Positions 1 to 64,000 of a stretch of 64,000 nt of DNA are shown in pieces. The position numbers and the translations under genes are program-made. The DNA is from Deltaproteobacteria bacterium (GTDB taxonomy: Bacteria; Bdellovibrionota; Bdellovibrionia; Bdellovibrionales; JAMPXM01), in assembly GCA_017302795.1 (NCBI GenBank), contig JAFLCB010000016.1, positions 1 through 64,000 of the forward strand, given 5' to 3'. The notes beneath the pieces are model-generated. The model saw nothing but the letters and a program-made list of their open reading frames with translations, had not been told where the DNA came from and made no database searches. Numbering within the stretch: the first letter of the stretch is position 1; each line of letters starts with the position of its first letter.

Positions 1-110
1 ACATCGACCCGCGCTCATTTATTTTACTAAGCCTTCAGAAAGTCGCCGCCGGCGAAGAACTCGAAACGCCGATCGAACTAGCCCGCCGCCTTCGTCAACA
101 CGCGAATTAG
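1..110 (+). CDS. C-terminal end of an unidentified protein (cut by window edge)
   Basis: An open frame enters from the left edge (first full codon at 3) and ends at TAG 108-110, giving about 35 residues ending in LARRLRQHAN. The peptide is hydrophilic and helix-prone, with alternating Glu/Leu/Arg. I do not recognise the family. It ends 20 bp before the 3' end of the tRNA fragment on the opposite strand, so it probably belongs to the chromosome flanking the integrated element rather than to the element itself. Confidence 0.45.
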   Translation, partial: IDPRSFILLSLQKVAAGEELETPIELARRLRQHAN

Positions 111-129
111 GCAGGGGTTACGTTAGAAT

Positions 130-175
130 TGGTTGCGGGGAGAGGATTTGAACCTCTGACCTTCGGGTTATGAGC
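130..175 (-). tRNA. 3' fragment of initiator tRNA-Met (CAT), 5' half missing
   Basis: Read on the minus strand, this contains the anticodon loop CTCATAA, the 3' anticodon stem CCCGA, a variable loop AGGTC, a complete T arm (AGAGG, TTCAAAT, CCTCT), the 3' acceptor strand CCCCGCA, a discriminator A and CCA. The CCC on the 3' side of the anticodon stem is typical of initiator tRNA. The 5' acceptor strand, D arm and 5' anticodon stem are absent: identity stops at GCTCATAACCC and unrelated sequence follows at 176. This is the usual scar left when an element integrates into the 3' part of a tRNA gene. No intact copy lies in the window. Confidence 0.85.
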
Positions 176-287
176 AGATTGAAGTGCTTTTTCTAAGTTT
201 TCGGAATCCTTCGAATATTTAATAATAACAAAGTCTTCCAGTAGATTCTTAGTGCGACGGATGACGATGAAAAACGACCAGTTTCGA

Positions 288-327
288 CCCCTCGTGGACC
301 ATCGGTGGACCATCGAGGGGATTTTTT
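288..327 (+). terminator. Terminator-like hairpin enclosing two 11-bp repeats
   Basis: CCCCTCG (288-294) can pair with CGAGGGG (314-320) and is followed by A and seven T residues. The loop is occupied by the tandem GTGGACCATCG repeat. The shape is that of a factor-independent terminator for rightward transcription, although no convincing plus-strand gene ends just before it. The same 11-mers near 8331 lack this stem. Confidence 0.5.
294..315 (+). repeat. Left copy of tandem 11-bp repeat (2x GTGGACCATCG)
   Basis: Two perfect head-to-tail copies of GTGGACCATCG lie at 294-304 and 305-315. The identical 22-bp block recurs in the same orientation at 8331-8352, 48 bp after the integrase stop codon. 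Weaker similarity extends upstream of both (TGCGACGGA-GACGA). Paired 11-bp repeats near both ends of an element resemble arm-type integrase binding sites; that role is inference. Confidence 0.75.
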
Positions 328-481
328 TGAACTAGTTCGGAGAAAAGACGCTTTGATATGCTTTCAGATAGCCTATTCGCGAAAGTGAGCGTAGCTAATC
401 AGATGGGATGTGCCATTACACCCCGATGAATTCATTCACTTAATCCGTTCCGTTTGTCAAAATGTTCGTCTAGAAATTGGA

Positions 482-1621
482 TCAATCAAACATTAATACT
501 TGTTTGATTTGATCTTCAAGTTCCTGACGGATCGGAAAGTAGTCATCAAAGGCCGTACTTATTTTGGCCTCTTCGCAAACTGAAGCGCGGGGGCTTCGTC
601 GAAACTCATTGTCTGGGTAGATTGCGATCCATTTTTTAGCGGCCTTTTTAGTGATTTCCTCAAACATCCTCTTCTTTGCTTCAAATTCTGGGACGCCGCT
701 ATTCAAAGACCGGGGTGTGATTTCTTCGTTTGCCCAAGTGAGATTAGGCATGACGACAATGAATTGATCAACAGCCCTGTACCAATCATGAAAGTTATAG
801 AGGCCTGTAAAGAGCTGAAGCTGAGCAATCGCTGCTGGCGACTTCAACACTTCTGATAGATCATTTGCTGAATATGGATTTCCGTCAGCGTCAAGACACG
901 AAAAATTGTGATCAATCAAATAGGAGCGATTCTGCCGAGCCAATTCCAGTCGTGCTTTTGCGGCCTCTATCGTCGGAATGTGTCCATAAAGTGAATCAGG
1001 CCGAGTTAGGCTGTTCCAAGTGTAATAGCGAAATCCTGAACTCGGATTAAAGTTTACAAAGTACGATTGAATGGTTTCAGCGTCTGCTTCGCCATAACCT
1101 AACAAGTGTGATATCTCGTGAATGAGAAGCGCCGACACCTGAATTTGCAGTTCGCCAGGTGGCGTCGCTTGTATGCGTGAAATACTGAGGCAAATTGTTC
1201 CATCTTTTTTGAATGATGAAACCGAACCGTCTGAATTTGTATGGGCACCGAAGCCGACACACGGTGTGGACTGAACTGTGATTCGATTAGAATTTGCCAC
1301 TTCGGCCAGCAGCGCGCAGCCACGTTCACCAATATCTTTTATTAGCTGACCGACGCGCGGCTTTCTCGCGAACTGCCAGTCGTTACCAAAGTCCATAGGG
1401 CAATTTGCGATTGCCTGATTTATCGCCGACCTCACATCATATTCTGACGACCGCCTCGGCGCAATATTGCCACCTCCGCCGTCAACCGTTCCTTGCGCGG
1501 GCGATGGCCCGGCTGAGATCAAACCTGTATCGGCGCCAGCGTCGCCTGAGGGTTCCCAATTGGAACAAGCGGTGGTTGCGGTCATCGCAATCGTTAAGCT
1601 CGCTATCGCTAGGTGCTTCAT
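482..1621 (-). CDS. Secreted lipoprotein with zinc-metalloprotease HExxH motif
   Basis: A 379-residue protein read from ATG 1621. This start places a short Lys/His n-region and a hydrophobic segment directly ahead of a lipobox-like TTAC-S, so export and lipidation at about Cys19 are likely; an upstream in-frame start would spoil the signal peptide. A Gly/Asp/Ser-rich linker follows. Around residue 167 is HEISHLLGYGE, a classic HExxHxxxGE/D gluzincin-metzincin-like zinc site inside a hydrophobic helix, so a peptidase role is plausible. The rest is unrecognised, with several Cys (CPMDF, GCALL, TPCVG, TICLS) that could form disulfides. It is divergent from the TIGR02147 regulator at 1917, a frequent arrangement for regulator and secreted target. 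The substrate is unknown. Confidence 0.7.
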   Translation of the reverse strand: MKHLAIASLTIAMTATTACSNWEPSGDAGADTGLISAGPSPAQGTVDGGGGNIAPRRSSEYDVRSAINQAIANCPMDFGNDWQFARKPRVGQLIKDIGERGCALLAEVANSNRITVQSTPCVGFGAHTNSDGSVSSFKKDGTICLSISRIQATPPGELQIQVSALLIHEISHLLGYGEADAETIQSYFVNFNPSSGFRYYTWNSLTRPDSLYGHIPTIEAAKARLELARQNRSYLIDHNFSCLDADGNPYSANDLSEVLKSPAAIAQLQLFTGLYNFHDWYRAVDQFIVVMPNLTWANEEITPRSLNSGVPEFEAKKRMFEEITKKAAKKWIAIYPDNEFRRSPRASVCEEAKISTAFDDYFPIRQELEDQIKQVLMFD

Positions 1622-1814
1622 TTCAAACTCATTTCTTGGCCCATCGGCCACTTCAAGGGGCAACATTTGTGCCCATTAGGGTTAAGTAATGAGGTGATCT
1701 TTTCTTGCCACCCGCCTTGCTAGAGCGCTTTGGTTGCAAGCCAGACATAATCCTCACGGCCTCCCTTGGGACGTCTCTGAATTTCTTCATTCAGAAGTGC
1801 CAAATTCGGCGTGA

Positions 1815-1916
1815 GGGCATATATATCCGCCTCTGACTCGTCGCAATAGATATATAAAGTTAAAAAGCATCATAATTGTTCATCAAATGATGCATGATGT
1901 GATATAAATACATGAA
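1815..1916 (+). promoter_or_regulatory. AT-rich divergent regulatory region
   Basis: The gap between the lipoprotein and the TIGR02147 gene is AT-rich. It holds an 8-bp inverted pair TATATATC/GATATATA, overlapping ATGAT/ATCA repeats, and an extended -10-like TGATATAAA (TATAAA at 1903-1908) only nine bases before the regulator ATG at 1917. If that -10 is used, the regulator mRNA would be nearly leaderless. No good -35 is visible. Confidence 0.3.
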
Positions 1917-2732
1917 ATGAATAACTTAAAGTCTGTTTTTGAGTTTCTAGATTATCGGCTTTTTTTGAAGGGTTGGGTGAAAGAGAAGTCCGTAACCCAG
2001 CGAGGTCAGTGGAGTCGCATGGCGAAGGCGATCGGCGTTACTTCGACTATGATCAGCCAAGTGATGCGAGGGGATCGAAACCTAAGTCCAGAACTTGCGA
2101 ACGATCTCTGTGATTACATCGGTTTTGCTGAAGACGAGGCGAGACACTTCTTACTTCTGGTCGACTTCGCTCGCGCCGGGTCGACCCGCTTGAAAACTCG
2201 TTTGCGAAATCAAGTCATTGAATCACAAAGTCGCGCCCAAACTCTTACTAAACGACTCAAGGTCGACGAAGCCATGACAGACGCAGCAAAAGCAACTTTC
2301 TACTCTGATTGGATTTACTCAGCAGTTAGGAATGCATCGGCACTTGAAGAAAAACAAACTGCAGAGAGCCTTGCGCTACGTTTTGGTATTTCTCGATCAA
2401 CCATGAGCGAGATCGTAAACTTTTTGGTCGAAACTGGCCTCTGTCAAAGTCAATCTGGCATTGTGTCAGTGGGGCCTCAAAAGACGCATGTCGCAGCAAG
2501 TTCCCCATTTGTTTTGTCACATCATCGTAACTGGCGACTTAAGGCAGTTGATTCAATGCGAGCGCGCAATGAGAGTGACCTCTTTTATACGGGGCCAATG
2601 TCGCTGTCGCGCGAGTTAGCCATCGAGGTGCGACAACGTATTCCGACATTCATCGATGAACTCTACAAAGACCTCGGGCCATCAAAGTCCGAGGTGGTTC
2701 GCTGCCTCAACATTGATTGGTTTGAATTCTAA
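1917..2732 (+). CDS. TIGR02147-family transcriptional regulator
   Basis: A 271-residue cytoplasmic protein. The N-terminus has the family opening (VFEFLDYRLFLKGWVKEK), followed by an XRE-like helix-turn-helix at about 30-65 (MAKAIGVTSTMISQVMRGDRNLSPE) and the FYSDWIYSAVRNA segment near 122. A second winged-helix-like block (ALRFGISRSTMSEIVNFLVETGL) sits at about 150-180, and the C-terminus ends DWFEF. These are hallmarks of TIGR02147, a family expanded in Bdellovibrio and Fibrobacter with no well-established target. Its divergent position suggests it controls the lipoprotein at 482-1621. Two long hairpins lie just downstream. Confidence 0.85.
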   Translation: MNNLKSVFEFLDYRLFLKGWVKEKSVTQRGQWSRMAKAIGVTSTMISQVMRGDRNLSPELANDLCDYIGFAEDEARHFLLLVDFARAGSTRLKTRLRNQVIESQSRAQTLTKRLKVDEAMTDAAKATFYSDWIYSAVRNASALEEKQTAESLALRFGISRSTMSEIVNFLVETGLCQSQSGIVSVGPQKTHVAASSPFVLSHHRNWRLKAVDSMRARNESDLFYTGPMSLSRELAIEVRQRIPTFIDELYKDLGPSKSEVVRCLNIDWFEF

Positions 2733-2784
2733 TCAGGCGGCGTCCAGCCGAAGGTTGTACTGGTTTTAAAGCGTGAAAAGTTGC

Positions 2785-2836
2785 TGGACCCAAAGCATCC
2801 CTTTGCTCATCTCAGAGGTGGGATGCTTTGGGTCCA
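2785..2836. repeat. Perfect 17-bp stem hairpin (intergenic)
   Basis: TGGACCCAAAGCATCCC (2785-2801) is the exact reverse complement of 2820-2836, leaving an 18-nt loop. No T-run follows on either side, so it is not a standard terminator. It lies 53 bp after the TIGR02147 stop codon and is the first of two unrelated perfect hairpins in this gap. Confidence 0.85.
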
Positions 2837-2887
2837 CGGTGTTCAGTTCAAACTGTTGAAATTGCTGGTTTCTAAAATCCGGGAAGC

Positions 2888-2950
2888 GCATCTCTGCTCC
2901 TGACCACCCGCCCTCCACGAATAAGGGCAGGTGGTCAGGAGCAGAGATGC
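2888..2950. repeat. Perfect 21-bp stem hairpin with nested inner stem
   Basis: The 21 bases 2888-2908 are the exact reverse complement of 2930-2950. Inside, GCCCT (2910-2914) can pair with AGGGC (2924-2928), so the hairpin continues with one small internal loop. No T-run follows. The rest of the 2733-3301 gap shows no gene that I can support. Confidence 0.85.
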
Positions 2951-3301
2951 AGATGGGAAATGGAAGTGTGGGTTCCTCTATAGGTCAGAAAAGCTGTCGT
3001 GTTGGATTCGAATTAAATCCCTAGGGCAACAAAAGGTAACTGTTCTCGGTCAAAGAAGTAGCTGGACGAACTAATGGACGATAGCTGCTGAGGCGTTACA
3101 ATTAATCGTCGAGTTTGGCGACATGCTATTTTTCAATTTGAAACGATGAAACAGTCGAATGCCGATTGGAAGCTGTTCATGCGCATGTTCAGTCGAAACA
3201 TCCATCTGGCGAGGGACGTCAGGAGTATTCATTTGGGCTACCTGATAAAGAAGAAAAGAGTTCGTTTGCGATGCCAATACACCTACTGCATGAACATCGA
3301 A

Positions 3302-4153
3302 TTACGAGCGCAAACGCTTGGCGACCCACGCATTCATTTCGTTCAGTACATCCGACATTTGCTTAGGCAAATTCAGTTTCGCTCCGCTTTCACCAAGGCC
3401 TCGAAGATGCTGCGTCCAGAGTTTTTGCAGAGTCAAGATCCCGTCGGGATCGAAACTGATAGGTATCTTCAAGAGTGTTCTCCGATGGGCGAAAGTCTGT
3501 GAGATGTCTTTACGCAACTTATCAGTATCGATCAGATTAGGCTCACGACTCATGAGAATGACGTCGTGATAATCCTTCATTCGACTGTTTGTAGCTCCCT
3601 TTGAAATAATCGTTTCAAACTTTTCGGCGAAGATGGTCTCGACCGGGTACGTGAGGAGCGAGATTTCTCCCTCGAAGATTGGTTTCCCTTTGTACTCGAA
3701 AGTTCGAAACTGATTTTGAATTGCGTCGACCGCGTCGCCGACACCTAGATCGATTTGTATTCGATCCTGCATTTTTTCGAGGCTCACGTTGAGAGTGACT
3801 CGAAAGCCGGCATACTCCATGTGGGGTTGATTAAGACTTTCAATGTCGCCCCACGTGAACGTGAAGTCGTCATTCAGGTCGATAGCGACGACTTCTCGCA
3901 ACGAGGTCTCGATAGCTGCGGTTTCTGACTTCATTTTGTTCACAAGAAAATCAGCGTCTGTGGTTTCTCGTCCAATTGCGAGGTAGTGCGCCAGCAAAAG
4001 CCCGCCCTTGAAAATGAATTTATCGTGTTGGTTTGAATGCGAGAGCCTTGCAAGAAATCTCTCGAGAAGCAGTTGCTTCCATATTTCGTTGTGTGATTTC
4101 TTTCGTTCTTGTGCGATCGCCTTGATGCGGGCTTTTAGTGCTTCCGCTTTCAT
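3302..4153 (-). CDS. abiEii: AbiEii-type nucleotidyltransferase toxin
   Basis: A 283-residue member of the AbiEii/AbiGii (DUF1814) nucleotidyltransferase-fold toxins of type IV toxin-antitoxin and abortive-infection systems. Visible family marks are FKGGLLLAHYL near residue 48, the catalytic-type TTDADFLV (Asp-x-Asp) near 63, a second acidic motif at IQIDLGVGD, and the conserved YPVETIFAEKFETII with MKDYHDVILMS further on. Known relatives add nucleotides to tRNA or block growth after phage infection; the exact target here is not readable. The ATG at 4153 overlaps the antitoxin stop by 4 bp, so the two genes are translationally coupled. Confidence 0.88.
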   Translation of the reverse strand: MKAEALKARIKAIAQERKKSHNEIWKQLLLERFLARLSHSNQHDKFIFKGGLLLAHYLAIGRETTDADFLVNKMKSETAAIETSLREVVAIDLNDDFTFTWGDIESLNQPHMEYAGFRVTLNVSLEKMQDRIQIDLGVGDAVDAIQNQFRTFEYKGKPIFEGEISLLTYPVETIFAEKFETIISKGATNSRMKDYHDVILMSREPNLIDTDKLRKDISQTFAHRRTLLKIPISFDPDGILTLQKLWTQHLRGLGESGAKLNLPKQMSDVLNEMNAWVAKRLRS

Positions 4154-4749
4154 GTCGACACCGCAAGGATATAGGGGTCGATACGAACGCGAAGTACTTT
4201 TGCGTATTTTTTGAGTTTTATCAGATTGATTTTATTGTCGCGTTTCGAGTTGAGCGCAGTCCTCAGTGCTTTGATAGCGGTTTCGATGCTGAGGTACCGG
4301 AATGAATCGACGATCGTACGTTCGCGATCGAAAACAGGAATCGAAACTCCTCCAAGATTGAATTTGGTTTTGCCGAGAGAGAGATTTCTCATTCGAACGA
4401 TCTTGGTTAGGTTATCAGAACGGCGGCGAGTGCGATGATCGATTGCAATCCAGTGCTGCCTCGGAACTTCTTCGGTGAGGTCATAGAGCGCGAGGGCTGA
4501 TGTGAGGCAAACAATTCCGCCGCGAGTTTTCATCGCGGCGTCAGCGAGATCTTCCCAGCGAAAGTCTTCCGTCGAAGGGGTAGCCTCTGCGCCGCGATAG
4601 ATACCGTGTCCGATTCGCTGTAGTTCGCCTGAGTTGACGTAATATGCGAGGCTGGCGGCGCTGACCCCGAACTTGCGAGCGTCGCCGCTTGTGAAACTAG
4701 GAGCTTTTAAGAGAGTTCTGATTTTCGTTAAAGCTGGTTTGGACTTCAT
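4150..4749 (-). CDS. abiEi: AbiEi-type antitoxin / autorepressor
   Basis: A 199-residue protein with an N-terminal winged helix-turn-helix (about 15-50: FTSGDARKFGVSAASLAYYVNSGELQRIGHGIYRG) typical of the AbiEi antitoxin domain, followed by the AbiEi C-terminal domain (GGIVCLTSALALYDLTEEVP, then HWIAIDHRTRRR). In studied AbiE systems this protein neutralises the toxin and represses its own promoter by binding inverted repeats. A 10-bp inverted repeat sits 15-47 bp upstream of this start (4764-4796), matching that mode of control. The toxin gene follows with a 4-bp overlap. Confidence 0.87.
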   Translation of the reverse strand: MKSKPALTKIRTLLKAPSFTSGDARKFGVSAASLAYYVNSGELQRIGHGIYRGAEATPSTEDFRWEDLADAAMKTRGGIVCLTSALALYDLTEEVPRQHWIAIDHRTRRRSDNLTKIVRMRNLSLGKTKFNLGGVSIPVFDRERTIVDSFRYLSIETAIKALRTALNSKRDNKINLIKLKKYAKVLRVRIDPYILAVST

Positions 4750-4763
4750 TCGCTTAGTTTAAT

Positions 4764-4796
4764 ATTGGCACCCAAAGAAGTAAAGTGGGTGCCAAT
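4764..4796. promoter_or_regulatory. Inverted repeat, likely AbiEi operator
   Basis: ATTGGCACCC (4764-4773) and GGGTGCCAAT (4787-4796) form a perfect 10-bp inverted repeat with 13 bases between. The nearer arm is 15 bp from the AbiEi start codon. Position and symmetry fit the autorepressor operators described for AbiE systems; binding itself is inferred. Confidence 0.6.
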
Positions 4797-4871
4797 GTTA
4801 AAAATGTTAGGAAAAGGCACGTCAAAACAGCTACTTATAGATGTGCCTGATGGCAGTTCCGAAAAGCAATG

Positions 4872-4900
4872 TTGACGATGCGACATATATGTCGTAAACT
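4872..4900 (+). promoter_or_regulatory. Promoter with a palindromic operator in the spacer
   Basis: TTGACG (4872-4877) and TAAACT (4895-4900) are separated by exactly 17 bases, a good primary-sigma promoter. The spacer contains the perfect 14-bp palindrome CGACATATATGTCG (4881-4894). A repressor bound there would block polymerase, so the HTH protein encoded just downstream is an obvious candidate for autoregulation. Confidence 0.6.
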
Positions 4901-4946
4901 CAAAAGCGTTGAGTTGATCGAGAGATTTCGCTCGACGAAAAAAAGA

Positions 4947-5351
4947 ATGCGCAGGGTTAAATTGAAAATCACATATGATCGAGACATCGACTACATGGAA
5001 ATCTTCTTCAGCAAGGAAGCGAACTATGGTGACGAGCTCAGTGAGCAAGTTATGGAGTTCAAATCTGAGAAAACCGGAAAGACCATCGGCTACGCGTTCG
5101 AAGCCGCAAGCGAAACTGTTTTTAAGTCCGACTTTCTGCATTTAACGACGAAACTCGCTGCACTTCTAAAGATCGTTCGAACTGTTGAGGATCTGACGCA
5201 GGAAGAGGCGGCAAAAAGAATTGGCGACATTACCCTGCGCCATTATTAACGCCTCGAGGCCGGCGAAGATACCACCCTCGAAATGCTCGAAAGAATCACC
5301 GCCGCGTTTCCAAAGCAAGACTTCTCAAAAATGCTCCGGAAGGGCGCTTAA
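4947..5351 (+). pseudogene. DUF2283 + XRE helix-turn-helix regulator, split by a stop codon
   Basis: From ATG 4947 the reading has a DUF2283-like N-terminus (KLKITYDRDIDYMEIFF...GKTIGYAFEAA), then an XRE helix-turn-helix beginning LTQEEAAKRIGDITLRHY. A TAA at 5247-5249 interrupts it. The same frame continues without shift as RLEAGEDTTLEMLERITAAF and ends at TAA 5349-5351, exactly the rest of an XRE domain. Homologous XRE domains often read YYQRLEAGE here, so a single C-to-T change of CAA to TAA explains the break. The truncated 100-residue product would lack the recognition half of its HTH. An earlier in-frame ATG (4869) would overlap the promoter and is less likely. The protein resembles antitoxin-type regulators. 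Confidence 0.7.
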
Positions 5352-5492
5352 GATTGTCGAAGTCACCAAAGAAAAAGGGAGTGAAACCCTGAAAAATCTG
5401 ATTGTTTCGATTGAGACTTTGCCTCCTTCTTGAAGAGAGTCCATTTTGAACTTGTCTTGGTTCGCAGAATGGCAAAGCAAGGGAGAGGAAAA

Positions 5493-6473
5493 ATGAAATT
5501 TTTCATGAAGCACGGCTGTATGGTATCTAAAGTCGTTTTCGGCCTGTTACCACTCTTGTTGGTGGGCTGCTCGATCGGCGAAAAATCTAATGAATCATTA
5601 TCGCCCGGAAAAGTGAGACCTATTTTTTATGAGGTTTCGAAAAACGGTAAGAAAATAGGGACTCTTTTTGGCACGATTCATTTAGGGGTTAACGCCGACG
5701 ACCTTCCTAGTTCGTTTTTTGCCACCTTCGATGAATCCGATCATTTCGTAGCGGAGATTGATCCAGAGAAACTGAAGGGCGATCAGAAGTCTTCGCTCTT
5801 TGAGAGCTTTAGTAAGGGTAAGATTCGCAGTGGGATGTCCGAGATTAGTAGCGACACACAGAAGTCGCTTCGTAAATATTTTCAATCCTTTCATGCTGAA
5901 TACGGCAGTGGTCAGGGTGCTGCTGACCTTGAATTCCTGGAGAAATTAGACCTCAACGGGTTGGTTGGCTATACGAATATAATCTACCAAGCAAAAGGCC
6001 AAGTAGAGGTGGTGAATCGTCTTCAGAGTTCGCGTCACCTCAAAAAGTTTCTCGACTTTGATTTAGTTGACCGCGCCAAGCGGTTGAGAATGACGACGAC
6101 CTATCTGGATGCACCTTTAATGGAACTCCTGCGCCAATGCGCGAGCCGGGAAACTTCCGTCCGCTTCCTTTCAAAGGTCGCTTCGGCAGAAAGACCCGAA
6201 GTTGAGTACGCAGATATATATATCGATTTAGTTTCTGCCTATCGACGAGGTGAAAAAGACTATTCTAGATATTATGACTCTACTGATCAGCAGTTAAAAT
6301 GCTTAATCGACAAACGTAATGTCCTATGGAAAACGTCAATCGTCGGAGCGTTTCGCGCTTATGAGAACACTTTCGTTGCGGTCGGACGTTTGCACCTAGA
6401 TGTTGGGCCCGAGTCGCTCGTATCGTTGCTTCAGTCCGATGGGTACTCCGTTGAGGTAAAACAATTCGAATGA
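5493..6473 (+). CDS. TraB/GumN-family lipoprotein
   Basis: A 326-residue protein starting at ATG 5493, chosen because GAGAGG lies 6-11 bases upstream and the start gives a clean signal peptide ending in a lipobox (LLLVGC-S, lipidated Cys near 25). Family marks are the early GTLFGTIHLG motif (about residue 55) and the C-terminal VAVGRLHLDVGPESLVSLLQSDGYSV, which match the paired GxxH motifs of TraB/GumN (Tiki-like) proteins. Members are proposed metal-dependent proteases or hydrolases, but the bacterial substrates are unknown. It is probably anchored in the periplasm or outer membrane, and it lies within the accessory element between two regulators. Confidence 0.75.
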   Translation: MKFFMKHGCMVSKVVFGLLPLLLVGCSIGEKSNESLSPGKVRPIFYEVSKNGKKIGTLFGTIHLGVNADDLPSSFFATFDESDHFVAEIDPEKLKGDQKSSLFESFSKGKIRSGMSEISSDTQKSLRKYFQSFHAEYGSGQGAADLEFLEKLDLNGLVGYTNIIYQAKGQVEVVNRLQSSRHLKKFLDFDLVDRAKRLRMTTTYLDAPLMELLRQCASRETSVRFLSKVASAERPEVEYADIYIDLVSAYRRGEKDYSRYYDSTDQQLKCLIDKRNVLWKTSIVGAFRAYENTFVAVGRLHLDVGPESLVSLLQSDGYSVEVKQFE

Positions 6474-6764
6474 ATCTCGGCAGGTCGGGTCTATTTGGAG
6501 TGCAAACGACAAAGGCTTCGACGCGCCTGATCTAATTCAAAAGAAGACAATTTTAGTGGTCGTTAAGGTTTGTTGAACCTGGGGACCTTTGGAGTGATCC
6601 GAAGAGTCCTATGAGGTCCGCAGAGGTCCAGGGTTCAATTCCGTGAAAAACCCAAGCGCCACTCGCGAAAATCTCGCACGCATTTTGTGCTTTTCTCTTT
6701 AAACAATCTCAGGCAATCGGTTCGAGAAGTTTGCGCTCGAACGAATTACCGTGAGGTGGTAGTC

Positions 6765-7112
6765 ATGAAGAACGAAAGGCACTTGATGCTGTTGAAGAGC
6801 CCTGCGGTCGTCGATGAAAAAGCGTTTGATGAATTTCTCACGCAAACGCTGAAAGACGAAGTAGCGCAGAATACACAACCGGCCGCACAAGTGCCCATGT
6901 CGATCTTTGATAATCGAAAGAGGTGGATTAAAGCGCAGGATGTTGCGCGTGAACTCGGGATCTCTGTGCGGACGGTTTATGACTGGCACCACAGGCCTCA
7001 CCGACGGAACACGCCGCCTGAGCTTTTTAATAAGTTTAATGGTCATTTATTTCTTAGTACCGAAGCACTGAATCTCTGGATGACTCAACAGGCAACACGT
7101 CGACGACGTTAA
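6765..7112 (+). CDS. Excisionase-like / MerR-fold DNA-binding protein
   Basis: A 115-residue protein from ATG 6765, preceded by GAGGTGG at a good distance. The C-terminal half (about 55-110) is a winged-helix of the excisionase/HTH_17 type: RWIKAQDVARELGISVRTVYDWHHRP, then a wing, FNGHLFLSTEALNLWM, and a basic RRRR tail. It lies 20 bp upstream of the integrase gene, the usual place of a recombination directionality factor. An upstream in-frame ATG (6687) lacks a ribosome site. The 291-base gap before it contains only an imperfect hairpin region and no further gene. Confidence 0.65.
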   Translation: MKNERHLMLLKSPAVVDEKAFDEFLTQTLKDEVAQNTQPAAQVPMSIFDNRKRWIKAQDVARELGISVRTVYDWHHRPHRRNTPPELFNKFNGHLFLSTEALNLWMTQQATRRRR

Positions 7113-7132
7113 TGCCGGAAGAGTGAGTCTCT

Positions 7133-8283
7133 ATGGGATTATCAAAACTGAAAATCGCCAACGGCGAAACCAAATGGCAGGTTCGAGTGTGGGAGAACGG
7201 CCGCGGTAGCCGTCGAATCAATCGAAGGTTTGATCGACGAACCGATGCCGAAGCGTTCTTGCTTCAATTCGAATCGAAGATCGAAGAAGAACGCAAGAGT
7301 CCATTTAAGGGCTGTTCGTTTGAAGATCGAACTTTTCGTAACGAAGCCGCAAACTGGCTACGGGACGGAGAGCTTCGCTTTTCACCATCGCACCTGGTGC
7401 GAGTGAAAGGTGTGCTTCAGGAAGTCCGCGATTTGGCGATCTTACGATGGACAAGTTCACACCGGAATTTCTTGCGAAGTATCAGCAGGAAGAAAAAGCC
7501 AGGGGTCTTGAGAACGCGTCAGTGAATCGAAAGACAGAAGTGTTCACGACGATCTTGAACTTTGCGGTGAAGCAAAGACGGATTCCGTTTAGTCCAGCAA
7601 ATGGATTTCGGAAGTTGCGAAAGTCTACGACCGAAATGGAGTTTTGGGATCAAGATGAAGCGGCGGATTTTCTTACCTTCGCTAACAGGATTTATCCCAA
7701 GGACTCGACGGATCGCTGGGTCTATGTGGTTTACCTTTTGGCGCTAAACACCGCGATGCGGGCTGGAGAAATCTGGGGACTAAAGCCTTCGGATCTCTCG
7801 CGAGATGGTCGGTCGATCCAAGTCAGACGCCAGTTCAGTCGGGTAACGCTCGAGATGGCGCCGACGAAATCAAAGAAGTCGCGGCTTGCTCCGCTGAATG
7901 ATGAACTTCGCGAAGAGCTCGAACATTTGATCGAAACTAGGTCGATCGAAGCGGACGAGACGATCTTCATGAACGAACGACGGAATCCCGTCTGCCACGA
8001 AAACTTTGTCAGTAGACGATTCTTGGTCGACGTCAAGGCCTGGGGCGGGCGATCGATCCGGTTTCACGACCTAAGACACTCGGCGACCACGATGATGATC
8101 GCAGGAGGCATCGACCTGAAGACAGTGAAAGAGATTTGCGGCCATGCGGACATCGCGACAACGATGACGTATGTGCACTTGATCTCTGGAGCCGTCGAAC
8201 GCGTCGCACAGGTGTTCTCTGTGACTCGCAAACAACCGCAGTTGCTAATCGCTAGCGCGAGGAGCGAAGACAGTAGCGAGTGA
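7133..8283 (+). pseudogene. Tyrosine recombinase (integrase), frameshifted
   Basis: The N-terminal part (7133 to about 7430) has an AP2-like arm-binding opening (KWQVRVWENGRGSRRINRRFDRRTDAEAFL) and the start of the SAM-like core-binding domain. Near 7430 the reading must step back one base; the other frame continues RFGDLTMDKFTPEFL and runs to 8283 with the whole catalytic domain. That domain has the first Arg (AMRAGEIWGL), the Lys turn (TKSKKSR), HDLRHSATT, and GHADIATTMTYVH with the Tyr nucleophile. The simplest explanation is loss of one base. The original frame ends uselessly at 7525. An internal ATG (7447) could yield a fragment lacking the arm-binding domain. No slippery heptamer is seen. 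Confidence 0.8.
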
Positions 8284-8330
8284 AAAAAGATTTGTGACTG
8301 CGACGGAAGACGACCGAGTTTGTTTTCTGG

Positions 8331-8352
8331 TGGACCATCGGTGGACCATCGG
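8331..8352 (+). repeat. Right copy of tandem 11-bp repeat (2x GTGGACCATCG)
   Basis: This is identical to 294-315 and in the same orientation, 48 bp after the integrase stop and 66 bp before the first ISL3 element. It is unlikely to be part of a gene, since the surrounding 8284-8484 stretch contains only this repeat, the IS inverted repeat and the transposase leader. See the left copy for the proposed role. Confidence 0.75.
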
Positions 8353-8418
8353 AGCGAAAATATGGAAACGAAGTTTCGAGATCGAAACCAAATTATCTAA
8401 TGATTCGGGTCTACATCA

Positions 8419-9700
8419 TTAACGGGGGCACCTAGATCTTTGTAGGATTGGTTTACCACAACTGATCTTTCAAAGGAGTCCCAGATGCCCCCGACGGACA
8501 GCATCGTTCTTGATCTGCCGAGTTTCAAGATTCTCGACATCGAAGGCCACAACTCGATCACTTTTCGGGTCGAACACGAAGCTTTGCCTCGATGCCCGCA
8601 CTGCGAGGCGACGACACTTCGCAAAAAGGACACGTTCACAAGACGTGTTCGACATACCCTTTTTGGTGGTCGAATGTCTTGGCTTTTGATCAAGGCCCAC
8701 AAATACAAATGCCGAAAATGTTTAAAGTATTTCAACTCTAGGTTCCCGGGTATTCTTCCACGACGGCGCGCGAGCGAAGCCTGCCGAATTGAAATGACGA
8801 CGCTTCATCACAAAGGCCAATCGCAACAAGATCTTCGAAAGACCTACGGACTCGGCTCGGCCACGATCGAACGTTGGTATCAAAGCCGAATCGACGTAAA
8901 GGCGCGAGAGTTTAACAATGCCCACTGCCCGAAGATTCTGGGCATCGATGAACACTTCTTTACGCGCAAAGATGGCTTCGCCACGACGTTTGTTGATCTC
9001 ACCAAACACAAGGTCTTTGATGTGACCTTAGGTCGGTCAGAGGGCTCGCTAAAGCCATATTTGAAGCGGCTTCCCGGGAAGTCTCAAGTTCGGGTCGTGC
9101 TGATGGATTTGTCTGAGACCTATCGTTCGATCGCTAGAAAGCATTTTCCAAACGCTCTGGTTGTTGCCGATCGATTTCACGTGATCAGACTTGTGAATCA
9201 GCAGTTCGTAAAGACCTGGGCAGAGCTTGATGATGTGGGAAGAAAAAATCGCGGACTTCTTTCTTTGATGCGAAGGCATCCAGATCGCATGACTGAAGAA
9301 CAACGAGTGCGCCTTCATCGCTATCTCGATGAAATTCCAGGTCTCAGGCATTTGTATGTTGTTTGGCAAGACCTGAATCGATTGCTCAGAATGAAGCGAC
9401 TCAACCAAAGAAATTTGCGCGAACAGTTGCCTGAGTTTTTATGGATCATCGACGAGCTTCGAAAGATTCCATTTAGGCACCTTCGAGTTCTGGGTGAAAC
9501 CCTTGAAAACTGGAAAGTCGAAATCGGGCGAATGATGAGATTTTCAAAAACCAATTCAATAACGGAAGGACTGCATAATAAAATGGAAATGATTTCGAGA
9601 CGAGCCTACGGATTTAGGAATTTTCAAAATTATCGATTGAGAGTTCGGGTTCTTTGCAGTTAGGCAAAAGTTCCTACAAAAGACGAAGTGCCCCCGTTAA
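8419..9700 (+). mobile_element. ISL3-family insertion sequence, copy 1
   Basis: Terminal inverted repeats enclose one transposase gene. The left end (8419-about 8448) reads TTAACGGGGGCAC and then a TCTTTGTAGGA core; the right end (about 9672-9700) is its imperfect inverse (TCCTACAAAAGA, then GTGCCCCCGTTAA). About 1,282 bp in all, normal for the family. The flanks ctacatca and gggtcaag do not match, so no 8-bp target duplication is seen. That suggests a deletion next to the element or an old insertion. It differs from copy 2 in both ends and transposase. Confidence 0.8.
8485..9663 (+). CDS. ISL3-family transposase (copy 1)
   Basis: A 392-residue DDE transposase. The N-terminal zinc-finger pairs CPHCEATT and CRKCLKYF (about 33-80) and a helix-turn-helix (QQDLRKTYGLGSATIERWY) precede the catalytic domain. 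The acidic residues are GIDEH (about 152), VLMDLSETYR (about 205), and the Glu in NSITEGLHNKMEMISRRAYGFRNF near the C-terminus, the ISL3 signature. AAAGGAG sits upstream of ATG 8485. The C-terminus NYRLRVRVLCS is typical, so the gene looks intact and the element may still be active. Confidence 0.92.
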   Translation: MPPTDSIVLDLPSFKILDIEGHNSITFRVEHEALPRCPHCEATTLRKKDTFTRRVRHTLFGGRMSWLLIKAHKYKCRKCLKYFNSRFPGILPRRRASEACRIEMTTLHHKGQSQQDLRKTYGLGSATIERWYQSRIDVKAREFNNAHCPKILGIDEHFFTRKDGFATTFVDLTKHKVFDVTLGRSEGSLKPYLKRLPGKSQVRVVLMDLSETYRSIARKHFPNALVVADRFHVIRLVNQQFVKTWAELDDVGRKNRGLLSLMRRHPDRMTEEQRVRLHRYLDEIPGLRHLYVVWQDLNRLLRMKRLNQRNLREQLPEFLWIIDELRKIPFRHLRVLGETLENWKVEIGRMMRFSKTNSITEGLHNKMEMISRRAYGFRNFQNYRLRVRVLCS

Positions 9701-9704
9701 GGGT

Positions 9705-9712
9705 CAAGATCC
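9705..9712 (+). repeat. Target-site duplication, left (CAAGATCC)
   Basis: These eight bases lie immediately outside the left inverted repeat of ISL3 copy 2 and are repeated exactly at 11062-11069. ISL3 elements duplicate 8 bp on insertion. Perfect identity points to a recent transposition. Confidence 0.88.
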
Positions 9713-11061
9713 GGCTCTTCTCGATTGATGGTGGAACACTGAGCGTCAAAATCCAATAAAAAAGGGATCCGATCAATTCCCAATCTTCTTAAGATTTTAG
9801 TTATCGACGCTAAAAAAATAAGGAGAAGAAATGATGGATCCCAATTGGGAATCTACTTTTAAGTTTATTCTTTTGCCAGAACTGAAAGTGCTGACGCATT
9901 GGCAAAGTGGACGTTTTCGAACTCATTATAAATGCCAGAAAGAATCTGAGTTCGAAGTTTGTCCAAAGTGCGCAACCAAAGCCTTTTCTGTGCATGACCG
10001 ACGATGGGTGAACGTAAAAGATGCACCCATTCGAGGTTCCGGAATATATTTACGGATCTTGAAAAGAAGATTTCGATGCCCCGGCTGCAAAAAAGTTTTC
10101 ACTGAACCCGTTAATGGAGTTCGAAAAGGATTTCACACAACTGAACGCTTTCGACGTGGCGTTAGGTGGGCCTGTGGAAACTTCACCGATCTTAAAAGCG
10201 TGCAGCGAGCCTATAATTGTTCCGCCGGGCTTCTCTACAAAATCTACTATGAACAACTCGAACGAAAGCTTCGCGAAAGACAAAATAATCCGTGGCCAAA
10301 AACCATCGGAATCGATGAACACTCGTTTAGGCGCGGCAAACACGGCTGCCAGTTCGCAACAATTTTAGTCGATTACCCGAATAAAAAAATATTCGAACTT
10401 GGCGAAGGTAAAACCGCTGAAGGTTTAAAACATAGCTTCGCCCACGTGCCTGGTCGTGAGCAGGTCCGAAACGTCGTTTTAGATATGAGCGATCCGTTTA
10501 AAAAGTTTGCGAAAGAAATGTTTCCGCAAGCAAGAATCATTGCTGACCACTTCCACGTTATCCGGCTGCTAAATCCGATGATCAACAAAGCTCGCACCGA
10601 CATTACTGGCGACAAAAGATCAAACCCAGTCCGCAAGCTCTTGCTGCTGAACGGAAAAAAACTTCAATATTTTGAACGTCGGGCTTTGCAGACGTGGCTT
10701 GATCAACATCCCAAATTAAACGAGCTCTATCACTTCAAAGAAGCCATGCACGGGCTCTACCGTTGTCGGGGGATAGATCGCGCGCGCCGCGCGCTGATCG
10801 CGATTTTGGACCGAATGGCGCGCTCTGAACTGCCCGAGATCCATCGGCTTCGGAGAACGCTGATGAAATGGAAAAATGAGATCTTAAATTTCTTTTTAAC
10901 GGGGCTGACAAATGGACGAACTGAAGGTTTTAACGGGCTCGCAAAACTGTTGCAGAAGCGGGCCTTCGGATTTAGAAGCTTTCGCAACTACAGACTTCGA
11001 TTGCTAAGTCTTTGAAGGTATTGGGATTTGGACAAAGTTCCACCATCGAGTGAGTAGAACC
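9713..11061 (+). mobile_element. ISL3-family insertion sequence, copy 2
   Basis: A 1,349-bp element. The left end begins GGCTCTTCTC, then GATGGTGGAAC (9713-about 9738). The right end read inward begins GGTTCTACTC and the same GATGGTGGAAC (11061 inward). The ends match ISL3 expectations, and an exact 8-bp target duplication, CAAGATCC, flanks them. Only 12 bp separate it from copy 1, so the two unrelated ISL3 elements inserted side by side between the integrated element and the tRNA-Glu/tRNA-Lys/purA core region. Confidence 0.92.
9831..11015 (+). CDS. ISL3-family transposase (copy 2)
   Basis: A 394-residue DDE transposase with zinc-finger cysteine pairs (CPKC near residue 44, CPGC near 83), then a helix-turn-helix. 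Catalytic motifs are GIDEHSFRRGKHG, NVVLDMSDPFKKFAKEMFP with ADHFHVIRLLN, and NGRTEGFNGLAKLLQKRAFGFRSF. It is clearly in the same family as copy 1 but diverged over its whole length, so it is not a recent duplicate. AAGGAGAAG precedes ATG 9831. The frame is intact. Confidence 0.92.
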   Translation: MMDPNWESTFKFILLPELKVLTHWQSGRFRTHYKCQKESEFEVCPKCATKAFSVHDRRWVNVKDAPIRGSGIYLRILKRRFRCPGCKKVFTEPVNGVRKGFHTTERFRRGVRWACGNFTDLKSVQRAYNCSAGLLYKIYYEQLERKLRERQNNPWPKTIGIDEHSFRRGKHGCQFATILVDYPNKKIFELGEGKTAEGLKHSFAHVPGREQVRNVVLDMSDPFKKFAKEMFPQARIIADHFHVIRLLNPMINKARTDITGDKRSNPVRKLLLLNGKKLQYFERRALQTWLDQHPKLNELYHFKEAMHGLYRCRGIDRARRALIAILDRMARSELPEIHRLRRTLMKWKNEILNFFLTGLTNGRTEGFNGLAKLLQKRAFGFRSFRNYRLRLLSL

Positions 11062-11069
11062 CAAGATCC
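11062..11069 (+). repeat. Target-site duplication, right (CAAGATCC)
   Basis: This is the exact copy of 9705-9712, directly outside the right inverted repeat of ISL3 copy 2. Confidence 0.88.
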
Positions 11070-11121
11070 AAAGCCATTTCGCTTAATTGCTCAAATCAAA
11101 TTAAATGAAGGCATTGTAAAT

Positions 11122-11197
11122 TGGCGTCCCCAACCGGATTTGAACCGGTGTATCTACCGTGAAAGGGTAGTGTCCTAGGCCGCTAGACGATGGGGAC
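11122..11197 (-). tRNA. tRNA-Glu (TTC)
   Basis: A 76-nt gene with encoded CCA. The acceptor GTCCCCA pairs with TGGGGAC, the anticodon loop is CTTTCAC with anticodon TTC, and the T arm is ACCGG TTCAAAT CCGGT. All four stems close. It lies 52 bp downstream of tRNA-Lys on the same strand, so the two may be cotranscribed. Confidence 0.95.
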
Positions 11198-11249
11198 CTT
11201 GAGACAAATCGTGCTTGCGGCAGACGCCGAAATCACGCTCGAAAAAAGT

Positions 11250-11325
11250 TGGTGGCTCGCGATGGACTTGAACCATCGACCCCATCCTTAAAAGGGATGT
11301 GCTCTACCGACTGAGCTAGCGAACC
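11250..11325 (-). tRNA. tRNA-Lys (TTT)
   Basis: A 76-nt gene with encoded CCA. The acceptor GGTTCGC pairs with GCGAGCC (one G-T wobble), the D arm is GCTC...GAGC, the anticodon loop is CTTTTAA with anticodon TTT, and the T arm is CGATGG TTCAAGT CCATCG. It is downstream of purA in the same orientation. Confidence 0.95.
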
Positions 11326-11425
11326 GCCGGATAAATTCGAAGGGCCAATATTTGGGATTTGGGCCTTGTATGTCAACGAGAGAATCAAAGAAATCGCATG
11401 GTTTTTTCAATCTCAGCGATTCAGA

Positions 11426-11458
11426 TCAAAATAGCGGCATTTCGTGCCGCTATTTTGA
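11426..11458. terminator. Bidirectional-type hairpin after purA
   Basis: TCAAAATAGCGGCA (11426-11439) is the exact complement of 11445-11458 around a TTTCG loop. The stem carries A-runs on one side and T-runs on the other, so the core TAGCGGCA/TGCCGCTA is followed by TTTTGA in either direction. It begins 6 bp after the purA stop, as expected for a terminator, although the T-run is short. Confidence 0.6.
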
Positions 11459-11463
11459 GGGGT

Positions 11464-12759
11464 TTATGAAAATAGCGGTTTGATCCAAAGAGTCTGTTCG
11501 CGGCCTGGGCCAACGGACACGACGTCGATCGGAGTTGCTATTTCAGTCGCGATAAACTGGATGAAATCACGTGCTGACTGCGGAAGATCTTGGATCGCGC
11601 GAACGTTGGTGATGTCTTCCGTCCAACCGTTCAGTGAGCGATAGACCGGTTCGACCCGCGCCAGATCGTTAGAGCTAACGGGGAGTTCTTTTATTTCAAC
11701 GCCATCAAGTCTGTAGGCCGTGCAAACATCGATCTTTTCGTGCCCCGATAAAACATCGAGCTTCATAAGTGCTAGTGACGTCAGACCATTCACGCGAATT
11801 GCATACTTCAACGCAACAAGATCTAGCCATCCACAACGACGTGGGCGACCTGTTGTCGCTCCGTACTCGCCGCCCTCTTGTCGTAGACGATTGCTGAGCT
11901 CCTCGTTCATTTCAGTTGGAAACGGACCCGAGCCAACGCGAGTTGTGTAGGCCTTCGTGATGCCTACGATCTTTTGCATAACACTGGGGCCAATGCCGGT
12001 TCCTATACAAGCCGAGCCAGAAATCGTTGAAGAGCTAGTGACAAATGGATAGGTGCCGTGAAGGAGATCAAGCATCGTTCCTTGTGCGCCTTCAAACAGA
12101 ACTTTTTTTCCAGCTTTCAATGCGCGGTGAACGACGAGCGATGTGTCTTTTGACCGGAACGGCTCAAGTTCAGCCGCAAGTTCAACCAGGCGTTCGAAAA
12201 GAGGACCGACGTTGACGGGCTCTTGCGCGTAGTACTTTTCAAGAAGAAAGTTTTTTTCTAAAAGTGACGCATCAAGCTTTGCGCGCAAACGATCGCGGTC
12301 AAAAAGATCGCCAAAGAGAATTGCTTTGCGAGAGGCGCGATCCTCATAGGCGGGGCCGATGCCTTTACCTGTCGTGCCGATTTTCTCGTTGCCGGCGGCT
12401 TTTTCGCGAGCCGCATCGAGCTGGCGATGATAGCTGAGAAGAACCGTACACTGATCCGAAATACGAAGCTGATCGGGGTTCGTTAAAACTCCGGCCGCTT
12501 TTAAATCTCGAATTTCTTTTACGACTTCTTCAATGTCGAGAACGACCCCAGGTGCAATCATACAACTGCACTTAGGGTGAAGCACACCCGATGGGATCAG
12601 ATGCAAAACGGTTTTCACGCCGTTTACGACAAGAGTGTGACCCGCGTTGGCGCCCCCCTGATAACGGACCACGAGGTCCGCATGAGCAGAGAACACATCA
12701 ACAACTTTTCCTTTTCCTTCGTCGCCCCATTGAGCGCCGACTACAATAATGCCTGGCAT
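11464..12759 (-). CDS. purA: Adenylosuccinate synthase
   Basis: A 431-residue cytoplasmic GTP-dependent ligase that joins IMP and aspartate to adenylosuccinate, the first committed step to AMP. Full length for the family. Diagnostic motifs: GAQWGDEGKGKVVD at about 8-21, GGANAGHTLVVNG at 35-47, GTTGKGIGPAYEDRASRKA near 130, the GAQGTMLDLLHGTYPFVTSS block near 220, and TGRPRRCGWLDLVALKYA near 300. It starts at ATG 12759, 15 bp downstream of the dehydrogenase gene's stop codon, so the three minus-strand genes form an apparent operon from 15029 down to 11464. A hairpin terminator lies right after the stop. Confidence 0.97.
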   Translation of the reverse strand: MPGIIVVGAQWGDEGKGKVVDVFSAHADLVVRYQGGANAGHTLVVNGVKTVLHLIPSGVLHPKCSCMIAPGVVLDIEEVVKEIRDLKAAGVLTNPDQLRISDQCTVLLSYHRQLDAAREKAAGNEKIGTTGKGIGPAYEDRASRKAILFGDLFDRDRLRAKLDASLLEKNFLLEKYYAQEPVNVGPLFERLVELAAELEPFRSKDTSLVVHRALKAGKKVLFEGAQGTMLDLLHGTYPFVTSSSTISGSACIGTGIGPSVMQKIVGITKAYTTRVGSGPFPTEMNEELSNRLRQEGGEYGATTGRPRRCGWLDLVALKYAIRVNGLTSLALMKLDVLSGHEKIDVCTAYRLDGVEIKELPVSSNDLARVEPVYRSLNGWTEDITNVRAIQDLPQSARDFIQFIATEIATPIDVVSVGPGREQTLWIKPLFS

Positions 12760-12774
12760 AGGGACGTTAAACTC

Positions 12775-13815
12775 TCAAAATGGCGACGTTCCCGCAAGTT
12801 CAGAAACAGCCTTGAACCATTCTTCTGGTGGGGGAAGGGAGCCTGAAACAGCCTGATTTTTTAGCAATCCCATCAAATTCTTCGCGGCCTCCATTGAGAC
12901 GGCTTTAAAGGCTTCATGGGTCGTTGCTCCGATGTGGGGTGTTAGGACCACTTGCGGAAATTTGAGGAGCTCGGAATCCGGCCTCAAGGGCTCGTAGTTG
13001 AAAACATCTAGTCCGAAAGTCCCGGCGCCCTTGTTTTTCAAATGCAGCACGAGGTCCTCTTCTTTTAGAACACCACCGCGCGACGTGTTCACGATGATCG
13101 AATCTGGTTTTAGAAGATCGAAGTGAATGCGGTGAATGCGACCTTTTGTTTCGCGGGTCATCGGCACATGAAGGCTGACGGTGTCAGACATGTGAAAGAG
13201 TTCATCGACGCCGACGCGTTCGCAGCCGTGTTTTTCGAACCACTGGTTGTTTCGGTAGGGGTCGTGCGCCACAACCCGCATGCCGAAACCTTGCGCCATT
13301 CGCGCGACGCGCGCTCCGATACGGCCGAGACCAAAGATTCCGTGAGTTTTTCCGTCAAGTTGCCAACCTAAAAGAGGTTCGCGATTCCAATCTTGCGTTC
13401 GCGCGGTTGTTTCCGCGGCCCGAAGTTTTTTTGCACAGGCCAAGACAAGCGTCCACGTCAATTCCGCCGCCGACGCCGAGTGTGAATCCGGGCAATGAGC
13501 AATTGCCACCCCACGATCGGCGCAGGCTTGAAGATCAATGTGATCAAACCCAACAGTCGCTGTAACGAACGCTTTCAAGTTTGGAACTTCCGAGAGGAAG
13601 TCTTTTGTGATTTTGAATTTAGTGCGCCCTATCAGTCCTTCAATTTTTGAGAGCTTATCTCCCATAGTGGCGACAAGTTCAGCAGAGGTTTGAAACTCTG
13701 GCAGATGGAGTACGTCATGGCCGCTGTGGCTTTTCAGCCACGCGATGCCTTCAGCAGAAAATCGATCGCAAACAATCAAAAGTGGTTTAGCCGCGGGCAT
13801 TTTTTCTGCGTTCAT
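12775..13815 (-). CDS. serA: D-3-phosphoglycerate dehydrogenase-type 2-hydroxyacid dehydrogenase
   Basis: A 346-residue NAD-dependent dehydrogenase. ATG 13815 is chosen because it overlaps the upstream aminotransferase stop in an ATGA quartet. The Rossmann motif GIFGLGRIGARVA is at about 150. The catalytic Arg lies in NTSRGGVLKEEDL, the Glu in FNYEP, and the His in TPHIGATTHEA, all present. It is the short form, with no C-terminal ACT domain, so feedback by serine is not expected. Coupling to a class V aminotransferase makes phosphoglycerate dehydrogenase (first step of serine synthesis) the likeliest role; a different 2-hydroxyacid substrate cannot be excluded. Confidence 0.8.
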   Translation of the reverse strand: MNAEKMPAAKPLLIVCDRFSAEGIAWLKSHSGHDVLHLPEFQTSAELVATMGDKLSKIEGLIGRTKFKITKDFLSEVPNLKAFVTATVGFDHIDLQACADRGVAIAHCPDSHSASAAELTWTLVLACAKKLRAAETTARTQDWNREPLLGWQLDGKTHGIFGLGRIGARVARMAQGFGMRVVAHDPYRNNQWFEKHGCERVGVDELFHMSDTVSLHVPMTRETKGRIHRIHFDLLKPDSIIVNTSRGGVLKEEDLVLHLKNKGAGTFGLDVFNYEPLRPDSELLKFPQVVLTPHIGATTHEAFKAVSMEAAKNLMGLLKNQAVSGSLPPPEEWFKAVSELAGTSPF

Positions 13816-15029
13816 TTCAAACTGATTTCTTTTTGGTGCAGGGTATTGGAGTCCCATGGCAGCGGGCCTGATTCAAGCTCTGCAGCCGCGAGGTCGAGCG
13901 CTGCTTCAACCTTCTCGAAAGGTAGATTGTGCGAAAGATCTCTCGCACTATCGGCAATCGCTTTCAATGCTGCCATCTGGTCTTGATCGCGAATGTAACC
14001 CATGTGGCCAAGGCGAATAATCTTTCCTTTGAGTTGGTCTTGCCCGCCCATCATGACGACTTTGTACTTTGTTTCCAAAAGACCGCGCCATTTAGCCCCA
14101 TCAATTCCATCGGGAACGCAGATCGCAGTCAAAGAAGGGGACGGAACTTCAGCCAAGGTTTTTAGCCCCAAATAAGTGCAAAATACTTTTGTTGCTCTTG
14201 AGAGAACCGCGATGCGGTGATGAAGCTTTCGCGCTCCACCCATGGCATCGACTTCTTTCAAAACGACTTCAAGTGCCCGCATCAATGGCACAGCTGAAGA
14301 AAAGTTCGTCCCGCCGCTCTTATTGGCTTCAAGTTCTTCGCGAATGTCGAAATAAAATCGCGGGGATTTGGCCGTCGGAATTTTTCGCCACGCGCGTTCG
14401 CTGAAAGCGACAAACGACAGGCCAGTTGGTAACATGAATGCTTTTTGGCTTCCGCCAACGACACCATCGAGATCCCATTCATCCATTGGCAGCGGTAGCG
14501 CGCCGAGTGCGGTGATGGCATCAACCAAAAATAAAGTACTCGGTGATACGCGCCGCAGAGCTTGAGACATTTCGCGAATCGGATGAAGTGCACCGGTCGA
14601 AGTTTCGCATGCTTGAGACATTAAAATGCTAGGTGCTTGCCCTTTGGCGACCAGTTCTTTTAACCAAGATTCTAACTTCACGACACTTGCTGAATGCCCC
14701 CAAGGGACTTCATGCCGAACGACATTGGCACCGTAGGCTTCCGCCATATCGGCCCAGCGCTCGCCAAACTTTCCTGATACCACGCAGGCCACGGTTTCAC
14801 CCGGGCTTAGAACGTTGACTAATAGCGATTCCATTCCTCCGCTTCCCGTAGACACATGAAGAAACGCGCGCTGTTTGGTTTCAAAAAGTGCAGGAAGTTT
14901 TGCGAGTACAAACTCGAGGCATTTTTGAAATTCCGGAGTTCGGTGATGTTCGATCGGAAGGGATAGCGCTTGCAAAACTGATGGAGGAACAGGCACGGGT
15001 CCTGGGGTCAGCAAAATAGTATCGCTCAT
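13812..15029 (-). CDS. Class V aminotransferase (serine branch or alanine-glyoxylate type)
   Basis: A 405-residue PLP enzyme of the alanine-glyoxylate/serine-pyruvate aminotransferase group. N-terminal TPGPVPVPPSVL, STGSGGMESLL near residue 67, a DAITALGALPL metal/PLP-ring Asp segment near 168, and the Schiff-base Lys in GSQKAFMLPTG near 196. It is upstream of and overlaps the SerA-like gene by 4 bp. In several bacteria a class V enzyme of this group replaces SerC, so together they could convert 3-phosphoglycerate to phosphoserine; this is inference from context. A C-terminal extension of about 40 residues (VEAALDLAAAELESG) goes beyond the core fold. Confidence 0.82.
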   Translation of the reverse strand: MSDTILLTPGPVPVPPSVLQALSLPIEHHRTPEFQKCLEFVLAKLPALFETKQRAFLHVSTGSGGMESLLVNVLSPGETVACVVSGKFGERWADMAEAYGANVVRHEVPWGHSASVVKLESWLKELVAKGQAPSILMSQACETSTGALHPIREMSQALRRVSPSTLFLVDAITALGALPLPMDEWDLDGVVGGSQKAFMLPTGLSFVAFSERAWRKIPTAKSPRFYFDIREELEANKSGGTNFSSAVPLMRALEVVLKEVDAMGGARKLHHRIAVLSRATKVFCTYLGLKTLAEVPSPSLTAICVPDGIDGAKWRGLLETKYKVVMMGGQDQLKGKIIRLGHMGYIRDQDQMAALKAIADSARDLSHNLPFEKVEAALDLAAAELESGPLPWDSNTLHQKEISLK

Positions 15030-15101
15030 GCGGCCAAACTAAACGTTATGGTGGGTGAATGTCAGCTTGAATGCGTGGGGCGTCATCGTTAACGTGTGGC
15101 C

Positions 15102-15701
15102 ATGTTCAGCCGCCACAAATTTTTGAAATTTCTGACCTTCAGCTGGGTCATCGGTTTGACCATGGGGCTTGGATCAGGTTGCGCCTATTCGGTGGGAACA
15201 GGCGACCGAAGGTTACCTGAGGGCTATAAATTAATCGCGGTTCCTGTATTTAAAAATGGAACTCAAGAAGTCGGAATTGAAGTCCCTTTCACGAACGCGA
15301 TGATTCGCGAGCTTGAGCGATCGCAAATTGCGCAAGTAGTGCCGAAAGCTAGTGCCCAGGTCGTTTTGGAAGGTAACATCGAAAGTGTTCGGTTCGATGT
15401 AGCGAACCAAATTAGCTGCGGCGCGACTGGCGTGTGTGCAGTGCCTCGATTGACCATTCTGAATACAGAATACCGGATCACGGTCTTAACGCGATTGATA
15501 CTAAAACGCCTTTCCGATGGACAGACGCTGTGGTCGGAAGAGTTTTCGACCCAGAAAAGCTATCTCGCGCCGAAAGTGGGCCTCGAGGGCCTAAACAGTG
15601 CGAATGCGCTTTACAATCATAGTGCTCGCCAAGAAAATTTAAGTGCGATGGCCGTTGATTTGATGTCCGAAGCGCACGGTCGCTTGACAGAAAATTTCTA
15701 A
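15102..15701 (+). CDS. lptE: LptE-like LPS-assembly lipoprotein
   Basis: A 199-residue predicted lipoprotein. A TM-like signal with lipobox LGSGC-A (Cys near 27) is followed by YSVGTGDRRLPEGYKLIAVPVFKNGTQEVGIEVPFTNAMIRELERS, which fits the LptE/RlpB pattern of a small alpha-beta domain plugging the LptD barrel for LPS export. The alternative start is GTG at 15096, two codons earlier. It directly precedes holA with 32 bp between, the same neighbourhood (lptE-holA) found in Proteobacteria, which supports the call more than the weakly conserved sequence does. Confidence 0.72.
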   Translation: MFSRHKFLKFLTFSWVIGLTMGLGSGCAYSVGTGDRRLPEGYKLIAVPVFKNGTQEVGIEVPFTNAMIRELERSQIAQVVPKASAQVVLEGNIESVRFDVANQISCGATGVCAVPRLTILNTEYRITVLTRLILKRLSDGQTLWSEEFSTQKSYLAPKVGLEGLNSANALYNHSARQENLSAMAVDLMSEAHGRLTENF

Positions 15702-15733
15702 ACGAATTTGCAGCCGTAAAGGAACCACAAGCT

Positions 15734-16756
15734 TTGGCCGCCTCGGAATGGACCTACAATCGCCTTAGTCAGACTCTCAAAAAGGGCGATTTCGCGCCAC
15801 TTTACTGCCTGTTCGGCGAAGAAACGTTTTTGGCTGACCGCGCGTGCAGCGAACTCGTCGATGCGGTTGTTCCTGAAGGAATGCGCGATTTTAATCTCAG
15901 CGTTTTTGATGCGGCCGACTGTGATATCGCGCGAGTGCGAGACGCAATCGAAACGTTGCCAATGATGTCGCCCAATCGAGTGATCATTGTGCAAAATGCC
16001 CATCAGCTTAAAGACAAAGAATGGGAAGTTCTTCAGCCGATTTTAGATAAACCGCTTCAGGGCTCGATTCTGGTTTGTTTGGCGTCAAAAATTGATAAGC
16101 GTAAGCGGCATTGGAAAAAACTTTTGGAAGCCGGTGTGGCGCTTGAATGTAAGCGTCCTTATGACAATCAGATTCCCGAATGGATTGATTTCCTTTCCAA
16201 ACGTCACGGCGTGAAGTTTGGCGAAGAAGCTGCGGCTGCTCTTCAGCAGGTCGTTGGCACAAACTTAAGTGATCTTGATGGCGAAATTCGCAAGATCGCG
16301 ATTTATTGCGGCGGTCAAAAGCGCGAGAAGAAAGTCGTCGAAGCAACGGTGGAAGAAGTCATGAAAGTGGCTTCTCGAGTTCGCCTTGAGAGTGTTTTCG
16401 ATTTTTCTGATGCGGTTGGAAAAAATGATCGAGCGCGAGCCCTGATGTGCCTAGCGAATCTTCTTGATCAAGGTCAGAACGAAATTGGAATTATCGCGCT
16501 CGTCGCGCGCCATGTGCGGATTTTGCGGGCGACTGGCGAAGGTCTTCGCGAAGGCTTATCGGGGCAGCGATTGGCCGCACGTGCGGGGGTCTCGCCTTTC
16601 TTCGTGCGCGACTATGCAGAACAAGCAAAGCTATGGTCGATGTCGAAAATCGATCACACCTTGGAAGCTCTTTACGACACTGATCGTGCATTGAAAACGT
16701 CGCCGATCGGGTCCCACATCTGGCTAGAAAGTTTCATCGTGCGAGTTTGCGGTTAG
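15734..16756 (+). CDS. holA: DNA polymerase III delta subunit
   Basis: A 340-residue clamp-loader subunit that opens the beta sliding clamp. It has the family N-terminus (APLYCLFGEETFLADRACSELVDAV) and the middle AAA+-like domain with PNRVIIVQNAHQLK and QGSILVCLASKIDKR. The C-terminal collar domain includes VFDFSDAVGKNDRARALMCLANLLDQGQNEIGIIALVARHVR and the ending SHIWLESFIVRVCG. The best start is TTG 15734; no ATG exists nearby. It follows the LptE-like gene by 32 bp, probably as one transcript. Length and domain order are normal. Confidence 0.9.
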   Translation: MAASEWTYNRLSQTLKKGDFAPLYCLFGEETFLADRACSELVDAVVPEGMRDFNLSVFDAADCDIARVRDAIETLPMMSPNRVIIVQNAHQLKDKEWEVLQPILDKPLQGSILVCLASKIDKRKRHWKKLLEAGVALECKRPYDNQIPEWIDFLSKRHGVKFGEEAAAALQQVVGTNLSDLDGEIRKIAIYCGGQKREKKVVEATVEEVMKVASRVRLESVFDFSDAVGKNDRARALMCLANLLDQGQNEIGIIALVARHVRILRATGEGLREGLSGQRLAARAGVSPFFVRDYAEQAKLWSMSKIDHTLEALYDTDRALKTSPIGSHIWLESFIVRVCG

Positions 16757-16852
16757 CCGACGTCGATTTGTCGTCTCAAATTGAAACAAACTGGGTACTC
16801 TCGACTTTTTTCTCGACTTTGTCTTAAGGCAAAATCAGCCGAAAAGTCTGTA

Positions 16853-17494
16853 ATGGTGCAGGGTAAAAAAGACGACACTTCCAAAAGAGCGACCGCCGAC
16901 GGCGTTAAGCCAGCGTCGATGTCCCCAGGCGCAAGCCTGGTCAAAGAGGCAATCGATGCCCTGAAGGCAAAGCGCGCTTTGCCTGACGAACTTTCGCCAA
17001 ATGTCGATGCCGCGCAAATCGAAAAGATTCGCTCGGCCAGTGTTGCGCCTGTGGCCTCGGGTTCTGCGGCAAGAAGGACTCCGCGTCGCCCCTTCCAGCG
17101 ACCAGTCGGTGTTTTGGTTGGTGGGCATTACGAAGTACTTCGAGCTAGGCAGCTGTCGGAAGGCGGGATGTCGATTTTTTTAGGCGAGTTTGGCTCGCGA
17201 CTGAGAATGAAGGTCGAAGAAGTTCAAGTAGGAAAGCCGGTTGCGATATCATTTATTTTGCCGAGCGGCGATTCGATAAGCCTTCGCGGCGATGTCATTT
17301 ATCACGATACAGAATCAGGGGCCGGGCTTCATATAGGTGTGAAGTTTGGCATCGTCCCGATGGCACAACGTCGGTTAATTCGGTCTTATGTTAGTTCCAA
17401 GCGGGCTGGGGAGACCGTTGAGGGGTTGCGCGAGAATCGAGACGGTAGCGAGGATCAGTTTGCATCGGTGGGTGTCACGCGGCGAATCGCCTGA
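16853..17494 (+). CDS. PilZ-domain protein
   Basis: A 213-residue protein. The first 90 residues are low complexity, rich in Lys/Ala/Ser. The PilZ domain starts at about 95 with RRTPRRPFQRPVGVL, carrying the RxxxR-type c-di-GMP arm, then ARQLSEGGMSIFL (the D/NxSxxG strand, here SEGG) and a beta-barrel ending GAGLHIGVKFGIV. c-di-GMP binding is plausible, although the second motif is degenerate. An in-frame TTG at 16781 would add 24 residues; ATG 16853 was preferred without strong ribosome-site evidence. It lies between holA and rpsT with no clear operon partner. Confidence 0.72.
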   Translation: MVQGKKDDTSKRATADGVKPASMSPGASLVKEAIDALKAKRALPDELSPNVDAAQIEKIRSASVAPVASGSAARRTPRRPFQRPVGVLVGGHYEVLRARQLSEGGMSIFLGEFGSRLRMKVEEVQVGKPVAISFILPSGDSISLRGDVIYHDTESGAGLHIGVKFGIVPMAQRRLIRSYVSSKRAGETVEGLRENRDGSEDQFASVGVTRRIA

Positions 17495-17567
17495 TTGGGG
17501 AGCTGCACGGCTTGGTACCTCAATCGCATAGTGAATAAAGTTGGCCATAAAGTTGGGCACAAATAGA

Positions 17568-17608
17568 GAAAGGGCTTGGTCGAACGGCTAAGTCCGAGCA
17601 GCCCCTTC
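17568..17608 (-). terminator. Probable rpsT terminator hairpin
   Basis: Reading on the minus strand, 40 bases after the rpsT stop, GAAGGGGCT pairs with AGCCCTTTC (one wobble), with a small inner CGG/CCG stem. The following tract is only TCTATTTG. Two direct copies of CAGGCTTATTTTTT lie between the stop codon and this hairpin. Confidence 0.45.
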
Positions 17609-17647
17609 CAATCCCAAAAAATAAGCCTGAAAAAATAAGCCTGAGAC

Positions 17648-17917
17648 TTACTTCGTCAGAGATTTTGCAGCTTGTTTCGACAAGCGGCTAAGTTTGCGCG
17701 CAGCTGTTTTTGCGTGCATGACACCTTTGGTCGCCGCTTTTTGAGCCTTGCTCATATAGGCGCGAAGAGCTTCTTCAGCTGCTTTTTTGTCGCCAGAAGC
17801 GATCGCCGTGCGAAGCTTTCGCTCGAATGTGCGAACCGAAGATAATGCTGTTGTATTGCGCTGATTGCGTTTCACACTCTGACGGGCGCGTTTTGCTGCG
17901 GACTTATGATTTGCCAA
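17648..17917 (-). CDS. rpsT: 30S ribosomal protein S20
   Basis: An 89-residue, very basic primary 16S rRNA-binding protein of the small subunit. It opens MANHKSAAKRARQSVKRNQRNTT and ends with the C-terminal ARKLSRLSKQAAKSLTK helix. The start codon is TTG (17917) with GAGGTAGG just upstream. E. coli rpsT also begins with TTG, where the weak start takes part in autogenous control, so the same may hold here. It is transcribed alone, divergent from murJ. Confidence 0.96.
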   Translation of the reverse strand: MANHKSAAKRARQSVKRNQRNTTALSSVRTFERKLRTAIASGDKKAAEEALRAYMSKAQKAATKGVMHAKTAARKLSRLSKQAAKSLTK

Positions 17918-18071
17918 GGGCCTACCTCACTGAAAAATCTATTTATCAAAACTATGAAAAGAGTATCTTGATACCGAGACGTAATAAAGTAACGTCATTT
18001 TCAGAAACAAGAGGCCATCAGCTATCACGCTTCGGAGCGGCTTGGCAAGGGACGAAAGTGAGCCCCATTAA

Positions 18072-19823
18072 GTGACAAAACGACCAAATGAGGACCAATC
18101 AAGGCAGATAAAGCCTGGAAATCAGGCTTCAGCGGCTGCGGCCCCGGCCGAATCAGCCAAGCAAGTTTTAAATGGAGAGCGCCGGGCGGTCGCCGCTGCT
18201 GCCTTTGTTTTTGGTTTAGGAACCCTGGCTTCGCGGATTTTGGGACTCATTCGCGACCGCATGACCGCACAGTATTTTTCGCCGGAAGTAAGAGATGCCT
18301 TTGTGGTCGCCTTTCGACTTCCGAACATGTTTCGCAGGATTTTGGGTGAAGGGGCGCTATCGGTCAGCATGATCCCGGTGCTGGTTGATCTGTTGACCAA
18401 ACGCATGGCGGTTGGCGCGACAGACGCAGAAGCTCGAGAGCATTTCGAGTCCGCAAAGCGCTTAGTCGGCGCACTTTTCACTTTGCTTTTAAGTATCACC
18501 ATTACGCTAACGGCATTGGCCGTGATTTTCATGGACCAGATTATCGGCATCCTGGTCGCCGGTGAAGGCTACATGAGCGTCCCAGGGAAATTCGAACTGA
18601 CCGTGATGCTTGCTCGTATCATGTTTGGCTTTCTAATCTTGATAACCCTCTACGCATTTTTCATGGCGATTTTGAATTCTCTTAAGAAATTCGCCCTGGC
18701 TGCGATTGCACCGATCATGTTCAACATCAGTATGATTGCCGCGGCGCTAGTGTCGAAAGAATTCGGCGTACCTGAAAAAGTGCTCGCGTGGAGTGTGATC
18801 GTCGGCGGTGCGATGCAGATGGGCATCCTCATTCCTGCGATCGTTCGCGAGGGATACTGGCCGAACTTATCATTTGTTTGGCGGGTCGACGGAAAGTGGG
18901 TTCCGTTCTGGCGCGTGCCGGAGGTGCAACGCGTGTTCACTGCCATGGCGCCGAGTCTTTTTGGGCTGAGCATTTTGCAATTCTCAGCGGTGATCAGGGA
19001 TCGGTTCGCCAGTGAATTGCCTCAAGGCTCTCACTGGTATCTGTACTGCGCCGACCGAATTTTAGAACTTCCTTTAGCGCTGTTCACGGTGAGCGTGGGG
19101 TCCGCGGTACTGCCGACATTGGCCGCCCAATGGTCCCGCGGCGACAAAGATGCGATGACCTCGACGCTATCACATTCCATCCGTTTGGTCGGTTTTGTCG
19201 CTTTGCCATCGGCAATTGGAATGTTTTTTTTAGCGCAGCCTATTACCGAAGTTATTTTCCTGGGTGGCCAATTTAAGTACCAAGATGTTTTGCCAACAGC
19301 GGAAGTGATTCAAGTTTATTCATTTACTCTGATGTTCGCGGCGACGACACGAATTTTGGTTCAAGGTTTTTATTCGATGGGGAACACTTGGTACCCTGCC
19401 TTGGTGGGTGTGATCACCTTGGTCGTTCACTTTATTTTTTCATGGGTCGGGACGAAGACGTTTGGTCTTAAAGGTTTGGCTGCGGCGTCGATAGTTTCGG
19501 GCTTTGTGAACTTGATGATGTTGGCGGTGGCTTACTCAAGGTGGGTTGGTCCCTTGGGTTGGCCGCGAATCCTCGGTCGACTGGGGCGCTTCTGCGTTGC
19601 GGGGATCGCGCTAGGTCTTGGCTGTATGGTCTATGAACCCATCATCACAGAATTTGGCTCGCGTTTTTTCACGCGAACTTTCGCCTTGGCACTTTCGATT
19701 CTGTTGGGTGGCGGCCTTTACATGCTTTGCGCGCGGATCATGAATCTTGAAGAGTACCAAGAAACCACGGCGCGAGTCTTTGATAAGATATTGAGGAAAG
19801 TTCGCAACTTGAGGAAAGCATAG
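18072..19823 (+). CDS. murJ: Lipid II flippase MurJ
   Basis: A 583-residue polytopic inner-membrane protein of the MATE/MOP superfamily that moves lipid II across the membrane for peptidoglycan synthesis. After about 30 hydrophilic residues it opens AAAFVFGLGTLASRILGLIRDRMTAQYF, the conserved MurJ N-terminus with the essential Arg pair. Next come AFRLPNMFRRILGEGALSVSMIPVL and about 13-14 transmembrane segments. QGSHWYLYCADRILELPLALFTVSVGSAVLPTLA is also characteristic. The start is GTG 18072. The stop codon touches a 27-bp perfect palindrome. Confidence 0.95.
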   Translation: MTKRPNEDQSRQIKPGNQASAAAAPAESAKQVLNGERRAVAAAAFVFGLGTLASRILGLIRDRMTAQYFSPEVRDAFVVAFRLPNMFRRILGEGALSVSMIPVLVDLLTKRMAVGATDAEAREHFESAKRLVGALFTLLLSITITLTALAVIFMDQIIGILVAGEGYMSVPGKFELTVMLARIMFGFLILITLYAFFMAILNSLKKFALAAIAPIMFNISMIAAALVSKEFGVPEKVLAWSVIVGGAMQMGILIPAIVREGYWPNLSFVWRVDGKWVPFWRVPEVQRVFTAMAPSLFGLSILQFSAVIRDRFASELPQGSHWYLYCADRILELPLALFTVSVGSAVLPTLAAQWSRGDKDAMTSTLSHSIRLVGFVALPSAIGMFFLAQPITEVIFLGGQFKYQDVLPTAEVIQVYSFTLMFAATTRILVQGFYSMGNTWYPALVGVITLVVHFIFSWVGTKTFGLKGLAAASIVSGFVNLMMLAVAYSRWVGPLGWPRILGRLGRFCVAGIALGLGCMVYEPIITEFGSRFFTRTFALALSILLGGGLYMLCARIMNLEEYQETTARVFDKILRKVRNLRKA

Positions 19824-19877
19824 GTACCGCCTACATTTTGGTAGCGCATGTGCGCTACCAAAATGTAGGCGGTACCT
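19822..19877. repeat. Perfect 27-bp palindromic hairpin between convergent genes
   Basis: The 27 bases 19822-19848 are the exact reverse complement of 19851-19877, with only TG between them. The left arm overlaps the last two bases of the murJ TAG stop, and the right arm ends 8 bp before the 3' end of the convergent gene. There is no T-run on either side. It would form a cruciform in DNA, or a very stable hairpin in both mRNAs that could end or protect them. Confidence 0.9.
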
Positions 19878-19884
19878 CTAGACA

Positions 19885-20871
19885 CTATTGAATCGTTAAA
19901 ACTCGTCGCGCGGTCGGCTTTCTTTCAGCCGGTGCCGCTTGCTGCGGCACTGCTTGATGCACGACTTCTGGTACTTCTGCCGGGATCAGCCGGAGCGGTT
20001 CTGGAAGTTTGCGCGACTTAGCTAGCATTTGCTTTGCGCCCAAGCGAATTCGGTCCATTAACACGAGAATTTCGCTGTTCGGAATCACGGTGCACATGAA
20101 AGTGTATTCCTTTTTTTCCGTGCTTCTGCGCGTCGGTATTCCTGGACGATCAAGAGAGTTCATCATCGTAAAGCTTGTAAAAAATGGGCGTAGAACGATT
20201 TTGCCACTTTCGACCTGGACGCCATCTTTTTCGAGGTTGTGAACTTCATAGGTCGGTTTGGTCCACCGCGATTCAACGTGGTTCACAAGGTCTCCGCGAA
20301 TTTCCCCGTCGGTGGGTATTCGAAGTCGCTCGGAAGTATAGTTAGAAAACTGAACGTCGATGTCGACGGCGCTAAACACGCCGGCATTCACTAAAGCGCG
20401 ATACTTCGGATGCTCGCTGATCGACTTTACCTCGTCTGCCTGTTGATCCGCACACGCTTCTTCCTCGCGAAGGCGAAACTTGTCCGCGTTCTCACCCATG
20501 CTGGAGGCCTTCACTACAACAACGTTTCCGCTGTGCTCGGTCACTCGAAATTCATCGACCGCGCGTCCAGAGATATGAATCGGGGTTCCTTTCGAATCGG
20601 CGCGCTTTGACAGGTTTCGAAATCCAGTAAAGAATTTCGAGTAGTCCTTAGAGATTTTTGAAGTCTCGTCGGCGGCTACCGCTGGCGCTTCACCAACGCT
20701 TCTTGCAACATTACTTTGCGCAAAGGCGAACTTCGGCAGAGCCGCCGCTGCTCCAAACAGAAAAACCGTAACAATAGCAGAACGAGTAACCATTCCGTTA
20801 AGCTTAGGAAGTTCATATCCGCCTAGCTGTTGGAAAATTGCTTCCGTTTTAAGTACTGTACGTGTTCTCAC
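19885..20871 (-). CDS. Secreted protein of unknown function
   Basis: A 328-residue protein I do not recognise. GTG 20871 has GGAGG eight bases upstream; a later ATG (20793) lacks a good ribosome site but starts right at the signal peptide (VTRSAIVTVFLFGAAAALPKFAFA, cut after AFA). Either way the product is exported. The mature part is charged and beta-rich, with two Cys (EEACADQQ and FMCTVIP). A Pro/Ala/Gln-rich tail (VPQQAAPAERKPTARR) would suit an extended or surface-exposed end. Its 3' end faces murJ across the 27-bp palindrome. The 275 bases upstream (20872-21146) hold no recognisable gene. Confidence 0.6.
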   Translation of the reverse strand: MRTRTVLKTEAIFQQLGGYELPKLNGMVTRSAIVTVFLFGAAAALPKFAFAQSNVARSVGEAPAVAADETSKISKDYSKFFTGFRNLSKRADSKGTPIHISGRAVDEFRVTEHSGNVVVVKASSMGENADKFRLREEEACADQQADEVKSISEHPKYRALVNAGVFSAVDIDVQFSNYTSERLRIPTDGEIRGDLVNHVESRWTKPTYEVHNLEKDGVQVESGKIVLRPFFTSFTMMNSLDRPGIPTRRSTEKKEYTFMCTVIPNSEILVLMDRIRLGAKQMLAKSRKLPEPLRLIPAEVPEVVHQAVPQQAAPAERKPTARRVLTIQ

Positions 20872-21146
20872 TATGAACCTCCGCCGGCATTGATCAATCC
20901 TCGTTCAAATAATACCAGACAGTGCAAGCCATGCCATATTGACTGAATCGAAGTCAGTTGTGTTTGAAAAACCAGAATCATTCAGAGGCATTAATAACCG
21001 TCAAGTGAATAGACAGTTGACGATCGTTTGACGGCATGGTTTCGGACCAGAGTAACTGTTCGTAAAGACTGGGCTTGTATTGCAGGTACCGTCAAAAGAC
21101 ACTATCTTTCACAAGGGAACTAGGTCACACTTGGTGTCTGAAAGAC

Positions 21147-22208
21147 ATGAAAAAGAAACCTTGGCTTATTAACCCGGCATACGATTTGTTTTCTTTTTTT
21201 TCGTTTTTTTGGACAGTTCCTTTTCTGTACCTTCTTCAGGCTAATCTTTCGCCAATTCAGCTAGGCCGCTTAATGCCGCTGCTGATTTTTGCAAATCGCC
21301 TACATTTATGCGTACCAATCGTTTTCAGTCTTTTTCTTATGCGCGAGGCATCTGAGTTAGAGAGACGTAGATTTGTCACGCATAGCACAGCGATTGCAGT
21401 GTTGGTACCCCTTGCTGTCTGGGCAAGTTTCAGCATGAGTGCGATATTGATTTATATGCTGCCAACGCTGGTGGCTGGCTGGGCCACTTGGCATTTTTAT
21501 CTACAAGACCGTGGGGTTCTTTCTCTCTATCGATCTCGTCAGCCTAATATTACACGCACTCAGGTGAATCTGGATCGGGCGGCATGCCTCATTTTCTCGC
21601 TCCTGAATCCTATTCAATACTGGTTTCGTACCGGCTATCGGTTTCAAGCTTTCAACGGGCAACTGGATTTCAGTTGGGCCGATCGAATCTTGCCTTGGCC
21701 TGATGTTCGGTGGGCAGGAGCCGCGTTTTTTTTATTTTATCTCGTGATGCAGCTTAGAAACCGCGCTTTGCTGACTCCAAGAAGCCTATATGTAGCTGCA
21801 TTATTTGGACAGTTTTTGTGTATGTCCAATCTTCAGTTTCTTCCGCCGTTCTTTGAGTATTTGATTCGAGTTGTAAACCACAACATTACTGAACTCTCCT
21901 TGCAGTTTCAGATGTGGAAAAATCAACAGTCATTTGTCCCGATATCTAAATCGCGGTGGGCGGTTGCCGGTGCCGCAATGGCGATTTCTGTCGGGTTACT
22001 CATGCTTATTGCTTTCCGTTTCCCATTTATTTACCCGATCGAAAATGGTTTTTTTGACATCCGCTACTTTATTAGTTTCCCAAACGCCTGGGTTATAAGT
22101 GGCCTCGTTTCCGTTTTCATTGTGCTTAATTTGCTTCACTTTTTGTCTGGACACTATGCCTATAACTTTACGAATCCTCATGTCCGTAAGCTTTTAAAGT
22201 TTCCATAG
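21147..22208 (+). CDS. Polytopic membrane protein of unknown function
   Basis: A 353-residue protein from ATG 21147 (KKKPWLINPAYDL). About eight hydrophobic spans are visible. Two polar motifs sit at or in the membrane: WATWHFYLQDRGVLSLYR (about 145) and VVNHNITELSLQFQMWKNQ (about 270). His/Gln/Asp pairs in such places suggest a metal- or cofactor-binding membrane enzyme, but I cannot name the family. The gene is more AT-rich than its neighbours, with long T-runs near the start, so it may have come by transfer. It is convergent with mazG, separated by 34 bp with a short GCCC/GGGC hairpin. Confidence 0.6.
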   Translation: MKKKPWLINPAYDLFSFFSFFWTVPFLYLLQANLSPIQLGRLMPLLIFANRLHLCVPIVFSLFLMREASELERRRFVTHSTAIAVLVPLAVWASFSMSAILIYMLPTLVAGWATWHFYLQDRGVLSLYRSRQPNITRTQVNLDRAACLIFSLLNPIQYWFRTGYRFQAFNGQLDFSWADRILPWPDVRWAGAAFFLFYLVMQLRNRALLTPRSLYVAALFGQFLCMSNLQFLPPFFEYLIRVVNHNITELSLQFQMWKNQQSFVPISKSRWAVAGAAMAISVGLLMLIAFRFPFIYPIENGFFDIRYFISFPNAWVISGLVSVFIVLNLLHFLSGHYAYNFTNPHVRKLLKFP

Positions 22209-22242
22209 CTAGACCAGTGGCGCCCTTCGGGCAGCGGGTTAA

Positions 22243-23181
22243 TCAGTCGCGCCCTTCCGCGCGAAGCTTGTCCTTGGCCTTTTGCCACAAGACTTCAAGT
22301 TCCGACTGAGCGCGTGCATCCCAGTTGCGACCGTCGACTTTTTCGAGATCGGCCGCCATCTGGTTGAGGACTTCGAACCGTCGCTCAAAGCGAGAGTTCG
22401 TATCGCGCAGGCATTGTTCGGGATCGAGGCCGCGATGGCGCGCAAGTTGAGCGACAGTGAAAAGTAGGTCTCCTACCTCACACGCGATCGGGTCGTTACT
22501 CGGACCTTTATCCGCGAATTCCGTAGGAACGTGCACCGTGTTTTTCGACTCAGCTAGCGCGCGTTTAAGTTCGGCCATTTCCTCGTCTATTTTGGCCATA
22601 ACGCCTCGCCAATCAGGCCAGTCGAAGCGGCGCTTTCTAGTTTTTTCACCAATTTTTGCAGAGCGCTGGAGCGCGGGGAGTCCGAGAGGGACATCCAAAA
22701 GAAGTTCGGCGGAAACCGGCTTGGCGCCGTTTTTTTCGGCGTCATTTTTTTCTGCTGCCTTGATCGTGTTCCAATTTTTTAAGACTTCATCCGACTGAAT
22801 CCCCGCATAGTCCGATGCCGTGCGACCACTTTGCGCATCGCCAAAAACATGAGGATGCCGCCGGATCATTTTTTCGTTAACCACTCTTGCAACATCATCG
22901 ATTGAAAATCGCGCGGATTCGCTGGCAATTTGAGCATGTAGCACAACCTGTAAAAGAACATCGCCAAGTTCTTCTAGAATTTCAGTGTCGTGCCCGTTCT
23001 CAATCGCGTCAGCGAGTTCGTAAGCCTCTTCTATGAGATAGGGAACGAGGGAACGATGGGTTTGTTCCCGATCCCAGGGGCACCCATCAGGCGCGCGCAG
23101 TTGCGCCACGGTTGCGACGAAGTTTTGCAGAGATTGAGTGGATGCAGGTATTACGGTAGGGCTTTGTGTTTCTTTAGGCAT
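22243..23181 (-). CDS. mazG: Nucleoside triphosphate pyrophosphohydrolase MazG
   Basis: A 312-residue all-alpha NTP pyrophosphohydrolase that removes abnormal or excess (d)NTPs. It starts at ATG 23181; upstream in-frame starts would run into the promoter region of the divergent pgpH gene. The signature RAPDGCPWDREQTHRSLVPYLIEEAYELADAIE is at about 27-60, with the catalytic EEAYE helix and ILEELGDVLLQVVLHAQ (metal-binding ExxD). A second copy of the fold towards the C-terminus (CEVGDLLFTVAQLARHRGLDPEQCLRDTNSRFERRF) gives the usual tandem-domain layout. A lysine/glutamate-rich insert joins the two halves. Confidence 0.93.
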   Translation of the reverse strand: MPKETQSPTVIPASTQSLQNFVATVAQLRAPDGCPWDREQTHRSLVPYLIEEAYELADAIENGHDTEILEELGDVLLQVVLHAQIASESARFSIDDVARVVNEKMIRRHPHVFGDAQSGRTASDYAGIQSDEVLKNWNTIKAAEKNDAEKNGAKPVSAELLLDVPLGLPALQRSAKIGEKTRKRRFDWPDWRGVMAKIDEEMAELKRALAESKNTVHVPTEFADKGPSNDPIACEVGDLLFTVAQLARHRGLDPEQCLRDTNSRFERRFEVLNQMAADLEKVDGRNWDARAQSELEVLWQKAKDKLRAEGRD

Positions 23182-23280
23182 TAGGCTAGGTCCCATGTGT
23201 GATGGAAGAAGTCGAGCCGCGCGCTTTGCGGCGAAGGTCGAGTCCTGTGGCGCATTGCGGATTTTTCTCGGGTACACTGT

Positions 23281-25758
23281 GTGCACGTCATGAATGCAGG
23301 TAAGTTCGGAAATAAATTTGGAAAACCGGGTCGCGGTAAGTCTCACGGAAAATCAGGGAGCCGTGAGCAGCTTCACACGCGCTCGCACTACATTGATCAT
23401 TCGATGCGCTTTCTTGACTGGGTCAACGATCTCGGTTTCGAAAAAACGTATATCGGTTCGCTGATCGCTACTTTGGACGATAAACTTCAGCTGCGGCGTC
23501 TGGCGGCGTTGTTTTTATTTTCGCTCTTGCTCTCTTTCTTGTTATTCAGCGATTTTGACTTTTCGTTTTCTGCGCGAATTGGTGACATGGTTTCGCGCGA
23601 CATAAAAAGTCCTGTCAGTTTCGAAATAGTCGACGAAGTGTCGACCGAGCAAAAACGAAGACAATCAGAACTGGGCGTGACTCCTGTTTTCGATTACGAT
23701 CGCGGCGCGTATGATGAGCTTTATGGCCGAATTTATAGCTCCTTCCGAAAGGGCCGCGATGAAATACGCGGCATAAGTTTATCGAAGGACGAATTCGATC
23801 GATGGGACCAAATGAAGAAACTGATGGCGCTGCGCCCTCAGTTTGAAAAGCTGCTAGGTCATTCGATCTCGGAACCAGTTTTTGAATGGCTCATAGATAG
23901 GCGCTTCTCGCCGAAAATCGAAGCCGCCCTTACTGACCAGGTGGATGCCTGGGCGCAGATGAAAATTGTCGACAACTTGTCCCAATCTGTTCCGCCTGGC
24001 GCAAAAGAGGTTCTGCTTCGTGAGGTGACTCGCACCGGCCGAGGCCGCGAGTCGCTGAACACGTCACTTGATATGCGCGATTTACGCGACGAGGACGGTC
24101 TGGGAATCAAGGCAATCGCTCAGCGGCGCGGGTTTAATGGTGCGGATCTTCGCCTTTACGAAGAGCTGTCGCGAAGCCTGATTCAGGCGACTGTAACGCC
24201 TAACCGGCAAGAGACAGAAACCCGGCGCGAGAAGGCCCGCGCTGAAGTTTTACCGGTCGTCATTTCTGTGAAAAAGGGACAAGTCATCATTCCTGAGGGA
24301 TCGGTTGTGCAGCCGATACACAAAACTCTTTTGAACGAAATTGAAATGCAGCGAAGCGATCGCAATCGAAAGCTAGTAAGTTTGGTTTCGGCGGTCATGT
24401 TCGTCGTCATGTCTCTCGTATTTTTCTCGTACCTGAGGCGATTCACTCTGAACCGTGTCAGTGTTTCGAACAAAGATCTTGCGATCATGGGTGTCGTGAC
24501 GATCTTGGTGACGGTCTTCACAAAGTTTTTTATTTTCCTCATGAACTCAGCCTTCTCTTCCCATTTCGGCTCCATGATTCCCGAGGCAGCCTTCATGTAC
24601 GCCGCTCCTGTTGCCCTGGGTCCGATGCTGGTTGGACTTCTGATCGTATCGGGCGAAGTCGTTTGGATATTCACCCTTTTCTTGGCGATAGTTCTCGGTG
24701 TGATGGTCGATTTTAAGTTTGCGTTTGTTTTGGTGTCGGTCGTCGGGGGCCTGGCTGCAGCGCGCGGTGTGCATAAGTTTAAGCGCCGAAATGATCTCTA
24801 TTGGGCTGGCGTTCGCACGGGGCTAGTGAATGCCGCGATGGTGCTTTTGGTTACAGTCATGATCGGTCGTAACGAAGAAAATTTTCTCTCACTTCTGGCC
24901 TGGTCGGTGCCGGCGGGATTTTTAGCCGGGATCCTATCCAGTCTTCTGGCATCAGCGCTCATTCCGATATTGGAATCGGTCTTTAACGCAACAACAGACG
25001 TAGCGTTGATGGAACTTGCGAATCTTAACCATCCTCTATTGAAAGAAATGATTGTGAAGGCGCCTGGCACCTACCATCACTCGCTGGTTGTTGGTTCAAT
25101 GGTCGAATCCGCTGCGGAAGAAATAGGCGCCAATTCTTTGCTCGCAAAAGTGATGAGCTACTATCACGACATCGGAAAGACCGAACACTCGCAATACTTT
25201 ATTGAAAATCAAAAAGCTGGCCACAACCCTCACGACCACTTGAGCCCGAATATGTCAAAAACGATCCTTATCGCTCACGTCAAAGACGGTGTTGAGCTGG
25301 GTCTTGAGCACAAGCTAGGAAAGCCGATTATTGACGGGATCGTTCAGCATCACGGCACGACTCTGATTCAGTTTTTCTACAATCGAGCGGTTGAAAACCA
25401 AGACGAAGAAATTGATGAAGTTCAAGAGGAAGACTATCGTTATCCAGGGCCACGGCCCCAGTTCCGAGAGGCAGCGCTCATTATGCTTGCGGATTCAATA
25501 GAGGCGGCTTCTCGATCGCTGGATGAGCCGACGCCGATGCGGCTTCAGAACATTGTGAAAAACATAATTCAGCGAAAATTCATGGACGGTCAGCTGGAAG
25601 AGTGCAACCTCACACTCAAAGATCTTTCGATTATCGAAGACGCTTTTATTCGTGTACTGCTTGGAATCTATCACCAGCGCATCGATTATCCAAAGCGAGC
25701 CGGCGGGGGAGCTAGTGAAGCGCCGACACCGACGTTCACAGGTCGCGGTAATGCGTAA
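23281..25758 (+). CDS. PgpH-like 7TM-HD c-di-AMP phosphodiesterase
   Basis: An 825-residue membrane phosphodiesterase (GTG 23281, or ATG 23290 three codons later). After a basic N-terminus comes one transmembrane span (about 75-95) and a large extracytoplasmic 7TMR-HDED domain (about 100-345). Seven membrane spans follow (about 365-560) and then a cytoplasmic HD domain. The HD metal residues appear as TYHHSLVVGSMVE, YYHDIGKTEH, DGIVQHHGT and MLADSIEAA. In Listeria, PgpH hydrolyses c-di-AMP; the nucleotide used here is inferred from architecture. The gene overlaps ybeY by 8 bp, the conserved pgpH-ybeY order. Confidence 0.88.
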   Translation: MHVMNAGKFGNKFGKPGRGKSHGKSGSREQLHTRSHYIDHSMRFLDWVNDLGFEKTYIGSLIATLDDKLQLRRLAALFLFSLLLSFLLFSDFDFSFSARIGDMVSRDIKSPVSFEIVDEVSTEQKRRQSELGVTPVFDYDRGAYDELYGRIYSSFRKGRDEIRGISLSKDEFDRWDQMKKLMALRPQFEKLLGHSISEPVFEWLIDRRFSPKIEAALTDQVDAWAQMKIVDNLSQSVPPGAKEVLLREVTRTGRGRESLNTSLDMRDLRDEDGLGIKAIAQRRGFNGADLRLYEELSRSLIQATVTPNRQETETRREKARAEVLPVVISVKKGQVIIPEGSVVQPIHKTLLNEIEMQRSDRNRKLVSLVSAVMFVVMSLVFFSYLRRFTLNRVSVSNKDLAIMGVVTILVTVFTKFFIFLMNSAFSSHFGSMIPEAAFMYAAPVALGPMLVGLLIVSGEVVWIFTLFLAIVLGVMVDFKFAFVLVSVVGGLAAARGVHKFKRRNDLYWAGVRTGLVNAAMVLLVTVMIGRNEENFLSLLAWSVPAGFLAGILSSLLASALIPILESVFNATTDVALMELANLNHPLLKEMIVKAPGTYHHSLVVGSMVESAAEEIGANSLLAKVMSYYHDIGKTEHSQYFIENQKAGHNPHDHLSPNMSKTILIAHVKDGVELGLEHKLGKPIIDGIVQHHGTTLIQFFYNRAVENQDEEIDEVQEEDYRYPGPRPQFREAALIMLADSIEAASRSLDEPTPMRLQNIVKNIIQRKFMDGQLEECNLTLKDLSIIEDAFIRVLLGIYHQRIDYPKRAGGGASEAPTPTFTGRGNA

Positions 25759-26209
25759 CATTGATTTTGTCGTGCGGGCCGGAGAGAAGCCGCCGCGTGC
25801 CTTTCTCAAAAAATGGATACCGATTCTTCGCAAAGAACTGCTTCAGGCTGAGCTTGGCGCGCGACGGGCGAAAGCCCTGAGGGATGCCAGTCACATCAGC
25901 TTGGTTTTCGTTTCCGCCAAAGAAATAAAACAGCTGAACAAAGTCTACCGGCGTAAAAGTCGCGCTACCGATGTCTTAAGTTTTGCACCGACGGAGCCTG
26001 GATCTTTGGGGGAGCTCGTATTTTCGCTCTCTGTTTTAAAAGAACAGGCGGCCGAACACGATCTGACTTTAAACATGGAACTTGGTTACATGGTTTTGCA
26101 CGGCATTTTGCACCTGCTGGGGCTTGATCACGAGCGCAGTGTTTCGGAAGCGAAACGCATGTTTCGGATCCAGGATAAGGTCTTTGACGCTGTAGGAAGC
26201 CGTTGGTAA
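25751..26209 (+). CDS. ybeY: Endoribonuclease YbeY
   Basis: A 152-residue metal-dependent RNase for 16S rRNA 3'-end maturation and 70S quality control. ATG 25751 overlaps the pgpH stop. The zinc motif HGILHLLGLDH (H-x3-H-x5-H) is near residue 117. The conserved KQLNKVYRRKSRATDVLSFA segment, with the Thr-Asp-Val-Leu-Ser-Phe core, lies about 60-80. Length is normal. It is followed by prfB with an 11-bp gap, so translation is probably continuous. Confidence 0.94.
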   Translation: MRNIDFVVRAGEKPPRAFLKKWIPILRKELLQAELGARRAKALRDASHISLVFVSAKEIKQLNKVYRRKSRATDVLSFAPTEPGSLGELVFSLSVLKEQAAEHDLTLNMELGYMVLHGILHLLGLDHERSVSEAKRMFRIQDKVFDAVGSRW

Positions 26210-26219
26210 GACTTTTCCC

Positions 26220-27369
26220 ATGAGCATCGCGACGCAGTCCATTGAATTCAAAAGTCGGCTTCAAGCCATCATTGCAAAGGCCGCCGAGCTTCGGGGGTAT
26301 CTTTGACGTCCCTAAAAAAGAAAAGCGACTTCAGGAAGTAAGTTTACAATCCGAGAATCCGGCTGTTTGGAACGATCCAGATAAAATGCAAAAGCTGAAC
26401 AAAGAGCGGTCGGTGCTCGAAAAAGATATCGCTGCTTGGAAATCGCTCTCTTCACGATCTGAAGATGCGATGGTGCTTTTGGAAATGTCGGTTGAGGCTG
26501 GGGATGAGGGTTCGTTTCAAGAAGTGGTGACAGAAGCCGCTGCACTTGAGTCTTTGGTTCATCAACTGGAAATCAAAAAAATGCTTTCGGGTGAACTCGA
26601 TCAAAACTCCACCTACATTTCGATCAACTCAGGGGCTGGAGGAACGGAGGCTCAAGATTGGGCCGAGATGCTTTATCGCATGTACATGCGCTACGGCGAA
26701 AAGCAGGGTTATAAGGTACAAGAAATTGAACGATCTGACGGCGAAGCTGCGGGAATTAAGTCTGCGACGCTTCTGATCGAAGGCCCCTACGCGTACGGGT
26801 ATTTAAAAGCTGAAAACGGCGTCCACCGCCTCGTTCGAGTCAGCCCTTATGACTCGAATGCGCGCCGGCACACCAGTTTTGCTTCGGTGTTTTGCTGGGC
26901 AGAGGTCGACGACGACATTAAGGTCGATCTCAATATGGCAGATGTAAAAGTCGACACTTACCGGGCTTCGGGCGCAGGCGGTCAGCACGTCAACAAAACT
27001 GATTCTGCGGTCCGAATGACCCATTTGCCTACCGGAATCGTGGTTCAGTGCCAAAACGAACGATCGCAGCATTCCAATCGAGATCGCGCGATTAAAATGC
27101 TGAAGGCCGCCATGTATGAGCGTGAAGTTGAAGCACGCAACAAAGCAAAAGATGAAATGAATTCTGTCAAAAAAGCGGTCGAATGGGGCTCGCAGATTCG
27201 TTCTTACGTGATGCATCCGTATCAGCTTGTAAAAGACCATCGAACTCAATTTGAAACGAGCCAGGTCCAAACGGTGATGGATGGATCGATCGACGATTTC
27301 ATTTACGCCTACTTGAAAAACCCTGTAAATGAACGGGCTTCTTCGTCCTCTCTTCCAGGTGACGAGTGA
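26220..27369 (+). CDS. prfB: Peptide chain release factor 2, made by programmed +1 frameshift
   Basis: Frame one starts at ATG 26220 and reads 28 codons to CTT-TGA (TGA 26304-26306). The shift sequence is the classic one: GGGGGT acting as an internal ribosome-binding site, then TAT CTT TGA C. Skipping the T at 26304 continues with GAC and reads DVPKKEKRLQEV to 27369, about 382 residues in all. RF2 recognises UGA and UAA, so low RF2 promotes its own synthesis. The catalytic GGQ is in GAGGQHVNKTDSAVR. The stop-recognition tripeptide, usually SPF, reads SPY in VSPYDSNARRHTSF. The stop overlaps the next start. Confidence 0.96.
26291..26307 (+). promoter_or_regulatory. prfB programmed frameshift site
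   Basis: TCGGGGGTATCTTTGAC keeps the three parts of the RF2 frameshift signal: a purine-rich internal Shine-Dalgarno-like run, the spacing to CTT, and the UGA-C stop context. Matches to the E. coli site are near-complete from GGGGGTATCTTTGAC. Confidence 0.95.
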
Positions 27370-28637
27370 GCGTGCGACTTTGGTTAGCTGCTAGATTTTT
27401 GGCCCACCACACCGGTGCTGGTGGAAGCGGCGGTAAAGATCATCCGCCAATTTGGAAGCGAATTGGTCTTCCGGCGATGCTCTCCATCGTTGGTCTTGCG
27501 ATCGGAGTCGCATCACTCACAGTGGCCATGGCAGTTGTTAGCGGATTCGAATCGACGCTTCGATCCGCATTGATAGATGTGTTTGGGGACCTGCTTGTTG
27601 TGCGGCGGGGCGACGAGACCGTGACGTTCGAGCGCACGCGCGAAAAGCTGAAAGAAATTCTTCCGGACCTTACAGGTGTCACGCCATTCATCACGCTCGA
27701 AGCAATTGTTGTAGGCCAGGGAAAATTGAACGGCGTGGTCATTCAAGGCGTCGACCCGGAAACAGTCGATTCCGTTCTACAAATTCGCTCGAGAGTTATA
27801 AAGGGAAAGTTCGAAATAGGGGTCGAGGGCGATCAGCCCGCAAAAGCCTTGGTTGGCAAAGCACTGGCGAAAAGATTTGGCCTTGATGTTGGGAAAACTT
27901 TTCGAGCGGTTTTGCCTAAGCCGTCAGCGAGCGACACGTCGGCCTTCGTTTCAAGCGTTGCGTCGTTTGTTGTAACTGGAATTATTGATTTCGGAAAAGC
28001 TGACTACGATGAACGAACAATCGTGACGTCTCTTCATCAGGCGCGAGTGCTGGGATCTATTCAGGCCCCCTTCACAGGGCTGCGAGTCAAGCTGAAGGAC
28101 TCGGGACGAGCACAAGAGGCGGCAACTGATTTAACCCGTGCCCTTGGGCCTAGCTGGTGGATCATGGATTGGTCGGAGGGAAATCGAAATTTCTTCCGCG
28201 CCATTAAGTACGAACGCATTGCGATCTTTTTTGTGATCTTCATCATGGTTATTGCGGCGAGCTTCAACGTTGCGAGTAACATTTTTATCGGCGTTTTGCG
28301 TAGGACTTCTGAAATTTCAATTTTGCGGGCACTTGGTTTCTCGAAGCGCGACGTTGCGACGCTATTTAGAATGCAGGGTTTGCTGTTTGGAATTGTGGGA
28401 ACGTTCGTCGGTCTGGTCTTTGGCGTTTTGCTTGCGGGACTTTTTTTATGGGCCCAGACCGCACTGAACCTACTCCCGGCGGAAGTGTATAAACTGAATC
28501 GCATTGGCGTAGAATTTAACTTCTTCGATATTGCGATCGTTGTAGTTGCAGCCGTTATGATTTGCGTGCTTGCGTCGCTTGGGCCGGCCGCTCGCGCAGC
28601 GCAAATGGATCCAGTGGAAGGGCTTCGACATGAATAG
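27366..28637 (+). CDS. LolC/LolE-type lipoprotein-release ABC permease
   Basis: A 423-residue inner-membrane protein (GTG 27366, overlapping the prfB stop). It has the MacB/LolCDE layout: one membrane span near 40-65 (LSIVGLAIGVASLTVAMAVVSGFE), a periplasmic domain of about 200 residues, then three spans in the C-terminal FtsX domain (FFVIFIMVIAASFNVASN, then ILRALGFSKRDVATLFRMQGLLFGIVG, and a final one). LolCDE extracts lipoproteins from the inner membrane for LolA. Only one permease gene is present next to lolD, so it may act as a homodimer, as in LolF-type systems. It overlaps lolD by 8 bp. Confidence 0.87.
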   Translation: MSVRLWLAARFLAHHTGAGGSGGKDHPPIWKRIGLPAMLSIVGLAIGVASLTVAMAVVSGFESTLRSALIDVFGDLLVVRRGDETVTFERTREKLKEILPDLTGVTPFITLEAIVVGQGKLNGVVIQGVDPETVDSVLQIRSRVIKGKFEIGVEGDQPAKALVGKALAKRFGLDVGKTFRAVLPKPSASDTSAFVSSVASFVVTGIIDFGKADYDERTIVTSLHQARVLGSIQAPFTGLRVKLKDSGRAQEAATDLTRALGPSWWIMDWSEGNRNFFRAIKYERIAIFFVIFIMVIAASFNVASNIFIGVLRRTSEISILRALGFSKRDVATLFRMQGLLFGIVGTFVGLVFGVLLAGLFLWAQTALNLLPAEVYKLNRIGVEFNFFDIAIVVVAAVMICVLASLGPAARAAQMDPVEGLRHE

Positions 28638-29301
28638 TTTTTTGGAAGCGCGCGGAGTTACAAAGTCCTATCCAATGGTCTCTGGCCGACTAGAGATCCT
28701 AAAGGGCATCGATCTGACGATCGAAAAGGGTGAGGCGATTAGCATCGTCGGCGCCAGCGGCGCCGGAAAAAGCACGTTGCTACACATTTTAGGGACGCTT
28801 GATCGTCCGACTTTGGGCAAAGTTTTTCATCGCGGGCTCGATCTGACGAAGATGAATGACGATGACGTGGCAAAGCACCGCAACCAAACCATGGGCTTTG
28901 TTTTTCAGTTCCACCACTTGCTCGCAGAGTTTTCCGCGCTCGAAAATGTGGCAATGCCGCTTCGAATTGCAGGAGAAATGCCACAGCACGCACTTCGTGT
29001 AGCGGAAGAACAACTGGTGGCGCTCGGCCTGAAAGACCGACTGCATCATAGGCCAAACGAATTGAGTGGGGGCGAACAGCAGCGAGTCGCAATCGCGAGA
29101 TCGATTGTTCGGAAGCCCGAGATTCTTTTTGCCGACGAGCCAACTGGCAATTTGGACACGCAGAATGCCGCCAGAATTCAAGATTTGATGTTTGAGTTGC
29201 ATCAAAGGTTGGGCTTGACCCTCGTTGTCGTGACTCATGATCAAGCCTTTGCTGGCCGATTTCCTCGCGCGCTGCGCATGAGGGACGGGCAATGGGAGTA
29301 G
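28630..29301 (+). CDS. lolD: Lipoprotein-releasing ABC ATPase LolD
   Basis: A 223-residue ATPase driving lipoprotein release by the adjacent permease. ATG 28630 lies inside the end of the permease gene (stop TAG 28635-28637). Walker A GASGAGKST is at about 41-49, the Q-loop FVFQFHHLL near 91, signature LSGGEQQRVAIARS near 146, Walker B ILFADEPTGNLD, and the switch His in VVVTHD. The FxxHHLL...FSALENVAMPL stretch is typical of LolD. The 76-bp gap to bamA is the largest in this part of the cluster and could carry a promoter. Confidence 0.93.
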   Translation: MNSFLEARGVTKSYPMVSGRLEILKGIDLTIEKGEAISIVGASGAGKSTLLHILGTLDRPTLGKVFHRGLDLTKMNDDDVAKHRNQTMGFVFQFHHLLAEFSALENVAMPLRIAGEMPQHALRVAEEQLVALGLKDRLHHRPNELSGGEQQRVAIARSIVRKPEILFADEPTGNLDTQNAARIQDLMFELHQRLGLTLVVVTHDQAFAGRFPRALRMRDGQWE

Positions 29302-29377
29302 AGGAATTTTTGACAACCACTAGAGATTCCACTAGGCTCTGGTCGAACTTACGCAACTAGTTAATTTAGTTAAAGAT

Positions 29378-32002
29378 TTGAGGGTTTTCATCCTGAGCCG
29401 CATCTTGAATAACCAACCCAGATCATTCTCCTTTTCATTAATCGCCACGAAGAGCGTCAATGCGAGGGCCGTGTCTTTCGCTAAAACAGTGGCGATCGCT
29501 GTTGCGCTGTCGTGCTTGTTTCCGCCGGTGTTTTCGGCCTCGGCGCAAACAGTGACGCCAGCTTTGAAGCCAGCGAAGCGTCAGGTCGCAAAGCCGCCAG
29601 CCGCGCAAAGACCGGCCGCGAAAAAAGCGGCGGCTCGAAATGCAAACCGAAAGAGTTCAACTGCAGCATCGCGCTTGTCGAACGTCGCCAAAGTGGTGGC
29701 CGCCGGCGAAGGTCCGGTGGTTCAGAAAATTCAAGTGAAGGGGAATAAGAAAATTGAAACCGATGCGGTTGTTGCGAAGCTCGCAACTAAGCAGGGTTCA
29801 GGAATTTCCGGAGAAAAGCTTCGCCAAGATCTGGATGTGCTTTTCAAAACGGGATTTTTCTATGACGTAAAGATCGAGCGGGACAATGTCGAGGGGGGCG
29901 TTCAGCTGACCTACAACGTTGTCGAAAAGCCGTCAGTTGTTGAAATCACTTTTGCTGGAAATAATGAAATCGATTCGACGGAGCTTCAGACCACGGCCGC
30001 GATAAAACCCTATGAAGTTCTCAACATGGGCCGAATTCGCGAAGCCGTCGAGAAAATTCAAAAGCTTTACGAAGACAAAGGATATTTTCTTGCGCGCATC
30101 ACGCCGAAGGTCGAACCGGCTGGTAAAGACGGTTTGGGCGAAGAGGCCGTAAAACTGACGTTTGAAGTTCAAGAGAACGACAAAGTGAAAGTGAAGCGGA
30201 TCACGATTCTCGGAAATAAACAGATAGCGGATGGCAAAATCAAAGGACTCTTGCAGACGCAAGAGGGTGGTTTCTTTAGTTTTATTTCCTCTAGTGGTTC
30301 CTATAAACAAGATGCATTCGATCGCGACGTGCAGCTGATCAATTACCTCTATTTCAATGAGGGGTATGTTCAGATCAAAGTTGATCGACCACAGGTCTAC
30401 GTAACGCCAGACAAAAAAGGCATATACATCACGATCCGAGTGGAAGAGGGCGAGCGCTACAAAGTCGGCTCGATCGACTTCGCTGGCGACTTGCTGTTTC
30501 CGCGATCAGAGCTTGAAGAAGCGACAGAAATTGATGGCACCGGCTGGTATCAGCACGAGACGCTGTTGAAAGACATTCGCACCGTTCAAGCAAAGTATGG
30601 GGATCTCGGGTACGCCTACGCGAACATTATTCCGCGAACGCGACCGCGCGACAAAGACCGAGAACTCGACATCACTTTTGAGATCGACAAGGGAAACAAA
30701 GTCTATTTCGGTCGAATCAACGTTGTCGGAAACTCGAAGACTCGCGACAAAGTTGTTCGACGTGAACTTCTTGTGCAAGAGGGCGAACTTTATAATGAGA
30801 CTCGCAAACGCGAATCGCTTGATAACGTGAAACGTCTTGGTTTCTTCGACGAAGTGAACTTCAACTCGTCGACGCCGTCCGAGAACCAAGACCTAATGAA
30901 TATCGACATTGTCGTCAAAGAACGAAACACGGGTTCGATTCAAGTCGGCGCTGGGTATTCGACTTACTCGAGCTTTATTTTCAACGGCCAGGTGAACCAG
31001 ATCAATTTGATGGGACGCGGTCAGCGTTTAGGCGTATCGGTCGATATGTCCAGCAACCAATCGCTTTTCAATTTCAACTTCACCGAGCCCTACTTCTACG
31101 ACACCGAGTGGTCGGTAGGTGTCGATGCTTACCAATCAAAGCGAACGACGACAGAATATGAAGAAACCAAGAAGGGCGGCGCACTTCGAGTCGGCTATCC
31201 GATCACTCGATTCTTGCGCACTTTCCTTCGCTATAAACTGGAATCAGCGGAAATCAATTTGGATAGCGATTTCGGCGATCCGATTTTGTTCCCAGTTCCG
31301 GTTCCAGGCGGCGACCCGAACCCGCAGGGTAACCCAAACGGTGTGACCTCATCGGCGACGCTAACTTTGGAATATGATAAGCGAAATGATCGCTATACCC
31401 CAACTAAAGGTGTCTACACATCCGTTTCGCTTGAGTACGCTGGTCTTGGTGGTGATCATCAATTCACCAAAGGTTTAGCGACGGGCCGTTTTTATGAAAA
31501 AATCTTCTGGGATGTTATTTTTAGGAACAATCTGACTTACGGGTTTATTCGTTCGAACGTTGATGGCCGGGAACCTCCATTTAACGAGTTATTCCTTCTC
31601 GGCGGCGCGAATTCCTTGCGTGGCTACAACTGGTTCTCGATTGCGAAACGCAAACGGTCGACCAAGGTTTATAACGATTTGATCGCTCGCGGATTCCCAG
31701 CTGAAACTGCTGAGATCCGAGCTTGGCGTCCCTTTGGCGGCAAAGAGCAGTTGTTCTATCAGGCCGAGTTCGAATTCCCGCTGATCACTGAAGCCGGCAT
31801 CAAAGGTGTTGTGTTCTATGACATTGGTAACGCGGACGACGTCTTGGCTTTGTCAGAGTTCCGAAGTGACGTTGGATTTGGGTTCCGTTGGTTTTCGCCA
31901 ATCGGCCCCTTGCGATTCGAATGGGGTTTCCCTCTTGAGCGCAGACCTGAGCTAGAGGAGCCGGCGGTGGTGTTCCAGTTCGCGATCGGATCGCCATTTT
32001 AA
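29378..32002 (+). CDS. bamA: Outer-membrane assembly factor BamA
   Basis: An 874-residue protein that folds beta-barrels into the outer membrane. TTG 29378 is given; GTG 29471 is an alternative that places the hydrophobic signal (AVALSCLFPPVFSASA) closer to the N-terminus. After an Ala/Lys/Pro-rich linker, five POTRA repeats run from about 110 to 455, starting VVQKIQVKGNKKIETDAVV and ending with VYFGRINVVGNSKTRDKVVRRELL. The 16-strand barrel follows, with the conserved loop-6 region (EFEFPLI...GVVFYDIGNA) and C-terminal LRFEWGFPL...VFQFAIGSPF ending in Phe. It precedes skp, as in many Gram-negatives. Confidence 0.95.
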   Translation: MRVFILSRILNNQPRSFSFSLIATKSVNARAVSFAKTVAIAVALSCLFPPVFSASAQTVTPALKPAKRQVAKPPAAQRPAAKKAAARNANRKSSTAASRLSNVAKVVAAGEGPVVQKIQVKGNKKIETDAVVAKLATKQGSGISGEKLRQDLDVLFKTGFFYDVKIERDNVEGGVQLTYNVVEKPSVVEITFAGNNEIDSTELQTTAAIKPYEVLNMGRIREAVEKIQKLYEDKGYFLARITPKVEPAGKDGLGEEAVKLTFEVQENDKVKVKRITILGNKQIADGKIKGLLQTQEGGFFSFISSSGSYKQDAFDRDVQLINYLYFNEGYVQIKVDRPQVYVTPDKKGIYITIRVEEGERYKVGSIDFAGDLLFPRSELEEATEIDGTGWYQHETLLKDIRTVQAKYGDLGYAYANIIPRTRPRDKDRELDITFEIDKGNKVYFGRINVVGNSKTRDKVVRRELLVQEGELYNETRKRESLDNVKRLGFFDEVNFNSSTPSENQDLMNIDIVVKERNTGSIQVGAGYSTYSSFIFNGQVNQINLMGRGQRLGVSVDMSSNQSLFNFNFTEPYFYDTEWSVGVDAYQSKRTTTEYEETKKGGALRVGYPITRFLRTFLRYKLESAEINLDSDFGDPILFPVPVPGGDPNPQGNPNGVTSSATLTLEYDKRNDRYTPTKGVYTSVSLEYAGLGGDHQFTKGLATGRFYEKIFWDVIFRNNLTYGFIRSNVDGREPPFNELFLLGGANSLRGYNWFSIAKRKRSTKVYNDLIARGFPAETAEIRAWRPFGGKEQLFYQAEFEFPLITEAGIKGVVFYDIGNADDVLALSEFRSDVGFGFRWFSPIGPLRFEWGFPLERRPELEEPAVVFQFAIGSPF

Positions 32003-32069
32003 TTTTTGCAGCTAAATTTGTTATTTAGACTTTAAAACGGAAAATTTGCTTTCAGAAAAGGAGAGCTGA

Positions 32070-32687
32070 ATGAAAAACGAAAATCTAGGAACTGGTGCGA
32101 TGGGAACGATGAACTTTGCAAAAAAGGCGCTTTTCTCTGCGGCTGCGACTTCTTGTGCGTTGGCGCTTGCATTGACGATCAGTTCACAAATAATCGTGTC
32201 GGAAGCAATGGCAGCCGACGCACCGAAGGCAGACGCGATGGCTCCTGCGAAGATCGCGATTGTCGATATCGAAAAGGCGATCAAACAAACTTCTGCCGGA
32301 CAAAAAATGTCTAAGGAACTTCAAACGGAGTTCGAAAAGAAGAAAACTGAATTCACAAAACGCGATGGCGATCTTCGCAAGATGTTCGAAGATCTTGAAA
32401 AAAAGAAATCACTTTTGACGGATGAAGCTCGTCAGAAAAAGGCGATGGAGCTTCAGCAAGAGCAGATGAAGTTTCAAAAGGAAGTTGCTGACAGCCAAAC
32501 CGGAATTCAGAAAAAAGAACGCGAAATGCTAGAGCCGATCGCTAAAAAGATGGAAGAAATCATCGACCGAGTTGCGAAAGATGGCGGATACACAGCAATT
32601 CTTGATCGACGTGCGATTCTTTGGGGCTCGAAAGCGGCTGACCTAACAGAGGCGGTCGTAAAAGAGTTCGAAAAAGCGAAGAAGTAA
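32070..32687 (+). CDS. skp: OmpH/Skp-family periplasmic chaperone
   Basis: A 205-residue exported protein that would hold unfolded outer-membrane proteins on their way to BamA. AAGGAGAG precedes ATG 32070. The signal region is long (hydrophobic LALALTISSQIIV, cleavage near EAMAADA). The mature N-terminal strand KIAIVDIEKAIKQTSAGQKM is the family's start. A charged coiled-coil (about 85-160, KKKTEFTKRDGDLRKMFEDLEKKKS) forms the tentacle, and the C-terminus returns to the body with GGYTAILDRRAILWG. lpxD, which often follows skp, is absent: fabZ begins 11 bp later. Confidence 0.92.
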   Translation: MKNENLGTGAMGTMNFAKKALFSAAATSCALALALTISSQIIVSEAMAADAPKADAMAPAKIAIVDIEKAIKQTSAGQKMSKELQTEFEKKKTEFTKRDGDLRKMFEDLEKKKSLLTDEARQKKAMELQQEQMKFQKEVADSQTGIQKKEREMLEPIAKKMEEIIDRVAKDGGYTAILDRRAILWGSKAADLTEAVVKEFEKAKK

Positions 32688-32697
32688 GAGGAAGGTC

Positions 32698-33204
32698 ATG
32701 GCGTCGAAACCGGTCTACAACATCTCGGATATTTTGCGGATTCTTCCGCATCGCTTTCCGTTTCTTTTGGTCGACCGGGTCGATGTCCTCGATCGCGATT
32801 TGGCATCTTTTAAGAATGGAAAGAATCGCGTGGGATGGAAAATCCAGGCGCTGAAGAACGTGACATTCAACGAGCCATTTTTTCCGGGCCACTTTCCGCA
32901 TCGTCCGGTTATGCCGGGCGTTTTGCAAATTGAGGCCATGGCACAGGCGGCTTGTTTGTGCGTGGTCGATCCAGATGGACCTGAAATGGATGTCGCCATT
33001 GCTGGAATCAACGACGCCCGCTTCAGGCGGCCAGTGGTTCCGGGTGATAGTCTAGTTCTGCACGCAGAAATTTTGAAAGATCGCGGTCAGATCATGGTCA
33101 TAAAATGTTCGATGACGATCGATGGCGAGATAGCCAGCGAAGCAGAAATGATCGCCAAGATATTTCCTAAAGAAGTACTGTCTAAAGTTGCTCAAAAATT
33201 TTGA
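32698..33204 (+). CDS. fabZ: 3-hydroxyacyl-ACP dehydratase FabZ
   Basis: A 168-residue hotdog-fold enzyme that dehydrates 3-hydroxyacyl-ACP in fatty-acid synthesis and competes with LpxA for hydroxyacyl-ACP. The family signature is clear: ILRILPHRFPFLLVDRV at 10-26, then FFPGHFPHRPVMPGVLQIEAMAQAA near 60-85, with catalytic His in the GHFP motif and Glu in the QIEAMAQ helix. AGAGGAAGG lies before ATG 32698. The lpxA start lies 12 bp after the fabZ stop. Confidence 0.95.
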   Translation: MASKPVYNISDILRILPHRFPFLLVDRVDVLDRDLASFKNGKNRVGWKIQALKNVTFNEPFFPGHFPHRPVMPGVLQIEAMAQAACLCVVDPDGPEMDVAIAGINDARFRRPVVPGDSLVLHAEILKDRGQIMVIKCSMTIDGEIASEAEMIAKIFPKEVLSKVAQKF

Positions 33205-33215
33205 GAGGAATCGAC

Positions 33216-34004
33216 ATGAGCCGAATTCACTCCTCCAGTGTTATTTCGAGTGAAGCCAAAATTGCGGACGACGTTGTGATTGGTCCGTTTTGTATCATTC
33301 GTGGCCAGGTCACTTTAGGTAGGGGCTCGGTCCTTGAATCCCATGTCAGTCTTGGCAGCGAGTATGGAATAGTGCACATTGGCGAACGCAATATTTTTAG
33401 TGCCGGCGCAGTTGTCGGTGGTGCGCCACAAGATTTGTCCTACAAAAATGAACCGACCAAACTCGTGATCGGAAGCGACAATGTGTTTCGCGAGATGGTC
33501 ACAGTGAATTGTGGATCTCCGAAGGCGGGTTGGGGAACTACCCGCATCGGCAATCACTGCTTAATAATGGCATATTCTCATGTGGCTCATGACTGCACGA
33601 TTGGCGATCACGTTGTGATTGCCAACACGACTCAGCTTGCGGGTCATGTTGTGTTTGAAGACCACGTCAAAGTGGGCGGAATTTGCGCCTTTAATCAATT
33701 TGTAAAAGTTGGGACTCACGCCTACATCGCAGGGGACTCGGCAGTGAACAAGGACATTCTTCCGTTTACAATCGCCCAAGGTAAGTACGCGGTTATGCGC
33801 GCATCAAACCGAATCGGAATGGAACGCGGTGGTTACTCCAAAGAAGATGTCGAATCGATCAATCGTGCCGTTCGTATTTTCACCAAAGGTGGAGGAACGG
33901 TTGACGAATCCATCGCTCGAATTCGTGAAGAATGTGAAATCAGTCCAGTCCTCGAGCAATTTCTTTCCTTTGCACTTAACTCGAGCCGAGGACTTGCGCT
34001 GTGA
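33216..34004 (+). CDS. lpxA: UDP-sugar acyltransferase LpxA
   Basis: A 262-residue left-handed beta-helix acyltransferase for the first step of lipid A synthesis, moving a 3-hydroxyacyl chain to the UDP-sugar. ATG 33216 has GAGAGG upstream. Hexapeptide repeats (IGPFCIIRGQVTLGRGSVLESHV, VAHDCTIGDHVVIANTTQLAGHVVF, VGGICAFNQFVKVGTHAYIAG) run to about 190, with the catalytic His in MAYSHVAHDC. An alpha-helical C-terminal cap follows. Because a Gfo/Idh dehydrogenase comes next, its substrate may be the 3-amino sugar UDP-GlcNAc3N rather than UDP-GlcNAc, making an amide instead of an ester; this is inference. Confidence 0.95.
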   Translation: MSRIHSSSVISSEAKIADDVVIGPFCIIRGQVTLGRGSVLESHVSLGSEYGIVHIGERNIFSAGAVVGGAPQDLSYKNEPTKLVIGSDNVFREMVTVNCGSPKAGWGTTRIGNHCLIMAYSHVAHDCTIGDHVVIANTTQLAGHVVFEDHVKVGGICAFNQFVKVGTHAYIAGDSAVNKDILPFTIAQGKYAVMRASNRIGMERGGYSKEDVESINRAVRIFTKGGGTVDESIARIREECEISPVLEQFLSFALNSSRGLAL

Positions 34005-35047
34005 CGGAGAGAGCTGATCCAGACAGTCTTCGTTGCGCCGTCGTTGGTGTAGGATATTTAGGTCGCTTTCATGCTCAAAAGTACGCAGCACTTGCGGCTG
34101 ATCCAAAACTTGCTGGTGCCATTGAACTGGTTGGGGTTGCGGATGCTAGTTTCGAGAGGGCGAAAGTTGTCGCGACAGAACTTTCGACTCACGCATTTGC
34201 GTCAATCGATGAACTATTATCGAAAGCAGATGCTGGAAAGCTTGATGCGGTTACGATCGCCGCAAGCACGAGAGCGCATTACGAACTAACTAAGCGTTTT
34301 TTGAATGCAGGCGTACATGTGAATGTTGAAAAGCCAATGACCTCCACCTTGGAAGAGGGCGAGGAAGTTGTGCGATTGGCACATGACCGTGGTTTGGTAT
34401 TGCAAGTTGGTCACGTCGAGCGATTTAATCCAGCGTTGATTGCGGCCCGAGAAAAACTCAAACGCCCGCTTTTTATTGAGTGTCATCGACTGGCGCCATT
34501 TAAACCGCGGGGTGTGGATGTTGATGTTGTCTTAGACCTCATGATTCACGATTTAGATGTGATTCTTTCTTTGGTAAAATCGCCCGTAAAATCCGTCGTT
34601 GCTGTAGGGACACCAGTTCTTACCCCGTTGGTAGATATCGCAAATGCTCGAGTTGAATTTGAAAGCGGAACTGTTGCCAACGTCACGGCCAGTCGCGTTT
34701 CCCAATCGGCAACACGAAAATTTCGCGTGTTCCAAGAGCGACAGTATCTTTCGATCGATTTTGGTTCGGGAGACGTGAATTTGACCACGAAAACATTGGG
34801 CGATTGGCCGGAGGACTTGTCGAAGGTCACAGATCCCAAGCAGCTTCCGCTTGAGTTTGAACACTGGAGTCTTGAGAAAGGCGATGCGCTGCTGGAAGAA
34901 ACCAAGTCCTTCTTGAAAGCTTGCCGACGGGAAATCGATGTTGCGGTATCTGGTTCCGACGGACTTGAAGCCATGCGACTGGCAACGAGAATTCAAGCTT
35001 CTATTGCTGCATCACTTAAAGGACGACAGGCCGAGGCCGGACAGTGA
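34001..35047 (+). CDS. Gfo/Idh/MocA oxidoreductase in the lipid A cluster (GnnA candidate)
   Basis: A 348-residue NAD(P)-dependent dehydrogenase (GTG 34001, 4-bp overlap with lpxA). The N-terminal Rossmann fold shows VVGVGYLGRFHAQKY at about 12-26, and the Gfo/Idh hallmark EKPMTSTLEEGEEVV with catalytic Lys is near 108. GHVERFNPAL and DLMIHDLDVILSLV (His near 185) belong to the C-terminal sheet domain. In bacteria with 2,3-diaminoglucose lipid A, GnnA of this family oxidises UDP-GlcNAc at C3 and GnnB aminates it. Position between lpxA and lpxB makes that role likely. No GnnB-type aminotransferase is in the window. Confidence 0.82.
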   Translation: MTERADPDSLRCAVVGVGYLGRFHAQKYAALAADPKLAGAIELVGVADASFERAKVVATELSTHAFASIDELLSKADAGKLDAVTIAASTRAHYELTKRFLNAGVHVNVEKPMTSTLEEGEEVVRLAHDRGLVLQVGHVERFNPALIAAREKLKRPLFIECHRLAPFKPRGVDVDVVLDLMIHDLDVILSLVKSPVKSVVAVGTPVLTPLVDIANARVEFESGTVANVTASRVSQSATRKFRVFQERQYLSIDFGSGDVNLTTKTLGDWPEDLSKVTDPKQLPLEFEHWSLEKGDALLEETKSFLKACRREIDVAVSGSDGLEAMRLATRIQASIAASLKGRQAEAGQ

Positions 35048-36210
35048 CGACTCCGGGATCAGGCGGCCGCGTATTGATAGTCGCCGGCGAGGCCTCTTCG
35101 AGTCTCTATGCTCAAAGAATTCTTGAACAATGGAAAGTGAGCGGGAAATCCGTCGATGCATTTGGGATCGGCAGCCTATCGATGGAAACGTTAGGTTTCA
35201 ACCGCCTTGGAAAATCAGAAGAAATGGCTGTCGTTGGTCTGTCTGAAGTGATCAAACATTTTCCGTTGATTCGTCGAGTGTACAATTCTCTTTTGTCGGA
35301 ATGCGATCGCTTGAAGCCCGACTTTGCTCTTCTTTTGGATTATCCAGATTTCAACCTCCGCTTGGCTAAAGATCTGAAAGCTCGCGGCATCAAAGTTGTT
35401 TATTATATTTCACCTCAAGTTTGGGCATGGCGAAGGGGTCGCGTGAACTTGATTCGAAAAGTTGTCGATGAAATGTTGGTTCTTTTCCCGTTCGAAGAAC
35501 CTTTCTATCGAGAGCATGGAGTAAAAGCGACGTTTGTCGGTCACCCGTTGTTGGATGAACTTGAAATTCGAAAGAACCAGAAGAAGTCCGATCAACGAGT
35601 CCGCCGGGAGCGCTATGGAATTCAGCCCTTTGAATTCGTTCTAGGGCTGATGCCAGGGAGCCGAGAGAGCGAATTGCGCCATCACCTAAGAGATCAACTT
35701 GCAGCGGCCGAGCTATTGGCGAAACGCTATCCCCAAATTCGACCAGTTCTTTTTTGTGCTCCGACAATTGAGCGCGAACGTTTACAAGAAGCAGTGTCCG
35801 AACTCTCTGTAACCGTACAAATTGTAAAAGATGAACCTCTCGACATGATTGAAATGGCAGATGTGGTGCTGGTTGCGTCGGGCACAGCGACATTGATGGT
35901 GGGTCTGTTGGAAAAACCAATGGTGATCATGTATCGAATGTCACCGATCACTGCATGGTTTGCCAAACGGCTGGTCACACAGACAAAGTATTTTGGAATG
36001 GTGAATTTGATTCTGGAGAAAGAGTCTGCGCGCGAGCTCTTTCAAGAGGCGGCGTCGCCTGAAGGAATGGCGACAGAACTTGAAAAGTTGTTGGACGAAA
36101 AGGTGCGCTCCGAGAAAACAAATGAATTGGCTGATCTCAAAAATCGGTTGGGCGCACTAGGGGCGACAAATCGCGTGGTCGAACGCCTGGAAACGTACTT
36201 CTCGGCATGA
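35044..36210 (+). CDS. lpxB: Lipid A disaccharide synthase LpxB
   Basis: A 388-residue GT19 glycosyltransferase that joins UDP-diacyl-sugar and its monophosphate (lipid X) at the inner face of the inner membrane. GTG 35044 overlaps the upstream stop. Motifs: VLIVAGEASSSLYAQRIL at the N-terminus (GEASGD-like, here GEASSS), FALLLDYPDFNLRLAKDLKARGIKVVYYISPQVWAWRRGRV near 100-140, LGLMPGSRESELRHH near 200, and ADVVLVASGTATLMVGLLEKPMVIMYRMSPITAW near 280. The Gly-Asp normally ending the first motif is Ser-Ser here, a small departure. Confidence 0.94.
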   Translation: MTTPGSGGRVLIVAGEASSSLYAQRILEQWKVSGKSVDAFGIGSLSMETLGFNRLGKSEEMAVVGLSEVIKHFPLIRRVYNSLLSECDRLKPDFALLLDYPDFNLRLAKDLKARGIKVVYYISPQVWAWRRGRVNLIRKVVDEMLVLFPFEEPFYREHGVKATFVGHPLLDELEIRKNQKKSDQRVRRERYGIQPFEFVLGLMPGSRESELRHHLRDQLAAAELLAKRYPQIRPVLFCAPTIERERLQEAVSELSVTVQIVKDEPLDMIEMADVVLVASGTATLMVGLLEKPMVIMYRMSPITAWFAKRLVTQTKYFGMVNLILEKESARELFQEAASPEGMATELEKLLDEKVRSEKTNELADLKNRLGALGATNRVVERLETYFSA

Positions 36211-37295
36211 AATCACCGGTTGTTTTTCTAGTTCCCATTTTGATTCCGTTTGCGTGGGCTTACGGTTGGCTCATGAGGCTTAGGGTTTGGTGTTACGACA
36301 TGGGCGTACTGCCGTCCTACAGCTGCGGCGCGTTTGTGGTCTCCATCGGCAATCTTCAGGTTGGTGGAACCGGCAAAACTCCCATCTCCGCTTTTTTTGC
36401 GAATCGTTGGAAAGATAAAGTGCGACTTGGCATTGTCAGTCGTGGGTACGGACGCAGTTCCTCGGGTGTCTTGCGAGTTGACCCAAATGTAGAAAATGCG
36501 GCCGCAAAATTTGGTGATGAGCCGACATTGCTTGCCGCGATCACAAAGCAACCAGTTCAAGTGGGACTGAGCCGCGTGCAGGCCGCCCGCGACTTGGTAA
36601 TGTCAGAGGGCATTAGACTTGTTCTGATGGATGATGGTCTTCAGCACTTGAAGCTTCGGCGAAGTTTCGACTTCTTGCTTTTTGATGTCACTGCGCCGAA
36701 ATGGCATTGGCGCTTGATCCCTTGGGGAAGAATGAGGGAACCATGGTCCGCTCTTTTCAGGGCTGATGCGGTTATTTTGACAAAAACCGAATCAGTATCC
36801 GCCGAGCACCTCATGGAAACCCAAAAGCTCATTCGTGGCAAACTGGATTCGCTTGGAAGACGACAGGTACCGATTATCCGAATGAAGCAACAAATTGCCT
36901 TTGATTTTTCACAAGATGCTTCCAGTGACAAGGCGGCGTTTTTGGTAGCAGGAATCGCTCGACCAGAGATTTTTTTTGGAATGGTCAGAAGGCTTTCTAG
37001 CGATGTGCGAGTCGTTGGAGAAAAGGATTTCGTCGACCACCACAACTATAGCAAGGAAGATGTTGGCGAAATTGTAGCATTGGCAAGGGCAGCAAAAGCG
37101 ACCTCAGTCGCAACGACGGAAAAAGATGCTGTAAAACTTCTGCCGTTATGGCGCAATTATCAGCAGACGCTGCCGTTGGTGGTCTCAGAGCTAAGCGTTC
37201 ATCCGGTCGACGCAACAGATGAAAAGGAATTGGAGCGCATAGATGCGGGTATTTTCGATCAGCTTCGTGGCCTTTCTGGTCGCGCCGCTCGGTAA
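36207..37295 (+). CDS. lpxK: Tetraacyldisaccharide 4'-kinase LpxK
   Basis: A 362-residue membrane-associated kinase that phosphorylates the 4' position of the lipid A disaccharide. ATG 36207 overlaps lpxB. The P-loop VGGTGKTP is near 50; RLGIVSRGYGRSS follows near 72; FGDEPTLLA near 110; LVLMDDGLQHLKLRRSFDFLLFD near 137-159; and VATTEKDAVKLL near 300. All family motifs are intact. The next gene starts 53 bp before its stop, an unusually long overlap in a different frame. Presence of LpxK implies at least a phosphorylated intermediate. Confidence 0.94.
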   Translation: MKSPVVFLVPILIPFAWAYGWLMRLRVWCYDMGVLPSYSCGAFVVSIGNLQVGGTGKTPISAFFANRWKDKVRLGIVSRGYGRSSSGVLRVDPNVENAAAKFGDEPTLLAAITKQPVQVGLSRVQAARDLVMSEGIRLVLMDDGLQHLKLRRSFDFLLFDVTAPKWHWRLIPWGRMREPWSALFRADAVILTKTESVSAEHLMETQKLIRGKLDSLGRRQVPIIRMKQQIAFDFSQDASSDKAAFLVAGIARPEIFFGMVRRLSSDVRVVGEKDFVDHHNYSKEDVGEIVALARAAKATSVATTEKDAVKLLPLWRNYQQTLPLVVSELSVHPVDATDEKELERIDAGIFDQLRGLSGRAAR

Positions 37296-38133
37296 TTTGT
37301 TAGGATTTCTTTGGTTCGATTTCTTTCGAATTCGAAGAAAAGTGGCGATCGAAAATGTCGCTACGGCATTCCCTGAACTTTCCATCGGCGAACAGACACG
37401 TATAGCTCGAGCATCCGTTTACCACCTGGGGAAGACGCTCATCGAATTTTTCTTTTTTCCACTTTTTGGAAAAGAAGATTTCGACCGTTTTTTTGAAATT
37501 CAAGGCGCAGAGATTGTGGAAACGGCGCTTGCAGAAAAACGTGGCGTATTTTTTTTAAGCCTTCACGTAGGCAATGGTGATTTCAGCACGGCAGCGGTTT
37601 CGAGAAGGGGATGGCCAGTTTCTTTGATTTCGAAGAACTTTAAAACAAAGTGGTTGAACGATGTATGGTTTCGCATGCGAACCCGCCATGGGACCGAGTT
37701 TATTTCACCCGAGAAAAGCTCGTTTGAAATTTTACGAGCGATCAAACGGCAGCGAATTGTGATATTTGTTTTGGATCAATATATGGGCCCTCCGGTTGGG
37801 TGCAGAACACGGTTCTTCGGCAAAGAAACTGGAACTGCAATGGGGCTTGCGGTGATGGTCGAGCGAACCGGATGCCCAGTCATTCCCGTCACGACGTATC
37901 GCAAGCCGAATGGTCACCATGTCATAAGCTTCGAGTCTCCAATTCCGTGGACTTCCCTCGACGTTGGACCAAGTCAGAACGAACCTGCAACAGAAAATTC
38001 CGGTAAAAACCAGGCCCGGGATGCAAACATTCGTGCCATGACCCAGGTATATACGGATAAAATCGAAGACATCGTCCGCAAGCATCCAGAACAATGGATG
38101 TGGATTCATCGACGATGGAAGAATTTCGGGTAA
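37243..38133 (+). CDS. LpxL/HtrB-type lipid A acyltransferase
   Basis: A 296-residue inner-membrane protein of the lysophospholipid/lipid A acyltransferase group that adds a secondary acyl chain. An N-terminal hydrophobic anchor (VAFLVAPLGNLLGFLWF) is followed by the catalytic HxxxxD-type motif as LSLHVGNGDFSTAA near 107. Next come VSLISKNFKTKWLNDVWFRMR, GTEFISPEKSS, the VIFVLDQYMGPPVGCRTRFFGKETGTAMG block near 170, and the C-terminal EQWMWIHRRWKNFG. Which acyl chain and position it modifies cannot be told. It overlaps lpxK by 53 bp and the next gene by one base (TAATG). Confidence 0.88.
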   Translation: MRVFSISFVAFLVAPLGNLLGFLWFDFFRIRRKVAIENVATAFPELSIGEQTRIARASVYHLGKTLIEFFFFPLFGKEDFDRFFEIQGAEIVETALAEKRGVFFLSLHVGNGDFSTAAVSRRGWPVSLISKNFKTKWLNDVWFRMRTRHGTEFISPEKSSFEILRAIKRQRIVIFVLDQYMGPPVGCRTRFFGKETGTAMGLAVMVERTGCPVIPVTTYRKPNGHHVISFESPIPWTSLDVGPSQNEPATENSGKNQARDANIRAMTQVYTDKIEDIVRKHPEQWMWIHRRWKNFG

Positions 38134-39242
38134 TGAGTAAAAGCCGCTGGTTTACAAATTCAACCGTTGTAGGCGTTGCGACAGCACTCGTCCTGACGCT
38201 GACCATCGGCTGCGCCAGTCGCTTTCTCCAATTTGAAAACTCCGAAAAGGTTCTTGAAAACAAAGAATTCGACAATGCAATTCAGGTAAAAGAACTCCCA
38301 ACGCCTCCACCTACACCGACGCCTTCTCCTGACACAGATGCGACTGGGACTTCTGAGGCTACGCCGGCCGTGCCTACACCTACGCCGAAACCCACACCTA
38401 CGCCGAAACCCACACCTACGCCGAAACCTGAAAAGCCAAAGAAGAAAAAAAAGGGTGCCAAGGGTGCGGTGGTCGAAGATGTTGTAGCGCTTCGGGAGCC
38501 GCGCCTTGAGGACGATGAAGGCTTTATTGGACGACGGCCTGTTATTGATCCGTTCCAAGTGGGTGAAGAAGTCGTACTGGATATCTCCTACTTTGGCGTC
38601 GACGCAGGTGAACTGACAATGCAGGTTAAACCATTTGTCGAGGTGAACGGTCGCAAGGCCTATCGATTTCATTCCATCGCAAAGACGGTTTCGGTTTTCG
38701 AGATGTTCTACAAAGTTGATGACTATGCAGAAACATTGGTCGACTTCGAAACGCTTCGTCCGATCAGCTATGCACTTCACGTGAAAGAATCAAAACTTCT
38801 TCGCGACGCGCGGGCCGTGCACAATTGGGACGAAGGACGAATGTATTTTTGGGATAAGAAAATTACGAAAGAGCGCGGTGCAGAAGAGAAGAAAGAAGCT
38901 TGGGAAATGCCGGGCTTTTCCCAGAACATTTTTTCTTCGCTCTGGTACCTCCGGGTTTTCAAGCTAGTTCCTGGAAAAAAAGTGAAGTTTCGAATGTCGC
39001 ACGAAAATGAAAATCTGGTTATCACTTGTGAGGTCTTGAGGCGAGAAAAGCTAAGCACCTCTGATGGCGATCTAAAAACGGTTGTTGTTCGGCCATCCGT
39101 CGAAAAAGATGGTGTTGCAAAGAACATTGGCGAAAGCCTGTTTTGGTTGACTGATGACGATCAAAAGCTAATGGTCCGGATGGAAAGTAAAATTAAGCTT
39201 GGTACAATTGTCGGCTCGCTAAACCGCCTCAAGCGCAACTGA
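38133..39242 (+). CDS. DUF3108 lipoprotein with Pro-Thr-Lys repeat linker
   Basis: A 369-residue predicted lipoprotein. ATG 38133 shares a base with the previous stop; signal VVGVATALVLTLTIGC-A gives a lipidated Cys near 29. Residues about 55-115 are a proline-rich tether with PTPKPT repeats and a KPKKKKKG run, long enough to cross part of the cell wall. The DUF3108 domain follows (about 145-369: FQVGEEVVLDISYFGVDAGELTMQV, then VFEMFYKVDDYAETLVD, LRPISYALHVKES). This fold resembles lipid-binding barrels of the periplasm, and its place in a lipid A cluster suggests an envelope transport task; the function is unproven. Confidence 0.8.
   Translation: MSKSRWFTNSTVVGVATALVLTLTIGCASRFLQFENSEKVLENKEFDNAIQVKELPTPPPTPTPSPDTDATGTSEATPAVPTPTPKPTPTPKPTPTPKPEKPKKKKKGAKGAVVEDVVALREPRLEDDEGFIGRRPVIDPFQVGEEVVLDISYFGVDAGELTMQVKPFVEVNGRKAYRFHSIAKTVSVFEMFYKVDDYAETLVDFETLRPISYALHVKESKLLRDARAVHNWDEGRMYFWDKKITKERGAEEKKEAWEMPGFSQNIFSSLWYLRVFKLVPGKKVKFRMSHENENLVITCEVLRREKLSTSDGDLKTVVVRPSVEKDGVAKNIGESLFWLTDDDQKLMVRMESKIKLGTIVGSLNRLKRN
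38375..38428 (+). repeat. Coding 18-bp tandem repeat, 3 copies
   Basis: An 18-bp unit (containing CCTACGCCGAAACC) is repeated three times almost perfectly and encodes PTPKPT units of the DUF3108 protein linker. Copy number could vary in-frame between strains and change tether length. Confidence 0.8.
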
Positions 39243-39258
39243 GTGTTCGGAGTGAAAA

Positions 39259-40599
39259 GTGAAGGTTCGATTTCTTGGTGCGGTCGGCTGTGTGACAGGC
39301 TCTCGCCATCTGTTAGAAACCAAATCCGGAAAACGAATTCTTATCGATTGTGGAATGTTTCAGGGCAGTAAAGAATTGCGATTAAGAAACTGGGCTGACT
39401 TTCCCGTACCACCTTCATCTATTGACGCTGTGATTTTGACACATGCACATATCGATCACTCTGGCTATTTGCCGCGTCTCATGGCGAATGGCTTTAGTGG
39501 CCCCGTGTATGCGACTCCCGCAACGCTCGACCTTTGTTCGATCATGCTTCTTGATAGCGCTCACCTCCATGAGGAGGACGCACGCTATGCCAATCGAAAG
39601 GGGTTTTCTAAACACAACCCCGCGCTGCCGCTTTACACTGTGGCCGCTGCCGAAAAGACGATGGGGCTTTTTAAGAAAATCGAATTTGATTCGCCATTTT
39701 CTGCAATTGATGGAGTAAAGTCGACGTTCTATCGTGTTGGTCACATTCTCGGTGCTGCCTGTGTGAAAGTTGAGATCGATGGCGAGTCGATTCTATTTTC
39801 CGGTGACGTCGGTCGACCAACGGATCCTATCTTAAGGCCTCCGGTGAAGAGGCCGAACGCTGACTATGTCGTTATCGAATCTACTTATGGAAATCGCGAG
39901 CATGTCGATACCGATCTTGTTGGGCAGCTAAAAATTCACGTCAATCGCACAATCGAGCGTGGGGGAATTGTATTGGTCCCGGCGTTCTCAGTCGGTCGCA
40001 CTCAGCTTTTACTTGAAGCGATCTTGCGGTTGCAAAGAAGTGGGGAGATAAAAAGGGTGCCAGTCTATCTGAACAGTCCCATGTCAATCCGCGTGAATTC
40101 GGTGTTCTGCAAACACGCCGCAGAAACTAAGCTGAACAGCCAAGAGGTACAGGACATCTGTGAGACGGCAATTCCTGTCGTTGATGTCGAAGCATCACGG
40201 GATTTAAATGGCCGCCGAGAACCGGCCATTATTGTCGCAGCGAACGGAATGGCAACAGGTGGTCGGGTACTTCACCATTTAAAGAATTTGGTTGGCAGCA
40301 GTAAGCACACGATCTTGTTTACAGGATACCAAGCGGAGGGAACTCGAGGCGCGAAAATGTTAGCCGGCGAGCCGACCATTCGCATTCACGGTGAAGATTT
40401 GCCGGTGAAGGCAGAGGTCGCCGTTTTGGACAATGTGTCGGCTCACGCCGACGGTTCGGAACTTATGGATTGGTTAAAGAGTGGGTCCGAGCGTCCAAAG
40501 TCAGTTTTTATTACCCATGGCGAACCTGACGCAAGTGCTGGTCTGCGGCTTAAAATCGAACAAGAACTAGGCTGGAAAGTAGAAGATTCTCCGCAGTAG
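39259..40599 (+). CDS. MBL-fold beta-CASP RNA metallo-hydrolase-like protein
   Basis: A 446-residue cytoplasmic protein (GTG 39259). The metallo-beta-lactamase motif VILTHAHIDHSGYLPRL is near 60, and the other metal ligands are GAACVKV and LFSGDVGRP near 180. The beta-CASP part has VVIESTYGNREH, VLVPAFSVGRTQLLLEAI, and IIVAANGMATGGRVLHHL, with GYQAEGTRGAKML and VSAHADGSELMDWL near the end. This is the bacterial Ysh1/CPSF-73-like group. Members cut RNA, but many are only annotated by fold. It sits in the envelope operon without an obvious functional link. Confidence 0.9.
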   Translation: MKVRFLGAVGCVTGSRHLLETKSGKRILIDCGMFQGSKELRLRNWADFPVPPSSIDAVILTHAHIDHSGYLPRLMANGFSGPVYATPATLDLCSIMLLDSAHLHEEDARYANRKGFSKHNPALPLYTVAAAEKTMGLFKKIEFDSPFSAIDGVKSTFYRVGHILGAACVKVEIDGESILFSGDVGRPTDPILRPPVKRPNADYVVIESTYGNREHVDTDLVGQLKIHVNRTIERGGIVLVPAFSVGRTQLLLEAILRLQRSGEIKRVPVYLNSPMSIRVNSVFCKHAAETKLNSQEVQDICETAIPVVDVEASRDLNGRREPAIIVAANGMATGGRVLHHLKNLVGSSKHTILFTGYQAEGTRGAKMLAGEPTIRIHGEDLPVKAEVAVLDNVSAHADGSELMDWLKSGSERPKSVFITHGEPDASAGLRLKIEQELGWKVEDSPQ

Positions 40600-40746
40600 T
40601 ACTGGTGGCCATATCTGTCCAAGAGACAAACCCATCGAGGCTTCTTCGGATTCAGGACTTTTCGCTGGGGAAAGAGCTCCAGAATCAGATCTGACTTAGA
40701 CTCCGGTCGCGTATTGATTTTGGAAGTCCACGGTTAAGATAGAGGA

Positions 40747-42000
40747 ATGAAGACTCTAGGTGTTCCATCTTGTCGGCATTTCAATGGATACAAGCCTTGT
40801 AGCAAAGTGGACTCGCTCGCTACTGATTGTGGCTCGGCCTGCAACGCCTACGAAGTACATTCGGCGGTGCATGGTACTCGCGTACTGATCATTCACCTTG
40901 GAGCGTTAGGCGCAGTGGCCCGGTCAACTTCCTTGCTCCCCGCCATAAAGAGAAAATATACAGAAAGCCACATCACCTGGGTGACAGATAAACCGGGTGA
41001 CTTGATTTTAAAAGCGAACCCGTTTGTTGACCGCGTTTTGAGCTCTTTGCCACTAGATCTGTTGAAACTAAAATCTCTTCATTTTGATGTTGCGTTTGTT
41101 ATCGACAAATCACTTGAAGCGACTGGAGTTCTTCAGTCATGCGGGAGTGCAGGAAATCCGAAGATGAAAACTTTCGGCTTTCAAGCTTCGCCAATAACAG
41201 GCGCGATCGAACCTGCGACCGAGGCGGCGAGAGAGCTATGGGAAATTGGAATCTCTAATCGTTTAAAATTTGACGTAAACCGAAAAACTGAAAACGAGCT
41301 CATTCACCACGCTTTGGAGCTAGGCCCGTATCAGCGAGATGAATACATCTTGTGTTTAACAGACGAAGAGCGGCGACTTGCAAAGAGTCGCCACCAGCTT
41401 TGGAGTCACGCTGGACGCCGTCAAATAATTGGTTTCAATACTGGCTGTGCGACGACAATTGCAGCGAAGAAGTTATCTGTAGATGGACACGTGAGTCTGA
41501 TAAAGGAAATCTCGCTCGAGGCTTCCCGCAGGTCGGCCGGCCCCGCACTCTCTTTCGTGCTTCTTGGGGGCCGCGAAGACACAGAGCGAAATCAAGCCAT
41601 TGCCCACAAAGTCCATGGGCTAGGCATTCAAGTGTTTCAGTCGTCGACAGCAGATGGAATTAGGGACGGAATGGCAAGCATTGAGGCGGTGGATCTCGTC
41701 GTCTCTGGTGATAGTTTTGGTTTACACCTAGCGATTGGACTCAGAAAAAAAACGGTGGCCTGGTTTGGGCCGACCTGCGCACACGAAATTGATTTGTATG
41801 ACCGCGGCGAAGTCATTCAAACGCTGGCCGGCTGTTCTCCCTGTTGGAAACGCAGCTGCTCGATGACGCCGATGTGTTATGATCTTGTCGATTTCCGCCA
41901 AATGGCGAGCGTTGCCATCAAGCGTCTGTTGGGCAACGTCAATGCTCCGCAGTTGGAAACCACGCCAACGCGGGCCCTTGAGGTATTGCCGGGACTGTGA
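40747..42000 (+). CDS. GT9 glycosyltransferase with cysteine-rich N-terminus
   Basis: A 417-residue heptosyltransferase-family enzyme likely adding a core-LPS sugar. Before the GT-B fold (RVLIIHLGALGAVARSTSLLPAIKRKY from about 47) there is an extension with four Cys: CRHFNGYKPCSK then DCGSACNAY. That spacing suggests a metal or disulfide knuckle. The C-terminal nucleotide-sugar part has VVSGDSFGLHLAIGLRKKTVAWFGPT near 325, followed by the common GT9 Cys group GCSPCWKRSCSMTPMCYDL. It begins 147 bp after the metallo-hydrolase; that gap shows no other gene. Confidence 0.82.
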   Translation: MKTLGVPSCRHFNGYKPCSKVDSLATDCGSACNAYEVHSAVHGTRVLIIHLGALGAVARSTSLLPAIKRKYTESHITWVTDKPGDLILKANPFVDRVLSSLPLDLLKLKSLHFDVAFVIDKSLEATGVLQSCGSAGNPKMKTFGFQASPITGAIEPATEAARELWEIGISNRLKFDVNRKTENELIHHALELGPYQRDEYILCLTDEERRLAKSRHQLWSHAGRRQIIGFNTGCATTIAAKKLSVDGHVSLIKEISLEASRRSAGPALSFVLLGGREDTERNQAIAHKVHGLGIQVFQSSTADGIRDGMASIEAVDLVVSGDSFGLHLAIGLRKKTVAWFGPTCAHEIDLYDRGEVIQTLAGCSPCWKRSCSMTPMCYDLVDFRQMASVAIKRLLGNVNAPQLETTPTRALEVLPGL

Positions 42001-42012
42001 TGAATTGCTTAA

Positions 42013-43155
42013 ATGTCTGATACAAGCTTTTCTGGGCGCCGAAAAATCGCAATTCTGCAAACTGCTTTTTTGGGCGATACGCTTTTGACAGTTCCCCTAG
42101 CAAAAAATCTAATTGCCTCCGAGGTCTTGAGCGAAGATTTGGCCATCATTTGTCGAAAGGGGTACGGCGAACTGTTGCGAGAGACAGGACTCTTCGGAAA
42201 AGTCCTTGAGATTGAAAAAGGTAAAAGTGAAACCTATGCTCTCGCTAAGTCAGACTTGAATCAATGGTGGAAGTCGGCTTCAAGTCGACTTCTTCTAAGT
42301 CCACACGAGTCTCCCAGATCTCGTCTCTGGGCGGCAGGACTTCGGCTGCAGTCAAGGCTTTTGGGTAAAGACCCAGTCATAACAGTGGGCTATCGCTCGC
42401 GCCCATTTGGAGTCCTGTCGTTTCTTTACACGAGAAAATTAGATCGTCAGATGAGGTTGCCCGAAGCCCTTCGCCAACTTTTACTTTTACAAGCGGACGA
42501 TTTTCTCAACTCAGATTTGTGGCGTGAACGTCTTTCTGGGTTTCTGCTAGATAGTCACCTCCCAGGTGGGCTCAAAGATGACGGAACACTTGCGTCGGTT
42601 CCTGAGTGGGCGTCGATGGAGGTTTCTCGCTTTTCGGGCGTTGCCAAGAATCCGCGACAGGTTGCGTTTGCACCTGGTTCGGTATGGGCAACTAAGCAAT
42701 GGACACAAGATGGATACACAGCGGTGGGCATTGAGGCAATTAGGCGCGGATTCAAAGTCGTGATTGTTGGCACCAAGGAAGAACGTGAGCTTTGCGACAA
42801 AATAGCATTTCGAATCAACGAGGTATCGGTCGGTTCGGGGGCCGAATCTTTTGCAGGAAGGCTGTCGCTGATCGAAACGGCTGATGTAATTGCGAAATCC
42901 GAAATCGCGTATGTGAATGATTCTGGAGCTATGCATTTAGCTAGCTTGGCCGGAACAAAATCAGTGTGTTTCTTTGGACCGACAGTTTTGGATTTTGGCT
43001 ATCGGCCTTGGAACAACAATGCGGTCGTGCTGCAAGCAGAAGAAAAGCTTAACTGTCGACCGTGCGGTCTGCATGGTGCCCAGAAGTGTCCGATCGGGAC
43101 CCATACCTGCATGAAGTCGATCGAGCCGAATCGAGCAATTCAGCATTTGGACTAA
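42013..43155 (+). CDS. GT9 glycosyltransferase (lipopolysaccharide heptosyltransferase type)
   Basis: A 380-residue enzyme of the WaaC/WaaF family. The N-terminus KIAILQTAFLGDTLLTVPLAKNLI carries the GD motif of the catalytic base. VAFAPGSVWATKQWTQDGYTAVG (about 217) is the LPS-heptosyltransferase substrate loop, and IAYVNDSGAMHLASLAGTKSVCFFGPT (about 295) is the donor-binding site. CRPCGLHGAQKCPIGTHTCM closes the protein with the usual four Cys. It follows the other GT9 by 12 bp; together they probably extend the inner core. Its stop overlaps the convergent gene at 43152 by 4 bp. Confidence 0.85.
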   Translation: MSDTSFSGRRKIAILQTAFLGDTLLTVPLAKNLIASEVLSEDLAIICRKGYGELLRETGLFGKVLEIEKGKSETYALAKSDLNQWWKSASSRLLLSPHESPRSRLWAAGLRLQSRLLGKDPVITVGYRSRPFGVLSFLYTRKLDRQMRLPEALRQLLLLQADDFLNSDLWRERLSGFLLDSHLPGGLKDDGTLASVPEWASMEVSRFSGVAKNPRQVAFAPGSVWATKQWTQDGYTAVGIEAIRRGFKVVIVGTKEERELCDKIAFRINEVSVGSGAESFAGRLSLIETADVIAKSEIAYVNDSGAMHLASLAGTKSVCFFGPTVLDFGYRPWNNNAVVLQAEEKLNCRPCGLHGAQKCPIGTHTCMKSIEPNRAIQHLD

Positions 43156-43688
43156 ATAGATTTAGTTGGAATTTTCCACATCTTTAACTTGGATACCCAA
43201 GGGAGTGGCTGAAATTCGCCCTTGGCTTCAAATCCGTTTTCTTCAAAATTCTCAAATAGAAAGCCGCCGTGTTCATCGGTTACTAGGCATATTGACGGTT
43301 TAGATAGCGAAAGCACCTTTGAAGTCTCATTGAGAATTTTCTGAATCAAATCAACTTTTAATTGCGAACTTATTCCGAGGAGGACCTTTTTGGCTTCAAG
43401 TGGAAACCATCGCAAACCATATTTGGTTCCCGAACTGACGATTGCTTCTATTTCGATGTTCGGCGCCGCTTCGAGCTCCCGAACAAAGGCAATCCCAAGA
43501 AAGCGCGCAGTGGTGTCGGGATTTTCAACAAATATCACGAAACTGGTTTGGTTGTAGAGCGGGTCGCGTTGCCCGACGGCTCGAAGAACCTGTGCTGGTT
43601 CCTCGATCTCAAGACCGTAGAATGGATTGCTGTTGAGCTCTACTATTTCCGAGTCCGACAGTTTTGAGAATTGCTTGTATGAGATCAC
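43152..43688 (-). CDS. Hypothetical protein, possibly GNAT-like
   Basis: A 178-residue soluble protein that I cannot place with confidence. The sequence alternates beta strands (FVIFVENPDTTARFLGIAFVREL, SICLVTDEHGGFLFENFEENGFEAKGEF) in a way that recalls N-acetyltransferase folds. The last part resembles a GNAT GF-motif followed by a terminal strand, but a clear acetyl-CoA loop (Q/RxxGxG/A) is missing. Its 3' end overlaps the heptosyltransferase stop by 4 bp. It begins 22 bp downstream of the response-regulator gene's 3' end, on the same strand, so it could be cotranscribed with the kinase-regulator pair. Confidence 0.5.
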   Translation of the reverse strand: MISYKQFSKLSDSEIVELNSNPFYGLEIEEPAQVLRAVGQRDPLYNQTSFVIFVENPDTTARFLGIAFVRELEAAPNIEIEAIVSSGTKYGLRWFPLEAKKVLLGISSQLKVDLIQKILNETSKVLSLSKPSICLVTDEHGGFLFENFEENGFEAKGEFQPLPWVSKLKMWKIPTKSI

Positions 43689-43709
43689 GACTTCATCCGT
43701 GGCTTCGGT

Positions 43710-45122
43710 TCAATCCTTAAAATCGTCGACATTAATTTCGTAACGTTTAATTTTTCGCAACAAAGTGTTTTTTGGAATATTGGCTTCCGCCACTGTTTTG
43801 TTGATACGACCTTTGTTGGCCCTCAGAGCCGAAACGATGAACTCTTTTTCCGCCTGTTCTTTGAAGGCATCGTAATCCAGCACGCCTTGCGCCGATATCT
43901 GGGCCGACTGAACGGGAGCCATGTTTTCTTTTGCTTTATTGATAACGGTTTCTGGAAGCGAAGAGACTGTGATGCGGTCCGAATTTTCAACAATGAACGC
44001 ACGTTCGATGACGTTTTCTAGCTCGCGAATATTGCCGGGCCAGCGATACTGTTTTAACACATGCATGGCATCGTCGTTGATCGCGGTGATCTGCCGGTTG
44101 TGAGCGCGAGTAAAGCGTTTCATAAAGTATTGCGAGAGTTCGCCGATGTCATCGGTTCGCTCGCGAAGTGGCGGTAGGAAAATCGGCATGACATTGAGGC
44201 GATAGAAAAGATCTTCGCGGAAAGTTCCTTCTTCGATCATTTTTTCTAAATTGCGGTTGGTTGCAGCGATGATCCGAGCATCCGTTTTCACTTCCCGGTT
44301 CGAACCGACTGGCATGAATTTTCGCTCTTGAAGAACACGCAAGAGACGAACTTGCATTTCCGGCTTCAACTCTGCAACTTCGTCGAGAAAAATGGTACCA
44401 TTGTTGGCAAGTTGAAACTTTCCGATTTTTCGTTCATGCGCGCCGGTGAACGAGCCCTTTTCGTGGCCGAAAAGTTCGCTCTCCATTAAATTTTCGGGGA
44501 TAGCGCCGCAATTGATGGCGATCATCGAACCCGATTTTCGGGGCGAGTTGAAATGGATCGCACGAGCGACTAATTCTTTTCCAGTTCCATTTTCACCGCG
44601 AATCAAAACGGTCGTATCGACCTTGCAAAGACGGTGAATGAGATCAAAAACGTCGCGCATTTTTTTGCTGGTGCCGACAAATTCGCTGTCGATGTCATCG
44701 TCAAAAATAGGATTAGAAAGAGCCAGACGAGAGACCATCTCGCGCGCTTCGTTCGCACGGGTCACGATTTCAATCAGTCGCTGCGGCTGGACTGGTTTCT
44801 CTAAATAATCGTAGGCGCCTTCTTTGATCGCTGCGACCGCGTCTTGAAGGTTAGAGTGCGCCGTCATTAGGACAACAAACGTTCGCGGATCATGAGCCCT
44901 AATTAATTTTAATGCGTCGATGCCGGTAAGATTCGGCATTCGAACGTCCATGAGAACGAGATCCCAGTCAGCACTTTTAAACTTTTCGACTGCCTCTCGC
45001 CCATCGGCAGCCTCTTCGATATCAAACTCGAAGTCGGGCATCGAATTGCGTAGAATAGAAATAACTGATTTGCGCAGTTCCGCTTCATCGTCGACGATTA
45101 GTGCTTGAATTCGTTTTTTCAT
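43710..45122 (-). CDS. NtrC-type sigma-54 response regulator
   Basis: A 470-residue three-domain regulator. The receiver (1-125) has the DDE pocket (ALIVDDEAELRK), phospho-acceptor Asp in WDLVLMDVRMPN and Lys in YLEKPVQPQRL. The AAA+ domain (about 155-385) has Walker A GENGTGKE, the sigma-54 contact loop as GSFTGA (Ala to Ser), and Walker B TIFLDEVAEL. The Fis-like HTH at the C-terminus is VAEANIPKNTLLRKIKRYEI. The histidine kinase gene lies immediately upstream with a 27-bp gap, so they form a cognate pair. It should activate RpoN-dependent promoters; none was recognised nearby. Confidence 0.93.
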   Translation of the reverse strand: MKKRIQALIVDDEAELRKSVISILRNSMPDFEFDIEEAADGREAVEKFKSADWDLVLMDVRMPNLTGIDALKLIRAHDPRTFVVLMTAHSNLQDAVAAIKEGAYDYLEKPVQPQRLIEIVTRANEAREMVSRLALSNPIFDDDIDSEFVGTSKKMRDVFDLIHRLCKVDTTVLIRGENGTGKELVARAIHFNSPRKSGSMIAINCGAIPENLMESELFGHEKGSFTGAHERKIGKFQLANNGTIFLDEVAELKPEMQVRLLRVLQERKFMPVGSNREVKTDARIIAATNRNLEKMIEEGTFREDLFYRLNVMPIFLPPLRERTDDIGELSQYFMKRFTRAHNRQITAINDDAMHVLKQYRWPGNIRELENVIERAFIVENSDRITVSSLPETVINKAKENMAPVQSAQISAQGVLDYDAFKEQAEKEFIVSALRANKGRINKTVAEANIPKNTLLRKIKRYEINVDDFKD

Positions 45123-45149
45123 ATTTCCCCCATGAAACAGGCCTCTAGA

Positions 45150-47054
45150 TCAGGTCGGAATGCGAAAGCCTATTTTAGTCCCACTTCCAGACGGTGATTC
45201 TAGGAATACCGTCCCCCCGTGAAGTTCGACGAAGTATTTCACGAGATAGAGCCCAAGGCCAGAGCCAGTCGCTGTGTTATTAGCCTTTAAGCCCCGTGTA
45301 AATTTATTCCACACCAGTGGCTGATCCTCGATTGGAATTCCTGGCCCAGAATCCTGGACAGTCACGACAACTTGGGAGTTTTCCTCGGTCGAAATGACCC
45401 GAACCGCTCCGCCATTTGGAGGCGTGTACTTGATCGCGTTTTCTACTAGGTTATGGATCATTTCTTCGAGAAGCGTCGAGTCGGCTTCAATCGAAAACAG
45501 AGGCTCAAGCTCGGCTGTAATCTGAAGCTGTTTTTCTGAAGCCAGAGGCCTGAGGCGACCCAGGACGCGCTCAATGGCTTCGTTGACGTCGACTGGTTCC
45601 CGAGTGATGGCGAATTCGCGGGCTTCAATTTTGGTCACCTGAAGAATGCTGCGAATGTAGCGATGTAAATCGTCCGATGAGCGGCGAAGGTTTTTGAGAT
45701 CGTCCGCCACTTCGCCTTCAATGCCTCTGGAAAGAAGACGGTCGCAAATCGCCTGAATTTTAGAAATGGGCGTTTTGAGATCGTGGCTCATCATGCTGAC
45801 AAAGTTTGTTTTCAGCTGCTCAAGTTCTTCTGCAGCCTTTCGGTCTTGTTCTAGGCGCCAATTACGAGCTTCGTTAGCCGAAACCTGATGGCTTAAGAAA
45901 ACAATGTAGGTCACGGCGATTTGCACCACGGGACCAATCGCCGGAATCCAGACTGCGAAGGAATCGAAGATCCAGGCAGAAAGCGACAACCAGCAAAGCG
46001 CACCGAAGACGATCCCGAAAATTACGACGGGCTGGGGGTAGCTGAGAAGAAAAGCTACAGCCGCGAAGACCAGGATCCCGGAGACCAAAAAGGAAATCCA
46101 AAGTGAAATTCTTTTTGGAACTTTGTTCCGTAAAATATTGTCTGTGATGTTTGCGACCGCTTCTGCCCGGCTCATCCGACCCAGCGGAGTCGTGTACGCT
46201 TCGGTTGAGTCCGAACGATTGCCGATGATCACTAGTTTCCCGTTGAAGGCCTCAGGGGGAACTCGTCCTTCAAGTAAATCGCGAACTGAAACTGTCGGAA
46301 ATGATCCAGCGGCACCGAGAAAATTAATTTCAACGGGAGCTTCAAAATCCTCAGGCTGTGAGCCGTCAATGCCGCTCTCTAGTGTGCGAGTTTCTGCCCC
46401 ACTTTGAAGTTTTGCGCCTTCAGCGGATTTAGCGATGTCAGCTAGGCGCGATCCCATGTGCGGAATTTGAATTAGCGACCGCGAATAGCGGCGAAGGGTG
46501 CCATCGTCGTCCACACGAAGGCTTCGTATGGCGATATTGCGATTGTACGTCGTTGCAAAAACGGGAATAAGAGCCCGACCGGCACTATCCAGATCTGCTC
46601 CCCACACCACGCGCGGATCTTCAAAAAGCGCTCGGGTTGCGGGTCCCAGCTTTCCGGTTCGGACACCTTCGCCAAAATGAAAAGTGACGCCGACAGCGGA
46701 AGGAAGATCCGCTAATACACGGGACAGCACGCGTTCCCACAAAACTGTGTTCCAAAAAATCTGATCACCAGCGAGCGAAACTTCTTTTAAGGGGCGCAGA
46801 GTATTTCGAATTTGTGGATCGAGCTCCAGCCAATCGCGCTCATTGACGTCGACGATCACGATTCGAGAATCCAAAGCACCCGGTCGAGGTCCCCGTAGTT
46901 TGTAACGCAAATCGTGATTTGCAGACTGATCGATGGTGATCAAAATAGCGCCGACGGCCCAACAAAGGAGGGCGCGTACCGCCACGGTCCGCCGCCGCCA
47001 AAGGCGCAGAAACAAGCCGTGGGTTTGTCTGGACAATTTTCGAACTGGGCCCAT
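45150..47054 (-). CDS. CHASE2-domain sensor histidine kinase
   Basis: A 634-residue membrane kinase. One N-terminal span (about 28-45) leads to a large periplasmic CHASE2 domain (about 60-335, RIVIVDVNERDWLELDPQIR early, VVIIGNRSDSTEAYTTPLGRMSRAEAVANITDNIL late). Three close spans follow (about 335-400). The dimerisation domain has the phospho-His in FVSMMSHDLKTPISK near 432, then N-box LVENAIKYTPP, G1 DSGPGIPIED and G2 GSGLGLYLVKYF. CHASE2 sensors pick up unknown extracellular cues. It is upstream of its NtrC-type partner, and divergent from ribF with about 65 bp between. Confidence 0.93.
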   Translation of the reverse strand: MGPVRKLSRQTHGLFLRLWRRRTVAVRALLCWAVGAILITIDQSANHDLRYKLRGPRPGALDSRIVIVDVNERDWLELDPQIRNTLRPLKEVSLAGDQIFWNTVLWERVLSRVLADLPSAVGVTFHFGEGVRTGKLGPATRALFEDPRVVWGADLDSAGRALIPVFATTYNRNIAIRSLRVDDDGTLRRYSRSLIQIPHMGSRLADIAKSAEGAKLQSGAETRTLESGIDGSQPEDFEAPVEINFLGAAGSFPTVSVRDLLEGRVPPEAFNGKLVIIGNRSDSTEAYTTPLGRMSRAEAVANITDNILRNKVPKRISLWISFLVSGILVFAAVAFLLSYPQPVVIFGIVFGALCWLSLSAWIFDSFAVWIPAIGPVVQIAVTYIVFLSHQVSANEARNWRLEQDRKAAEELEQLKTNFVSMMSHDLKTPISKIQAICDRLLSRGIEGEVADDLKNLRRSSDDLHRYIRSILQVTKIEAREFAITREPVDVNEAIERVLGRLRPLASEKQLQITAELEPLFSIEADSTLLEEMIHNLVENAIKYTPPNGGAVRVISTEENSQVVVTVQDSGPGIPIEDQPLVWNKFTRGLKANNTATGSGLGLYLVKYFVELHGGTVFLESPSGSGTKIGFRIPT

Positions 47055-47120
47055 TAACGCTATGTAGCAAGACTCGGGGTCGTTTGTCTATTGATGGTAG
47101 GGTCAGTCATGGAGAAATCG

Positions 47121-48098
47121 ATGCGAGTTTACAATGGAGTGGCAGAATACGCGGTTGCCCCGGGTACTGCGTATGGCTCTGCAAGCTGTCTGACGATTGG
47201 AAATTTTGACGGCGTCCACCGTGGACACCAGGCTCTTATTCGACAGACCATTTTAAAAGCCCGAACACTCGGCATTCCGGCGGTCGTCTTTACCTTCGAG
47301 CCACACCCGCTGGCAGTCTTGCGGCCTGAGTTGAAACTTAAGCGCCTTTTCGACGGCGAGGATCGTCGTGAGCGCCTCGCGGCTTTGGGTGTTGATGTTT
47401 TGGTTATAGAACCGTTTTCTCGAGCCTTTTCGCAGCTGACGCCGGAGCAATTTCTGTTGGATTGTATTCTTAAGCCATTTCAGCCTCGGGCAGTGATCGT
47501 TGGCTATGACTTCAGTTTTGGAGCTAATCGGTCTGGCTCGATTGATTTTCTGCGGACGCACTTGAAAATGATTTCTGAAGTGGAAGTCGTCCCCCCATTT
47601 TCAGTTGAAATTGACGGTCATTCGACCATTGTCTCTTCGACCCGTATTCGTCAGGCGCTTGCCACCGGTAAGGCGGAAGACGCCGGTTTGCTTTTAGGGC
47701 GGCCATACACACTTCGTGGCCGAATTAAAAAGGGTAAAGGTAGAGGCAAGACGATCGGAATCCCGACCGCAAATCTAGATGTAACAGTCGAATCAAGCAT
47801 ATTGCCTGGAGTTTACGCGGCCTGGGCCGGCGTTCGCGGTCGCAAGGAAGCTGCGCTAGTGAACATCGGTAAAAACCCCACTTTTGAGGCCGATGCTAAG
47901 GAACTTCACATCGAAGCGCACCTTCCAAATTACGATGGAAACAGAGACGGCGACATCTACGGTGAAGTTCTCGAACTTGAGTTTGTGAAGCGGATCCGAG
48001 ATGAAAAAAAATTTAGCTCAAGTGATGAACTCGTAAAACAAGTTCGCGCCGATATTCAGGCTGGTCTCGTACTCTTGGCGCATGAGAGTCGAAGATGA
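47121..48098 (+). CDS. ribF: Bifunctional riboflavin kinase / FAD synthetase
   Basis: A 325-residue enzyme making FMN and then FAD. ATG 47121 has GGAGA six bases ahead; other in-frame starts (47091, 47109) are possible. The N-terminal FAD-synthetase domain has SCLTIGNFDGVHRGHQALI near 24, TFEPHPLAVLRP, and VIVGYDFSFGANRSG. The C-terminal kinase domain has the GRPYTLRGRIKKGKGRGKTIGIPTANL block near 197 with the PTAN motif, and LHIEAHLPNYDGDIYG-like residues further on. No FMN riboswitch is visible upstream. The stop overlaps the next gene by 4 bp. Confidence 0.95.
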   Translation: MRVYNGVAEYAVAPGTAYGSASCLTIGNFDGVHRGHQALIRQTILKARTLGIPAVVFTFEPHPLAVLRPELKLKRLFDGEDRRERLAALGVDVLVIEPFSRAFSQLTPEQFLLDCILKPFQPRAVIVGYDFSFGANRSGSIDFLRTHLKMISEVEVVPPFSVEIDGHSTIVSSTRIRQALATGKAEDAGLLLGRPYTLRGRIKKGKGRGKTIGIPTANLDVTVESSILPGVYAAWAGVRGRKEAALVNIGKNPTFEADAKELHIEAHLPNYDGNRDGDIYGEVLELEFVKRIRDEKKFSSSDELVKQVRADIQAGLVLLAHESRR

Positions 48099-48916
48099 AA
48101 CGCACTTTGATTTCTGTCGGTGCAGATGACCGGGAAAAAGCGTTTCACGTTTCAATGGCACGGGCGATGGAAACGCCAGACGATGTCCGCCTGACTCACC
48201 TATCGGAGCTTACTGCCGCAGATCATCCCGCTGCTTTGGTTCGTCTCTTCGGAGAAGCCGGCAGGGAAGCTTTGACCTGGCTCGGAACCCATGGCCGCGC
48301 GTCGTCAGAAACGGCGGTGATCGGATATGCAGATGGGCTTTTGTTGGATCAGAATGAACCGCCGCGCGCAGTGAGTGTTTTGCCTCAAGCGATGCTAGCG
48401 GCAATGGCGAAGGACAAAGTAAAATTCGACATGAGCGGTGCAGGGCTTATCGTTGGTGTCACTGATTTCACGAGATCAATCGCGGCGTCAATCGCAAGAC
48501 TTGGTGTAAAGCGCATCATGCTGGTGGATGCGGATGATATGAAATCGGAAAAAATGGCTACCGCTTTAAGTAGGCGATTGATCGGAATACAGTTTGAACC
48601 GCTTTCAAGATCGAGGTTGACCCAGATTCCTTCCGAAGCTTCGATTGCGATCAACCTGACCCACAGTTTTGACGATTCCATATTGGAAGAGTCGATTTTG
48701 GAGGATGTTTCCTACTTGAACTTTCTTCGAGCCGGCGGAATTTGGATAGACTGGACTGGGGCTTCCATCGAGCGAGGATTTTCGGACGAAATCGCAAATG
48801 CAGGTGCGACAGTCTTTGATCCTGATCACGTGCGCCGCTGGCGAGATGCCTATTTGCTTTCCCTAGCGACTGGACGTAGGGCGGAGGATTTTTTTGAAGA
48901 AATGAGTAAGAAATAG
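48095..48916 (+). CDS. AroE-like Rossmann-fold protein
   Basis: A 273-residue protein, weakly resembling shikimate dehydrogenase. The C-terminal half has a nucleotide-binding-like strand-helix (GAGLIVGVTDFTRSIAASIARLGVKRIMLVDADDMKSEKMATALSRR, about 108-160). Next comes IPSEASIAINLTHSF, resembling AroE's INATPxG region with the Pro lost, and GIWIDWTGAS. The N-terminal half, about 100 residues, lacks the shikimate-binding SxS and NxT motifs I would expect, so catalysis on shikimate is doubtful. It overlaps ribF by 4 bp and precedes the pilus genes. A 7-bp CCGGGGC/GCCCCGG inverted pair follows it. Confidence 0.55.
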   Translation: MKRTLISVGADDREKAFHVSMARAMETPDDVRLTHLSELTAADHPAALVRLFGEAGREALTWLGTHGRASSETAVIGYADGLLLDQNEPPRAVSVLPQAMLAAMAKDKVKFDMSGAGLIVGVTDFTRSIAASIARLGVKRIMLVDADDMKSEKMATALSRRLIGIQFEPLSRSRLTQIPSEASIAINLTHSFDDSILEESILEDVSYLNFLRAGGIWIDWTGASIERGFSDEIANAGATVFDPDHVRRWRDAYLLSLATGRRAEDFFEEMSKK

Positions 48917-49073
48917 AAAACCGGGGCTCGTCGTAGGTCCGGTCTGTCATATGGGCTGATGCCCCGGCATGTTATTAAATATAGAATAAGAGTGTGGAAG
49001 TGTGCCGGAGTCCGAGGATGGAGTCCGCTACCGATATTTGAATCATTCGATTTTCAGCGACCAAGGAGTGGTC

Positions 49074-50831
49074 ATGTCTCAATCAGGCTCTTCGAGCAAC
49101 GGCGGAACCAATTCTGGCGTTGGCGTAAAAAAGACGGTCGGCGAACTTCTTGTCGTTGAGAAAAAAGTTTCAGCGATTCAATTGGCTGAAGCGCGCGATG
49201 ACCAGAAGAAACATGGCGGTCGTCTGACTTCAGCGTTAGTTCGCTTGGGCCATATGAAAGACAAGGAGCTCGCTGAGTTTCTTGGGGCCCAGTACAATGT
49301 GCCAGCCGTCGACCTCGAGCATTTTGAAATCGATGAAGTGACTTTGGCATCAGTAACCCGTGAAATTTGTGAAAAACATATGATTATCCCAGTGTCTCGT
49401 GCGGGCGACACGCTCGTAGTCGCGTTTTCTGATCCTTCGAACCTGTTTGTTCGCGACGACTTGCGATTTATTACGAAATGTAAAATCGAAGTTGTCGTCG
49501 CAGCCGAAAACTCGATTCAAAAAGCGATTGAAAAGTACTACCGAAAGGGCGCAGATCTTGGCCGACTTGTCGACGAGATGGAAAACTCAGACGAGGCCCT
49601 TAACTTCACGCAATCCCTGGAAGCACTTGCTCTCGACAAAGACGGCGACAGCGGACCAATCGTAAAGTTTGTGAACCTCATGCTTGCAGAATCCATTAAG
49701 TTAAAAGCGTCGGATATACACATCGAACCGTACGAGAAACGATTTCGCGTTCGGTTTCGTATTGACGGCCTTTTGCATGAAAAAATCCAGCCACCGCCGG
49801 GGATCGCCGCAGGACTCGTAAGCCGTTTGAAAATCATGTCTCGCTTGGATATTGCCGAGCGCCGCAAACCGCAAGATGGTCGCTTGAAGGTAAAAACTGC
49901 AGCCGGCCTTGAGGTCGATTTCCGGGTGAGCGTTATGCCGACGCTGTTCGGTGAAAAAGTCGTTATGCGTCTTTTGGATAAGGGAAACTTAAAGCTTGAT
50001 ATGACCAAGCTAGGTTTCGAAGAAGACGATCTCGCCGTGTTTCGCGAAAAGATCAACGAGCCGCAAGGACTCGTTCTTGTTACAGGGCCAACGGGCTCCG
50101 GAAAAACGGTCACGTTGTATTCTGCGCTGCAATCGCTAAACGATCCGCAGATCAACATTTCGACTGCGGAAGATCCGGTGGAATTCAACTTGGATGGGAT
50201 CAACCAGGTACAGGTAAACGCCGACATCGGGTTTGATTTTGCCGATGCACTTCGCTCTTTCCTGCGTCAGGACCCTGACGTTATTCTGGTGGGGGAGATT
50301 CGAGATTTGACCACAGCTCAGGTTGCTTTCAAGGCAGCCAGTACGGGCCACTTGGTTTTATCTACTCTTCACACCAACGATGCCCCTTCGACTGTGTCTC
50401 GTCTTTTAGATATGGGCGTTGCACCTTATGTAATTACTTCGACAGTGTCGCTCGTGTTGGCGCAACGTCTAGCGGGTAAAGTCTGCGATCGCTGCCGAGA
50501 ACCGCATAAAATCGAAAAAGCGGCACTGATCAAAGCTGGTGTTCCCGAAGTAGAAGTGAATGAGTACGAAACTGTTCGTGGCGCTGGATGCGCGAACTGT
50601 AACGGCTCGGGTGTAAAGGGTCGGGTCGCAATGTACGAAGTCATGACCATGACGGATGTCTTACGCGAAGCGATTTTAAGCGGAGCCGGTCCGGTCGAAA
50701 TTAAGCGCGCTGCTTTGAAAGGTGGAATGCGCTCGCTTCGCAAGGCCGGTCTAATGAAACTGAAAAAAGGCGAGATCTCGTTCGAGCAACTATTGGCAAT
50801 GACCATTAGTGACGAACAAGCGCTAAAGTAA
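49074..50831 (+). CDS. pilB: Type IV pilus assembly ATPase PilB
   Basis: A 585-residue hexameric motor that polymerises pilin. ATG 49074 has AAGGAG eight bases upstream. The N-terminal MshEN domain (about 20-165) includes LTSALVRLGHMKDKELAEFLGAQYNVPAVDLE, a fold that can bind c-di-GMP. The ATPase core has KASDIHIEPYEKRFRVRFRIDGLLHE, Walker A GPTGSGKT near 342, the Asp box (STAEDPVEF), Walker B DPDVILVGEIRD, the His box STLHTNDAPST, and a tetracysteine zinc site (VCDRC near 470, GCANC near 505). It starts the pilB-pilT-pilC-pilS-pilR run. Confidence 0.96.
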   Translation: MSQSGSSSNGGTNSGVGVKKTVGELLVVEKKVSAIQLAEARDDQKKHGGRLTSALVRLGHMKDKELAEFLGAQYNVPAVDLEHFEIDEVTLASVTREICEKHMIIPVSRAGDTLVVAFSDPSNLFVRDDLRFITKCKIEVVVAAENSIQKAIEKYYRKGADLGRLVDEMENSDEALNFTQSLEALALDKDGDSGPIVKFVNLMLAESIKLKASDIHIEPYEKRFRVRFRIDGLLHEKIQPPPGIAAGLVSRLKIMSRLDIAERRKPQDGRLKVKTAAGLEVDFRVSVMPTLFGEKVVMRLLDKGNLKLDMTKLGFEEDDLAVFREKINEPQGLVLVTGPTGSGKTVTLYSALQSLNDPQINISTAEDPVEFNLDGINQVQVNADIGFDFADALRSFLRQDPDVILVGEIRDLTTAQVAFKAASTGHLVLSTLHTNDAPSTVSRLLDMGVAPYVITSTVSLVLAQRLAGKVCDRCREPHKIEKAALIKAGVPEVEVNEYETVRGAGCANCNGSGVKGRVAMYEVMTMTDVLREAILSGAGPVEIKRAALKGGMRSLRKAGLMKLKKGEISFEQLLAMTISDEQALK

Positions 50832-50907
50832 ACCGTTAAAGCTAGTGGCCAGTAAATTGGCCAGTAGAATAGCCAGTGATGCATCTTAGATTTGGAGACG
50901 TGCCGGT

Positions 50908-51975
50908 ATGATTTCTCTCTTGCAACTGCTGAAGTTCGCCACGGACCAAGGAGCTTCAGACTTGCATATCGTTTCAGGAGCGCAACCAGCGCTTCGGGTC
51001 AATGGTCGAATTGTCCGCGTGAAATCGGATATTCTTTCGAAAGAAATCACGCGCAAGCTTTGCTATTCAGTTCTCAGTGACAACCAAAAAGCAAAGTTCG
51101 AAGAAGAGCGAGAGTTAGATTTTAGTTTTGAAGTGAAGAACATGGCGCGGTTTCGAGCTAACTTTTTTTTCCAGCGTGGCACCGTATCGGGAGTGTTTCG
51201 TAAAGTTCCGGTGACTATGCCAAAGTTCACCGACCTTGCGATGCCGCCGGCCGTTGGCGACCTGACACTTTTACCCTATGGACTAGTCCTGGTTACTGGA
51301 CCAACCGGTTCCGGTAAGTCGACGACGATCGCTAGTTTGATTGACAAGATCAATCAAGAAAGCTTTGGCCACATTATCACACTTGAAGATCCCATCGAGT
51401 TCATTCATCCCCATAAAAATTGTATCGTGAACCAACGCGAAGTGGGTGCCGACACGGGAAGCTACGCCGAAGCGATGAAATACATGCTTCGCCAAGATCC
51501 AGATGTCGTTCTTCTTGGCGAGATGCGTGATCTCGAAACGATCGAGGCAGCGCTCGTCACTGCGGAAACCGGCCATTTGGTTTTTGCCACCCTCCATACC
51601 AACTCTGCGATTGCGACCATCAATCGGTTTGTCAGCGTATTTCCCGCTGAGCAGCAAGAACGCGTACGTGTACAGCTCTCCTTTACTCTTCAGGCAGTCA
51701 TTTCGCAGCGCCTTTTGCCAGCACTCGGTGGTGGTCGAGTGATCGCGTGTGAATTTTTATTGATGACACCCGGAGTTCGTAACCTCGTGCGAGAGGGAAA
51801 GCTTCACCAGATCGAGTCTTTGATGCAAGTGGGACAAGAAAAATCAGGGATGGTGACGATGAATCAGTGCCTCGTGCAGCTGGTGCTTCGCCGTCGCATT
51901 GACCTCCGTACTGCGTTTGAAGCGTCGCCAAACCTTGAACAGCTTGAGAAAATGCTCAAGCAGGCAGGTGCATAG
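50908..51975 (+). CDS. pilT: Type IV pilus retraction ATPase PilT
   Basis: A 355-residue cytoplasmic motor that depolymerises the pilus for twitching. Family marks are FATDQGASDLHIVSGAQPALRVNGRI at the N-terminus, Walker A GPTGSGKST near 131, the Asp box ITLEDPIEFIH, Walker B DPDVVLLGEMRD, and the His box FATLHTNSA. Next comes the PilT-specific AIRNLIRE-like motif, here PGVRNLVREGKLHQIESLMQVG near 290. GTG of pilC overlaps the last base region. Its place between pilB and pilC keeps extension and retraction motors in one transcript. Confidence 0.96.
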   Translation: MISLLQLLKFATDQGASDLHIVSGAQPALRVNGRIVRVKSDILSKEITRKLCYSVLSDNQKAKFEEERELDFSFEVKNMARFRANFFFQRGTVSGVFRKVPVTMPKFTDLAMPPAVGDLTLLPYGLVLVTGPTGSGKSTTIASLIDKINQESFGHIITLEDPIEFIHPHKNCIVNQREVGADTGSYAEAMKYMLRQDPDVVLLGEMRDLETIEAALVTAETGHLVFATLHTNSAIATINRFVSVFPAEQQERVRVQLSFTLQAVISQRLLPALGGGRVIACEFLLMTPGVRNLVREGKLHQIESLMQVGQEKSGMVTMNQCLVQLVLRRRIDLRTAFEASPNLEQLEKMLKQAGA

Positions 51976-53183
51976 TGCCACGATTTACTTTCGAGGCGCG
52001 CGACACGCGTGGTCGTGTATTTAAAGGGGAACTAGAAGCGCCAACCGAGAGCGATGCACGTATTAAGCTTCGGGCACAGAAGCTGATGCCGATGAAGCTC
52101 TCTCAGGCGGAGCAAAAAGTATCTGGTTTTAAAAAAGTTGGTGGAAAAGGCGTGCCGCTGAAAGAGCTGCAGATTTTCACTCGTCAGCTTTCGACTCTTT
52201 TGGGTTCTGGTATTCCTATTTTGCAATCTCTTGAGGTTCTGTCGCAATCGCAAAGAAGTCCGGGGATGCAAGTTGCGCTTAAACAAATGGTACACGACAT
52301 CAACCAAGGGCGGCGATTTGGTGAAGCGATGGCGGAACATCCGCTAGTATTTGATAAGTTCTTCGTCAACATGGTCAAAGCGGGTGAGGAATCAGGTAAC
52401 ATTGACCAAATTCTCAATCGTTTAGCGGTCTACATTGAAAAAGCCGCGAAGATTCGAAGTCAGGTTAAAGGAGCCTTGGTCTACCCGATTGCGATCTTGG
52501 TTGTTGCCGGCGTTGTTGTTGCCGGTCTTCTTGTTTTCGTTATCCCGAAATTCGAAAGTCTGTTTGCCAACTCTGGACAAGAGCTTCCCGGACTCACTCA
52601 GATGGTCGTGAGCGCTTCTAAAACCTTCATTGCCTATTGGTGGGCGATCATTGGTGGACTTGGCGGAGGGATTTTTGGTGCGGTAAACTATTATCGTACG
52701 GATGACGGTAAAAAAACCGTCGACGCCATTGCCATCGATCTACCTTACATAGGCGATCTGATTCAGAAGTCAGCGGTTGCGCGTTTTACAAGAACTCTTT
52801 CAACACTTCTTTCGTCCGGCGTCTCGATCATGGAAGCACTAGAAATTGCGTCAAAGGTTACCGGCAATCACGTCATCGAAAACGCTCTTTTGCGAGCGCG
52901 TGAAGCAATCTCGGAAGGTAAGTCGCTAACTGTGCCTCTAGCCAAGGAAAAATATATTCCGCAAATGGTCACCCAGATGATCGGTGTCGGTGAACAGACC
53001 GGCGCCATTGACCAAATGTTGAATAAAGTTGCTGATTTTTATGAAGACGAAGTTGATGTTGCCGTTGCGGCACTGACCAGCGTCATGGAGCCACTCTTGA
53101 TGGTCTTCTTGGGCGGAATCGTCGCCGTGATGGTCATCGCCATGTACCTACCAATCTTCAACATGGCTGGATCCGTCAAGTAA
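51975..53183 (+). CDS. pilC: Type IV pilus inner-membrane platform PilC
   Basis: A 402-residue GspF/PilC platform protein (GTG 51975, sharing one base with the pilT stop). Two related GspF domains are visible. The first (about 65-190) has ELQIFTRQLSTLLGSGIPILQSLEVL and GEAMAEHPLVFDKFFVNMVKAGEESGNID. The second (about 270-395) has RFTRTLSTLLSSGVSIMEALEIASKVTGN and MIGVGEQTGAIDQML. Three membrane spans lie near 170-190, 220-240 and 372-392. It transmits motor rotation to the growing pilus base. Confidence 0.95.
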   Translation: MPRFTFEARDTRGRVFKGELEAPTESDARIKLRAQKLMPMKLSQAEQKVSGFKKVGGKGVPLKELQIFTRQLSTLLGSGIPILQSLEVLSQSQRSPGMQVALKQMVHDINQGRRFGEAMAEHPLVFDKFFVNMVKAGEESGNIDQILNRLAVYIEKAAKIRSQVKGALVYPIAILVVAGVVVAGLLVFVIPKFESLFANSGQELPGLTQMVVSASKTFIAYWWAIIGGLGGGIFGAVNYYRTDDGKKTVDAIAIDLPYIGDLIQKSAVARFTRTLSTLLSSGVSIMEALEIASKVTGNHVIENALLRAREAISEGKSLTVPLAKEKYIPQMVTQMIGVGEQTGAIDQMLNKVADFYEDEVDVAVAALTSVMEPLLMVFLGGIVAVMVIAMYLPIFNMAGSVK

Positions 53184-53213
53184 AGGCAGAACAGTAGAAA
53201 GGGTTAAGCCGGA

Positions 53214-54944
53214 ATGAGTCGGCAAGAACAGCGCGTAGCACAAGGGTTCGACTTCTCACGAAGTCGAACTCCGATGACCATCATCGCGGCCGTTCGCCTC
53301 GGGTTTCACCTATCTATTCTGCTAATTATTCTTGGCTTTCAGGCGCTGCAGCCAGAATTTGTAAACACGGAAGTTTTATTTCCAGTCTATCTTTTGATGG
53401 GCGTCGCGTTCTCGATCCACTCGGTCTACTTATTGTTCTTTGATCGCGCATTGAACTCTTGGCCGGTGACTGCTTTCTTATTTTTCTTCGAATCCGCATT
53501 CATCACGGGGTTGATTCACTTTACAGGCGTCAACCAATCCATTTTTCTATTTCTCTATTTAGTAAACATCATTCTTTGTGGTTTCGTCTTTCAAAGACGC
53601 GGGGCCAACATATTGGCTCTTTGGACTTCTTTTCTCTTCAGCTTTTTGATGATCGTAGGCCCAGAGCTCAAAGGGCAGGCGCTGTTCTTCGCTGTCGGTC
53701 TTAACAACGTCGCCTTTTTTGCAGTGGCGGGGCTTGCTGGATATCTTAGCGAACAGCTTGATTTCATGGGGCGATCGCTGGAAGCGCAGGGAAAAGATCT
53801 TCGCGCATTAAGAAATCTCCAAGCTATCATCGTGGACAACATGGCGACCGGAATGATTACGGTCGATGAAACTGGAGTTTGCCTTCAAGCTAACCGGGCA
53901 GCTTTTGAAATTCTCGACCCTGTACCCCGTGAAATTATCGGTAGAAATTTAGACGTTGTCGTTCCGGGTTCGATGGCTGGGATTCGCGCGACACTGGAAA
54001 AAATTGAAGGCGGGGATCGAACTGCGCGCCTCGACTGGATCCATCAGAACCCGATGCAGGGACGTCAAACCCTGGAACTCGTCGTCAGCCGGCTTCCGAT
54101 GGAAAGCGAGCTCAAGGGCTATATTGTGACCTTCCATGATCTTACGCGGGTTCGCCGCTTAGAGTTCGCTATGCGCCAGAGCGAAAAAATGGCGGCCGTT
54201 GGACAACTTGCGGCGGGGATTGCACATGAAATTAGAAACCCCTTGGCGTCCATGAGCGGTTCGCTTCAGCTGCTCGAGTCTGGTTTTACAAGCGAGAGTG
54301 CCGAAGAAAAAAAGCTGATGCGGATTGCGCTTCGCGAAATCGACCGACTGAACAATTTGATCACTGAATTTTTGGACTTTGTGAGACCGGAGGTCCTGAA
54401 AGAGGATCCGGTCGACATCAACTTGGTTTTGCGAGATGTCTTAGAAATGACGAAACTGAATCAGAGCCTTCGGCAAGAAACTCAACAACTGGTCGAATTG
54501 AAATCCACCAAAACGATCCCCGGTCATCGCGATAAACTGAAACAGGCGGTCTTGAACATTGTCATGAATGCCTATCAGGCGATGTCGGACGCGGAGAATC
54601 CGGTCATTGAAATTAAATCCGTTGATCGAGAAGATTCTGTCATCGTGACGATTCGCGATCATGGTTGTGGAATTGACGAAGTTGGTTTACGACGGATTTT
54701 TGAACCGTTTCATACGACAAAGCCCAGGGGTACAGGTCTAGGTCTGGCTATCACACATAAGATTATTGAAAATCACCAAGGCCGCATTTATGTCGAGAGT
54801 ACTAAGGGCGTTGGGACCGAGTTTACTTTGGAATTTAAGTTGAAGCCCAACGGAGTTGATAAATTAAGTCTTGCCGATTCTGAGAGGGCAAACGAAGATT
54901 TTTCTAAGGCCTTTCGTGGACAGAAGCGAACGGGTCATGGGTAA
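53214..54944 (+). CDS. pilS: Sensor histidine kinase PilS-type
   Basis: A 576-residue kinase with about six N-terminal membrane spans (25-180), no large periplasmic domain, then a PAS domain (about 200-310, NLQAIIVDNMATGMITVDETGVCLQANRAAFEIL). The phospho-His is in AAGIAHEIRNPLASMSGSLQLL near 343; N-box LNIVMNAYQAMS; G1 IRDHGCGIDEVG; G2 KPRGTGLGLAITHKII. In Pseudomonas PilS senses pilin in the membrane and controls PilR. Position right behind pilC and before a sigma-54 regulator supports the same task here. Confidence 0.92.
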   Translation: MSRQEQRVAQGFDFSRSRTPMTIIAAVRLGFHLSILLIILGFQALQPEFVNTEVLFPVYLLMGVAFSIHSVYLLFFDRALNSWPVTAFLFFFESAFITGLIHFTGVNQSIFLFLYLVNIILCGFVFQRRGANILALWTSFLFSFLMIVGPELKGQALFFAVGLNNVAFFAVAGLAGYLSEQLDFMGRSLEAQGKDLRALRNLQAIIVDNMATGMITVDETGVCLQANRAAFEILDPVPREIIGRNLDVVVPGSMAGIRATLEKIEGGDRTARLDWIHQNPMQGRQTLELVVSRLPMESELKGYIVTFHDLTRVRRLEFAMRQSEKMAAVGQLAAGIAHEIRNPLASMSGSLQLLESGFTSESAEEKKLMRIALREIDRLNNLITEFLDFVRPEVLKEDPVDINLVLRDVLEMTKLNQSLRQETQQLVELKSTKTIPGHRDKLKQAVLNIVMNAYQAMSDAENPVIEIKSVDREDSVIVTIRDHGCGIDEVGLRRIFEPFHTTKPRGTGLGLAITHKIIENHQGRIYVESTKGVGTEFTLEFKLKPNGVDKLSLADSERANEDFSKAFRGQKRTGHG

Positions 54945-54978
54945 TAAAAAGTCACATGTTCGTTTGTGGAGGTTCTAA

Positions 54979-56388
54979 GTGAAGCCGCGTATTTTAGTTG
55001 TCGATGATGAAGAATCAATTCGCGAGTTTCTGGATATCATGCTCCGCAAAGAGGGCTACGAGGTAACGTGTGTTGAGGATGGCCAAAAAGCCATCGACAC
55101 GCTAAAAAAGAAATCTTTCGATCTTTTGATTTCCGATCTTCAAATGCCCAATGTGACCGGCATTGAGCTTCTGAAGCACTGTCGCGAGACCTACCCTGAC
55201 TTGCTATTCATGATGATCACCGCATTTGGAACGGCTGAAAGTGCTGTCGAAGCCATGAAAATGGGCGCGTATGATTACATCACGAAGCCATTTAAAATCG
55301 ATGAAGTTCGAATCAATATTGCCAACGCGCTTCGCAGTCGTAACCTCGAAGTTGAAAACCGAGTACTTCGCAAAGAGTTGCAAAAAGAATATTCCTTCCA
55401 AAACCTGGTGGGAAACTCCGAGGCGATGCACAAGATTTTCGAACTGATTCGAAAAGTGTCAGATTCCCCGACGAACGTCCTGGTAACTGGCGAAAGCGGT
55501 ACGGGGAAGGAAATGGTCGCAAAGGCCATCCACTATAATTCTCCCCTCAAAGATCGTCCCTTCGTATCGGTGAACTGCGGAGCGATACCGGAAAACCTTG
55601 TTGAGAGTGAGCTTTTCGGTCACAAAAAAGGTTCGTTCACGGGTGCCATTTCAGATAAAGACGGCCTGTTCGAAGTTGCAGATGGCGGTACGCTTTTCCT
55701 CGACGAGATTGGCGAATTGCCCTTGAGCTCGCAGGTTCGCATACTGCGCGCGATTCAGGAAAAAACTGTCCGAAGAGTTGGCGGCACAGAGGACATCAAA
55801 GTCGAAGTGCGTATCATTGCTGCAACTAACCGGGATTTAGAATTCATGGTTCAGCAAGGTACCTTCCGGCAAGATTTGTATTATCGCTTGAACGTCATCA
55901 ATATCCGTACGCCCGCTTTGCGCGAGCGTCGTGATGACATTCCTCTCCTCGCGTCTCACTTTTTGCAAAAATACAGTGAGCGCTTTAATAAAGCGATTCA
56001 GACGATTTCGAAAGAAGCGATGGATCTACTTCGCAAATACGATTTCCCTGGAAACGTCCGCGAACTTGAAAACATCATCGAACGGACGGTTGCGCTTGAA
56101 TCCGGTGCGACAGTTTTGCCAGAATCCTTACCGCAGTTTGTTAACACCCCATCGGGCCGCAAGATGGTTTCAAGTGATGGAATTGAAATCACAGACGATG
56201 GGATCGATCTGCAAAAGGTTCTCGATCAATTGGAGAAAGAACTTTTGGTCAAAGCGATTCACCAAGCCAACGGCGTAAAGAAACGTGCGGCGAAGCTTTT
56301 GGGGATCACATTCCGCTCGATGCGCTATCGCGTCGAGAAGTTTAGCTTAGGAAAAGTAGACGACGACGAACTACCCGACGAAGAATAA
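54979..56388 (+). CDS. pilR: Sigma-54 response regulator PilR-type
   Basis: A 469-residue NtrC-family activator (GTG 54979). Receiver with [15 protein letters not shown], phospho-Asp in [11 protein letters not shown] near 54 and Lys in [14 protein letters not shown]+ domain with [18 protein letters not shown] (the Ser-containing sigma-54 loop also common in PilR proteins) and [13 protein letters not shown]-terminal [24 protein letters not shown]. It would switch on pilin transcription through RpoN; pilA is not in the window. A clear terminator follows at 56446. Confidence 0.94.
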
Positions 56389-56445
56389 TCCAAAACGCTT
56401 ATAGCGGTGATCTGTTTGCGTCGCTTCGGCCTCCGGCCTGCGCTG

Positions 56446-56476
56446 CTTTCGATGCAGTGGCATCGAAAGATTTTTG
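56446..56476 (+). terminator. Rho-independent terminator after pilR
   Basis: CTTTCGATGC (56446-56455), loop AGTG, GCATCGAAAG (56460-56469), then A and a run of six T. A perfect 10-bp stem with T-tract on the plus strand, 58 bp past the pilR stop; it ends the pil operon. Confidence 0.85.
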
Positions 56477-56480
56477 TATT

Positions 56481-56556
56481 CGTACCCCTGAGGGTACGCT
56501 GAGGCCTTCGGCCTTCCGCGGGTGCGGACGCTTAGCCCTGCGGGCTATCGCGGAAA
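56481..56556. repeat. Cluster of short hairpins between pilR and chrA
   Basis: Right after the terminator come CGTACCC/GGGTACG (56481-56498), AGGCC-TTC-GGCCT (56502-56514) and TAGCCC-TGC-GGGCTA (56533-56547), the last enclosed by CCGCG/CGCGG. None has a T-run. One more GGCC-rich hairpin lies before the terminator. The last one may serve chrA termination on the minus strand. Confidence 0.65.
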
Positions 56557-56558
56557 CA

Positions 56559-57812
56559 TTATTTCGGGAGTAGTAGGAGGAGCCAGGCGGTGGCGCCGCC
56601 GCCTAGGATTGTGAGCCAGGCTGGCAATATTTTTTTGTAAGTGAGGACGAAGCTGATGGCTGGGAAAAGAAACCAGATCGTTAGACTTATCAAGTGGCGG
56701 TTTGCGAGTGGGCTTTGAAGATCGAGATCCATCGCTAAGAGTGCGGCGGGTTCTAGAAGTTTGATCACGCTTGCGACAATCGCTCCGACCACACATGAAA
56801 TCGCTCCGAAACTAAATCGTCTCCACTGATGGCTCGCCGAGACTCGTCGCCAAAAATGTGGGAACCAAGTCGTCATGTGAATGTACGGAACCAAAAATAT
56901 TCCAATTGTCGCCGTGATGGCACCAAGAACTCCTCCCGCTTTTGCTCCTATGTACGTGGCCGTGATCACGACAGGGCCTGGAGTGACCTGTCCGAAAGTG
57001 AGTGCCTCTAAAAACTCGGCGTGAGTCATCCATTGCAGCTTATCGACAAACTCACTTCCAAGCAGCGGTACGATGGCAAGCCCGCTTCCGAACACCATTG
57101 CGCCCGCTTTCAATGATGTAACAAATAGTTCGATATGAACTTCAGACGCAGATAACCCGATCATTCCCGCTGGAACAAGAATCGGCGTTGTCGCAGCAGC
57201 GATGAGGGAAATGGAAAAGATTTTTCCCTTCGCTGGTGCCAGCGATAAAAGGCCGCAGAATAAAATCGCAAATGGTTCGAGTGATGGGCGAATTAAAGTG
57301 ATTAAAAAGCCGAAGGCAACAAATAGAATCCTAGCGATTCGTTCCATTTGTTCTGCGCCGACTTGGTTCCCTGTCAGAGAAAGTCCCTTCGCTAGCGGAA
57401 TTACACTGGCTAAAATCAATCCCAATGCCGCTGCTTGTAGTCCGATAGTTGCGCTTTGCGTCCATTTCCACAGTGCCCAGGTTTGATAAGTCAGAGCCAA
57501 GAAAGTCATCAGAAGAGCTGAAGGGACCACCAGACCTAGGGCTGCGAGTGCTGCACCGACGCGAGGTGCCTGGACGAGCAGGCCGCGTTGATACCCAAGA
57601 AACACTGCGGTTTGAAAGGCGACCGGTCCCGGCAACGTTTTTATCGCTGCAAATATTTGCGCGAACTGCGCCTTGGGGATCCAGCGATCTCCGAGGTCAG
57701 CTTCCATTTGTGCGACAAGCGCTAGAGGACCACCAAAACCAACGCATCCAAGGCGTAGGAAGTAGAGAGAGATTTCTCGAAGGATCTGACGTTTTTGGTT
57801 GGTATCTGCCAT
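56559..57812 (-). CDS. chrA: Chromate transporter ChrA (long, two-domain form)
   Basis: A 417-residue inner-membrane exporter of chromate, possibly sulfate-linked. It has two homologous halves, each about 6 spans. The first half shows the FGGP signature in LGCVGFGGPLALVAQMEADLG near 16 and TLPGPVAFQTAVFLGYQRG near 56; the second repeats the pattern with FGSGLAIVPLLGSEFVDK near 237 and LTFGQVTPGPVVITATYIG near 269. Length fits the LCHR group. It is convergent with pilR and divergent from the CNMP protein, with only 23 bp between starts. No chromate regulator (chrB) is adjacent. Confidence 0.92.
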   Translation of the reverse strand: MADTNQKRQILREISLYFLRLGCVGFGGPLALVAQMEADLGDRWIPKAQFAQIFAAIKTLPGPVAFQTAVFLGYQRGLLVQAPRVGAALAALGLVVPSALLMTFLALTYQTWALWKWTQSATIGLQAAALGLILASVIPLAKGLSLTGNQVGAEQMERIARILFVAFGFLITLIRPSLEPFAILFCGLLSLAPAKGKIFSISLIAAATTPILVPAGMIGLSASEVHIELFVTSLKAGAMVFGSGLAIVPLLGSEFVDKLQWMTHAEFLEALTFGQVTPGPVVITATYIGAKAGGVLGAITATIGIFLVPYIHMTTWFPHFWRRVSASHQWRRFSFGAISCVVGAIVASVIKLLEPAALLAMDLDLQSPLANRHLISLTIWFLFPAISFVLTYKKILPAWLTILGGGATAWLLLLLPK

Positions 57813-57835
57813 AAACTTTCGACGATACTAAGCGT

Positions 57836-59911
57836 ATGTTATCAATAGAACAAGAGCCGATCCGCCTTCCGCCAATTGAAACGGAAGTCGAAGTGTCCGA
57901 AGGCAGAAAGATTCGCTTTCGGCGCGAGCACGATGCTTCAACCGCACGGCTTATTGTTCCCCGACGGTTTTTGTTCTTGTGGGACCAGTTAAAAATCGGA
58001 GCGTCACTTTACGATTTGTCTCTTCGCTCGAGAGCCAGCGGAAGCAATCATCGGGTCTTTTTAGAGGTGGCAAGTTTTCTTTGCTTTCTTGTGGATAACG
58101 ATTTGATAGATGATGTACGCCTTGTTCGAATGGCAGACTCTATTCGCGGTGAATATGAATGGCCCGAGGACTTGACGAAGCTCGTTTCCTCGAACTCGGT
58201 AATTTCAGTTTGGGCTCGCCGAGGATCGCAAACCAAAGGAACAGAATTTAGTCTCCTGTCGCGCGTCTACGATTCGCTGTTTGCGTTAGCGGCCTTGCTG
58301 TCACTTCCAATTTCCGCATTCATTGTTGTGGTACTGATCGACGTCACAAAAAAGACTTCGTTTTTTGAGCCGATTGTTTCTGTCTTTCGTTGGGACCAAG
58401 CTGTCCTTGGCCTTATTGCAGGTCTTTTTGTCACGGGAGTCTTTGGTCGCTCTTTAGTAGCGGCGCTTCGAATGGCAGGATCTAAACTAGGAAAAGATGC
58501 GGGGGAACTTTCTGTCGCGTGGGATTTGATGGGTCCACATCTTTCCTTTAATGCCCACACCGTCACCGGAGCGCTAAGGCGAGTTTCTGATTTTCTCATT
58601 TGTTTTTCTGGAATGATCATTCCAGTTCTAGTGTGGCTTATTTTGCGAAAGGCCGATGCGCTCTCGATTTTTAAAAATCTTTCTCTCGGCCATCTTCTTA
58701 GCTCCAGCACACCGCAGATTTTGTTTTTCGCTGCCTCGGCCGGTGTCGCAGCTTTGATAACGCATCCTTCGACGCGAAGTGAACTGACCAAGTCATTAAG
58801 AGTTTGGAACCGAACTCCCCTTGTGTGGCGCGAGGACGAGGAACTTCGTGAGGTCGAAACCTTTCATCGGTTAGGTGGAGCCTTGTCGGCCGCTCTGGCC
58901 CTGTTGTGCGTTTCGACCCTGATCACTGCGGCTTGGCTGTCGTGGGGACCAGGTGACAGGAGAATAACGTCAGTTATCTGCTTGGCCGGTTTAATTTTGT
59001 TTTCGCTGACCTATTTAGAGCCAGTTTTCGGCCACGCTCTTCCTGGAGCATCCACTCGCAATCGCAGGCGGCGACTTTGGGCAACGAAGGTGAGAGTGCT
59101 CGCGGTGGCTGCGGCGGATCGCGAGGCATGGGCCCAGCTACCGGTCTTGAGACAGTTGACTCCTCCTATTCGAAATCAGCTGATCAAACTCGCAAGAGTC
59201 GTCGAATGCAGGCCGGGCAAAGCAATTTGCCGCCAAGGTTCAAACGATCGCTCTTTGTATATTGTTTTAGAAGGCAAGCTTGGGGTCGCTAAAAGCTTTG
59301 ATGGTCGAAGGAGAAAAGTGGTTGCTATTCTGACAGGGGGATCCGTTTTTGGCGAGACAGCTTTCTTCTTCGGAATGCCTAGGTCTGCCGATGTCGTCGC
59401 AATGGAAGATTGTAAGCTTCTTGAAATTCCGTATGTAACCGCGATGCAAAATTTAGATCTTTCGTCGAGTGAGGAATTCCAATTCCGTGTGTGGCTCTTG
59501 CAGGCACTCTCGGGGAACCCCATGCTTAAAGATCTTCCGTCGGAAGCCATGGACACTTTGATTTTCGCTGGCAAACGAAAGCTCTTCAAAGCAGGGCAAC
59601 CTGTATTTACAGAGGGCGCTCCTGCGGACTCGTGCTACTTCATCGCTCAAGGTCGTGCGAGTGCGGTTCAACACGGAAAAAAAATAAATGAAATGGGAGC
59701 GGGCGACGCATTTGGCGAAATCGCTTTGCTTAAGATGGGTTCTCGGCGAACAGCATCGGTGGTAGCGGATAGTGATCTTCTTTGCATGGAACTCGACATA
59801 GAAAGTTTTTGGGGCTTGCTAGCTGCGCGCCTTCCGCTGGGTGCTGAAATTGAACGCTTGGCGCTTCGGCGCTTGAATGCTGACGAAGTACGTCGATCAA
59901 ACGACGCATAA
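57836..59911 (+). CDS. Membrane protein with two C-terminal cyclic-nucleotide-binding domains
   Basis: A 691-residue protein of unknown role. The N-terminal 110 residues are soluble (RRFLFLWDQLKIGASLYDLSLRSR), somewhat like PqqD-type domains. About six membrane spans cover 145-405, without an HExxH or other catalytic motif that I can see. Two cNMP-binding folds follow: CNB-1 (about 440-560) with phosphate cassette GSVFGETAFFFGMPRSADVVA, and CNB-2 (about 565-685) with GDAFGEIALLKMGSRRTASVVA. Both cassettes keep the Gly-Glu and the Arg needed for ligand phosphate, so they may bind cAMP or a similar nucleotide. It could be a ligand-gated membrane sensor. Confidence 0.75.
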   Translation: MLSIEQEPIRLPPIETEVEVSEGRKIRFRREHDASTARLIVPRRFLFLWDQLKIGASLYDLSLRSRASGSNHRVFLEVASFLCFLVDNDLIDDVRLVRMADSIRGEYEWPEDLTKLVSSNSVISVWARRGSQTKGTEFSLLSRVYDSLFALAALLSLPISAFIVVVLIDVTKKTSFFEPIVSVFRWDQAVLGLIAGLFVTGVFGRSLVAALRMAGSKLGKDAGELSVAWDLMGPHLSFNAHTVTGALRRVSDFLICFSGMIIPVLVWLILRKADALSIFKNLSLGHLLSSSTPQILFFAASAGVAALITHPSTRSELTKSLRVWNRTPLVWREDEELREVETFHRLGGALSAALALLCVSTLITAAWLSWGPGDRRITSVICLAGLILFSLTYLEPVFGHALPGASTRNRRRRLWATKVRVLAVAAADREAWAQLPVLRQLTPPIRNQLIKLARVVECRPGKAICRQGSNDRSLYIVLEGKLGVAKSFDGRRRKVVAILTGGSVFGETAFFFGMPRSADVVAMEDCKLLEIPYVTAMQNLDLSSSEEFQFRVWLLQALSGNPMLKDLPSEAMDTLIFAGKRKLFKAGQPVFTEGAPADSCYFIAQGRASAVQHGKKINEMGAGDAFGEIALLKMGSRRTASVVADSDLLCMELDIESFWGLLAARLPLGAEIERLALRRLNADEVRRSNDA

Positions 59912-60027
59912 CCGCGTTTAGCTAGGCAATTTTGCGTTTAAAGCACACCTATTGATTCCCTCAAGTGGCACTATCGATGCACATCTAGGTCACGATTTGT
60001 AACCTGGCACGTAAATGGGAGAGACAA

Positions 60028-60876
60028 GTGTTCAACGGATTGACACGATTGGCGTGGGGCCTCTGGGCCTGCGTTATAATTTCTTCGACAATATTGGCGT
60101 CGACTGGCGTCGCCAATGTTTTCGGCTCGGATCATCGACAGGATTTGTTCCCTGTCCCAAGTCATTTGCAGCCGATCGGAGTGCTTCGTTCCCTTCCGGA
60201 CGATGGAAACTGGGGCACTGCATTTTTGGTTTCTGAGTGCCATATCGTGACGGCCTTCCACGTTGCGTTTCCCGGTCATAAGCGGCCAGGATTTCGACCA
60301 AGTGCAAAGATAAAATCTCGGTTCAATGTCGGGAAAAGTGCCGACATGAAATCGTCCTTTTTTCAGTCAAGCTCAGTGGCAACGCCGGTCAGCTGGGGAA
60401 AATTCAGTTCGAAGGATTACCGTGGCCTACTAGGTGATTGGGCGATCTTAGAGCTTGATGATTGTCTTGGACGAATTTACGGAAGCTTGAGCCTTACTCC
60501 AAGTCTCCAAAGTCATATGGTTCGAGGCACCCAGATTTCGTTCGCTGCTTTTCCGCGGGACCGCCAGGAAGTCGCCGGAATTTCTTGGGAAGAGCACTGT
60601 TCAATCAAAGATTGGGGCCCAGGATCTTTGGTTGGAATCGACTGCGGAGTTCGGGATGGAGCCTCAGGAGGTCCGTTATTGGAGCGTATTGAAGTCCCTG
60701 ACGGGCTTGGCGGGACGTCCGTGGGCTTTGTTGCGGTAGGAATCGCGATTCGCGAACTACGGCCTCGAGATGGAATAATCGACGAGTATCATCCTAAGTT
60801 CCGAAACATTGCACTTCTGTCTGAGGCATTTGATTCGGAACTTAGAGTGGTTTTAAATCGGTTAAAACGAAACTAA
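60028..60876 (+). CDS. Exported trypsin-like serine protease
   Basis: A 282-residue protein (GTG 60028). A hydrophobic signal (GLWACVIISSTILASTGVANVFG) is cleaved near ANVFG. The triad is readable: His in GTAFLVSECHIVTAFHVAF near 78, Asp in GDWAILELDD near 138, and Ser in CGVRDGASGGPLL near 214, with the GxSGGP signature. Substitution of the usual TAAHC by TAFHV marks a non-classical S1 group. Six Cys could form three disulfides. It would act in the periplasm or outside, for example on prey or host protein. It stands alone between the CNB protein and a broken barrel gene whose 3' end it overlaps. Confidence 0.82.
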   Translation: MFNGLTRLAWGLWACVIISSTILASTGVANVFGSDHRQDLFPVPSHLQPIGVLRSLPDDGNWGTAFLVSECHIVTAFHVAFPGHKRPGFRPSAKIKSRFNVGKSADMKSSFFQSSSVATPVSWGKFSSKDYRGLLGDWAILELDDCLGRIYGSLSLTPSLQSHMVRGTQISFAAFPRDRQEVAGISWEEHCSIKDWGPGSLVGIDCGVRDGASGGPLLERIEVPDGLGGTSVGFVAVGIAIRELRPRDGIIDEYHPKFRNIALLSEAFDSELRVVLNRLKRN

Positions 60877-61375
60877 AAGCGCTGCATCCCAGCGAGATTC
60901 GCCATAGGCGGCGCTCGTGATTTTGCGATTCACGACAGTGTCGGTCCATTCTAATCGCACCGTGAATCCGTCCTCGGGTGTGTAATTAGATGCAAATCCG
61001 TATGTTTGTGCGTCTGCATAGCCGCCGCCGTTGGGATCGCTGTCGACAGTTTCAAACCTTCCGCTCATTTTAAATTTTTCATTCACTCGGTAGGTTGCAA
61101 TCAAGAGGAGTGCGGAACCTGGATCTTCGCGATCAGTTGTAGGTTCGGTAAGGATATTTTTTCGCGGGCTTGTTACAACGGAGTATTGTAAGTCGAGATC
61201 GAAAGCACCAAACGTCGTTCCCGCAAGAAAATCGAAGAGCGAACGTTGACTTTGACCGTTGCTGAGATCCGCTACCGCACGCGTTAAGAATCCAAACTGC
61301 CCACGGAAAAAAGAATTCGAATAGCCTAATATTCCGCCGTATTCCGTTGATGAATCGGCGGGCTTCGAGGAGTTT
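60862..61375 (-). pseudogene. 3' remnant of an outer-membrane beta-barrel protein
   Basis: On the minus strand one frame is open from 61375 to the stop at 60862, about 170 residues, but it contains no ATG or ribosome site, and the upstream in-frame TAA (61376-61378) touches the start of the next plus-strand gene. The peptide is strongly barrel-like: alternating strands such as LLLIATYRVNEKFKMSGRFETVD and FTVRLEWTDTVV, turns rich in Asn/Asp/Gly, and a terminal WDAALLVSF ending in Phe as a BamA signal. The N-terminal half and signal peptide are missing, so it is almost certainly a truncated porin-type gene. A short product from TTG 61104 is unlikely to be useful. Confidence 0.7.
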
Positions 61376-61378
61376 TAA

Positions 61379-63271
61379 GTGTTGGTCGATGTAAGTCAGA
61401 CAGACATTTTAAAGCTCGCAGAAATAATTCGGGCGGAGACCGGCAATCAAGTTGCAGAGAAAAATCATTCAATGATCATTTCACGGATTCGAACCCGTCT
61501 TTTGAAGTTGACGCTCAAAAGCATGAGTTCCTATTGGACATATTTTGCCGAGCACGAAACTGACGAGCGCGAAGTGCTTCGAAACCTCATGACTACTCAC
61601 TACACGTTCTTTTTTCGCGAGTATGTCCATTTCGAAATTTTGCAGCAGTGGATTCATAGCAATGCTCAGAGGCTTAAAGACCGATATTTGAAAACTCAAA
61701 CGCCGGTGCGGATTTGGTCGGCTGCCTGCAGCCGCGGCCATGAAGTCTATTCGCTTGCGTCCTTCTTAGAACTCGAGTTGAAAACAAAGTATAGTGTTCC
61801 ATATGAAGTTCTGGGGTCGGACATTGATTCCGAATCTGTGCAACACGCAGGAAATGGTGTCTATCCATTGAAAGAAGTGAATACGATTCCTCAAGCTTAC
61901 TTAAGTCGATTTTGGAAGAAGGGAACTGGAGCAGTAAAGGACTTTGCTGCTGCACATCCGACGATTCGCGAAAAAGTAAGTTTCGAAGTTGTGAATTTAC
62001 TTGAGTTAAAATCATGGGCGAACCCCCATTTATTCGACGTTATCTTTTGTCGAAATGTGTTTATCTATTTTTCCGAAGAAAACGTCCGTCAGATCGCGAC
62101 ATCGCTTGAACAGCGCCTAGATCCAGCGGGCCTTTTCGTTTCTGGTCTTTCGGAACCAGTGCGGTTTCCCGGTTGGGACCTAAAGACAGTTGGTCCCTCG
62201 TGCTACTCACGTCAAAGTGAGGTTCGAGGCTCGAAGCCAGCGGAAGTCACCACTTCATTAACTGAGAGGACGACCCAACCTTCGCCTGTTCAGATCACCG
62301 CCGCTGGTCGGTATAAGGTATTGTGTGTCGACGATTCGAACACAATTCAGATTCTAATGAAGAAAATTTTTTCGATGGATCCTGATTGTGAGCGTGTTGA
62401 TTCGGCGTTGAATGGTCGAGAAGCGCGAGAAATGTTGGACAAGAATCAATATAGCTTGATCACACTTGATATACACATGCCCGAAGTGAATGGAATTGAG
62501 TTCCTAGAAACTCTTTATGATCGTAAAACGGATCCGCCGGTCATAATGGTTTCTTCCGTCAATCGCACGGACCTTGATCTTGCTACCAAGTCGGTCTCTT
62601 TAGGGGCATTCGACTATGTTGAAAAGCCCGCTATGAACAACCTGCAGAAGAGTTCACAAGAGATTTTGACCAAAGCCAAAATGGCAATACGAACAAAAAC
62701 CTCTGTCGCGGCGGTCGGCGAAAGCGGCTTTGATGAATCAATTGGTCAAAAGATTGTGGTGCCAGACGCGTCGATGTGCTTGCGTTTGGTTGCGGTATCA
62801 CTAGGAAGTGCCAAAGAAGTTGCCTTGGCTGAGCAAATTGTTCGCGGCCAAAGAGCAGAGTATCGGTCCCCGCCAATTTTAATATGGAATGTTGATGGGC
62901 CGGTTCCGTCACACGTGATGGAGCAGGTTCTAAGATGGACTGACCGGTCTGTTTCGGAAATTCGCGCCGGAGGCGTTTTGAAACCAAACGGCGTGTTTCT
63001 CGCTTCAGGACATGAAATCGCAGGCATTCTTGAAAAGAGTCGAGCGAAGACTTTGTCTCTTCAATTCGTGACCGTGCCGCAGCAGTTAGAATGGCGAGCC
63101 TTGCTGGGGCGCTTTGTACTTCGTCAAGTGTTGCTGGACGAGTCGCATATCGAACGAAAAGGTGATTTAGAAAGAATGCTTGGGCTTACGTTGAGCGATA
63201 TTTCTCCAGCGACGAGCTTTGCTTCTCTCTCGGTTGAGTTTTTCGCTAACTTGCGAAAGGCAGCTGCTTAA
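61379..63271 (+). CDS. CheR - receiver - degenerate CheB fusion
   Basis: A 630-residue cytoplasmic protein (GTG 61379 with GAGGAG upstream). Residues 1-275 are a CheR methyltransferase: N-terminal helical domain, TTHYTFFFREYVHF, SAM motif IWSAACSRGHEVYSLASFLE, LGSDIDSESVQHAGNGVYPL, and FDVIFCRNVFIYFSEENV. A receiver follows (about 310-430) with VLCVDDSNTIQ, Asp in LITLDIHMPEVNGIEFL and Lys in YVEKPA. The end (about 455-600) aligns by eye with the CheB esterase: VAVSLGSAKE keeps the Ser of GASTGG, but the His position reads WNVDG and the LTGMGxDG Asp motif is lost. It likely methylates chemoreceptors and uses the CheB part for binding only. Confidence 0.8.
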   Translation: MLVDVSQTDILKLAEIIRAETGNQVAEKNHSMIISRIRTRLLKLTLKSMSSYWTYFAEHETDEREVLRNLMTTHYTFFFREYVHFEILQQWIHSNAQRLKDRYLKTQTPVRIWSAACSRGHEVYSLASFLELELKTKYSVPYEVLGSDIDSESVQHAGNGVYPLKEVNTIPQAYLSRFWKKGTGAVKDFAAAHPTIREKVSFEVVNLLELKSWANPHLFDVIFCRNVFIYFSEENVRQIATSLEQRLDPAGLFVSGLSEPVRFPGWDLKTVGPSCYSRQSEVRGSKPAEVTTSLTERTTQPSPVQITAAGRYKVLCVDDSNTIQILMKKIFSMDPDCERVDSALNGREAREMLDKNQYSLITLDIHMPEVNGIEFLETLYDRKTDPPVIMVSSVNRTDLDLATKSVSLGAFDYVEKPAMNNLQKSSQEILTKAKMAIRTKTSVAAVGESGFDESIGQKIVVPDASMCLRLVAVSLGSAKEVALAEQIVRGQRAEYRSPPILIWNVDGPVPSHVMEQVLRWTDRSVSEIRAGGVLKPNGVFLASGHEIAGILEKSRAKTLSLQFVTVPQQLEWRALLGRFVLRQVLLDESHIERKGDLERMLGLTLSDISPATSFASLSVEFFANLRKAAA

Positions 63272-64000
63272 TGATACGGGTAGCCGCGTCGCCATCGGTC
63301 TACTTTTTCAAGTGGATGAAGTCGGGAGAAGGCGGTCTGGCAGACGGCGACTTAAGGCTTGTCAATCATTGTATCCTGTTCGCAGTTGATGCTGAAAACG
63401 CGGTGACAGGGTTCACTTACTTTGAACCGCGAAGCTTGGATCACATGTTTTTCGATCGCCTCGCAAGACGAATCGAAAGTCCTGATTCGGTCGGTCTAAG
63501 TTTCAATCTCATTATTCCCTCATTTATTTCGCACCGATTAGGACCAGAGGTCGCCGGAAAATTTGCAGATCGACTGAAAGTTCAGATTTCCTCCTACGCC
63601 CAAATTTCCTCACGCAGTGGCAAGCTTCGTATCCGCGACCGAGCGCGGGTCGTTTGCGTTGATGATTCGCCACTGTTGCTAAAGGTATTGCTAAAATCTT
63701 TTAGGTCAATGGGATCATTTGATGTTGTAGAGCAAATATCTGATCCTCGTAAAGCCGTGGAAGCTATTTTACGTTTGAAGCCAGATTTAGTAACAATGGA
63801 CATTCAGATGCCTGGCATGACTGGAGTCGACGTCGTGCGGCGACTTAAGGACGCTTCATTTGGTGCGCCGATAATTATGGTTTCGAGTGTAACGCTCGAA
63901 GACGGTGGCTTAGTCTTTGAGGCATTGAACGCGGGTGCGTTTGAATATGTTCAGAAGCCAAGCCACGACGAATTTCAAGACTTTGAAAACGAGCTATTGA
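63271..64000 (+). CDS. CheD-like (tentative) plus receiver protein, cut by window edge
   Basis: Starting at ATG 63271, which shares a base with the previous TAA, the frame is open to the window end (243 residues seen). Residues 1-125 are unusual; the NHCILFAVDAENAVTGFTYFEP segment and the late SGKLRIR strand recall CheD receptor deamidase, with the catalytic Cys possible but the His replaced. A receiver starts at about 128 (VVCVDDSPLLLKVLLKSF, Asp in LVTMDIQMPGMTGVDVV, IIMVSSVTLEDGG, Lys in YVQKPS) and looks most like CheB's. A CheB esterase could follow beyond the edge. Coupled to the CheR fusion, it forms a second chemotaxis-adaptation gene. Confidence 0.65.
   Translation, partial: MIRVAASPSVYFFKWMKSGEGGLADGDLRLVNHCILFAVDAENAVTGFTYFEPRSLDHMFFDRLARRIESPDSVGLSFNLIIPSFISHRLGPEVAGKFADRLKVQISSYAQISSRSGKLRIRDRARVVCVDDSPLLLKVLLKSFRSMGSFDVVEQISDPRKAVEAILRLKPDLVTMDIQMPGMTGVDVVRRLKDASFGAPIIMVSSVTLEDGGLVFEALNAGAFEYVQKPSHDEFQDFENELL

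What the first reader, a model, noticed from the sequence alone, without database searches (positions are those of the whole stretch)
61379..64000. CheR-receiver-degenerate CheB fusion coupled to a CheD-like/receiver protein
Methyltransferase, receiver and a catalytically broken esterase in one chain, in the order CheR first, are not the usual CheB-CheR fusion. The His and Asp of the esterase triad are lost while the fold pattern persists. The next gene overlaps by one base and starts with a domain that may be a degenerate CheD before a CheB-like receiver. This looks like a re-engineered receptor-adaptation module in which opposing enzymes share phospho-signals.
Basis: partly seen in the sequence, partly recalled or inferred. 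Interest (0 to 1): 0.65.

Follow-up and report, generated by a model that had tools for sequence, protein, structure and literature searches.

The report
Methyltransferase fused to broken esterase pair
Many Bdellovibrionota (the phylum that includes predatory bacteria) reset their chemical sensors with an unusual gene pair: a receptor methyltransferase joined to a phosphorylation switch and a dead copy of the opposing enzyme, next to a second protein that carries the working opposing enzyme behind what is probably another dead enzyme domain.

Summary
Gene 1 (61379-63271, 630 aa) is CheR + CheB-type receiver + a CheB-fold domain without the catalytic triad. The fold is supported by profile comparison, and by a pLDDT-88 model whose best PDB matches are all four CheB catalytic structures (Z 12-13). 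The N-terminal domain has a CNF1/CheD/YfiH-like fold without the Cys/His dyad; a degenerate CheD is likely but only moderately supported. The pair is a conserved operon partner of CheA-CheW-(MCP). The pseudo-esterase occurs in 97 of 369 searched phylum genomes and is under purifying selection. Two genomes encode both proteins as one chain. The same genome also carries a CheR-REC-intact-CheB paralog; Bdellovibrio has the reciprocal CheD(intact)-REC-dead-CheB. Most likely mechanism (inferred): CheA phosphorylates both opposing adaptation enzymes, and the dead domain gates CheR and/or docks it on the active CheB. In this genome the pair has lost its own CheA, CheW and receptor. New variant of a known kind.

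The parts
61379..63271 (+). Gene 1: CheR-REC-pseudoCheB, 630 aa, GTG start
   Evidence: ORF; domains; orthologs of 604-667 aa across the phylum
61391..62164 (+). CheR methyltransferase domain (residues 5-262). Residues equivalent to Salmonella T94, R98, A123, E129, D154, N212, N231, Y235 are kept (T76, R80, A115, E122, D148, N206, N226, Y230). The pentapeptide-binding R197 aligns to Ala
   Evidence: Pfam CheR 1.1e-41; alignment to 1AF7/1BC5; positions; R98, D154, Y235 and R197 roles from PMC5907407
62312..62674 (+). CheB-type receiver 1 (residues 312-432), phosphoacceptor D364 with D318/D319, S393, K416
   Evidence: Pfam 6.2e-23; NCBIfam CheB model 1.2e-30 over residues 312-559; positions
62714..63268 (+). 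Pseudo-CheB domain (residues 446-630): CheB fold, His and Asp of the triad lost, conserved C-terminal PATSF..S.E(F/Y) motif (610 onward)
   Evidence: hhalign prob 94%, score 49.3 vs null max 21.7; AF2 pLDDT 88.4; Foldseek 1chd E 4.6e-4; VIA Z 12.0-13.2 for 6ymz, 1a2o, 3sft, 1chd; triad counts
63271..64000 (+). Gene 2, cut by the window end (continues to 64695 in contig C16; 474 aa): N-terminal domain - REC - intact CheB methylesterase
   Evidence: contig extension; Pfam CheB 1.1e-56; triad S290/H316/D412
63271..63642 (+). N-terminal domain of gene 2 (residues 1-124), probable degenerate CheD: CNF1/CheD/YfiH-like fold, C34 near the Cys position, His position not His
   Evidence: hhalign vs CheD; AF2 pLDDT 80; fold matches NTAN1, 2f9z CheD, CNFy, YfiH; residue counts
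63646..64000 (+). CheB-type receiver 2 (residues 126-245 in the full protein), D131/D132, D177, S206, K229
   Evidence: Pfam 1.9e-20; positions
60862..61374 (-). C-terminal remnant (about 164 aa) of a porin-like gene that in relative G052 lies divergent to the HPt-CheA-CheW-MCP genes; marks the place where CheA, CheW and MCP are missing
   Evidence: BLASTP 35% identity over 166 columns, E 2e-32, to residues 364-528 of the G052 porin; no other piece in this genome

Best explanation
The two genes encode a receptor-adaptation pair of a Bdellovibrionota chemosensory system. Gene 1 is a CheR methyltransferase that has acquired a CheB-type receiver and a CheB domain that can no longer be an esterase. 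Gene 2 carries the working CheB esterase behind its own receiver, plus an N-terminal domain that is probably a dead CheD. SHOWN by sequence or model: domain order, CheB fold of the dead domain, loss of its triad, intact CheR and CheB catalytic residues, intact phosphorylation residues in both receivers, conserved operon with CheA and CheW, single-chain versions in two genomes, purifying selection on the dead domain. INFERRED: CheA phosphorylates both receivers, so methylation as well as demethylation is set by kinase output. The receiver and pseudo-CheB of gene 1 act as a phosphorylation-dependent gate on CheR and/or as the docking surface that holds CheR next to the active CheB of gene 2 at the receptor array. 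The CheD-like domain of gene 2 serves binding (to receptor or partner), not deamidation.
For: Anatomy and fold. Both receivers keep all acceptor residues. Operon: 46 loci with CheR-REC-pseudoCheB, 37 with CheA and 37 with CheW in the fetched stretch. Physical coupling: both proteins are one chain in L065 (1107 aa) and L112 (1130 aa), with a CheD-like linker domain between. One origin is likely: CheR domains of this architecture, with derived forms, form one side of a 100/98-supported branch. The dead domain is conserved: 97 of 369 genomes, dN/dS 0.09-0.10 in the two pairs where dS was measurable. The genome's other CheR protein is CheR-REC-intact CheB, so the dead domain is plausibly a former esterase.
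Against: No activity, phosphorylation or binding was measured. Gating, docking and receptor binding cannot be told apart from sequence. The pseudo-domain evolves faster than CheR (dN 0.14 vs 0.03 in L044/L047). Some members have lost it (R-rec forms L061, L062, L075, L080), so it is not strictly needed. In this genome the pair has no CheA, CheW or MCP of its own.
Confidence: 0.6

Rival explanations
1. The degenerate domains are evolutionary leftovers of fused CheB and CheD copies, tolerated but without function; CheR and CheB work as in E. coli.
For: Both domains evolve faster than their neighbours. The pseudo-domain is shortened or lost in several lineages (R-rec proteins L061, L062, L071, L075, L080). 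R-rec-rec-B forms lack it altogether (L052, L053, L059).
Against: Open frames of about 600-665 aa carry it in nearly all of 97 genomes spread over many families. dN/dS in the pseudo-domain is 0.09-0.10 where measurable. A motif is held at P 98%, T 92%, S 98%.
Confidence: 0.17
2. The pseudo-CheB domain has a new catalytic or ligand-binding role of its own rather than a scaffold role.
For: A strongly conserved C-terminal motif (PATSF) and a conserved Glu (E588 in the window) are not CheB catalytic residues.
Against: No conserved polar set resembling an active site emerged: only R, P, G, E, P-T-S-F columns exceed 75%. No enzyme other than CheB stands out in the fold searches.
Confidence: 0.1
3. 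Gene 2's N-terminal domain is not a CheD descendant but an unrelated small domain of similar fold.
For: No Pfam CheD match in any of 36 members even at E 10. Single sequences score no better than shuffles against a CheD HMM. Profile score drops to the null maximum when three sequences are removed. Top VIA row is RadC, Z 5.3.
Against: Colinear end-to-end alignment with CheD (124 columns). Model matches NTAN1, CheD, CNFy and YfiH, all one fold class. Intact CheD-REC-CheB neighbours of CheR exist in relatives (L072, L076, L135, L144). Transitional sequences L049 and L051 look CheD-like by eye.
Confidence: 0.27
4. In this particular genome the pair is a remnant: its kinase, coupling protein and receptor were deleted and it is on the way out, or it now serves the other locus's CheA.
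For: Only the C-terminus of the flanking porin remains and it abuts gene 1. All CheA, CheW and MCP matches are on contig C2. Same-genus G003 keeps CheA-CheW-MCP-gene1-gene2.
Against: Both genes are intact with all catalytic residues. The contig ends 115 bp after gene 2, so assembly loss cannot be excluded.
Confidence: 0.5

Closest known systems
CheB methylesterase (REC + catalytic domain; Salmonella 1A2O/1CHD)
   Same: Receiver type, linker, fold of the C-terminal domain of gene 1; gene 2 is a full CheB with triad
   Different: Gene 1's esterase domain has no triad and sits behind CheR; gene 2 has an extra N-terminal domain
CheR methyltransferase (1AF7)
   Same: Both CheR subdomains, catalytic residues
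   Different: Fused to a receiver and pseudo-esterase; the classical enzyme has no receiver. Motif TGEE reads RGHE here (E129 equivalent kept)
CheR fusions and CheBR hybrids known from other bacteria (CheR-TPR, PMC3447774; CheB-CheR hybrids from general knowledge)
   Same: CheR in a multidomain protein
   Different: Order CheR-REC-pseudoCheB, dead esterase, coupled partner gene; no TPR
CheD deamidase (2F9Z, CNF1/YfiH-like fold)
   Same: Probable fold of gene 2's N-terminus; intact CheD-REC-CheB fusions exist in relatives
   Different: No Cys/His dyad; not detected by Pfam
CheD(intact)-REC-degenerate CheB of the genus with handle g20 (probably Bdellovibrio; L130 and others)
   Same: CheB-type receiver with dead esterase (triad N-S-D or N-A-D)
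   Different: The live enzyme at the N-terminus is CheD, not CheR; reciprocal to gene 2

Membership tests
CheR (gene 1, residues 5-262) | SAM-binding CheR domain with catalytic residues | tested here: met
   Pfam 142.8 bits vs cut-off 27; residues equivalent to R98, D154, Y235 kept
CheR (gene 1, residues 5-262) | methyltransferase activity on receptor glutamates | not testable with these tools
   needs an assay
CheB methylesterase (gene 1 C-terminal domain) | CheB catalytic fold | tested here: met
   VIA Z 12.0-13.2 to four CheB structures, next unrelated 10.1
CheB methylesterase (gene 1 C-terminal domain) | Ser-His-Asp triad | tested here: not met
   His and Asp equivalents lost; S 20/60, H 1/60, D 1/60 in the family
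CheB methylesterase (gene 1 C-terminal domain) | Pfam CheB_methylest match | tested here: not met
   no match at E 10
CheB methylesterase (gene 2) | REC + catalytic domain with triad | tested here: met
   NCBIfam CheB 336.6 bits vs cut-off 293; S290, H316, D412
CheD (gene 2 N-terminus) | Pfam CheD match | tested here: not met
   0 of 36 members at E 10
CheD (gene 2 N-terminus) | catalytic Cys and His | tested here: not met
   no His at the aligned column in the 47 of 48 listed; no Cys at the aligned column in the 45 of 48 listed; alignment uncertain
CheD (gene 2 N-terminus) | CNF1/CheD/YfiH fold | tested here: inconclusive
   NTAN1, 2f9z, CNFy and YfiH among top rows but Z 4-5
Receiver domains (both) | DD, acceptor Asp, Ser/Thr, Lys | tested here: met
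   D318/D319/D364/S393/K416 and D131/D132/D177/S206/K229

The most novel reading that the evidence does not exclude
A phylum-wide chemosensory design in which the methyltransferase itself is a phosphorylation-controlled response regulator, and a pseudo-CheB domain physically couples it to the active CheB, so that one kinase sets methylation and demethylation in push-pull within one complex. A second dead enzyme (CheD) serves as docking domain.
Probability: 0.3. Interest if true: 0.72.

Novelty: new variant of a known kind. Interest (0 to 1): 0.52.

Why it matters
In the textbook chemotaxis circuit CheR is constitutive and only CheB is controlled by phosphorylation; models of perfect adaptation rest on that. 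Here CheR carries its own CheB-type receiver and a conserved dead esterase across a phylum that includes predatory bacteria. If the receiver controls CheR, feedback acts on both arms of adaptation, which is directly testable. The set of relatives (CheR-REC-live CheB, CheR-REC-dead CheB, dead CheD-REC-live CheB, live CheD-REC-dead CheB, one-chain versions) is also a clean natural series of enzymes turned into regulators. Pfam does not name either dead domain, so annotation pipelines miss them.

Tried and rejected
Complete triad in gene 1: rejected. CheD by single-sequence HMM: no better than shuffles (best real 5.4 bits, best shuffled 10.3). CheD by Pfam: none. PDB by profile of gene 2's N-terminus: nothing meaningful. 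Mutual exclusion of canonical CheD and the pseudo-domain: not seen, several genomes have both. Gene tree of the live CheB domains: too weakly resolved to date the fusion (quick tree). Literature: searches of open-access papers for CheR/CheB/CheD fusions, Bdellovibrio chemotaxis enzymes and pseudo-CheB found no description of this architecture; subscription papers were not searched, so novelty in print is not proven. PMC8067016 only lists cheB and cheR as present in Bdellovibrionota.

Full report
WHAT IS THERE. Gene 1 (61379-63271, + strand, GTG start, 630 aa) has CheR at residues 5-262, a CheB-type receiver at 312-432 and a C-terminal domain at about 446-630. Gene 2 begins at 63271 in the overlap TAATG. 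The window cuts it, but the contig (G000:C16, 64810 bp) completes it to 64695 as a 474-aa protein: N-terminal domain 1-124, receiver 126-245, full CheB catalytic domain 283-471. The triad of gene 2 is intact (S290, H316, D412). CheR keeps the residues aligned to Salmonella R98, D154, Y235 and other SAM contacts (residue roles in PMC5907407; further contacts from general knowledge). Both receivers keep every phosphorylation residue.

THE DEAD ESTERASE. Pfam does not recognise the C-terminal domain of gene 1, though NCBIfam's CheB model runs from the receiver to residue 559. A profile of 60 relatives aligns to a CheB profile with 94% probability. The score of 49.3 compares with a maximum of 21.7 in 100 column-shuffled controls. 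AlphaFold2 gives pLDDT 88.4, pTM 0.82. Foldseek's only match at E < 0.001 is 1chd, and VIA-align ranks the four CheB catalytic structures first at Z 12.0-13.2, the next row being 10.1. At the aligned triad positions the family keeps Ser in 20, His in 1 and Asp in 1 of 60, against 71 of 71 for all three in intact CheB domains of the same set. In the window protein the Ser is S474 while the His and Asp positions are changed. The intact set was chosen by score, so it is a reference, not a frequency estimate.

THE N-TERMINAL DOMAIN OF GENE 2. Evidence for a degenerate CheD is positive but moderate. hhalign gives 76% with the receiver start included. Without it the score is 23.9, above all 100 shuffled controls (maximum 17.9), but it falls to 17.8 when three CheD-like sequences are left out. 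Pfam finds no CheD in 36 members, and single sequences do not beat shuffles. The model (pLDDT 80) is matched by human NTAN1, T. maritima CheD (Z 4.1, 104 residues), a CNF domain and YfiH proteins. NTAN1, CheD, CNF1 and YfiH share one fold class and NTAN1's best DALI match is CheD (PMC7022378). The Cys and His of CheD are not kept. Relatives with CheR followed by an intact CheD-REC-CheB (L072, L076, L135, L144) provide a plausible ancestor.

DISTRIBUTION AND CONTEXT. The pseudo-domain profile finds 97 of 369 Bdellovibrionota-phylum genomes at E <= 8e-14, nearly all in frames of about 600-665 aa (my count from the listed rows). The named scan shows the pair in Bacteriovorax, Halobacteriovoraceae, Bdellovibrionales and Oligoflexia bins; phylum assignment of these comes from record titles. 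Of 46 loci with CheR-REC-pseudoCheB, 37 carry CheA and 37 CheW in the fetched stretch. The CheR domains of this architecture and its derived forms lie on one side of a 100/98 branch, apart from stand-alone CheR and CheR-REC-CheB. In L065 and L112 both proteins are one chain with the N-terminal domain in between. Other derived forms are CheR-REC-REC-CheB (Fluviispira L059, L052, L053) and CheR-REC without the pseudo-domain (L061, L062, L075, L080). Pairwise dN/dS of the pseudo-domain is 0.09-0.10 in the two pairs where dS was not saturated, and 0.08-0.33 for the gene-2 N-terminus, so both are constrained but looser than CheR, REC and CheB.

THIS GENOME. It has two CheR proteins: gene 1 and a CheR-REC-intact-CheB protein on contig C2 beside CheA, CheW, two MCPs and CheY-like receivers. 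CheW-domain and MCP matches occur only on C2, and no CheD is found. Directly upstream of gene 1 lies a 164-aa remnant of a porin on the minus strand, 35% identical to the end of the porin that in G052 flanks HPt-CheA-CheW-MCP-gene1-gene2. Same-genus G003 keeps CheA-CheW-MCP-gene1-gene2. The simplest reading is a deletion that removed the porin's start and the HPt-CheA-CheW-MCP genes; misassembly or sequence lost beyond the contig end (115 bp after gene 2) is not excluded. The window's CheR groups with members of another family of the order (G087, G052, L021), so horizontal transfer is possible but was not tested.

MECHANISM. Shown: the parts, their conservation and their genomic coupling. Inferred: CheA-P phosphorylates both receivers. 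In known CheB the receiver packs on the catalytic domain and phosphorylation opens it (established for 1A2O). Keeping that pair of domains behind CheR while losing catalysis suggests a switch that gates CheR or binds the partner CheB. The one-chain versions favour physical coupling. I put about 0.6 on this regulatory or docking reading as a whole and do not claim to separate gating from docking.

NOVELTY. No description of this architecture was found in the open-access library. All parts belong to known families, so this is a new variant of a known kind.

Noticed in passing
L130 (G092:C1:504799) and 23 similar loci; L176:7665-9215: The genus with handle g20 (probably Bdellovibrio) encodes CheD(intact)-REC-CheB with a dead triad (N-S-D in 22, N-A-D in 2), in a cluster with CheA and CheW: the reciprocal of gene 2.
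   Followed up: partly
L065:1692-5012 and L112:136-3525: Both proteins of the pair occur as one chain of 1107 and 1130 aa; frames of 1109 and 1181 aa in G271 and G018.
   Followed up: partly
window 60862-61374 (-): Truncated porin-like gene abutting gene 1; marks the missing HPt-CheA-CheW-MCP genes.
   Followed up: yes
L014:14678-16485: In G052 the CheA of this cluster is split into an HPt gene (182 aa) and a kinase without HPt (410 aa).
   Followed up: no
L059 (Fluviispira multicolorata), L052, L053: CheR-REC-REC-CheB proteins of about 790-810 aa, lacking both degenerate domains.
   Followed up: no
window 62714-63268, residues 610-625 of gene 1: The best conserved element of the pseudo-CheB domain is a C-terminal P-x-T-S-F-x-x-x-S-x-E motif unrelated to the triad; possible partner-binding site.
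   Followed up: no
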